DNA of 34,534 nucleotides from assembly GCA_017624155.1 (NCBI GenBank), contig JAGANS010000092.1, positions 1 through 34,534 on the forward strand. Reading direction: 5' to 3'. Position numbers and translations under genes: made by a program. Source of the stretch: Muribaculaceae bacterium (GTDB taxonomy: Bacteria > Bacteroidota > Bacteroidia > Bacteroidales > Muribaculaceae). The notes under the pieces are model-generated. The model was not told the DNA's origin and searched no databases. It saw only the letters and a list, made by a program, of their open reading frames with translations. Positions 1 through 34,534 of this stretch are shown here, one piece after another (within the stretch, counting starts at the first letter, position 1; each line of letters begins with the position of its first letter).

Positions 1-131
1 AGCTGGAGCAGTTTCTTGTATGCGGGTAGCTTGGCGTTGGGGCGTGTAAGGTCGCGGAGTACGTACCACTCTGCCCGGGTAACGGGTATATCTTCTAATC
101 CTGCATGAATAGGTATTTGGTTGGAATCCAT
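1..131 (-). CDS. UpxY/NusG-like transcription antiterminator, N-terminal fragment
   Basis: Partial gene on the minus strand, running off the left end; about 43 residues are visible from an ATG at 131. The segment AEWYVLRDLTRPNAKLPAY is the opening of the NusG N-terminal domain as found in Bacteroidales UpxY-type antiterminators (family knowledge, recognised by eye). These proteins ride on RNA polymerase and let it read through long capsular or exopolysaccharide operons, and their gene is normally the first of such an operon. The adjoining invertible promoter (236-429) is the arrangement known from Bacteroides capsule loci and strengthens the call. The rest of the gene and the operon lie outside the window, so the function of the locus is inferred. 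No other ATG is seen close upstream in this frame. Confidence 0.72.
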   Translation of the reverse strand, partial: MDSNQIPIHAGLEDIPVTRAEWYVLRDLTRPNAKLPAYKKLLQ

Positions 132-209
132 GCAGTTATTGTCAGACGCTTCAAATGTTGCGAACCTTACAGAGTTACTGAAATCCACTTCGGTCAATCA
201 AGGCTCGTG

Positions 210-240
210 GCCTGTAATCTTCTTATTGTGCCTGTAATCT
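210..240. repeat. Direct repeat GCCTGTAATCT, two copies 20 bp apart
   Basis: GCCTGTAATCT occurs at 210-220 and again at 230-240. The second copy runs into the left inverted repeat of the invertible segment. Two turns of helix between the copies would place them on the same DNA face, so they could be accessory recombinase sites or a regulator site in the leader of the antiterminator. The role is inference. Confidence 0.55.
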
Positions 241-256
241 CTTTGTAAGAGATACT
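236..256 (+). repeat. Left inverted repeat (IRL) of invertible promoter
   Basis: 21-bp sequence whose exact reverse complement lies at 409-429. It contains a dyad, ATCTCTT-TGT-AAGAGAT (237-253), whose 3-base centre is asymmetric and so gives the site a direction. Identity stops exactly at 21 bp: the next bases on both the outer and the inner side do not match. Confidence 0.9.
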
Positions 257-390
257 AAGCCAACCTATATGCCTGATATTTAATAAATCCCATCGGGGAC
301 CGATTAAAACGGTTTCATTTATTGCCTCTCAATCGCCATTGTTCCTGTATTTTTCGGATGGCAAATACAGTGATTTTCAATTAAAATTCG

Positions 391-398
391 TACCTTTG
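391..398 (+). promoter_or_regulatory. Promoter -7 box TACCTTTG inside the invertible segment
   Basis: TACCTTTG matches TAnnTTTG exactly and equals the -7 boxes before both tRNA genes here. No good -33 TTTG is seen at the expected distance (367-370 reads acag). A weak -33 may mean an activator is needed. Confidence 0.72.
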
Positions 399-408
399 CA
401 GAGTTATA

Positions 409-429
409 AGTATCTCTTACAAAGAGATT
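409..429 (-). repeat. Right inverted repeat (IRR) of invertible promoter
   Basis: Exact reverse complement of 236-256 over all 21 bases, carrying the same dyad with an ACA centre. Recombination between the two copies would flip bases 257-408. Confidence 0.9.
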
Positions 430-440
430 GACATATATAC

Positions 441-481
441 GACGGACGCGGCGTGGATTTATGGTCCATGCCGCGTCCGTC
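441..481. other. Long GC-rich hairpin beside the switch
   Basis: 17-bp stem, arms 441-457 and 465-481, with one G-T wobble in the rightward RNA and a 7-base loop. There is no clear U-tract on either side, so it is not a standard intrinsic terminator. It lies just downstream of where the OFF-oriented promoter would start RNA (about 405), and could stop that transcript or insulate the switch from the porin gene. Confidence 0.6.
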
Positions 482-522
482 GGGTGTGTTGGCTATCGCT
501 CAGTAGTTCTGTGTCGGTTTTA

Positions 523-566
523 CCTAAAAATGAAGGCTGCGCCGTGAATGAGATTACGGCGCAGCC
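523..566 (-). terminator. Intrinsic terminator of the OmpA-like gene
   Basis: Perfect 11-bp stem (535-545 with 556-566) and 10-base loop. It is followed on the minus strand by a T-rich stretch (TTCATTTTTA), 26 bases beyond the stop codon of the leftward porin gene. Confidence 0.85.
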
Positions 567-591
567 CATGGTTATGTGTGGTAAGTGTCGA

Positions 592-1797
592 TTACTTGCC
601 TTCTTCGATTGTCACGGCACGGTCGAGGGCCACGTACTTTTCGCCGAGGTCGCAGAGGTTGCCGTTGTTGGTGGTAGCGGTGAGCTGAGAAGCAGCCACG
701 CCGTTCTTCACGAGGTTGTTGTAAACGCCGTTAACACGGTTGTGACGGAGACGGATGTTCACCTTGTCGCTGCCGGTGTAGTTGTCGGCCCAGCCGGTGA
801 GCACATAGTGCTTGTCGGTGTTGCTCTTCATAACCTCTGCGATAGCGCCGAGCACGTTGCGGTCTTCGCGGGTGAGGTTGTAGCGGCCGATAGGATAGTA
901 GATGGTGGCGAGGGGAGCTGCTTCGACTTCCTTGACTTCAACAGGACGGTTGAGGCAGTCGCGGAGCTGCTGCTCGAGGTCGGCGATGCGGGCATCGGCG
1001 GCAGCGAGGCGGGCACGGAGGGCGTCGCAGTTCTCGGCGGGAGGACATACGGGCACAACGGGGTGCTTCCATTCGCGCTGGTTGAAGAGGTATGTGAGGC
1101 CGAGGTAAGCCTGTACGTCGAGGTATGTGCAGTTCTGGCCGGCGCTATAGTCGGGTATACCGTCGATGGCCGATGCGCGGAGATCGAGCGACAGCTGAAC
1201 CTGCTTGCTTACGTTGAACGAGTTGATGAAGCCGGCACGGAATGTGAGCACCTTGTCACCGCAGTCCTTGTAGCCGTTGTCCTTGCCGTTGGTGTATTCC
1301 TTGGCCATTGTCCAGTAGCCGCCTGCACCAGCGTAGAGTACGAAGTTGTAGATACGGCCGGGCTTGTAGCCGCAGAAGAGGTTGGTGAGGTTGGCCATTA
1401 CGTCGAATGCCGGACCGATGTGGTTGTGGCGTGTCTTGTAATAGCCGTCGACGAGACCTTTGTCGAGAAGGATATCTTTGGCGTTCTTGTCGCCGAGACC
1501 CTTGTTGCTGAGGAAGTCTACGCCGATACGGGCACCCCAGACAGGAGTGAACCATTTGCCGACATATAAACCTGCATTGGGGGCGAAGCGATCCTGGAAC
1601 TTACGGTGTGCGTCGAACTTCGAGAAGTAAACGTTGACGCCACCTTCAGCAGTGATGAACCAGTTGTCTTTGAACGAATTCATCAGATAACCCTGAGAAG
1701 CGTCTTCAACATACTGGATTTCCTGTGCCTCTTGGGCGAACAGCGACGGAGCCACGAACATGGCGCAGAGGCTGGCGAGGAGTGTAATCTTCTTCAT
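592..1797 (-). CDS. OmpA-family outer membrane protein
   Basis: 401 residues. The first 21 residues (MKKITLLASLCAMFVAPSLFA, written here in two parts MKKITLLASLC and AMFVAPSLFA) form a signal peptide. Residues about 40-245 alternate as expected of an 8-strand beta-barrel. A short coiled coil follows (about 258-285, LRARLAAADARIADLEQQL), then an OmpA-like peptidoglycan-binding domain (about 297-401) with GWADNYTG and NIRLRHNRVNGVYNNL in place of the usual NxxLSxxRA helix. The protein should anchor the outer membrane to the cell wall. It stands alone, with its own terminator and a 199-bp upstream gap in which I could not identify a convincing TAnnTTTG box. The start is the ATG directly before the signal peptide. 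Confidence 0.9.
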   Translation of the reverse strand: MKKITLLASLCAMFVAPSLFAQEAQEIQYVEDASQGYLMNSFKDNWFITAEGGVNVYFSKFDAHRKFQDRFAPNAGLYVGKWFTPVWGARIGVDFLSNKGLGDKNAKDILLDKGLVDGYYKTRHNHIGPAFDVMANLTNLFCGYKPGRIYNFVLYAGAGGYWTMAKEYTNGKDNGYKDCGDKVLTFRAGFINSFNVSKQVQLSLDLRASAIDGIPDYSAGQNCTYLDVQAYLGLTYLFNQREWKHPVVPVCPPAENCDALRARLAAADARIADLEQQLRDCLNRPVEVKEVEAAPLATIYYPIGRYNLTREDRNVLGAIAEVMKSNTDKHYVLTGWADNYTGSDKVNIRLRHNRVNGVYNNLVKNGVAASQLTATTNNGNLCDLGEKYVALDRAVTIEEGK

Positions 1798-1996
1798 AGG
1801 AGTTTACAGTTAAGTTATGATTGAATGTTAATTATATTAATGTCTTATGTGCGTGTGCGTTTAGTAATGACTGAATTTTGCCTCGTAAAGAGGCCGTTTC
1901 AGGCCGCTAAGTTACGAAGTTTTCTTCATATATAAACTATAAAGGTTAAAAAAAGTTTTGTTTTTGTAAAAAATAATGACGTTTTCGGGCGTGTGT

Positions 1997-2542
1997 TCAG
2001 TCGCGTTCAGGCACTTGGAAAATGGAAAAGTTCACCGAACCGTATGTGCGGTGGTCCATAAAGCCCGGCAGGCTGCTGAAATCATGTGTGCGGTTGTGCT
2101 CGACAATAACGATGGTGCCGGGCGCCACCGCTCCCGAATTAAGAATAGCTGCCGGTATGGCGGCAAATCCCGGCATGTCGTAGGGCGGGTCGGCAAACAC
2201 GATGTCGTAGGGCCGCGAGGCTGTGGCCAGGAAGCGCAGGGCATCGCCGCGTATGAGGTTCAGATTGGTCTCGCCGAGTTGTGCGGCCACTTTTTTGATA
2301 AAATTGTATTGTGTGGCGGCCTTTTCAACGGCCGTTACACTCGCCGCTTCGCGCGACAGAAATTCGATCGATATGGCGCCGGTGCCGGCAAAGAGGTCCA
2401 GGATGTGCTTGCCCTCAATGTCGGTGATGTTTTCGAGCACGTTAAATATGTTCTCGCGCGCGAAGTCGGTTGTGGGTCGCGCCGTGATATTGGTAGGCAC
2501 GTCGAATCGCCGGCGGCCGTATTTTCCTCTTATTATTCGCAT
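1997..2542 (-). CDS. rsmD: 16S rRNA (guanine(966)-N2)-methyltransferase RsmD
   Basis: 181 residues. RsmD methylates N2 of G966 in 16S rRNA during small-subunit assembly, using S-adenosylmethionine. Visible motifs: N-terminal MRIIRGKYGRRRF, the SAM-binding loop DLFAGTGAISIEFLSR (49-64), acidic E73 in AVEKA, and the catalytic DPPY at 118-121. The ATG at 2542 was chosen because this N-terminus is typical; an ATG further upstream would add 39 Arg/Pro-rich residues that are a shadow of the next gene. Its start overlaps the end of the DUF3822 gene by 10 bp, so the two are translationally coupled in a leftward operon with the nucleotidyltransferase. Confidence 0.93.
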   Translation of the reverse strand: MRIIRGKYGRRRFDVPTNITARPTTDFARENIFNVLENITDIEGKHILDLFAGTGAISIEFLSREAASVTAVEKAATQYNFIKKVAAQLGETNLNLIRGDALRFLATASRPYDIVFADPPYDMPGFAAIPAAILNSGAVAPGTIVIVEHNRTHDFSSLPGFMDHRTYGSVNFSIFQVPERD

Positions 2543-3327
2543 AATGGCATCAGTAGCAGGGGCAGGGGGGCAGACAGGGCCGTGCTGTCGCCGTGATAGA
2601 GTCCCGAGGGCAATATGGCGGGCATCACACAGGCGACGAAGGCCGACAGGCGCCGGCACAGTTCACGGCGTGCTTCGGACGGTCCGGCCACGGTTATCTG
2701 GTCGTTTTGTGCGTCGAGTCCGGCCGATGTGAACACCGACATGGCATAATATGTCTGCTCGTCGGCGGTGGCGCAGGCAAATGTCGCGGCTGCCTTGGGG
2801 CCGACGTTGTCGAGCACCAGTATCTCGGTGAGGCCGTCGGCTATCTCGATATACATGCGGGCGGTGTTGCTGCGGCGTGCCGGGCGGCTGTAATAGCGGC
2901 TCAGGATGCCGAGCACATGGCGGGGCTGCACGTCGAATGTGCGGCCGAGGAAGTTCTGCACCCCGCGGTCGACGGCATATATGATGTCGTGGCGACTGTC
3001 GAGGCTGTCGGCCATCATGGCCGGGGAGTCGTCGCAGCCGAGCAGCGACGCGGCGGCCTCGGCATCGGTGCCGGCAGGCACCACCAGACTTTTGGGCGCG
3101 CGCATGGCGATGTCGGTGGTGCGGAAGGGCAGCAGCAGCATCGGGTTTGCATAAATAGTTTCTTCAACGGCCGATGCGGCCGAAGTGGCTGCGGCATCAT
3201 AGCGCAGGCGTCCCTGCACGGCCGGTGCCTCCCCCACCACCCGGTGGGCGAGCACATCGATGGCGTCGGGACCTATCACAAGGCCAAGCCGCCACAGAGC
3301 CGGGTTGTCAATCAGATCTTTGTTCAA
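2533..3327 (-). CDS. DUF3822 family protein
   Basis: 264 residues of unknown function. DUF3822 proteins sit next to rsmD in many Bacteroidetes (family knowledge), as here. The pattern of a short N-terminal strand, a middle segment RMYIEIADGLTEILVLDN and a Gly-rich end loosely resembles an actin/ASKHA-type fold, but I see no decisive nucleotide-binding motif. No ATG lies at a sensible place. The best start is TTG at 3327-3325, whose TTGA overlaps the TGA stop of the nucleotidyltransferase, giving MNKDLIDNPALW. The open frame extends to 3420 but that part is antisense-like Arg/Pro-rich sequence inside the neighbour. Confidence 0.72.
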   Translation of the reverse strand: MNKDLIDNPALWRLGLVIGPDAIDVLAHRVVGEAPAVQGRLRYDAAATSAASAVEETIYANPMLLLPFRTTDIAMRAPKSLVVPAGTDAEAAASLLGCDDSPAMMADSLDSRHDIIYAVDRGVQNFLGRTFDVQPRHVLGILSRYYSRPARRSNTARMYIEIADGLTEILVLDNVGPKAAATFACATADEQTYYAMSVFTSAGLDAQNDQITVAGPSEARRELCRRLSAFVACVMPAILPSGLYHGDSTALSAPLPLLLMPLCE

Positions 3328-4232
3328 AACATCTGCTCGGGATAGGTGCCGTCGGCGTGCATGGCGGCCAGGCTGTCGACTACGCCCTGGCGGTCTTCGG
3401 CGTATGTGACGCCGACCCACTTGGATGTGGTGTCGAGCACCTTGACAGTGGCCTCGCCGCTGCGTACCAGGGTATCGACGGCTGTCGGGATATAATATTC
3501 GCCCTTGAGGGGATCCTTGAGATTGTCGAGAAATTTGCGGAATTCACGGTCGGAGTACTCGAAATAGTCGGGAGTGAAACCCCACATGTTCATCGACACG
3601 GGGGTGTCGGGGTCGAGATACTGCACCACACCGTTCTCGTCGGTAAACGCTATGCGGTGCTCGTGGTCAAACGCTATCGATGTACGCTCCACCACGTCGG
3701 TGAGATAGCCGTCGCTGGTGCTGCACACGCCGCGCGATACCGAGCCGTTCTCGGTCATAGTGTTGGCTACGCGGAAACCCACCATGCAGTAGTCGCCCTT
3801 GTGTCCGCGGGGGCGGCTGAGCTCGCAGGCGATCACCTCAAAGGCGTCCCGGCCATAATAGTCGTCGGCGTTGATCACCACGAATGGCTCGTTGATGGCC
3901 TCGCGGCCCATGAGCACTGCGTGGTTGGTGCCCCAGGGCTTTTTGCGCTCAGGGTCGACGCTGTAACCTTCGGGCAGTTTGTCAAGCGACTGGAATACGA
4001 CCTCTACGGGTATATGCCCTTCGTACTTAGATAGAATCTTCTTGCGGAAGTCGTCCTCAAAATCCTTGCGGATTACGAACACCACCTTGCCGAACCCTGC
4101 ACGGAGAGCGTCGAAGATCGAATAATCCATTATGGTTTCGCCGTGAGGGCCAACGCCGTCGAGCTGTTTCAGACCGCCGTAGCGGCTGCCCATTCCGGCT
4201 GCAAGTACAAATAATGTAGGTTTGACAGACAT
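3324..4232 (-). CDS. Sugar-phosphate nucleotidyltransferase family protein
   Basis: 302 residues, cytoplasmic. The N-terminal LFVLAAGMGSRYGGLKQLD is the nucleotide-binding loop of NTP-transferases (GxGxR then K). VINADDYYG (about 128-136) carries the metal-binding acidic residues. Such enzymes join a sugar 1-phosphate to an NTP to make an NDP-sugar. Length is close to the single-domain members. The substrate cannot be read from sequence. Bacteroidales relatives are often paired with an aminoglycoside-phosphotransferase-like sugar kinase; no such partner is next to it here. It is first in the leftward operon with DUF3822 and rsmD, behind a TAAATTTG box at 4288-4295. Confidence 0.82.
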   Translation of the reverse strand: MSVKPTLFVLAAGMGSRYGGLKQLDGVGPHGETIMDYSIFDALRAGFGKVVFVIRKDFEDDFRKKILSKYEGHIPVEVVFQSLDKLPEGYSVDPERKKPWGTNHAVLMGREAINEPFVVINADDYYGRDAFEVIACELSRPRGHKGDYCMVGFRVANTMTENGSVSRGVCSTSDGYLTDVVERTSIAFDHEHRIAFTDENGVVQYLDPDTPVSMNMWGFTPDYFEYSDREFRKFLDNLKDPLKGEYYIPTAVDTLVRSGEATVKVLDTTSKWVGVTYAEDRQGVVDSLAAMHADGTYPEQMF

Positions 4233-4287
4233 GGTTACAAGGGGGTATGATTATAATTCTTAGCGATTGAAATTCTGTTTGCAGCTG

Positions 4288-4295
4288 CAAATTTA
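4288..4295 (-). promoter_or_regulatory. Promoter -7 box TAAATTTG for the nucleotidyltransferase operon
   Basis: TAAATTTG on the minus strand, 55 bp before the ATG at 4232. The -33 box is poor. It lies back to back with the recQ promoter (4329-4336), so the two divergent transcripts share about 40 bp of control region. Confidence 0.55.
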
Positions 4296-4328
4296 CGAAT
4301 AAATTCCGTGATAACAGATAAAAATGAG

Positions 4329-4336
4329 TAATTTTG
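4329..4336 (+). promoter_or_regulatory. Promoter -7 box TAATTTTG of recQ
   Basis: TAATTTTG ends only 4 bases before the recQ ATG at 4341. With the usual distance from -7 box to start of RNA, the transcript would begin at or next to the start codon, suggesting a leaderless mRNA. No strong -33 box is visible. Confidence 0.55.
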
Positions 4337-4340
4337 CACT

Positions 4341-6467
4341 ATGGAAACATCCGATCTGCGCCGGCAGGCGCTCACGCTTCTCAAGAAATTTTATGGTTAC
4401 GACAGCTTCCGGCCGGGGCAATACGAGGTCATCGAGGCCCTTGCCGGCGGTCGCGACACCGTTGTGCTCATGCCGACGGGCGGCGGCAAATCGCTGTGTT
4501 ATCAGCTGCCTGCGCTTCTCATGCCGGGTTGCGCCGTAGTGGTGTCGCCGCTGATAGCCCTGATGGAGGATCAGACAGCCGCCCTTGTCGCCAACGGCAT
4601 CCCGGCCGCAGCCATACATTCGGGTCGCGACGAAGCCGACAACCGCAATGCTGTCGATGCCGCGATTCAGGGCAAGATAAAGCTGCTCTACGTTTCGCCC
4701 GAGCGTCTGCTCTCCGACCTCGACCTGTGGGTCGGCCGTCTGCCGATAAGCCTGTTTGCCGTCGACGAGGCACACTGCATATCGCAGTGGGGCCACGACT
4801 TCCGCCCTGTGTACACACAGCTCGCCGTGCTCAAGCAGCGTTTCCCTCAAGTGCCGGTGATGGCGCTTACGGCGACTGCCGACCGCCTCACTCGCGACGA
4901 CATCACAGCCCAGCTCGGCATGCGTGATCCCCTGCGGTGGACAAGCTCGTTCAACCGTCCCAATCTGTCAATACGTGTGGTGCAGGGCGCTACAAAAAAA
5001 CAACGCGTCGATACGGTGCGCGCGCTCGTGCGCAAATACCCCAACGATTCGGGCATAGTATATACGCTGTCGCGCAAAGGCGCCGAGGAGATGTCCGACG
5101 CCCTGAGCCTGCTCGGTATCCGCACCACAGTCTATCATGCCGGCATGGACTCAGCCGCCCGCGCCCGCGCCCAGCGGAGCTTCACCAACGGCGACGTACA
5201 GGCTGTGTGCGCCACGGTGGCCTTCGGCATGGGCATCGACAAGAGCAATATACGCTGGGTGGTGCATAACAATCTGCCCGGCAATATCGAGAGCTATTAT
5301 CAGGAAATAGACCGTGCCGGCCGCGACGGTCTCCCGGCCGAAACCGTGCTGTTCTACTCCTATCAGGATGTGATAATGCGGCGTAATTTTATTGAAGAAT
5401 CGGGTCGGCCGCTCGTGGCCACCGAGAAACTCGAGCAGATGCAGCGCTTCGCCGAGTCGGATATCTGCCGCCGGCGCATACTCCTGAGCTATTTCGGCGA
5501 AGTGATGGATCACGACTGCGGCAACTGTGATGTGTGCCTCGACCCGCCGTCGCGCTTCGACGGCACGGTCCTCGCCCAGAAGGCCGGGAGCGCTATAATC
5601 CGCACCGGCCAACAGGTCGGTATCATGACACTGACCGACATATTGCGCGGCTCGGCCCGCGCCGAGATCCGTCAGAAAGGTTTTGACCATATCAAGACCT
5701 ATGGCGCCGGCCGCGACATCAGTACCGCCGAGTGGAACGCATACATCGCCCAGATGATACAGCTCGGCCTGTTTGAGGTGGCATACGAGGAGTCCAACCA
5801 CCTGCGTGTCACACCATACGGCATGCGTGCGATCAGGGGCGAGGTTAAGGTCGAGCTATCGACATTCAGCCCTTATGCCAAGGGTGCCGTGAAGGCAAAA
5901 AAGAAGCCGCAGCCAGTCAATATCAACCCCGTCGAGCAGCTGTTTGAGCAGCTCAAGACTGTGCGTAAACAGCTGGCTGCTGCGACCTCGGCCCCGGCAT
6001 ACGTCATATTCAGCGATGCGACCTTGCTCGATATGGCCCGCCGCCGGCCTTCCACTATGGATGAGTTCCTGCAGGTGCAGGGCGTGAGCGAGCGCAAGGC
6101 AGTTAGATTCGGCAAAAAATTCATCGGAGCGATACGCAAATTCGAGGGGCTCTCGGCCACCATGCCTCAGGGCACCACATATAAGGAGACCCTCATCCTC
6201 CACAACGCCGGTGTCCCCTTGGGCGAGATGGCGCAGATCAAGGGAGTGACCGTCGATACCATCCGTAGCCACATCGCCAGACTCATCGATGAAGATATGA
6301 TCAGTACATTCGGCAACTATATCACCCGAGCTGAGTACGAGGCTGTAACATCGGCGATTGCCGTCGGCGGTGCTGAAGCCGAGAAGGAGCTGCGCGAGCG
6401 CTATCCGCAGGCCACAATCAACCTTGCCAAGTCCATTCAGGCATATTATCAACGCAATAAAGTGTGA
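4341..6467 (+). CDS. recQ: ATP-dependent DNA helicase RecQ
   Basis: 708 residues. A 3'-to-5' helicase acting in recombination and stalled-fork repair. Superfamily 2 motifs in order: Walker A PTGGGKS with K50, DEAH at 142-145, TATAD, and motif [12 protein letters not shown]. The RQC zinc site is C376, C393, C396, C399. An HRDC domain follows at about 550-615. The C-terminal end (about 625-700) is a helix-turn-helix-like segment ([19 protein letters not shown]) present in longer Bacteroidetes RecQ proteins. The ATG at 4341 is the only reasonable start: the next in-frame Met lies just before Walker A. It overlaps no gene but is followed after 3 bp by the next one, forming an operon. Confidence 0.95.
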
Positions 6468-6470
6468 ATC

Positions 6471-6941
6471 ATGGCCGATAATTATCTTGAAAAGAGGATG
6501 GATGACTACCGCCGCGGCAACTCCGCCCCGCATCATTCCGGGCGGCGCGGACTATTGTTCCCTGCTATGGCCGTATTTGTGTATCCGGCCGATGCGCCCG
6601 GCGGCGATGTGATGTTGCGTACGCTGGCGCAGGCCGGCTACAAGGTTAGTTTTGGCGTATCCGATCAGGCAAACGGCAGCCGCCTGGCCGTCAGCACCGG
6701 AGGCCGCTATTATCCGCTTAAGCCCGAGGCTGTCGCTGCTGATCTTGCCCGTCGGGGCGAGGCCGTGGCAGCCCTGGTGATGCTGGGTTGTGACTGCCGC
6801 GACACGTATGCCGCCCTTGCTCCCGCACGCAGCATCGCGGTAGGTGTGTCGCAGCCCGGCTGCGTCTCAGTCACCGGCCAGACACCCCTCGGAGCAGCCA
6901 TCCTTACCGTCGCCCTCGCCCATCCCGAGGTACATCTGTAA
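6471..6941 (+). CDS. Uncharacterised protein, Rossmann-like (SDR-related?)
   Basis: 156 residues, function unknown. It begins MADNYLEKRMDDYR, a start I associate with a poorly characterised Bacteroidales family annotated as short-chain-dehydrogenase-like. Then comes a Rossmann-like pattern: strand MAVFVYP, helix VMLRTLAQAGYKVSFG, strand RLAVSTGGRYYPL, and further helix/strand pairs. No clear NAD-binding GxxxGxG and no catalytic YxxxK is seen, so it is unlikely to be a working dehydrogenase as it stands. It starts 3 bp after the recQ stop and must be co-transcribed with it. No terminator follows clearly; the MFS promoter begins 18 bp downstream. Confidence 0.55.
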   Translation: MADNYLEKRMDDYRRGNSAPHHSGRRGLLFPAMAVFVYPADAPGGDVMLRTLAQAGYKVSFGVSDQANGSRLAVSTGGRYYPLKPEAVAADLARRGEAVAALVMLGCDCRDTYAALAPARSIAVGVSQPGCVSVTGQTPLGAAILTVALAHPEVHL

Positions 6942-6959
6942 AAAACCTGTCGGTATTGA

Positions 6960-6989
6960 TTTGTGTTTAAGTGTAAATGCGTAAATTTG
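6960..6989 (+). promoter_or_regulatory. Promoter of the MFS transporter gene
   Basis: TTTG at 6960-6963 and TAAATTTG at 6982-6989, 18 bp apart. It ends 35 bp before the ATG at 7025. The -7 box lies inside the 5' part of a longer open frame (from 6977), which argues that the longer frame is not the real start. Confidence 0.7.
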
Positions 6990-7024
6990 CACCCGATTTT
7001 TACATATCAGCACTTATTATATCA

Positions 7025-8173
7025 ATGAAAAGAAGTCTTTTAGCGCTTGCATTCACTACATTTTGCCTTGGTATCACTGAATTCGGCATGATGGGAATGC
7101 TTGAGGAGGTCGCCGCCGGTATCGGAGTGGATGTCGTAAAGGCCGGGCATTTTATTTCGGCCTATTCACTCGGCGTCGCTGTCGGAGCTCCGGGGCTAAT
7201 CCTGTTGCGTCGCTGGCCCATGAAGCGCCTGCTGCTGTTGCTAATCAGCATAATATGTATAGGTAATGTATGTGCGGCCATATCGCCCGGCTACTTTACA
7301 TTGTTGTGCTCGCGCTTTGTATCGGGTTTGCCCCATGGAGCATTCTTTGGAGCGGCAGCCATAGTGGCCGAGCGCATCGCGCCCGAAGGCCGCAAGGCTC
7401 AGGCTGTGGCGGTGATGGTCGGCGGCATGACGGTCGCCAACGTAGTCGGCGTACCATTTGCCACCTTTCTGTCCAATGTACTCAGCTGGCGGCTGGCATT
7501 CGGCGTGGTGGGCCTTTGCGCTTTGGTTGCGCTGATATGCACCCGCGCTTGGGTTCCTTATCTTACCCCGCTGCCAGATACAGGCCTGAAAGGACAGTTC
7601 CGCTTTTTGTCGCATCCCGGGCCATGGCTCATATATACGGGCGTATTCTTCGGTCAGGCTTCGGTTTATTGCTGGCTCAGCTATATAGCGCCGTTCATGA
7701 CCGGGATAACGCACTTCTCGGCCGAAGATATGTCGTGGATTATGGTAATTGTGGGCCTGGGCATGGTAGTCGGCAACGCTGTGGCCGGTAAGCTCTCCGA
7801 CCGCTATCCGGCGGCTTTGGTCACGGGCATTATTGCCGCTATATTGCTTGTAGTGATGCCGGCTGTTTATTTTCTTGCGGCTTATAAGATCCCGTCGGTT
7901 GTGTTGGCCTTTGTTGCGCCGGCCTGCCTGTTTGGTATCGGCGGTCCGCTGCAATATCTTATCGTTAAGTATGCCAAGGGCGGCGAAATGCTGGGTGGTG
8001 CCGGTATACAGATAGCTTTCAATGTGTCAAATGCCGTGTCGGCCTCGCTCGGCGGCATAGCCATACGCCACGGTCTCGGCCTTGCGTCGCCTGCTCTTGT
8101 GGGTGTGCCGTTTGCCGCGATCGGCGCCGCGGCCCTCTTCATTCTATACCGCAAATACAGGATTCCGGCGTAA
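7025..8173 (+). CDS. MFS transporter, DHA1/AraJ-like efflux family
   Basis: 382 residues, inner membrane, twelve predicted transmembrane helices. The opening ALAFTTFCLGITEFGMMGML is typical of the AraJ/YdeA-like branch of drug:H+ antiporter-1 exporters, with a conserved Glu in helix 1. The loop 2-3 region (RRWPMKRL) and the cytoplasmic GKLSDRYP loop between helices 8 and 9 match the family's basic/Gly loops. The likely role is proton-driven export of sugars, drugs or metabolites; the substrate is unknown. The start at 7025 (MKRSLLALAF) was preferred to 6977 because the promoter boxes overlap the latter. Single gene, convergent with the secreted-protein operon. Confidence 0.87.
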   Translation: MKRSLLALAFTTFCLGITEFGMMGMLEEVAAGIGVDVVKAGHFISAYSLGVAVGAPGLILLRRWPMKRLLLLLISIICIGNVCAAISPGYFTLLCSRFVSGLPHGAFFGAAAIVAERIAPEGRKAQAVAVMVGGMTVANVVGVPFATFLSNVLSWRLAFGVVGLCALVALICTRAWVPYLTPLPDTGLKGQFRFLSHPGPWLIYTGVFFGQASVYCWLSYIAPFMTGITHFSAEDMSWIMVIVGLGMVVGNAVAGKLSDRYPAALVTGIIAAILLVVMPAVYFLAAYKIPSVVLAFVAPACLFGIGGPLQYLIVKYAKGGEMLGGAGIQIAFNVSNAVSASLGGIAIRHGLGLASPALVGVPFAAIGAAALFILYRKYRIPA

Positions 8174-8205
8174 AAAAAGCTGCGGAGCGCACTGCCCCGC
8201 AGCTT
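8171..8205 (-). terminator. Intrinsic terminator of the secreted-protein operon
   Basis: Stem of 9 bp (8177-8185 with 8197-8205) followed on the minus strand by a run of T. It lies 23 bp past the stop of the leftward gene. On the plus strand the hairpin lacks a U-tract, but may still weaken readthrough from the MFS gene. Confidence 0.85.
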
Positions 8206-8227
8206 ATGGATATTGCCGGTGTGATTG

Positions 8228-9709
8228 TTACTTTACAAGCACCTTCTCGGCTTTGTTGCCCCGGACGCGGATATAGAGGCGACCGGGCTCGGGATTGTCG
8301 GTGCGGATGCCCTGCATGTCGTAGAATACAGCGGGGGCATCGCTGTCGACTGCCACATCTTCAATGCCGAGCACTACCTCAGCCTTTTGGGAGGCGATGT
8401 CATATACCAGCCGGTCGGATGTCTGCTCGGCACCGCCCATATTGTAGATTATCTCTACGCCGATGGTCTTGGTGTCGGCGGGGAGCTGCTGGAAGTATAC
8501 ATATCTCTTATTGCCGCCCTTGCTGAAGAAATAGTAGTTATCGAAATTAAACGGCACCAAAGCCATGTCCTCGTCAATCCATTTGTACTTCTCAGTGGTG
8601 AACGTGTATGGCTCGCCGTCGACATACATGCGGAAGAACAGCTGTGTGTTAATGAGCTGTTCGCCGTTGACATCTTTATCATCCGCGGTAAATACGAACT
8701 CAGTTTCGCCGGTGCGCTCACGATAGCCGAAGAACGAGGGAGCGGCGGGTTTGCTCGCCGTGAAATTGCCGGGTTCGAGGTGGATGTTGTCGTACTGCTG
8801 ATATACATTGAAGCTGCCGTTGTTGTCGGGTGTGATGTTGCCGAGCACTACAGTGGGATTGCCGATGCTCATTTCAAGAGTCTCTTCGTCAACAGATACA
8901 ATCATCTGGAACATTGCGTCGCCACTGCTCTTGTTGAGCGCGGCAGCCACAATGGGATCCTCGGTGCTGAAATAGTACATTACCTGGAATGACGGGATTA
9001 TCCATTCCGTCCCGCTGAAGCGCTGCACCTTAATCCACGATGTGGGGTATTTGGGATCCAAACCCTGTACCCATATTATATCGTTGCCCTCGCGGTATGC
9101 CGCTGCCGTTGTGGTATTGGTGTCTTCGCCTTGTACGTAGGTTGAGGTGAAGTGCTGCAGCTTGTCGGATATATTCTCCACGGGGATGAAGCGAAGATCC
9201 TTGGCGAGAGAGTAGACTTCGGCGGAATTCTGAGTGCTGCCGATGCCGAACAATGGAAAGTCCTCGCTTGCACGGAGGCTTATCACGCCGTCGTCGGCAA
9301 TGTCGAATACGAGAGGCTCGGTGTAGAACTCATTTTCGGAAGGTCCGGCTTGCCCGTCAGCGTCAAGGGCAAAGAATCCCACCGGCACATTTATGTTGGG
9401 GAATACAAACACACATTGTCCTGTCGGCACAGTGATAGTCTTGGCCTCGCTGTCGTAACTGCCCTTCAGATAAGCGGGCATGGTACGGCTCATCAGCAGG
9501 TTGGGAATATAGACACTGCCGTCGTCGGTGAATACGAGTTTCCGGGTGCTGTGGTAGTCGCCCATGAATCCGAATGTGTTGTCGAAGTTCTGCATGTCGG
9601 TATAATACTCGACAGAGAGACCGGCAGGAGCCTCGGTGATGATTTTGGCCGCAGCCGCAGGCATTACTGCGGCTGCAACCATAATTGCAGATGATAATAC
9701 TCGGTTCAT
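8228..9709 (-). CDS. Secreted protein with C-terminal tail resembling a sorting motif
   Basis: 493 residues, function unknown. Residues 1-21 form a signal peptide (MNRVLSSAIMVAAA then VMPAAAA). The body is beta-rich, with aromatic and Asp/Asn-rich segments and no recognised catalytic motif. The last 35 residues, AVFYDMQGIRTDNPEPGRLY and then IRVRGNKAEKVLVK, follow the pattern YDLQGRRV...GLYI..GKK seen at the ends of many secreted Prevotella and Muribaculaceae proteins, similar to type IX secretion tails. Export to the cell surface is therefore likely but not proven. It is the last of three tandem genes, 25 bp after the preceding stop, and is followed by a strong terminator. Confidence 0.7.
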   Translation of the reverse strand: MNRVLSSAIMVAAAVMPAAAAKIITEAPAGLSVEYYTDMQNFDNTFGFMGDYHSTRKLVFTDDGSVYIPNLLMSRTMPAYLKGSYDSEAKTITVPTGQCVFVFPNINVPVGFFALDADGQAGPSENEFYTEPLVFDIADDGVISLRASEDFPLFGIGSTQNSAEVYSLAKDLRFIPVENISDKLQHFTSTYVQGEDTNTTTAAAYREGNDIIWVQGLDPKYPTSWIKVQRFSGTEWIIPSFQVMYYFSTEDPIVAAALNKSSGDAMFQMIVSVDEETLEMSIGNPTVVLGNITPDNNGSFNVYQQYDNIHLEPGNFTASKPAAPSFFGYRERTGETEFVFTADDKDVNGEQLINTQLFFRMYVDGEPYTFTTEKYKWIDEDMALVPFNFDNYYFFSKGGNKRYVYFQQLPADTKTIGVEIIYNMGGAEQTSDRLVYDIASQKAEVVLGIEDVAVDSDAPAVFYDMQGIRTDNPEPGRLYIRVRGNKAEKVLVK

Positions 9710-9734
9710 TTTGGTCAGTCGTTTTTTATTATAT

Positions 9735-11621
9735 TTATTTAATGACTGTTTTCTTACCGTTTACGATATATATGCCTGCCGGAAGCGAGGACATGTCGGC
9801 TGCCGATGCCACGCGTATGCCCTGCAGATTGTATACATCGGCATTGCCGGTGGTGTCGGTGATGACATCTCCGATACCCGACATGGCGGTAACACTTACT
9901 CTGGTGTCGGCTTTTGTCTCGAATGTGAACACGCCGTCGACGGGCTTGATTTCCTCATCGTTGACTTTTACTACGATCTCCTTATCGGCACGGCTTACGG
10001 GCGAGATTGTGAAGACGGTGGGGCCGGCGGCCTTGACAGGGGCCGAGCAGTCGGTGTCGGCAATCAGGTCGTGCTTCACGGCATAGCCGTCGAGTGCGTC
10101 GCCTGTGACATCAAATGTCACCTCATGTGTGCCGGGGTTGTTCACGAAGAACACCTTGTATACATCACCGTTGGCGACCGAGCTGTCCTCCAGATAGCGG
10201 GCCGACAGATCCATGGCCTCACCGTTTTTGTAGGCATAGAAGCCGTCGTAGGAACCGGATGCGTATACCGAGAATTCGCCGTCCTCGGGACGGAAGTTCA
10301 GGGTGTTGTAGCCGGCTTTGATCTCTTCGGCCGGTGTGTAATTTTCAAACTTGACGCTGAAATATGAGAATTCGAGATTGCTGAAGTCATCCATATAGAG
10401 CACGATGCTGTCGTCGCGACGTATCTTCTGTGCAACGATGGTGTATTCCTGCCCTTCGGCCATGTCAAGATAAATCTTGCCATAGTACTTATAGTCGGAG
10501 CTTTCGAGATAATCGGTGGTGCCGTCGGTGAATTCGGAGAAATAATAACCTTCAACGAGCGAGAAGGTCACATATTTGTTTTTCTCGCTGAATACGGGAT
10601 TGTTCTCGCCGTCGGTGAAGGGTATCTTTGTGCGTCCGAGCGATGCCTCGAAGCCCTCGGCGCCGGTGACATTGAACTTGGCTGTGAATGTGGCATATTT
10701 ATGGCCCTTGATCGTTATTTTGTGGTCGCAGTCAATGCCGTCAATAGTATATTGGCTGTAAGCATATTTGTCCTCACCGTTGTCTACGACCGACTCGATC
10801 TTGTGATTGTCGTCAAAACCGATTGCCACGACGTCGCCGGGCTTGGCGTCAAAGCCGTTCCCGGTAAGGCAAGCGGCCATATCCGGCACATTGGTACTGT
10901 TGATGCGGATATAGCTTATCATCTCGGCGGGGCCGTCGAGGGTGATTGTGGTCTTGAAGGTAAGGTCTGCGGGATAGTTGGCCAGTACCTCCACCTCGTC
11001 GATGTATGAGATACCCTCGTCGCCGGTGGTGGCAAGATCAACCACGAAGCTGCGGCCGGTCTTTTCGATATCCTTGCCGCCGGCGCTTACCTTATACAGC
11101 ATTCCGGCGTATGTGCGGGGTGATATTGTGAATATATGCTCCTCCTCGGAGTTGTAGGGAATCTCGATACTGTTCTCGGCGGGGTCAAACTCGGTGCCGT
11201 CGGCACGTATGACTGTGACCTTTGTGCAGTCGTCCATGCTTATTGTCACAGTTTTGTCGCGGTAGTCGGCCGCGTCGCTTACCGACAGTGTGTAGGGCGT
11301 GTTATTGTCGCGGTATTCGCTTGCATAAATCTCGTAATAGCCATACCATGATTTCTCTATGATGTCGCCGTTACAATCTTTGAGAATAACGATGTCATCT
11401 TCATTGAGAGGAGTGATATACAGCGATTCGTAATATGGAATCGAGAATTTGTTCTCGCCGTCGACGATCTTCACAGTGTTGTCGGAGGTTTCGCTGGCGC
11501 CAAGCACGGCTTTTACCTTGTCGGCACCCTTGCTTACATTGAGCACGATATCCCAGCCGTCGGCCTGGGCCGTAAGGCAACACAGGAGCGCGGCAAGTAT
11601 CAGTGTGTAGAATTTTTTCAT
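9735..11621 (-). CDS. Large secreted beta-rich protein with sorting-like C-terminus
   Basis: 628 residues with no identified enzyme domain. The signal peptide is about residues 1-20 (MKKFYTLILAALLCCLTAQA). The mature part reads as repeated beta-sandwich-like units rich in Asp, Thr and Gly (phrases such as ITIKGHKYATFTAKFNVTGA and VTFSLVEGYYFSEFTDG recur in style), with no Cys pairs. It ends ADVYNLQGIRVASAADMSSL followed by PAGIYIVNGKKTVIK, the same tail type as the next gene and like type IX sorting tails. It is the middle gene of three, 68 bp after the stop of the first. Adhesion or glycan binding is plausible but not shown. Confidence 0.7.
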   Translation of the reverse strand: MKKFYTLILAALLCCLTAQADGWDIVLNVSKGADKVKAVLGASETSDNTVKIVDGENKFSIPYYESLYITPLNEDDIVILKDCNGDIIEKSWYGYYEIYASEYRDNNTPYTLSVSDAADYRDKTVTISMDDCTKVTVIRADGTEFDPAENSIEIPYNSEEEHIFTISPRTYAGMLYKVSAGGKDIEKTGRSFVVDLATTGDEGISYIDEVEVLANYPADLTFKTTITLDGPAEMISYIRINSTNVPDMAACLTGNGFDAKPGDVVAIGFDDNHKIESVVDNGEDKYAYSQYTIDGIDCDHKITIKGHKYATFTAKFNVTGAEGFEASLGRTKIPFTDGENNPVFSEKNKYVTFSLVEGYYFSEFTDGTTDYLESSDYKYYGKIYLDMAEGQEYTIVAQKIRRDDSIVLYMDDFSNLEFSYFSVKFENYTPAEEIKAGYNTLNFRPEDGEFSVYASGSYDGFYAYKNGEAMDLSARYLEDSSVANGDVYKVFFVNNPGTHEVTFDVTGDALDGYAVKHDLIADTDCSAPVKAAGPTVFTISPVSRADKEIVVKVNDEEIKPVDGVFTFETKADTRVSVTAMSGIGDVITDTTGNADVYNLQGIRVASAADMSSLPAGIYIVNGKKTVIK

Positions 11622-11689
11622 GAATCGGTATGTTATTTGTTAATAGGCGATAAGAGGATAGGGGAGAGAGGAGAATGTGAATCGGTGGA

Positions 11690-13687
11690 TCAGCGGGCTA
11701 CCTTGAATGTGTCAGCGCCTACGCGCACCACATACACACCCTTGGCCGGGAGATCGATGACATTGAGCTGACTGCCGGTCTCGGTGGCTACGGTGCGGCC
11801 GGTCATGTCGGTCACTGTGACTGCGGCCCCTGCGGGATTCACTACGGTAAGTCGGCCGTCTGTCACAAAGGCTTTGGCCTGTGTGCCTGCTTCTGCGTCG
11901 GTGATGCCGGCGGCATCGATGGATACTGAATACTCGGGGGTGGAGGGGCTCTTCACATACTCGTTAATTGAGAAGTGCATTGAGTCCCAGATCTCGCGCA
12001 CGGCGCACAGACGGAAACTGAGTTTGCTGCCTCGCAGCAGATCGTAGATAGGCAGTGTCACTTCGTTGGTGCCGGGCTTGGCGTTGTAATAAGGCACAGC
12101 CACTTTGTCGCCGGCCTTGAGATCCTGGGAAATCTCGATATTGTCGATGTAGAGGTAGCCGGCTGTAGCCCATACGCTCAGAGCCGACACGGGAGTGCCG
12201 CCTTCGAGTTCGGCGCTGTATCTCATCCATTCGTCGGCCAATGATGAATATTCCTCGAAATCGGCGCGTTTGCCCTTCATCTTGTCGTCCTCGAATACGT
12301 AGTTGTACATTTCAATCCGGGCGCCGCAATCGTCGTAAAGGTCGACAGGCTGAGCGAAGAGGTCGGCAGAGAGTTTTACCTTGCCGCCGGCGGCCGAAAG
12401 ATCCATTATAGGGGATTCCAGATAGATGTCATCGCCGTAATTCTGTGCATAATAGCCGATGAGTCCGTATGCGCCGTTGATATGTGCCGGGCCTTCTGCT
12501 ATCCATCCGGGCTGGTCGGTCCATTCATCGAGTTCTTCCTTTGCGGGAAGATACTTATAGTCGGGCAGGGTGGTTGTGCCGGGAGATACAAGCTTGTCGA
12601 AGTTCTCTTTCGACAGGATATATGTTTCGTCGTTTTGGGCTTCGTAGGTGCGCATAGCCGTGAGCTCGTAATATTCGGCACCGGTCACGGCATCCCAGCT
12701 TATGGTTACGGTGTTGTCGTCATTAACCTTTGTGGTGATGTTCTGCGGTATGGTGAGGCTGTGTACCTTCATCTGATTCGACTCGGGCGACTGCTGATCG
12801 CCTTTCAGCGCCTTCACGGTGTAGTAGTAGGTGGTAGTGGGAGTTTCAAGACCTGTAAATGTGTACTTGCACTCGGCGGCCGGTACATCCTGTAAAATAT
12901 ATTTGCGGGTCTTGTCGCGGTTCGTATCGAGGGTGAAGAGGCTTACCAGATACGAGTCGGCACCTTCAACGGCGTCCCAGTTGGCCGTGAATCCGTCGTC
13001 GGTGAAATCGGAGAAGCCGGTCGGCACGGGTACCGGCAGTTTAGGGTCGCGGAATTTTATTTCCACGTCATCGAGATACATTGAGGTGTCATATCCGGCA
13101 AACTGGAAGAAGAAGTCTGTGCCGGTGCGTGGCTTGTCGAATACGAAGCAGTATTCGCGCCACTCCTCATTGTAATAATAGGCGTAGTCGTTGTAGAATG
13201 TGCGGGGACTGTTGGGATCAGTCACGTCGATCATATACACCTCGGCCCAGTCGAACTGATACTCCGGATTACCCATACGGGCACGGAATGTTATAGTAAT
13301 CGGTTTGCCGTTCTGTGGAATCTCGAGAATAGGTGTGCACAGGTTGGCGTTTGTCTCGTTGTTGCGGTCGATATAGGCTGCGCCGCCGGCCTGATACACA
13401 TAGTTGGCGCTCCACAGGGGAGCATCGGTGAGGTCACTGTTGATGAATCCGTCGAGCACTTCGGTATCGGGCGCTCCGTAGCTGCCCTTTGTGAATTTGT
13501 CGAAGTTCTCCGAGAGGATCATGGTTATATCATACAGATCCGACTCCGATGGTGTGGCGATCCGGGAGCCTCTGTCGCGCATGATCGGTGTACGTGACGG
13601 ATGTACGTTGGCAGGAACGGGTGCCTGCGCTGCTACCGGCAGCATACATGCTGCCAGCGTGATAGTAGTTAAGAGTAGTTTTTTCAT
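11690..13687 (-). CDS. Secreted protein: jelly-roll, fibronectin III, jelly-roll, T9SS-type tail
   Basis: 665 residues. Signal peptide at the start (MKKLLLTTITLAACMLPVAA). A lectin-like jelly-roll domain (about 45-205) contains ILSENFDKF and a choice-of-anchor-like end, MYLDDVEI. Two fibronectin type III-like repeats follow (about 210-400), with FTANWDAVEGADSYLVSLF and VTISWDAVTGAEYYEL. A second jelly-roll covers about 405-575. The C-terminus (about 600-665), VTVTDMTGRTVATETGSQLN and then VIDLPAKGVYVVRVG, is a good match to the type A sorting domain of the type IX secretion system. Start: ATG at 13687; an ATG at 13705 is in frame but would put MHILLL before the normal signal peptide. First gene of the operon. 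Confidence 0.78.
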   Translation of the reverse strand: MKKLLLTTITLAACMLPVAAQAPVPANVHPSRTPIMRDRGSRIATPSESDLYDITMILSENFDKFTKGSYGAPDTEVLDGFINSDLTDAPLWSANYVYQAGGAAYIDRNNETNANLCTPILEIPQNGKPITITFRARMGNPEYQFDWAEVYMIDVTDPNSPRTFYNDYAYYYNEEWREYCFVFDKPRTGTDFFFQFAGYDTSMYLDDVEIKFRDPKLPVPVPTGFSDFTDDGFTANWDAVEGADSYLVSLFTLDTNRDKTRKYILQDVPAAECKYTFTGLETPTTTYYYTVKALKGDQQSPESNQMKVHSLTIPQNITTKVNDDNTVTISWDAVTGAEYYELTAMRTYEAQNDETYILSKENFDKLVSPGTTTLPDYKYLPAKEELDEWTDQPGWIAEGPAHINGAYGLIGYYAQNYGDDIYLESPIMDLSAAGGKVKLSADLFAQPVDLYDDCGARIEMYNYVFEDDKMKGKRADFEEYSSLADEWMRYSAELEGGTPVSALSVWATAGYLYIDNIEISQDLKAGDKVAVPYYNAKPGTNEVTLPIYDLLRGSKLSFRLCAVREIWDSMHFSINEYVKSPSTPEYSVSIDAAGITDAEAGTQAKAFVTDGRLTVVNPAGAAVTVTDMTGRTVATETGSQLNVIDLPAKGVYVVRVGADTFKVAR

Positions 13688-13737
13688 AAGCAGCAAAATG
13701 TGCAAGGTTTATAAAAGGTTTGAAATGATAAACATTG

Positions 13738-13770
13738 CAAAGGTAGCAAGAATTGCATAACTCTATGCAA
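13738..13770 (-). promoter_or_regulatory. Promoter of the secreted-protein operon
   Basis: TACCTTTG on the minus strand at 13738-13745 with TTG at 13768-13770, 22 bp apart. Transcription would start about 45 bp before the ATG at 13687. Confidence 0.75.
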
Positions 13771-13866
13771 CTATGCATGTGCTTTGCTTCTTAAAAATAG
13801 TTAACGGCTGACATTTTTAACACTAATGTGGCTTTATTTGCCAATTTCGTGTATTTTTGCCATATA

Positions 13867-13900
13867 ATAAAAGCCGGACGGTGTTTCTAACCGTCCGGCT
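13867..13900 (-). terminator. Intrinsic terminator after tRNA-Gln
   Basis: 11-bp perfect stem (13872-13882 with 13890-13900), 7-base loop, followed on the minus strand by TTTTATTAT. It lies 12 bp beyond the tRNA 3' end. Confidence 0.85.
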
Positions 13901-13912
13901 CATTCAAGTGAG

Positions 13913-13983
13913 TAGTCTTACCAGGATTCGAACCTGGACAGACAGAACCAAAACCTGTAGTGCTACCATTACACCATAAGACT
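13913..13983 (-). tRNA. tRNA-Gln (UUG)
   Basis: 71 bases. Acceptor stem AGTCTTA/TAAGACT (7 bp), D-arm GGTGTAATGGTAGCAC, anticodon stem ACAGG/TCTGT with loop TTTTGGT giving anticodon TTG, T-arm CCAGG-TTCGAAT-CCTGG, and discriminator A. CCA is not encoded. Its own promoter and terminator flank it, so it is a single-gene unit. Confidence 0.96.
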
Positions 13984-14000
13984 ATCTGCGTTTTGCGTTG

Positions 14001-14032
14001 CAAAGGTAGACCTTTTTTTTGGTTTCCGCAAG
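14001..14032 (-). promoter_or_regulatory. Promoter of tRNA-Gln
   Basis: Minus strand CTTG at 14029-14032 and TACCTTTG at 14001-14008, exactly 20 bp apart, 18 bp before the tRNA 5' end. Confidence 0.82.
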
Positions 14033-14127
14033 TTTTTGCCTTCTTTTTTGGTCTCACAGGCATCGGTATTGTTGCTTGTCATTCGCAATTTTACGCCAGA
14101 TATGCCGCACCGCTCGATTTTTTTTCG

Positions 14128-14135
14128 TACTTTTG
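14128..14135 (+). promoter_or_regulatory. Promoter -7 box TACTTTTG of the sugar-nucleotide operon
   Basis: TACTTTTG ends 22 bp before the ATG at 14158. A run of T precedes it and the -33 box is weak. It lies inside a longer open frame starting at 13960, which is therefore not the true start. Confidence 0.7.
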
Positions 14136-14157
14136 TATTTCCAATCACGTCATCATC

Positions 14158-14535
14158 ATGCAGATTATTCCAAAGATTGAAGATCCGCGAGGCAACCTGT
14201 CGTTTATCCAGGCCGGTGAGCGCGGCGCATGTCCGTTTGACATCGAGCGCGTCTACTGGATTTATGATGTGCCCACAGGTCGTGTGCGCCATGGCAGGGC
14301 CTTGCGCCACACCACCGAGATGATTGTGGCGATGTCGGGCAGCTTCGACGTGCTGCTGCGCCGGCCGGGTGCCGACGACCGCCGTGTGCACCTGTGCCGC
14401 AGCGACCGCGGGCTGATTGTGGAGCCGGGCACCTGGCGCGTGATCGACAACTTCTCTACCAACTCCGTGGCGATGGTGCTGGCCTCAGGACCTTACGACC
14501 CGGCCGAATACATCGAAAACTTCGACGAGCTATGA
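14158..14535 (+). CDS. FdtA/WxcM-like cupin, probable inactive 3,4-ketoisomerase paralogue
   Basis: 125 residues, one cupin domain of the FdtA/QdtA/WxcM-like group. These enzymes convert dTDP-4-keto-6-deoxyglucose to the 3-keto isomer, the step before 3-amino-sugar formation. It opens IPKIEDPRGNLSFIQ and has VYWIYDVPTG, then a segment RALRHTTEMIVAMSGSFDVL (47-66). Aligned by eye with the next gene, the HxH pair expected at the active site is replaced by R47 and L49, so catalysis is doubtful; it could bind substrate or pair with its neighbour. Its stop overlaps the next start (ATGA). The start is set by the promoter at 14128-14135. Confidence 0.75.
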   Translation: MQIIPKIEDPRGNLSFIQAGERGACPFDIERVYWIYDVPTGRVRHGRALRHTTEMIVAMSGSFDVLLRRPGADDRRVHLCRSDRGLIVEPGTWRVIDNFSTNSVAMVLASGPYDPAEYIENFDEL

Positions 14536-14972
14536 ACAGTCATCTCACATCATCGGTAGAACACAGCCGCATTATCGAGCTGAACCGTCACCGCCATGCC
14601 AACGGCTCACTTACGGTGTTTGAGAACGGGGCCGACGGATGTCCCTTCGATGTGCGGCGGGTGTTCTATCTCTATGATGTTCCGGCCGATGCCAGCCGCG
14701 GCGGCCATTCGCATCATGAGGCCGAGGAACTTATCGTCGCCCTGAGCGGCAGCTTTGATGTGGTGCTCGACGACGGCAAACGACCGCCTGTGAGATATTC
14801 CCTCAACCGACCCTACCGCGGACTGTATATTCCGGCCGGCCTATGGCGCACGCTCGACAACTTCTCGGGCGGGGCCGTATGCCTTGTGCTCACTTCACTG
14901 CCATACAGCGAGGCTGACTACGTGCGCGATTACGATACTTTCAAGAGTCTTACCAATGGCAATAAAATATAA
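14532..14972 (+). CDS. FdtA-like dTDP-4-keto-6-deoxyhexose 3,4-ketoisomerase
   Basis: 146 residues, WxcM-like cupin. The core [20 protein letters not shown] (43-62 region), then [20 protein letters not shown], holds the HxH pair (H59, H61) expected of active FdtA-type isomerases. The end [20 protein letters not shown] is the conserved cupin back half. The predicted product feeds the aminotransferase encoded next, giving a 3-amino-3,6-dideoxyhexose nucleotide. The ATG at 14532 overlaps the previous stop by 4 bp, and the gene's end overlaps the aminotransferase start by 17 bp, so the three are translationally coupled. Whether the 3-keto product is the galacto or gluco form cannot be told. Confidence 0.82.
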
Positions 14973-16071
14973 ATTCCTCGACCTTGGCGCTGTTAACGCC
15001 CCTTATGCCGATGACATCGCCGATGCCACAGCCCGTGTGGTGCGCAGCGGCCGGTATGTCGGCGGCCCGGAGGTGGAAACCTTCGAACGTATGCTCGCCG
15101 CAGACACCGGTACGGCCTGCGCCGTGGGCGTCAGCTCGGGCCTTGATGCCCTGCGTCTGATACTGCGTGCCTATATCGAGATGGGTGTCATGGCTCCGGG
15201 CGACGAGGTCATAGTACCCGCCAACACTTATATCGCTTCGATTCTTGCAGTTACCGAGAATGGCCTGCGTCCGGTGCTCGTCGAGCCGTCGATCGATACG
15301 CTCAATCTCGACACTTCGCTTGTCGAAGCCGCCGTCACCCCCCGCACCCGCGCCATCATGACCGTGCACCTCTATGGCCGTGTGTGCTATGATGATATAC
15401 TTGCCGATGTGGGCCGCCGCTACGGCCTCAGGATTATCGAAGACAACGCCCAGGCCATAGGCGCGCGTTATGCCGACGGGCGCCGCTCGGGCAGTCTCGG
15501 CGATGCTGCCGGATTCAGCTTCTATCCCACCAAGAATATCGGGGCTATGGGCGAGGCCGGCGCCGTGACTACCGGCGACAGTCGCCTGGCCGATACCGTG
15601 CGCGCGCTCGCCAATTATGGCAGCGACCGTCAGTACCACAATATATACAAGGGGCTTAATTGCCGCTTCGACCCGATTCAGGCGGCTGTCCTTAAGGTGA
15701 AACTGCCCTTTCTCGATGCTGAGAACGAGCGCCGCCGGCGCGTGGCTGCGGTTTATGAAGCATCCATCGACAACCCGGCGGTGGTTAAGCCCATGTACAG
15801 TGAGGCCGGCGACATGGTGTGGCACCAGTATGTGCTGCGCGTGGCCGACCGCGACCGGTTCAGGGCATTCATGACCGAAAACGGCGTGGAGACAGCCGTG
15901 CATTATCCTACGGCTCCTCACCGTCAGCCATGCATGGCCGAGTATGCGCATCTGGATTTGCCCCTGGCCGAGCAGATCGCCCGCGAGGTGGTCAGCATTC
16001 CTGTGTCATCTTGCACATCCGAGACCGATGCCGCCGACATTTCAAGCATTATTAACCGATACAGACAATGA
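14956..16071 (+). CDS. DegT/DnrJ/EryC1 sugar aminotransferase (FdtB-like)
   Basis: 371 residues, PLP-dependent, cytoplasmic. It begins [19 protein letters not shown], with [14 protein letters not shown] near residue 31, both typical of dTDP-3-amino-3,6-dideoxyhexose aminotransferases. [12 protein letters not shown] (58-69) binds the PLP phosphate. D163 in [11 protein letters not shown] contacts the ring nitrogen. [16 protein letters not shown] holds the Schiff-base Lys K193. [11 protein letters not shown] near the end is a usual family motif. It should transfer an amino group from glutamate to the 3-keto sugar made by the upstream isomerase. The start at 14956 was chosen over 14884 because the family begins at this motif. 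The stop overlaps mtaB by 4 bp (ATGA). Confidence 0.9.
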
Positions 16072-17402
16072 TCGATTTCTCGACATTCGACAATATAACA
16101 GCACTTTATCACACTTTCGGCTGCAAGCTCAATTTTGCCGAGACATCCACCATCGCACGGCAGCTGGCCGAGCTGGGTGTCCGTCGCGTCAGCGGAGCCG
16201 AGCAGCCCGATATTATTGTGGTGAACACCTGTAGTGTCACCGAACTTGCCGACAAGAAGTGCCGCCAGACCATCCGCTCCTTTCACAAGCGCTATCCCGA
16301 CGCGGCTATCGTGGCCACCGGATGCTATGCCCAGCTCAAGAGCACCGAGGTAGCCGCTCTGCCCGGTGTGGCAGTCGTGGCCGGCATCGACCGCAAGATG
16401 GACCTTGCCGCATTTATAGCCGATTACCTCACTACGCGCCGTAATGTGGTGGATGCCTGCGACTCCCGTGATATACGCGAGTTCCGGCCATCCTGCTCGC
16501 GCGGCGACCGCACACGCTTCTTCCTGAAGGTGCAGGACGGCTGTGACTACTGGTGCACTTACTGCACTATCCCGCGTGCACGCGGGAGGTCGCGCTCGGG
16601 CACTATCGACTCACTTGTGGCTCAGGCCGCCGAGGCTGCCGCCGCCGGAGGCCGAGAAATAGTCATCACCGGCGTCAACATCGGCGACTTCGGCAAGGGC
16701 CGTACCGATACTTTCTTCGACCTTATCCGCGAGCTCGACCGCGTGGAGGGCATCGACCGCTACCGCATATCCTCGATCGAGCCCAATCTGCTCACCGACG
16801 ATATTATCGACTGGGTGGCCCGCGACTCGCGCGCCTTCATGCCTCACTTCCACATTCCGTTGCAGGCCGGCAGCGACGAGGTGCTGCGCCTGATGCACCG
16901 CCATTACGACACGGTGCTGTTCCGCCATAAGATCGAGCGTATCCGCGAGTCGATGCCTCATGCCTTCATCGGTGTCGACCTCATCACCGGCGCCCGTGGC
17001 GAGTCTCCCGAGCTTTTTGAGGCCTCGCGTGCGTTTGTCGATTCGCTCGATATTTCGCGCCTGCATGTATTCCCGTATTCCGAGCGGCCGTCGACCCGGG
17101 CGCTGGATATCGACGGTATAGTGTCGCAGCACGACAAGCACCTGCGCACCAATGTGATGCTGCGCCTCAGCGAGGCCAAGTGGGAAGGCTTTGCCCGCCG
17201 CTTTATAGATGATGTGCGGCCCGTGCTGCTCGAGCATCCCCAGGGTGCAGGGAAACCGATGGCAGGATTTACCGACAACTATCTGCGTGTGGAAGTCGAC
17301 GGGGCATCGTCCGAGCTCGACAACAGGATTGTGAATGTGAAGATTACCGGCGTCGACCCTGCCGCCGAAACCATGCAGGGCATACTTTGTGACCAGCAAT
17401 GA
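16068..17402 (+). CDS. mtaB: tRNA t6A37 methylthiotransferase MtaB
   Basis: 444 residues. A radical-SAM enzyme that adds a methylthio group to t6A at position 37 of tRNAs, giving ms2t6A. The N-terminal domain carries cluster ligands C19 (TFGCKLN), C55 (VVNTCSV) and C86 (ATGCYAQ). The radical-SAM domain has C159-xxx-C163-xx-C166 (CDYWCTYC). A TRAM domain for tRNA binding lies at about 375-440. Length matches the MtaB subgroup rather than MiaB or RimO. It sits between the aminotransferase and the glycosyltransferase with 4-bp overlaps on both sides, so it is expressed with sugar-decoration genes although its role is in translation. Confidence 0.93.
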
Positions 17403-18418
17403 CTGACAAGATTAACAACGAAAACCGGCCGCCCGTGGCCGTCATCATACTCAACTGGAACGGCTCGGCGCTGCTGCGCGAATATCTGCCCCAGGTAATA
17501 GCCAATACCGACCCTGCAGTCGGCCGGGTAATAGTTGCCGACAACGGCTCGGACGATGATTCACGTAAGATTCTTGCTGAAGAGTTTCCTCAGGTCGAGG
17601 TACTTGCCTTCGACCACAACTATGGCTTTGCCGAGGGCTACAACAAAGCCCTGGAGGCAACACACTATCCATATACAGTGTTGCTCAACAGTGATGTCGC
17701 CCCCGACCCGCAATGGCTTGGCCGACTGTACGACTTTATGGAGGCGCATCCCGACTGCGCCGCATGCCAGCCCAAGCTGCTCAGCTACCGCGACCCCTCG
17801 ATGTTTGAATATGCCGGTGCCTGTGGCGGATATATCGACCGCAACGGCTATCCATACTGCCGCGGACGCATCTTCGGCACCTGCGAGGCCGACAAGGGAC
17901 AGTATGATACTGTGGCCGAGGTCGACTGGGCTACCGGAGCCGCTCTGATGGTGCGGACCGACCTTTATCTCAAGGCCGGCGGCCTCGACCCCGGTTTCTT
18001 CGCCCACATGGAGGAGATCGATCTGTGCTGGCGCCTGCGCACGATGGGGTATAAACTTTATGCCGTGTCCGAGGCATCTGTGCGACACCTCGGCGGTGGC
18101 TCGCTCCCGGCTTCAAACCCCAGGAAGACCTACCTCAACTTCCGCAACAACCTGCTCATGCTGCACAAGAATCTGCCCCGGCGCGGCAAGCGTGCCTTCC
18201 TGATAAAGCGTCGCCTGCTCGATACCATAGCCTGGGCCAAGTTTGTGGCAGCCTTCGACTGGGCCAACGCCTCGGCCATTGTGTGTGCTCACCGCGACTT
18301 CGCACGTATGCGCCGCGATTATGCCGACGGGCCGGCTTCACCGATTTCCCCCCGCCGCCCCGACATACTCGTGCAGTATTACCTCCTGGGCCACAAGACC
18401 TACAATCTTCTCAAATAA
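17399..18418 (+). CDS. Glycosyltransferase family 2 (rhamnosyltransferase-like)
   Basis: 339 residues. GT-A fold: VAVIILNWNGSALLREYLPQ (13-32), then ADNGSDDDS, NYGFAEGYNKAL, and LLNSDVAPDP with the metal-binding D99. ATGAALMVRTDLYLKAGGLD and HMEEIDLCWR form the acceptor/catalytic base region. No transmembrane helix, though the basic C-terminal part (about 255-290) may lie on the membrane. Probably it transfers a deoxy sugar, perhaps the amino sugar made by the upstream genes, onto a lipid-linked glycan or surface polymer (inference from context). Its start overlaps the mtaB stop by 4 bp. The next gene starts 26 bp downstream. Confidence 0.88.
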   Translation: MTDKINNENRPPVAVIILNWNGSALLREYLPQVIANTDPAVGRVIVADNGSDDDSRKILAEEFPQVEVLAFDHNYGFAEGYNKALEATHYPYTVLLNSDVAPDPQWLGRLYDFMEAHPDCAACQPKLLSYRDPSMFEYAGACGGYIDRNGYPYCRGRIFGTCEADKGQYDTVAEVDWATGAALMVRTDLYLKAGGLDPGFFAHMEEIDLCWRLRTMGYKLYAVSEASVRHLGGGSLPASNPRKTYLNFRNNLLMLHKNLPRRGKRAFLIKRRLLDTIAWAKFVAAFDWANASAIVCAHRDFARMRRDYADGPASPISPRRPDILVQYYLLGHKTYNLLK

Positions 18419-18444
18419 TCACCACTTTATCTTTCTCATAAGAC

Positions 18445-21400
18445 ATGATGCCAGTCTCTCCCCTTGAATCGCGCAGCATACGTGTATTCCTGTCGTCGAC
18501 ATTCCGCGATATGCAGGCCGAGCGCGATGCTCTCGTCAAACTGTTCAACCGACTGGCCGCCGTCGCAGCCCGCCGCGATGTGTCGGTGAGTGTTGTCGAT
18601 CTGCGCTGGGGCGTTACGGAAGATGCCGCCCGCAATGGTCAGGTAGTGTCGATATGCCTTCAGGAAATCGACAATTCGCGGCCTTTCTTCATCGGAATTG
18701 TCGGCGACCGCTATGGCTGGTGTCCGTCGCGCGACGAGTTGCAGGCCTGCGGTGATATCGTGTCGCGCTTTCCTGATTTGCTCAGCTATGCCGACCGGCA
18801 GCTCAGTGTCACCGAGATGGAGATGCGCTATGGCGTGCTCGACCGCGACGGCGACGGCTTCGCCGATGCACTGTTCTTTATTAAGGAGGATATAAAGTGG
18901 GAGAATGAGCGCCACCGCAATCTCGGCTCGGCCATTGATGCGTCTCCGGTGTATTGCGATACCTACTGCGACGCCGACGAACTTGTCGCCAAAGTCGAGG
19001 CCCGCTTCATGGAAATGCTCGACGGACTGTTTCCCGACGAACCGCTGAGTCTTGTCGGCTGCATCATGCTGGCCAACAAGGCTGCTATGCGGCGATTGCG
19101 AGAAGTTTATATTCCAAGTCACACCGATTTTGATTATCTGAGCCGCTTCCTGGACTCAAACGGTTCACACCTCGCTGTCGTAGGCGAGGTCGGCCGAGGG
19201 AAGGCTGCTCTTATTGCCAACTTTATCGCCACGGAATCGGTCGGCGATTATATCGTCTTTCCGTATTTTGTCAATACCGCCGATGGCGACTCCGATGTGG
19301 TGTGCGACAACCTGTGCGCGATGATTTCCGATCACTTGCATCTCAAACGAATCGATACGGATGGCCACGTGCGTGAGCTGTCCGAAATGTTGCGCCGCGC
19401 AGCACAGGACTATCCGCATATCCTGATCGTCCTGATCGGGCTTGACCATCTGACCAATACGGACGATCGCCTGCTCAACTGGCTCCCCGCATTGCCCGAC
19501 GGTGTAAAACTTATCGTTACGGCCGGTGCCGATGACATCCGTAAAGCCGCCGATCTGCATGGCTTTGACTTATATGTGCTACCGGCTCTTGACAGGTCAA
19601 GACGCGTGGAGTTGCTCAACCGCTACCTTGCCCGTGTCGGCAAGAAACTCGACGAGCGTATCATCAGGCGTATTGCCGACGATAAGCTGTGCTCCAGTCC
19701 GCTGATACTTCGTAGCCTGCTCAGCGACCTCATTGTGTATGGTGATCATGAGCATCTCGGCAGCCTTGTCGACGGCTATCTGTCGTGTATCGGCGACTGC
19801 GCTTTCTTTGATTATGCTCTCGCCCGGGCCGAGCTTTTCTATGGCCGTGATATTGTGCGCGATGTGCTGTCGCTCATAGTCCTGTCGGAGCACGGCCTCC
19901 AGGAGGAAGAATTACGCACTATCCTCGGTCTCGGGCAGCTCGAATGGTCGACTTTCTACTGCGGTTATGCATCGTACTTCATCGAGACAGGCGGTTTTAT
20001 CCGCATAGGCAATCCCTATTTGTCCGAGGCGATATATGAACGCTATATGTATGGCAAAAAAGGGTTTGAGACTGAAATGCGCCGACGTATAACATCATAT
20101 TTCTCCGATAAAAACAATACCGTGCACGGCGGCTGCGAACTGGCTTATCAGTATTATAAACTTGATGAATACGATGCCTTGCACGCCACATTGCTGTCGC
20201 TGCCGCTGTTCGAGCATCTGTTCAAGTATGACCGCTGCGCCATAGGGCGATATTGGCGCACTGTCATAGCACATGGATATTCGATCCGCGATTACCTGTC
20301 ACTGCCCGGCCTTGATACCTGGTTCTACAATCAGATAGGCGTACTGGCCACTGAATCACTCGACGATAATGAGTCGGCTATTGTCTTTATCGAAAAAGCT
20401 TATGAACTGAGCCTTGCCGAGACGGGTCGCAAGCCGGGCTATACTACATCGCTGATGAACAATCTCGGCGAGCTGTACCGCATGACAGGCAAGCTCGACA
20501 AAGCTCTCAATTTTCTTGTGGACACTCTCGAGATCTACTCCGATGCCGGTCCGGAATATCTTGGCGAATATGCATTGTGTTTAAATAATATAGGATGCAT
20601 ATACGATGAAAGTGAAAATGAGGCCGACCGGCGCCAAGCTCTCAAATACTTCCGGGATGCGCTGAAATATCAGCTGAAATTCAGCAGTAAAGACGATCAG
20701 GCTGTAGCTCTGTACTATCTGAATATCGGTAAAAACATCCTTGAAGGCGGGGAGCCTCGGCAGGCACTGGTTTTCCTTGAGAAAGGCCTTAAGATCAGTC
20801 TGAAGATGTCGGGTAAGTATCATCTCGATACCATGAATTTATATGGCTCCATGGCCCGGGCTATGTATGAGCTCGGCCGATACGCTGAGGCTGAGTCGTA
20901 TTTCGCTTCAGCACGCGAATCCTGCGCCGGGGTTTTGGGCTTTTACAGCCGAATGAATATGTTCTATGCGGAGGAACAGGCCTCGGCGCTTATAGCACTT
21001 GAGAAATTCAACAAGGCTATGGGTGCGGCAACAGCCGCCTGTGAAATTGCCGTGGCGCTGCATGAAGAGCGCTCAGAAGACGCTGCTTATGCCATTGAGC
21101 TGAAGGGAGAGGCATACGAGGGCTTTAATAGCCTCGGTATGGCGTGCGACTGCTATCGTGAGGCATACGAAATCTATATCGAAATCTACGGACCGGAGTC
21201 GGACAGCGCCGGTGAATGTATCACCAAACTTGCCGACTCTTTGCGCGCACAAGGCCGCTTCGATGAGGCTGCGACAACATATCTTGAGGCTATAGCCGCC
21301 ACTCCGAAAGTCAATGATAATGACGAAAAACTTGCCTGGCTATACACCTCTCTGTCGATTGTTTGCAGCGAGCTCGGCCGGTGGTCCGACGAACTCAGAT

Positions 21401-21618
21401 TCCAGCTCGAAGCTCTTCCGCTGATGCAGCGGGCCTGTGGTGAGCATATCAATACCGAGACAATGTTCAACAATCTCGGCTACATCTGCCGCTCACAAGG
21501 CGACAGGTCCGGGGCGCGGCGCTATTACACGCTCGCCCTGGACTTGTGCAGACGTCTCGGCGGCGACAACGGGGCACGTATCGCCAAGTATACCAAAGCA
21601 CTTAAGAATCTGAATTAG
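18445..21618 (+). CDS. DUF4062 - STAND-type NTPase - TPR protein (NLR-like)
   Basis: 1057 residues, no signal peptide. Residues 13-92 are DUF4062: RVFLSSTFRDMQAERD, DLRWGVTE (52-59), EIDNSRPFFIGIVGDRYGW ending at 92, the same domain that opens eukaryotic NPHP3, TEP1 and NWD1. A NACHT/STAND-like NTPase region follows at about 220-480: P-loop GEVGRGKA at 247-254 (K253 present, but Ala where Ser/Thr is expected) and a Walker B-like strand HILIVLIGLD ending at D334. After a helical linker, residues about 640-1055 are tetratricopeptide repeats (for example SLMNNLGELYRMTGKLDKAL). The layout effector, switch, sensor is that of NLR-like signalling and antiphage proteins; function here is inference. 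A near-consensus TATCTTTC at 18428-18435 could be its own weak promoter. The end overlaps the convergent Arc gene by 17 bp. Confidence 0.8.
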   Translation: MMPVSPLESRSIRVFLSSTFRDMQAERDALVKLFNRLAAVAARRDVSVSVVDLRWGVTEDAARNGQVVSICLQEIDNSRPFFIGIVGDRYGWCPSRDELQACGDIVSRFPDLLSYADRQLSVTEMEMRYGVLDRDGDGFADALFFIKEDIKWENERHRNLGSAIDASPVYCDTYCDADELVAKVEARFMEMLDGLFPDEPLSLVGCIMLANKAAMRRLREVYIPSHTDFDYLSRFLDSNGSHLAVVGEVGRGKAALIANFIATESVGDYIVFPYFVNTADGDSDVVCDNLCAMISDHLHLKRIDTDGHVRELSEMLRRAAQDYPHILIVLIGLDHLTNTDDRLLNWLPALPDGVKLIVTAGADDIRKAADLHGFDLYVLPALDRSRRVELLNRYLARVGKKLDERIIRRIADDKLCSSPLILRSLLSDLIVYGDHEHLGSLVDGYLSCIGDCAFFDYALARAELFYGRDIVRDVLSLIVLSEHGLQEEELRTILGLGQLEWSTFYCGYASYFIETGGFIRIGNPYLSEAIYERYMYGKKGFETEMRRRITSYFSDKNNTVHGGCELAYQYYKLDEYDALHATLLSLPLFEHLFKYDRCAIGRYWRTVIAHGYSIRDYLSLPGLDTWFYNQIGVLATESLDDNESAIVFIEKAYELSLAETGRKPGYTTSLMNNLGELYRMTGKLDKALNFLVDTLEIYSDAGPEYLGEYALCLNNIGCIYDESENEADRRQALKYFRDALKYQLKFSSKDDQAVALYYLNIGKNILEGGEPRQALVFLEKGLKISLKMSGKYHLDTMNLYGSMARAMYELGRYAEAESYFASARESCAGVLGFYSRMNMFYAEEQASALIALEKFNKAMGAATAACEIAVALHEERSEDAAYAIELKGEAYEGFNSLGMACDCYREAYEIYIEIYGPESDSAGECITKLADSLRAQGRFDEAATTYLEAIAATPKVNDNDEKLAWLYTSLSIVCSELGRWSDELRFQLEALPLMQRACGEHINTETMFNNLGYICRSQGDRSGARRYYTLALDLCRRLGGDNGARIAKYTKALKNLN

Positions 21619-21781
21619 GCTTCTCTTTGGGCATGCGGCCGTGGCGGCGCAGCGACTCGGCGATTATCCACTGCAGCTGGCCGTTAACCGAGCGGAATTC
21701 CTGAGCCGCCCACTTCTCGACAAGTTCCATTGTGGGCTGGTCGAGCCGCAGCAAGAATCCTTTGCTTTGCTGTTTGGCCAT
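21602..21781 (-). CDS. Arc family (ribbon-helix-helix) small protein
   Basis: 59 residues. MAKQQSKGFLLRLDQPTMEL, then VEKWAAQEFRSVNGQLQWII, matches the Arc-type ribbon-helix-helix DNA-binding domain found in small Bacteroidales proteins. RHH proteins bind DNA as dimers through the N-terminal strand FLLRLD. It follows the SPFH gene by 9 bp and is probably co-transcribed with it, a pairing I recall in other Bacteroidales. An ATG two codons earlier (21787) is also possible. The 3' end overlaps the end of the DUF4062 gene on the other strand by 17 bp. Confidence 0.75.
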   Translation of the reverse strand: MAKQQSKGFLLRLDQPTMELVEKWAAQEFRSVNGQLQWIIAESLRRHGRMPKEKPNSDS

Positions 21782-21790
21782 AGGCATTGC

Positions 21791-22768
21791 TTACTGATAC
21801 AATGTGCCGGTGTTGAGGACGGGCTGAGCGGGTTCGTCGGCGCAGAGCACTACAAGCAGGTTGCTTACCATCGTGGCTTTGCGTTCCTCGTCGAGATTCA
21901 CGATCTGCTCGGCGTTCAGCTGGTCAAGAGCCATCTTAACCATCGATACGGCGCCCTCCACGATCTTCTCACGGGCGGCTATGATTGCCGATGCCTGCTG
22001 GCGGCGTAGCATCACGGCGGCTATTTCGGGGGCGTAGGCCAGATAGTTGAGGCGGGCTTCCACTACCTCGATGCCGGCCATGGCGAGGCGTTCGTTCAGT
22101 TTTGATTCGAGTTGCTCGTTTATCTCATGTCCGTCGCTGCGGAGGGTTATTTCGTCGTGCTTGCCGCCTTCCTCGTCGTAGGCATAGCGGCCGGTCACCT
22201 CGCGCAGAGCGGCATCGCTCTGTATTCCCACAAAAGCGTTGAGGGCCTTAGTTACTGCATTGCCCGTGTCAGCGCTCTTGATCTTGCCGTCGTCGCTTAC
22301 CGATATAGCGGGACTGTCGCCGGCGTCGACATCAAATACGGCACGGTAGGTGTCGCGCACCTTCCATACCAGCACCATGCCGATCATCACCGGGTTGCCC
22401 ACCTTGTCGTTGACCTTGATGGGTGCGATGTCCATGTTGCGGATACGTAGCGATACCTTTTTCTTGGCCATGAACGGATTTACCCAAAAGAAACCCGTGG
22501 AGCGGAATGTCCCGCGGTATTTGCCGAAGAATATCATCACCCGGGCCTGATTGGGCTGCAGTACAAAGAATCCGCACGACAATATAATCATGCCGAGAAA
22601 GCCCACGGCTGTCGCTATTGCGGCTATCCACCACTGTGAGTGAGGCAGAAGCAGGAACAGGCCGACGATGATGGCCGGGATAAGGAGTAAAACTACTGCC
22701 AGCATGCTGAAACCGCCGGCTACCTTGCCTTCGTAAAGGAATTCATGGTTTTGATCTTGCATATCCAT
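21791..22768 (-). CDS. SPFH domain (stomatin/prohibitin-like) membrane protein
   Basis: 325 residues. Two N-terminal hydrophobic helices (about 18-42 and 46-70) anchor it in the inner membrane. An SPFH domain starts at [20 protein letters not shown] and runs to about residue 255 ([20 protein letters not shown]). The C-terminal helix (about 255-305, [20 protein letters not shown]) can form a coiled coil for ring assembly. Such proteins organise membrane microdomains and often hold proteases or other partners. The ATG at 22768 gives MDMQDQN; the ATG two codons later is equally possible. A near-perfect promoter lies 30 bp upstream. Confidence 0.87.
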
Positions 22769-22797
22769 ACTGATATTGTTTTGATATTATTTCGATG

Positions 22798-22829
22798 CAA
22801 AATTATATGAATAAATTCACATATCCAAA
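22798..22829 (-). promoter_or_regulatory. Promoter of the SPFH-Arc operon
   Basis: Minus strand TTTG at 22826-22829 and TAATTTTG at 22798-22805, 20 bp apart: the best match to the Bacteroidetes housekeeping consensus in the window. Confidence 0.85.
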
Positions 22830-22839
22830 TATTCTATTG

Positions 22840-22877
22840 AAAAAATAAAATCCCTGCCGCGGATGTGCGCGGCAGGG
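22840..22877 (-). terminator. Intrinsic terminator of tpx
   Basis: 10-bp perfect GC-rich stem (22852-22861 with 22868-22877), 6-base loop, followed on the minus strand by ATTTTATTTTTTC. It separates tpx from the SPFH promoter immediately beyond. Confidence 0.9.
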
Positions 22878-22912
22878 ATTCCATATTCTGTTTGTATATT
22901 AAAAACAAGCTC

Positions 22913-23416
22913 TTAATTTTTCAGCATCTTTAGCGCTGCTTCATAATCGGGTTCATGGGTGATTTCGTCCACGAGTTCGCGATATATAACTTCGCCCTGA
23001 CCGTCGATAATCAGCACACAGCGGGCAAGCAGACCCTTCAGCGGGCCGTCGACCATCAGCATGCCGTAGTTGTGGGCGAATTCGGGCGAGCGGAATGCCG
23101 ATGCGGCTATCACTTTGTCAATCCCCTCGGCCACGCAGAAGCGGTTCATGGCGAACGGAAGGTCCATCGACACGCATACCACTGCAACGTCGTCGAGCCC
23201 GGCGGCTTCTTTGTTGAAACGGCGTACACTGGCTGCGCATACTCCGGTATCGAGACTCGGGAAAACATTTAGCACGAGTTTCTTGCCGGCGAAATCGGCA
23301 AGGTTGATCTCGGCGAGGTCTTTTGTCACAAGTGTGAAATCCGGAGCTTTGCTCCCTACGACGGGTACATCTCCGTATGTGTGTACGGGTGTGCCTTTGA
23401 AGTATACAGTTTCCAT
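22913..23416 (-). CDS. tpx: Thiol peroxidase Tpx
   Basis: 167 residues, atypical 2-Cys peroxiredoxin that reduces H2O2 and organic peroxides using thioredoxin. Peroxidatic C60 lies in [10 protein letters not shown] with the helping T57, and resolving C94 in FCVAEG, the spacing found in E. coli Tpx (61/95). Length is full. No signal peptide, so cytoplasmic. It begins 36 bp after the stop of the secreted LolA/thioredoxin-like gene and probably shares its transcript, and has its own terminator. Confidence 0.95.
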
Positions 23417-23452
23417 ATCAGTTATGATGTCAATTATTAATATTGCGGTATG

Positions 23453-24607
23453 TTATCGTGCCATTGCAGCTTTTTGTATAACAATTTCCTTGAGATTATT
23501 GTTCCGCCCCACATGTATGTCCGACACACTGCCGTCGGCGCGGGCGAATATTATCGCCGGTGTATCGGCCACTCCGCAGTCGCGTGCCAGACTGCGCGCG
23601 CTCACCAGTACGGTCTCGCCGGCATTCGGTTTGCCCACGATGTCTTCGATTCTGTCGGTGTCGTTGCCGGTAAAGGCCAGAATGAGGTCGCAGGCCGACG
23701 GCAGCGACGCCACAGCCTCGCGCAGGGCAGCCACGACATCCCCGGTCGCTCCCACGCTGTAATCAAGTATGGCAATTACAGTCGGCGATGCAAAGCTCTC
23801 ACCTCGCGCATGGCTGTATCGCTCACCGCTTGCAGTGCGGGCGCTGAACTCGGGCATCGCATCGCCTCGCAGACTTTCAAGTGAGAAATTGTCGCGGCGG
23901 TATTTTTCAAACGGGGTGGGGAACTGCTCGATCAAAGCCTGCTCCGAGAGCGGCTCGCACCCGCCGGCGGCAGGCGTGTAGGCTACGGTTATTATCTGCT
24001 CGCCGGTTTCGCCGGGCGAGGTTACTGTTTCCGACGACACGGGTGTGGCTCCGCCGTCGGTAAAGCGATATTCAAACTCCTTGATGACAAACCCGCGTCG
24101 GGTTTCGCGCCCTTTTACAGTGATATACTCGCCGCGGCTGTCGATGTTGTATACATACGCCGTGTCGGTAGCCATCTTCATCATGTCCTCGGCAAGGAAT
24201 TGCGGGAGCAGGCCGGCGAAGCGGTCGTTGCGCTGCACGCCGCCTACATGTCGGCCTCTCGGCGCGAAAGGCACCGGGTCGTCGTTTACGTGATATTCAA
24301 GTAAGCGGCTTGAACCGTCGTAGTTGTAATAATTTCCGTCGAAGTAGGCCGAGAAGCCTCTGCCGCTGTTAGGCATATCCCATGTCGTGATATAGTTGCA
24401 TGGCGACAGTGAGTCGGCCGGCGCGCTTCCGCGCAGTTCTACGTTGTATACAACAGGATTGCTTGCCCCCGGCAGATAGACTTCATACCGCACGTCGGCT
24501 GCCACACAATCGTGGCCGGCCAGGCGTGCGGCGATGTCGGGCAGAGTAGGATTCGCGGCCACCACAGCGGGTAGCCCAAGGCATATAGCAATTAACGGGC
24601 ACTTCAT
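23453..24607 (-). CDS. Secreted protein: LolA-like N-terminus, thioredoxin-like C-terminus without CxxC
   Basis: 384 residues, function unknown. Signal peptide about 1-18 (MKCPLIAICLGLPAVVAA). Residues about 20-215 are beta-rich (YEVYLPGASNPVVYNVELRG, FSAYFDGNYYNYDGSSRLLE), in the style of LolA/LolB-like lipoprotein-carrier folds. Residues about 250-384 read like a TlpA-type thioredoxin domain: MPEFSARTASGERYS, strand TVIAILDYS, and the cis-Pro loop VADTPAIIFARADG. At the place of the CxxC stands SVGATGD, so it should not be redox active. It is upstream of tpx in an apparent operon and divergent from the DsbD genes. The promoter is not clear; a small dyad, GTTAT-AAAA-ATAAC, lies just upstream (24627-24640 region). 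Confidence 0.6.
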   Translation of the reverse strand: MKCPLIAICLGLPAVVAANPTLPDIAARLAGHDCVAADVRYEVYLPGASNPVVYNVELRGSAPADSLSPCNYITTWDMPNSGRGFSAYFDGNYYNYDGSSRLLEYHVNDDPVPFAPRGRHVGGVQRNDRFAGLLPQFLAEDMMKMATDTAYVYNIDSRGEYITVKGRETRRGFVIKEFEYRFTDGGATPVSSETVTSPGETGEQIITVAYTPAAGGCEPLSEQALIEQFPTPFEKYRRDNFSLESLRGDAMPEFSARTASGERYSHARGESFASPTVIAILDYSVGATGDVVAALREAVASLPSACDLILAFTGNDTDRIEDIVGKPNAGETVLVSARSLARDCGVADTPAIIFARADGSVSDIHVGRNNNLKEIVIQKAAMAR

Positions 24608-24721
24608 AATACGATAATAATGTGATGTTATAAAAATAACGTATGAATTATGCAGGTTGTTCAGTCTGCATAGATAAAAAATTATAAGGATTATTAAGTA
24701 TTGTGGTACTCGGGCTTGCTC

Positions 24722-24752
24722 TTGGCCGAGTCGTTTTTTTTTCGTACTTTTG
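24722..24752 (+). promoter_or_regulatory. Promoter of the DsbD-alpha/dsbD operon
   Basis: TTGG beginning at 24722 and TACTTTTG at 24745-24752, about 20 bp apart; the ATG is at 24769. It lies inside a longer frame from 24703, excluding that start. Confidence 0.7.
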
Positions 24753-24768
24753 TAAAAAATTTCGCTCT

Positions 24769-25218
24769 ATGAAAAGAATCCTCTTGATATTTTGCGCTAT
24801 AATCATTGCCGCAGTGTCGCTTTCGGCCCAGAATGCCATTCGCTGGCGCATGACCGTGAAAATGACCTCCGGCACCGAGGGCGTTGTCACCCTCCGTGCT
24901 CTCGTCGGCGACGGCTGGCATCTCTATGGCACCTCCCTGCCCGAAAACGGACCCAAGCCAACCGTATTCAGTTTCGACGGCTCGACAGGTGTGAAATTCA
25001 CAGGCGCTCTGACCCCTTCGCGCAAGCCTCTGACGGTCGACGATAAGATGTTTGGCATGAAACTCAACTGGTGGGATGCCAACGTCGAGTTCTCGCGCAA
25101 CTTTAAGCTCGTGAAAAAAGAAGGTGCCAAAATAGTGGCCGACATCGATTTTATGGGCTGCAACGACAAGACATGCCTGCCGCCCAAGAAGCAGACTCTC
25201 ACATATCAGTTCAAATAA
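24769..25218 (+). CDS. Stand-alone DsbD alpha-domain periplasmic protein
   Basis: 149 residues. Signal peptide 1-20 (MKRILLIFCAIIIAAVSLSA). The rest is one DsbD-alpha (immunoglobulin-like) domain: DGWHLYGTSLPENGPKPTVF, and near the end DFMGCNDKTCLPP with the two redox cysteines that in DsbD receive electrons from the membrane part. It closely mirrors the first domain of the next gene (EQGWHIYGLTMP...YMACTDKSCTPP), so it looks like a duplication that became a separate shuttle protein. It ends 3 bp before dsbD and is first in the operon. The start at 24769 follows the promoter. Confidence 0.85.
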   Translation: MKRILLIFCAIIIAAVSLSAQNAIRWRMTVKMTSGTEGVVTLRALVGDGWHLYGTSLPENGPKPTVFSFDGSTGVKFTGALTPSRKPLTVDDKMFGMKLNWWDANVEFSRNFKLVKKEGAKIVADIDFMGCNDKTCLPPKKQTLTYQFK

Positions 25219-25221
25219 CCC

Positions 25222-27207
25222 ATGCGACAGTTTATCCGACACGCCGCACTCCTGTGCGCGCTCATAATCAGCTTCGCGTCCGTCGCGCAGCGTCCGGTTC
25301 ATGTAAAGTGGACTGCCGAGGTCGAACCGTCCTCCGCCACCGAGGGCCTTGTGCGCTGGGCTGCCGACATAGAGCAGGGCTGGCACATCTACGGCCTAAC
25401 GATGCCCGACCTCGGCCCGGATGCCATAGCGCCCCAACTCACAACCTTCACCATCGACCCCGTGGCCGGCCTTGAGCTGGTGGGCGAAGTGGAGCCATCG
25501 GTCCCTGCCGAGGTAAAGTTCGATCAGAGTCTCAAGCTAAACCTCCCCATGTGGGAAGGCAAGGTGACCTTCGTGCAGCGCTTCCGGCTCGTCGACGGTG
25601 TAAAAGGTGTCGACATCCGTGGCAATGTCGAATACATGGCCTGCACCGACAAGTCGTGCACGCCGCCGACGCGCGAGCCTTTCAGCCTTCGCTTTGGCGA
25701 CGCCGTTCCGGCATCGGCCCCTGAAGTTCCGGTTACCGAAACGGACATCCCGGCCACCACCGGGCAGCAACAAGAGTCAGACATCTGGGCTCCCGTCGAG
25801 ATCAGCGCCGACAGCTCCGCCGCCACACCCTCCGAGGGCTCGCCATGGTGGGCTATATTCGGTTTTGGCTTCCTCGGCGGTCTACTCGCCCTGCTCACAC
25901 CCTGTGTGTGGCCGATGATACCGATGACGATGAGCTTCTTCCTCAAAAAAGGTAAGTCGCGTCGCCGCGCCATATTCGACGCTGTTGCCTACGGCCTCAG
26001 TATTATTGTCATCTACCTTGTGCTGGGCATAGCGCTAACGCTGATTTTCGGTGCTTCCAAGCTCAATGATATCGCTACCAGCGCCGGCTTCAACGTCCTG
26101 TTCTTCGTGCTGCTTGTGGTCTTTGCCATCTCGTTCTTCGGTGCATTCAACATCGAGTTGCCCTCCAAATGGAGCAATGCCATTGACTCCAAGGCCGAGA
26201 AGACCACCGGTCTCCTCAGCATATTCTTCATGGCCTTCACACTGGTGCTCGTATCATTCTCATGCACCGGCCCGATTATCGGCACACTGCTCGTCGAGGC
26301 GGCCTCGCAGGAGAGTGTCCTCGGGCCGGCTCTCGGCATGGGTGGCTTCGCCCTCGGCCTTGCGCTGCCATTCGGCCTCTTTGCCTTCTTCCCCTCGCTG
26401 CTCAAGGAGATGCCGCGCTCGGGCTCATGGCTCAATACCGTCAAGGTGGTGCTCGGCTTTATCGAGCTTATCCTCTCGCTCAAATTCCTGTCAGTGGCCG
26501 ATTTGGCCTATGGCTGGCGCATCCTCGACCGCGAGGTGTTCCTCGCCCTGTGGATAGTGCTGTTTGCCCTGCTGGGCCTCTACCTGCTTGGCAAGCTGCG
26601 TTTCAGTCACGACTCGCCCGTTGAGCACACCTCTGTGTTCCGTTTCTTCCTCGCAGTAGCATCGTTCAGCTTCGCCGTTTACCTGCTTCCCGGTCTCTGG
26701 GGCGCTCCGCTCAAGAGCATCAGCGCCTTTGCACCGCCGCTTACCACTCAGGATTTCAACCTCTACGGCGGCACATTCAAGGAATTCCACGATTACGACG
26801 AGGGTATGGCCTACGCAAAGCAGAACGACCTTCCTGTGATAGTCGACTTCTCGGGTTATGCCTGCGTCAACTGCCGCAAGATGGAGGGCGCCGTGTTTGA
26901 TACACGCGATGTCCGCACAGTCATGGAACGTGACTATGTCCTCATCAAGCTAATGGTCGACGACAAGCACAAACTCGACGCGCCCTACAAGGTGGAGGAA
27001 TACGGCGGATTCACCGATATCGAAACCGTAGGCGACCGCTGGAGCTATCTGCAGCGCCATAAGTTCGGCATCAACTCCCAGCCATATTATGTGCTTCTCG
27101 ACAATGACGGCAAGCCCCTCGCTCCGGCCCGTGCCTACGACGAGAACGTCGATGCATTTGTCGAATGGCTCAATACAGGTATTCAGAAATATAAGGAAAC
27201 AAAGTGA
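25222..27207 (+). CDS. dsbD: Thiol:disulfide interchange protein DsbD
   Basis: 661 residues; moves electrons from cytoplasmic thioredoxin across the inner membrane to periplasmic partners. Signal peptide 1-22. Alpha domain about 25-155, ending YMACTDKSCTPP. A Pro/Ser-rich linker follows, then eight transmembrane helices (about 208-500) with the paired cysteines C228 (LLTPCVWPM) and C348 (FSCTGPI). C-terminal thioredoxin (gamma) domain about 525-661 with C548-V-N-C551. All six expected cysteines are present. Its stop overlaps the mazG start (GTGA). The neighbours tpx and the secreted thioredoxin-like protein suggest a thiol-redox region, though they read the other way. Confidence 0.95.
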   Translation: MRQFIRHAALLCALIISFASVAQRPVHVKWTAEVEPSSATEGLVRWAADIEQGWHIYGLTMPDLGPDAIAPQLTTFTIDPVAGLELVGEVEPSVPAEVKFDQSLKLNLPMWEGKVTFVQRFRLVDGVKGVDIRGNVEYMACTDKSCTPPTREPFSLRFGDAVPASAPEVPVTETDIPATTGQQQESDIWAPVEISADSSAATPSEGSPWWAIFGFGFLGGLLALLTPCVWPMIPMTMSFFLKKGKSRRRAIFDAVAYGLSIIVIYLVLGIALTLIFGASKLNDIATSAGFNVLFFVLLVVFAISFFGAFNIELPSKWSNAIDSKAEKTTGLLSIFFMAFTLVLVSFSCTGPIIGTLLVEAASQESVLGPALGMGGFALGLALPFGLFAFFPSLLKEMPRSGSWLNTVKVVLGFIELILSLKFLSVADLAYGWRILDREVFLALWIVLFALLGLYLLGKLRFSHDSPVEHTSVFRFFLAVASFSFAVYLLPGLWGAPLKSISAFAPPLTTQDFNLYGGTFKEFHDYDEGMAYAKQNDLPVIVDFSGYACVNCRKMEGAVFDTRDVRTVMERDYVLIKLMVDDKHKLDAPYKVEEYGGFTDIETVGDRWSYLQRHKFGINSQPYYVLLDNDGKPLAPARAYDENVDAFVEWLNTGIQKYKETK

Positions 27208-28007
27208 CACACGATATCCACAGCCGTGCCGAGCGTCTTGAGGCGCTCGGCCGTATCATGGACACTCTCGACATCCTGCGCGTGAAGTGTCCCTGGGACG
27301 CCAAGCAGACCAACGAGTCGCTGCGTCCAAACACTATCGAAGAAGTATACGAGCTTTGTCAGGCTCTCCTCGACGAGAATCCCTCCGAAATCCGCAAGGA
27401 ACTCGGCGACGTGTTGCTTCACATACTATTCTACTCCAAGATCGCTTCGGAGAAGGGTCAGTTTGATATCGCCGACGTGGCTGATGCTCTCAACGACAAG
27501 CTCATCTTCCGCCATCCGCACGTATTCGGTCAGGAAAAAGCCGACACAGCCGAGAAGGTGATTCAGAACTGGGAGGAAATCAAGCTCCGCGAGCGCGGCG
27601 GCAACCGCACCGTACTCGCCGGCGTGCCGGCCGCCCTTCCTGCCCTTGTCAAGGCATTTCGTGTTCAGGAAAAAGCCGCCAACGTCGGTTTCGACTGGCA
27701 GTCGCCCGAGCAGGTGTGGGACAAGGTGCGCGAGGAGATAGGCGAGGTGTCAGAAGCCATCGCTTCGGGAGACAGCGCCGATATCGAGGCTGAATTCGGC
27801 GATCTGCTCTTCAGTGTCATCAATGCCGCCCGTCTCTATAAGGTCAATCCGGAGAATGCTCTCGAGCGCACCAACCGCAAGTTTATAGCCCGCTTCAACT
27901 TTATTGAGGCTCAGGCCAATGCTGCCGGTCGACATATCCGCGACCTCTCCCTCGACGAGATGGAGGACCTGTGGCAGCGTGCCAAAACCGAAGCAAAGCA
28001 CGACTGA
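27204..28007 (+). CDS. mazG: Nucleoside triphosphate pyrophosphohydrolase MazG
   Basis: 267 residues. It hydrolyses NTPs and dNTPs to monophosphates and PPi, cleaning the nucleotide pool. Two MazG domains: the first has RVKCPWDAKQTNESLRPNTI, EEVYELCQAL and ELGDVLLHILFYSKIA. The second has EIGEVSEAIASGDSADIEAEFGDLLF in two parts (EIGEVSEAIASG at about 180, EAEFGDLLFSVINAARL at about 195-211). Start is GTG at 27204, overlapping the dsbD stop by 4 bp. topB follows after 6 bp. Confidence 0.93.
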   Translation: MTHDIHSRAERLEALGRIMDTLDILRVKCPWDAKQTNESLRPNTIEEVYELCQALLDENPSEIRKELGDVLLHILFYSKIASEKGQFDIADVADALNDKLIFRHPHVFGQEKADTAEKVIQNWEEIKLRERGGNRTVLAGVPAALPALVKAFRVQEKAANVGFDWQSPEQVWDKVREEIGEVSEAIASGDSADIEAEFGDLLFSVINAARLYKVNPENALERTNRKFIARFNFIEAQANAAGRHIRDLSLDEMEDLWQRAKTEAKHD

Positions 28008-28013
28008 TAATCC

Positions 28014-30068
28014 GTGAAACTCTGCATTACAGAGAAACCCTCGGTCGCCGCCGACATCGCCCGCATTCTCGGCGCCGGCCACCGTCTCGACGGCTTCTAC
28101 GAAGGCGCCGGCTATTGCGTCACGTGGACTTACGGTCACCTCTGCACGCTCAAGGAGCCGGGCGATTACACCGAGCGCTGGAAGTCGTGGAACATGTCGA
28201 GCTTGCCAATGCTGCCCCCGCGCTTCGGCATCAAGATTATCGATGAGGAGCGCATCCGCCGGCAGTTTCACGTCATCGAGAGCCTTATTGCCAAGGCCGA
28301 CGAGATTATCAACTGTGGGGATGCCGGACAGGAGGGTGAGCTCATACAGCGCTGGGTGATGCAGAAGGCCGAGACCCGCTGCCCTGTAATGCGCCTGTGG
28401 ATATCCTCGCTCACCGACCAGTCGATCCGTGATGGATTTGCCTCCCTTGAGCCGCAGGCCAAATACGACAACCTGTATTATGCCGGACTATCGCGTGCCA
28501 TCGGTGACTGGATCCTCGGTATGAACGCCACCCGCCTCTACTCGCTCAAATATTCTCAGCCGGGTTGCGTCCTCTCTGTCGGCCGTGTGCAGACACCAAC
28601 GCTTGCCATGATCGTCAAGCGACACTTCGAGATTCAGAACTTTGTCCCCAAGGACTATTACGAGCTACACACCCGCTATCGCGAGGTCGACTTCATGGCT
28701 GCCCGTCGCTTCGACGACCCCGACAAGGGACGTGAGGCCTGCGACGCCATAGCCTCGTTACCGTTCACGGTCACCGATGTCACCGATAAGCAGGGGCGTG
28801 AGGCACCGCCGCGTCTCTTCGACCTCACTTCACTTCAGGTCGAGTGCAACCGCCGCTGGGGCTGGAGCGCCGACGATTCGCTGCGGCTCATACAGAGCCT
28901 CTACGAGAAGAAGGTCACCACATATCCGCGTGTCGACACCACTTATCTCCCCGACGACGTCTACCCGAAGATACCCGAAATCCTGCGCCGCATGACTCCC
29001 TATGCGCCGCAGACTGCTCCGGTGCTTGCCGCCAAGATCCGCAAGAGCAAGAAGGTGTTCGACAACTCAAAGGTCACCGACCACCATGCCATAATACCGA
29101 CAGGCGAACTCCCCACACGCCTCGTTGGCGACGAGCGTAAGCTTTACCATCTCATCGCCCTCCGCTTCATCGCGGCCTTCTACCCCGACTGCTGCTTCCG
29201 TCAGACAGTCGTTCAGGGCCGCGCCGGAGATGTCGATTTCAAGGCCTCCGGAAAGGTTATCACTGATCCCGGATGGCGCGTGCTATATGATAACGCTGCC
29301 GAAAAGGCCGCCGCGCAGGCTGATGCCGACGGCACGGATGCCCCGTCGGACGAGGGCGACAGCATCCTGCCGACGTTCACTAAGGGCGAGTCAGGCCCGC
29401 ACACCCCTTCGCTCGTCAAGAAAACGACACAGCCGCCAAAACTTTACACCGAGGGCACGCTCCTGCGCGCCATGGAGACCGCCGGGCGCACCGTCGACGA
29501 CGAGACCCTGCGCGAGGCCCTGAAAGAAAACGGTATCGGCCGCCCGTCCACACGCGCCGCCATTATCGAGACTCTGTTCCGTCGCCGATACATCGAGCGC
29601 CGCCGCAAGAGCATCATCCCTACGCAGGCTGGTATTGATCTCATAGCCACTATCAACGAAGAGCTTCTCAAGAGCGCCTCGCTTACCGGTATATGGGAGG
29701 CCAAGCTTCGCCGCATCTCGCGCGGCGAATATTCGGCAGGCGAGTTCATCGACGAGTTAAAGATCATGATTTCCCAGATTGTGCACGATGTGATGTGCGA
29801 CAGTTCCTCACGTCGTATCCAGGTCGCTGATGATCAGCCCGCCAAGCCTGCTCCAAAGAAAAAAGCACCCGCGCGCCGCAAATCCGCTCCTGCGGTCACC
29901 GATCTGTCACAGATTCCGTGCCCCCTCTGCGGCGAGGGATATCTGCTCAAAGGCCACACCGCCTACGGATGCTCGCGCTACACCGCCGGCTGCACATTCC
30001 GTCTGCCATTCGACCGGTATCCGGACACCCTCACGCCGGCGCAGCTTGCCGCAAAACTCAAGAAATGA
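28014..30068 (+). CDS. topB: Type IA DNA topoisomerase III (TopB-like)
   Basis: 684 residues. Relaxes and decatenates DNA through a single-strand break. Toprim domain: TEKPSVA with E7, then CGDAGQEGELIQRW (101-114), where the first Asp (D103) and the EGE are kept but the second Asp of DxD is Gly. Catalytic Tyr is Y304 in VTTYPRVDTTYLP. SVGRVQTPTLAMI (188-200) and GIGRPSTRAAIIETLFRRRY are standard motifs. A Lys/Pro/Ala-rich linker leads to a C-terminal zinc ribbon (IPCPLCGEGYLLKGHTAYGC, four Cys). GTG start at 28014. Paralogues with GDAGQEGE are familiar from Bacteroides. The stop overlaps the next gene (ATGA). Confidence 0.92.
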   Translation: MKLCITEKPSVAADIARILGAGHRLDGFYEGAGYCVTWTYGHLCTLKEPGDYTERWKSWNMSSLPMLPPRFGIKIIDEERIRRQFHVIESLIAKADEIINCGDAGQEGELIQRWVMQKAETRCPVMRLWISSLTDQSIRDGFASLEPQAKYDNLYYAGLSRAIGDWILGMNATRLYSLKYSQPGCVLSVGRVQTPTLAMIVKRHFEIQNFVPKDYYELHTRYREVDFMAARRFDDPDKGREACDAIASLPFTVTDVTDKQGREAPPRLFDLTSLQVECNRRWGWSADDSLRLIQSLYEKKVTTYPRVDTTYLPDDVYPKIPEILRRMTPYAPQTAPVLAAKIRKSKKVFDNSKVTDHHAIIPTGELPTRLVGDERKLYHLIALRFIAAFYPDCCFRQTVVQGRAGDVDFKASGKVITDPGWRVLYDNAAEKAAAQADADGTDAPSDEGDSILPTFTKGESGPHTPSLVKKTTQPPKLYTEGTLLRAMETAGRTVDDETLREALKENGIGRPSTRAAIIETLFRRRYIERRRKSIIPTQAGIDLIATINEELLKSASLTGIWEAKLRRISRGEYSAGEFIDELKIMISQIVHDVMCDSSSRRIQVADDQPAKPAPKKKAPARRKSAPAVTDLSQIPCPLCGEGYLLKGHTAYGCSRYTAGCTFRLPFDRYPDTLTPAQLAAKLKK

Positions 30069-30235
30069 TGGAGCTCGCCCTTGTTCTGATTATTGTTGCT
30101 GCCGCGGCCTTCGGTCTATATCGCGCATTGCGGCGCCCCGCTGCTGCCGACACTTGCTCCGACTGCCCGCTCAAAGACAAATGTGCCGACAAAAATCAAA
30201 AAAAGTCCTCAAATACTTGCACAACCCAAAAATAA
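30065..30235 (+). CDS. Small Cys-rich single-pass membrane protein (FeoB-associated-like)
   Basis: 56 residues. One transmembrane helix (MMELALVLIIVAAAAFGLYR), then a basic turn (ALRRP) and the cluster TCSDCPLKDKC. Such short anchored Cys clusters resemble FeoB-associated Cys-rich membrane proteins, but there is no feoB nearby, so metal binding is only a guess. The ATG at 30065 overlaps the topB stop by 4 bp. The end of the gene overlaps the -33 region of the tRNA-Cys promoter. Confidence 0.65.
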   Translation: MMELALVLIIVAAAAFGLYRALRRPAAADTCSDCPLKDKCADKNQKKSSNTCTTQK

Positions 30236-30247
30236 GCTATACCTTTG
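30217..30247 (+). promoter_or_regulatory. Promoter of tRNA-Cys
   Basis: TTG at 30217-30219 and TACCTTTG at 30240-30247, 20 bp apart; the tRNA begins 13 bp later. Confidence 0.82.
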
Positions 30248-30259
30248 CACACGCAAACC

Positions 30260-30330
30260 GGTTCCATGGCCGAGTGGTTAGGCAACGGTCTGCAAAACCG
30301 TGCACAGCAGTTCGATTCTGCTTGGAACCT
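30260..30330 (+). tRNA. tRNA-Cys (GCA)
   Basis: 71 bases. Acceptor stem GGTTCCA/TGGAACC, anticodon stem ACGGT/ACCGT with loop CTGCAAA giving anticodon GCA, T-arm AGCAG-TTCGATT-CTGCT, and discriminator T as expected for tRNA-Cys. CCA is not encoded. Confidence 0.97.
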
Positions 30331-30335
30331 CAAAG

Positions 30336-30370
30336 CCCCGACCTTCATGCCAAGGCCGGGGTATTTTTAT
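30336..30370 (+). terminator. Intrinsic terminator after tRNA-Cys
   Basis: Stem CCCCG-a-CCTT with AAGG-c-CGGGG (30336-30345 and 30352-30361), one A-C mismatch, loop of 6, then TATTTTTAT. Confidence 0.85.
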
Positions 30371-30413
30371 ATAAGTTCTTAAGATATATCTACGGGGAAG
30401 GACTCAAACAAAA

Positions 30414-30445
30414 TTTGGTGGCTTGCGTATTTTTGCGTAATTTTG
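30414..30445 (+). promoter_or_regulatory. Promoter of the PfkB-like/ribH operon
   Basis: TTTG at 30414-30417 and TAATTTTG at 30438-30445, 20 bp apart. Predicted 5' leader of about 55 bases before the ATG at 30508. A second TATTTTTG at 30428-30435 is a weaker alternative. Confidence 0.82.
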
Positions 30446-30507
30446 CAAAGTAAAACACACCCTGTATTTACGACAACCAAGGGTCGCTGTAAGACGTTAT
30501 TTCAGAT

Positions 30508-31416
30508 ATGAAAAAGATAATCTGTATCGGCGAATGTGCGCTCAATGTGGTTTTTGAGCGCGGATTGCCTGTGGGTGCGCTTCCCGGTGGTCGCATCGCT
30601 GCTGCCGCTGCGCTTATGGCCCGGGCAAAATGTCCTGTGGTAATGGCCTCCGAGGCTTCTGCCGACCCTGTCGGCGACATGGCTGTTGCCCCGCTTGTCG
30701 CGGCCGGTGTAGACATAAACTCGGTGGATCGTTTCACCGAGGGCCGCACACCGCTGATGGTATTTACCGAGGCTGCCGACGGCACTCCGCAGGTGACGCG
30801 TTATGAGAACTATGCCGACGAGGCCTTCGACATCGTGTGGCCCCGTGTCGATGAAGGCTCTGTGGTGGTTTTCGGGGGATATTACGCCCTTGACAAGCGT
30901 ATGCGCACACGTATGTTGCCATTCCTCAACCATTGTGTGGAGCGTGGTGCCGTGATGGTTTACCTCCCCGGATTTATGGCTCAGCAGGAATCGCGTATCA
31001 CCCGTGTGATGCCGGCGATTCTCGAAAACCTTGAGCTGGCGCATCTCGTCATAGCCCGCGACAACGATCTGGCCCTTATCTTCGGCACTGCGGCCGGCGA
31101 TGTGTGCTATGCCGATCATATCGACTTCTATTGCCGCTCGCTCATCAATATTGACACAGCCTGCCGCCATCTCAACTATTTCAGTGGCAAGCAGCTCACA
31201 CAGATAGAGATTCCCGAGGCGATATGCGAGACGATGACCTGGAACGCAGGCGTCGTGGCCGGTGTCGCCGCCGAGATATTTTCGCAGGAAATAACTGCCG
31301 GGCAGCTCGACACACCCGACGAGGCTCTGCGTCAACGCCTCCTCACCGCTGCCGCCGACTCGGCGCAGGCTGCTGCCCGTGAGCTCACCGAGCAGTGGCA
31401 GCACAAGATCAGATAA
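30508..31416 (+). CDS. PfkB-fold protein lacking the catalytic GAGD motif
   Basis: 302 residues. The start MKKIICIGECALNVVFERGL and PGGRIAAAAALMARAKCPVVMASEASADPVG (30-60 region) are clearly PfkB/ribokinase-like, as are the strand/helix order and the length. The second PfkB signature, which should contain GAGD with the catalytic Asp, reads CETMTWNAG (240-248) when anchored on NAG. No Asp is present, and the nucleotide-site GSxE region reads ARDNDLA. The protein is therefore probably not a sugar kinase any more and may be a binding or regulatory protein. It is first in an operon with ribH, 18 bp apart; Bacteroidales relatives with an intact motif are commonly found near ribH (recalled, not checked). 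Confidence 0.78.
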   Translation: MKKIICIGECALNVVFERGLPVGALPGGRIAAAAALMARAKCPVVMASEASADPVGDMAVAPLVAAGVDINSVDRFTEGRTPLMVFTEAADGTPQVTRYENYADEAFDIVWPRVDEGSVVVFGGYYALDKRMRTRMLPFLNHCVERGAVMVYLPGFMAQQESRITRVMPAILENLELAHLVIARDNDLALIFGTAAGDVCYADHIDFYCRSLINIDTACRHLNYFSGKQLTQIEIPEAICETMTWNAGVVAGVAAEIFSQEITAGQLDTPDEALRQRLLTAAADSAQAAARELTEQWQHKIR

Positions 31417-31434
31417 CACCTTATATCAAGCTAT

Positions 31435-31926
31435 ATGGCTTCAAATCAGCATAATCTTCCCAATCCTTTCAACGCCGACATTGACGGCGACATCCGGGTG
31501 GCCATCATCGCCGCCGAGTGGAACGGCCATATCACCGGCCCCCTGACAGACAGTTGCGTCAGAACTCTCGCCGCACATGGCGTTGACGACGACATGATCG
31601 ACGTATTCCATGTACCCGGCGCTGTCGAGCTCACTTATGCCGCATCGTCGGTGATCGAGACAGGCGCTTTTGATGTAGTTATTGTGTTTGGCTGCGTGAT
31701 TCGCGGCGGCACACCCCACTTCGACTACGTATGCCAGTCGGTGACACAGGGCATAACCCACCTCAATGCAGAGTGCGACATCCCCGTGATATTCGGCGTG
31801 CTGACTGTCGATAACGAGCAGGGCGCCCTCGACCGTATCGGAGGCAAGCATGGGGACAAGGGCGCCGAGGCTGCCGAGGCTGCCCTGAAGATGGTGCAGT
31901 TTACCCGCGAGGTTAAGGATATATGA
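31435..31926 (+). CDS. ribH: 6,7-dimethyl-8-ribityllumazine synthase
   Basis: 163 residues. Penultimate enzyme of riboflavin synthesis; condenses 5-amino-6-ribitylaminouracil with 3,4-dihydroxybutanone 4-phosphate. Visible sites: AEWN (27-30) for the ribityl/aromatic ring, PGAVELTYAA (61-70), GCVIRGGTPHFDYVC with the proton-shuttling H95, and FGVLTVDNEQGALDRIGG. Length fits a subunit of the icosahedral or pentameric enzyme. The stop overlaps the lipoprotein start (ATGA). Confidence 0.96.
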   Translation: MASNQHNLPNPFNADIDGDIRVAIIAAEWNGHITGPLTDSCVRTLAAHGVDDDMIDVFHVPGAVELTYAASSVIETGAFDVVIVFGCVIRGGTPHFDYVCQSVTQGITHLNAECDIPVIFGVLTVDNEQGALDRIGGKHGDKGAEAAEAALKMVQFTREVKDI

Positions 31927-32390
31927 TGGCAATGAGAATTATTGCAGCAGTCACTCTTGCTCTGGCCATAGCCATGGCCGCGTGCGGCGGCGGAGCTACG
32001 GCTGTCGGCCCTGTAGCGCAGGCACAGGCCGATTTTGAGGCCGGGAATTATGATGGCGCCCAGAAAGCGTGCGACCGGATAATGGCCGATTCGGCCGACT
32101 TCGCGGTTCTCGATGTAGCACAGTTGTGCACCCTTGCCGAGCTGTATATCAGGCTCGACTCGGCGCGTATGGATGCCGGCGAGGCCGTGGTAGAACCTAA
32201 CGAAGCTTCGGCTGTGCGCTGCCTGGGTCGTGCGCGCGATCTCGATGCCGACTCGGTCGATGCCTTTATCGGCAGTCGTCCGCGCGATCGTGCCTCAAGG
32301 CTTGCCGTCATCAATATTGTAAGTACATATCTCGCCATTCCTCGTGACTCGCTGGTAGTTGAAGACGAGCAGATATACGATTCGATATGA
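31923..32390 (+). CDS. Putative lipoprotein with a TPR-like helical region
   Basis: 155 residues. A lipoprotein signal, ALAIAMAAC with the lipid-anchored C21, is followed by a Gly linker and then helices that look like one to two tetratricopeptide units (AQADFEAGNYDGAQKACDRI, then AQLCTLAELYIRL). Function unknown. It is translationally coupled to ribH before it and to the SUI1 gene after it by 4-bp overlaps. Whether translation starts at the first or second of the two adjacent ATGs is open. Confidence 0.7.
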   Translation: MMAMRIIAAVTLALAIAMAACGGGATAVGPVAQAQADFEAGNYDGAQKACDRIMADSADFAVLDVAQLCTLAELYIRLDSARMDAGEAVVEPNEASAVRCLGRARDLDADSVDAFIGSRPRDRASRLAVINIVSTYLAIPRDSLVVEDEQIYDSI

Positions 32391-32731
32391 GCAGCCCGTC
32401 CGACTGGCGCGACGCCCTGGCGTCGCTGCTTCCCGAGGGACATCAGTCCGAACCTGAGCCTGATACCGACAGGAATCCGGCCGTAGCGCCCGCCCAGTCC
32501 GGCGTCCTTCATGTGCAGATCGAGCGCAAGGGCCGTGCCGGCAAGGTGGCTACGATTGTGAGCGGCTTTACCATCCCCGACGATGCCGTGGCCGATGTGG
32601 CCTCGCGCCTCAAGCATACTCTCGGCACAGGCGGGTCGGCCCGCGGCGGTGAGATCCTGATACAGGGCGACCGCGCTGATGATGTCGTCGCTGCCCTTGG
32701 TAAACTCGGGCTGAAGGCACGGCGTGTGTGA
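32387..32731 (+). CDS. SUI1/eIF1-like translation factor (YciH family)
   Basis: 114 residues. Residues about 40-114 form a SUI1 domain: LHVQIERKGRAGKVATIVSG, ASRLKHTLGTGGSARGGEIL, IQGDRADDVVAALGKLGLKA. Basic loop KGRAGK and the GTGGS turn are hallmarks. The first 40 residues are a Pro/Glu-rich flexible tail. Bacterial YciH-type proteins bind the 30S subunit and influence start-codon selection in vitro; the cellular role is uncertain. Last gene of the PfkB-ribH operon. No clear terminator follows. Confidence 0.88.
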   Translation: MSSPSDWRDALASLLPEGHQSEPEPDTDRNPAVAPAQSGVLHVQIERKGRAGKVATIVSGFTIPDDAVADVASRLKHTLGTGGSARGGEILIQGDRADDVVAALGKLGLKARRV

Positions 32732-32776
32732 GCATTGGCCCCGTTAGTAAATATTAAAGAAATTTTTCCTTAATAA

Positions 32777-32808
32777 TTTCCTAATCACTAAAAAAAGTTA
32801 TAACTTTG
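32777..32808 (+). promoter_or_regulatory. Promoter of pckA
   Basis: TAACTTTG at 32801-32808 with TTTC at 32777-32780, 20 bp apart. The predicted transcript has a leader of about 105 bases before the ATG at 32921, the longest among the mapped housekeeping promoters here. It holds a small hairpin (TTCTTG/CAAGAA, about 32855-32870). Confidence 0.75.
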
Positions 32809-32920
32809 CACTCTGAAAACAAGAACCGTAACAATCACGACAGCGAAGCGTTATGTTCTTGCAGACAAGAATACATTATACTGCGAATTATATCATTTAC
32901 CCATATTTTTTCTACGCATC

Positions 32921-34534
32921 ATGAGCAAATTAGAAGAAGTTAAAAAAGCCCGCCTGGCAGGCGTCGAAGCCGACCTTGCCAAGTACGGCATCAAGGACGT
33001 GAAGGAAGTGGTGTATAACCCCACTTACGACGAGCTCTTTAAACTCGAGACTCTCCCCACCCTCGAAGGCTACGAAAAAGGTGTTGTCACCGAGCTCGGT
33101 GCCGTCGACGTGATGACCGGCGTCTACACCGGCCGCTCGCCTAAAGACAAGTTCATCGTCCTCGACGAAAAGTCCAAGGACACCGTATGGTGGACAACCG
33201 AAGAATACAAGAACGACAACAAGCCCGCCACCGAGGAGGCCTGGAAGGCCTGCAAGGAACTCGCCGTTGACGAGCTCTCCGGCAAGAAGCTCTTTGTTGT
33301 CGACGGTTTCTGCGGCGCCAACAAGGACACCCGCATGGCAGTGCGCTTCATCATGGAAGTCGCATGGCAGGCTCACTTCGTAACCAATATGTTCATCCGC
33401 CCCACAGCAGAGGAACTCGCCGACTTCACCCCCGACTTCATCGTTTACAACGCCTCCAAGGCCAAGCTCACCAACTATAAGGAACTCGGCCTCAACAGCG
33501 AGACAGCCGTTGTATTCAACATCACCTCGCGCGAACAGGTTATCATCAACACCTGGTATGGCGGCGAAATGAAGAAAGGCATGTTCTCGATGATGAACTA
33601 CTACCTGCCCCTCAAGGGCATCGCATCGATGCACTGCTCGGCCAACACCGACATGAAGGGCGAGAACACCGCCATCTTCTTCGGTCTCTCCGGCACAGGC
33701 AAGACAACCCTTTCCACCGACCCGAAGCGTCTCCTCATCGGTGATGACGAGCACGGCTGGGACGACAGCGGCGTATTCAACTTTGAAGGCGGCTGCTATG
33801 CCAAGGTTATCAACCTCGACAAGGACAGCGAGCCCGATATCTACAACGCCATCCGTCGCGACGCCCTCCTCGAGAACGTTACCGTCGATGCCGAGGGCAA
33901 GATCGACTTCGCCGACAAGAGCGTTACAGAGAACACCCGCGTAAGCTATCCTATCGATCACATCGAGAAGATCGTTAAGCCCATCTCCCACGGCCCTGCC
34001 GCCAAGAATGTCATCTTCCTCAGCGCTGATGCATTCGGCGTACTGCCCCCCGTTTCGATTCTTACCCCCGAGCAGACCAAGTACTACTTCCTGAGCGGCT
34101 TCACCGCCAAGCTCGCCGGTACCGAACGCGGCATCACCGAGCCCACTCCCACATTCTCGGCTTGCTTCGGTCAGGCATTCCTTGAACTCCACCCCACCAA
34201 GTATGCCGAAGAACTCGTTAAGCGCATGAACGCTTCGGGTGCCAAGGCTTACCTCGTGAACACCGGTTGGAACGGCACCGGCAAGCGCATCTCCATCCGC
34301 GACACCCGCGGCATAATCGATGCTATCCTCGACGGCGCTATCCTCAAGGCTCCCACCAAGGAACTCCCCATCTTCGACTTCGAGATTCCTACCGAGCTCC
34401 CCGGCGTTGATCCCAAGATCCTCGATCCCCGCGACACATACGCCGATCCCAAGCAGTGGTATGAGAAGGCCGAAGACCTCGCTGCCCGCTTCATCAAGAA
34501 CTTCAAGAAGTACGAGAACAACGCCGCAGGCAAG
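32921..34534 (+). CDS. pckA: Phosphoenolpyruvate carboxykinase (ATP), 3' end cut by window
   Basis: 538 codons are visible with no stop; family length is about 535-540, so only a few residues can be missing. It interconverts oxaloacetate + ATP and PEP + CO2 + ADP. In Bacteroidales it is central to the PEP-to-oxaloacetate branch that leads to succinate. Substrate-binding R72 (TGRSPKDKF), kinase-1a P-loop GLSGTGKTT (255-263, K261), metal-binding kinase-2 [12 protein letters not shown] (271-282), and the ATP-binding [18 protein letters not shown] region near residue 447 are all present. The start gives [12 protein letters not shown]. Codons are strongly biased to C-ending forms, fitting high expression. 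Confidence 0.96.

Follow-up and report, generated by a model that had tools for sequence, protein, structure and literature searches.

Features at the left end of the window

The window (the whole stretch of 34,534 nucleotides that was analysed) starts at base 1 of contig C34, which belongs to a bin of 2.44 Mb in 97 contigs with a completeness of 87.8%. Its left end carries the following features:

1..131, minus strand: 5' end of upxY (UpxY-family antiterminator gene), with the ATG at 131; the contig end cuts the gene
236..256, plus strand: left arm AATCTCTTTGTAAGAGATACT, putative recombination site with the palindromic core CTCTT-TGT-AAGAG at 239-251
257..408, no strand assigned: putative invertible segment with promoter, 152 bp between the arms
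391..398, plus strand: TACCTTTG, a -7 box of the Bacteroidota type that lies 15 bp inward of the right core and reads to the right, away from upxY
409..429, minus strand: right arm, which matches the reverse complement of the left arm exactly, with the core at 414-426 and the same spacer in inverted register
440..482, no strand assigned: strong stem-loop just outside the right arm, without a U-run, which may serve the OFF-oriented promoter as an insulator or terminator
526..566, minus strand: hairpin followed by a T-run (-24 kcal/mol, z -6.6)
592..1797, minus strand: OmpA-family outer membrane protein gene, the right neighbour of the switch, which is no recombinase gene

The inverted repeats at 236-256 and 409-429, on which the original prediction was founded, were confirmed as exact (21 nt, 100% complementary, separated by 152 nt), and they are the sole pair in the 34.5-kb window with arms of at least 14 nt at a spacing of 60-600 nt; the longest arm per resample was 10-15 nt in 40 first-order Markov resamples of the window. 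Each arm is itself palindromic (ATCTCTT-TGT-AAGAGAT), as expected for a recombinase site. The consensus box that had been placed between the repeats was found as TACCTTTG at 391-398 on the plus strand; it is a TAnnTTTG box inside the segment that reads out through one arm, and its distance of 15 bp from the core is a common one in the site class described below. The promoter is read as OFF because the box points away from upxY, in agreement with the OFF form that had been proposed. By these features, the window switch looks like a Bacteroidales UpxY-linked invertible promoter of the known kind.

The stem-loop outside the right arm folds on both strands, with -46.4 kcal/mol (z -7.3) for 430-500 of the plus strand and -33.9 kcal/mol (z -7.0) for 430-490 of the minus strand, respectively. 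The OmpA-family gene converges on the switch, and the hairpin at 526..566 is likely its terminator. A direct repeat was also seen at 211-240, where CCTGTAATCT occurs twice, 20 bp apart, and reaches into the left arm, possibly as a piece of an additional half-site.

The upxY fragment and the left-hand locus

The start codon of upxY lies on the minus strand at 131, 104 nt from the left arm, and is followed by 43 codons up to the contig end, with the translation MDSNQIPIHAGLEDIPVTRAEWYVLRDLTRPNAKLPAYKKLLQ. A UpxY profile made for this analysis gave the fragment 14.9 bits (best of 200 shuffles, 1.3), and the WYVLRDLTRPNAKLPAYK part of the fragment shares 64-88% identity across 17-22 residues with the UpxY proteins of loci L099, L073, L052 and L035, which were collected by site class, so that their adjacency to such invertons is by construction. 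The claim that the first codons of a UpxY/NusG-like antiterminator lie beside the switch was thus upheld, as the 43-aa fragment beats its shuffles and matches four UpxY proteins. It had no match in Pfam and NCBIfam, probably because it is so short, and no second upxY was found in the 87.8% complete bin by profile search.

UpxY is described as the antitermination factor of its own polysaccharide locus (PMC13114119, PMC12632263). Judging from the upxY fragment and from this role of UpxY elsewhere, the locus to the left of the window is probably of the capsule/exopolysaccharide type.

Distribution and properties of the site class

The strict site class was defined as the core CTCTTNNNAAGAG, paired, with a gap of 155-185 (168-198 bp apart). 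Strict paired cores were present in 14 of the 49 genomes searched of the window's genus (its own included), in which the backwards control pattern gave 0 matches, and in at least 119 stretches of the GTDB contig collection; three of the strict pairs (L071, L114 and L125) are in P. vulgatus ATCC 8482. From the matches listed, 136 strict pairs were analysed, including the window's own and four identical duplicates; of the four pairs that genome G018 has, two were covered. In the window's own genome, three strict cores (two in the window and one on contig C9) compare with two matches of the backwards control pattern, so a single core is not evidence, whereas pairing and spacer identity are.

The overlap of tyrosine recombinase sites must match for strand exchange. 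The 3-nt spacer was identical between the arms in 125/136 pairs, against a chance expectation of about 1/64, and 40 different spacers were counted among the deduplicated loci; spacers that are equal within loci and varied between them are the signature expected of recombination sites. Among the 125 equal-spacer pairs, an outward TAnnTTTG box within 60 bp was found on one side only in 107, on both sides in 8 and on neither in 10, and the box was mostly 13-17 bp from the core. The 11 unequal-spacer pairs, with a box in 1/11, are all titled outside Bacteroidales (Ignavibacteriales, Sediminibacillus, Ktedonobacter, Caloramator, Deltaproteobacteria, Micrarchaeota, Helicobacter, Clostridia, Zixiibacteriota, Ruminococcus and Enterobacter), and they appear to have paired by chance. 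The paired-core site class, as recognized by its sequence pattern, is one that occurs across Bacteroidales; among the equal-spacer pairs, only L062 and L147 are titled outside the order, and the titles of L064, L101 and L130 name no group.

The two exceptions, L062 (JAFQOE010000165.1, titled Lachnospiraceae) and L147 (JAMPBQ010000001.1, titled Clostridium), both carry Bacteroidales-type invertons. In sequence, L147 agrees with a contig from a genome of the window's own genus, so that its Clostridium title looks wrong; L062 may be a misbinned contig.

Orientation of the switch and its homologues

A UpxY-profile ORF was found within 400 bp of 28 invertons, of which 16 were OFF and 11 were ON (each of these two counts containing one duplicate) and 1 was undecided. 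The other 97 of the 125 invertons had no such ORF within 400 bp, and the window is among them with its fragment of <60 aa. The nearest homologue of the window switch found among the matches listed is L035, a locus of a congener. At this locus (L035/L012), the UpxY protein scored 120.3 bits against an NCBIfam cut-off of 100, and the box points at upxY (ON). The window inverton with its arms aligned end to end to the L035 inverton in the flipped register with a score of 68, compared with 52 in the same-strand register and 35 for the best of 200 shuffles; the same-register score also exceeds the shuffles because the arms match either way. The flipped-register alignment is supportive of an inversion, short of proof.

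Homologous inverton pairs were compared with respect to their flanks, at least one flank of at least 300 nt being aligned. Six of the 40 pairs were flipped against their flanks, three of them with both flanks aligned, and 34 had the same orientation; the 40 pairs are not independent, and neither are the six flips, among which L129 and L144 are near-identical and a single genome supplied both L117 and L122. Excluded from the count were duplicates, pairs that lacked an inner match and pairs with an aligned flank that was inconsistent or <300 nt, among them L047/L157 and L047/L082, which had looked flipped earlier. The invertible-promoter reading of the original prediction is supported by the site class, the spacer identity, the outward box, the oppositely oriented switch of the congener and the flipped homologous pairs, and from these sequence comparisons we infer that the segment of the window can invert in this organism.

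A DNA search of relatives found no flipped form in a genome of the same species. With window 1-640 as the query, the switch was matched only partly, in a few congeners, and with window 1-480 matches were obtained in 3 of 297 family genomes, the window's own included. No exact match to a 51-nt stretch of the window was found in viral contigs (exact matches only), and a plasmid search gave no match. The OmpA flank was located in 17 congener loci (16 genomes), where no strict core was found within the up to 600 bp examined; the relaxed pattern gave 0 pairs of cores beside this flank in 16 of these loci. Placement of the switch beside ompA is apparently not conserved.

Another arrangement was seen at L139 (1820-3387), where the inverton has upxY on both sides and the arm match extends 214 nt outward; its promoter might choose between two upxY copies.

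Candidate invertase and a second switch

PF00589 had no match on the window's contig and six matches elsewhere in the bin. A profile of inverton-adjacent recombinases matched 7 ORFs of the window's own genome, with 514.6 bits for a 397-aa tyrosine recombinase on contig C9 (region L173 7660-8927, start at 7734) and 174.3 bits for the next. By alignment, the C9 recombinase has all of the catalytic residues R-Y-R-H-Y, and its five best matches in the set, with which it shares 49-51% identity, are L067, L038, L105, L035 and L044. A recombinase-profile ORF was found within 3 kb of 42 of the 125 invertons, including three fusion proteins (L083, L092 and L117) and L122, a large ORF of lower score; 32 of the 42 are within 100 bp of an arm.

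A match to the C9 enzyme at E <=1e-100 was obtained in 14/14 genus genomes with strict invertons and in 17/35 without (Fisher p 6e-4; 13/13 and p 7e-4 with the own genome omitted), where the p values are only a guide because the E cut-off was chosen after seeing the table and the genomes are related. Two of the 17, G012 and G041, have stops in the matches listed. Among 30 fetched loci of relatives of the C9 enzyme, 5 had a relaxed site pair, compared with 0 of 16 control loci; the relatives' loci covered at most about 1.5 kb on each side, several being cut by contig ends, and the more divergent arms of L195 (which is the L044 locus) escaped the relaxed pattern. The link between enzyme and sites within the genus suggested by these counts is moderate, and it is plausible that the C9 tyrosine recombinase acts in trans as the invertase of the window switch.

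Mpi is a serine invertase, and an enzyme of this type was considered as well and rejected: PF00239 gave 0 matches at E 0.01 in the 87.8% complete bin, in a search that matched 10 of 14 control genomes, the sole Bacteroides control being without a match.

A second inverton of the same genome lies on contig C9 (L173 1019-1035/1195-1211, one mismatch, spacer GAT). Its box TAACTTTG reads to the right, toward DUF3575, DUF5119 and Mfa_like_1 (fimbrillin-like) genes, which we infer to form one operon; the switch is read as ON because the box faces fimbrillin-type genes. The C9 recombinase gene is located behind the last gene of the fimbrial run (a GDSL-type lipase gene) and a hairpin with a T-run, which folds only moderately better than its shuffles do (-16.2 kcal/mol, z -2.8, 2 of 200 shuffles as good). 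It was also observed that little space is left after this hairpin for a promoter of the recombinase gene itself.

The window switch (TGT, OFF) and the C9 switch (GAT, ON) have half-sites in common but differ in spacer, which would allow a single enzyme to invert each of them without joining them. That one trans-acting tyrosine invertase couples a capsule-type switch and a fimbrial switch in this way is a tentative suggestion from the sequence, with the balance somewhat against it. Read-through from the ON fimbrial promoter could then set the switching rate of both switches, and if one enzyme did serve a capsule switch and a fimbrial switch, the surface states would be linked via a shared switching rate.

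Recombinase-like/UpxY fusion proteins

ORFs in which a recombinase-like part is fused to UpxY were noticed at six loci (443-554 aa, L045 being cut by the locus end):

L083, 3809-5224, plus strand: fusion ORF
L092, 4061-5494, plus strand: fusion ORF
L117, 6338-7999, plus strand: fusion ORF
L132 (L132/L040), 609-2057, plus strand: fusion ORF
L113, 111-1511, minus strand: fusion ORF
L045, 1-1329, minus strand: fusion ORF

Their C-terminus is UpxY, with NF033644 scores of 35.6-71.5 bits, below the cut-off of 100. The N-terminal part matched the recombinase profile in 3/6, and Phage_int_SAM was matched at E <=0.1 in 4/6, two of them above the curated cut-off. In the alignment to active enzymes, Arg I and the tyrosine nucleophile are absent in 6/6 and Arg II also in 4/6, the alignment columns being approximate as the fusion sequences are distant from active enzymes. 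The tyrosine-recombinase-like domain of the fusions has apparently lost its catalytic residues.

A whole-fusion profile matched in 77 of 297 family genomes at E <=1e-10, with both fusion parts covered (profile position <=53 to >=433) in about 51 of 297, and gave no match in the window's own bin. Some of the fusions are the first gene behind an inverton of the window's class. Thirty fusion loci were fetched, 27 of which had at least 350 nt upstream; an inverted repeat of at least 11 nt was found upstream of the fusion in 11/27 loci and downstream in 0/27. Five of the 30 loci (L213-L217) are seeds, chosen for inverton adjacency, and with the seeds omitted the upstream repeat was found in 7/22; two of the 11 upstream repeats deviate from the strict core, and at L217, L228 and L229 a wrong ORF may have been chosen. 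The recombinase-like/UpxY fusion is possibly a regulator binding the arms. No literature titles describing such a fusion were found among the titles searched.

Proposed mechanism and alternative explanations

With high confidence, the window is interpreted as carrying an inverton before an upxY-led locus that is flipped by a tyrosine recombinase, with the C9 enzyme acting in trans as the best candidate. A tyrosine recombinase would bind both palindromic 21-bp arms and flip the 152-bp segment between them. In the present form, the TAnnTTTG promoter would fire rightward into the stem-loop, toward the 3' end of the OmpA-family gene, and upxY would be silent from this promoter; after inversion, transcription would run to the left across the other arm and enter upxY, 104 nt off (ON), and UpxY would then prevent early termination of the polymerase in the operon that follows, which is probably one for a polysaccharide. 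No recombinase is found beside the window switch in the available sequence, and the 397-aa tyrosine recombinase on C9 would act in trans.

The strongest competing account concerns the identity of the enzyme. The switch may be real and be flipped by a local recombinase, or by another one absent from the bin, instead of the C9 enzyme; we consider this unlikely, at a level that still deserves attention. Recombinase-profile ORFs do lie within 3 kb of 42 of the 125 invertons, within 100 bp of the arm at 32 of these 42, and a local recombinase is present at the L035/L012 homologue. Moreover, the left neighbour is limited to 43 codons by the contig end at window base 1, and with a bin completeness of 87.8% the assembly could lack a local recombinase or a second enzyme. 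The flanks that can be read argue against a local enzyme, as the right one is ompA and the left one starts with upxY, and the capsule switch of P. vulgatus CL10 is described as inverting despite a defective adjacent recombinase (PMC13114119).

Two further accounts would deny that the segment is inverted at present. The switch could be a relic with intact arms and promoter, locked as no functional enzyme acts on it, and the sole candidate enzyme in the bin is 49-51% identical to its five best inverton-linked matches; drift would, however, erode the arms, which are perfect over 21 bp including the spacer, and the candidate enzyme keeps the five catalytic residues examined in a genome that holds a second site pair, so that this account is regarded as very improbable. 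Even less credit is given to a static regulatory inverted repeat (an operator or a terminator) unrelated to DNA inversion. Palindromic arms could fold or bind a dimeric protein, but spacers that are equal within and not between loci are unexpected of an operator pair, and a static repeat does not agree with the occurrence of both orientations against homologous flanks or with the association with tyrosine recombinases. A static operator pair was rejected on the basis of the spacer identity and the flipped homologous pairs. An inverton before upxY, acted on by a tyrosine recombinase, remains the preferred interpretation.

Comparison with known systems

For Bacteroides and Phocaeicola, capsule phase variation by inverting promoters is amply documented, and upxY-led loci with invertible promoters are well documented in gut Bacteroidales (PMC13114119, PMC12632263, PMC11892184, PMC8748976). 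P. vulgatus CL10 is reported to have an upxY-led capsule locus with an invertible promoter, for which ON and OFF were determined by PCR and immunoblot, and the inversion is ascribed to another recombinase, the adjacent one being defective (PMC13114119). The window resembles CL10, as described there, in the promoter between inverted repeats, the -7 box and upxY as the first gene (PMC13114119). Unlike that of CL10, the window switch is recognized from its sequence, belongs to another family and has its operon beyond the contig end.

In B. fragilis, Tsr19/BF2766 is reported to flip two distant promoters with a TAnnTTTG box, one of them for exopolysaccharide (PMC4747536). The shared-enzyme reading of the window and C9 switches parallels this precedent of one tyrosine recombinase and two distant promoters; unlike the situation in the window, the BF2766 enzyme is encoded near one of the promoters that it flips, and deletion was used to test it, according to the same report (PMC4747536). 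One global invertase of B. fragilis, Mpi, is described as flipping the phase-variable promoters before upxY/upxZ-led loci (PMC12632263). The window's bin differs from the Mpi system in that the search for a serine recombinase gave no match there.

S24-7 is the older name of Muribaculaceae. Genomes of S24-7 are reported to carry capsule loci marked by UpxY (PMC4936053). No paper joining an invertible promoter with Muribaculaceae was found in the literature searched, and for phase variation, capsular polysaccharide and Muribaculaceae it gave one match which, by its title, concerns the murine nasal microbiota.

Groups of Bacteroidota invertons (126, 131 and 136, for example) have been defined by repeat motif, with the promoter motif enriched, and UpxY genes and invertases have been reported near invertons (PMC11892184). 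The window switch is like the groups described there in its Bacteroidota promoter motif and in the UpxY gene near it (PMC11892184). Beside these known systems, the window adds a clean case of a putative invertible promoter in Muribaculaceae, and for its site class the arms, the spacer rule, the position of the promoter and a candidate enzyme are defined closely enough for the pairing of enzyme and switch to be predicted and tested.
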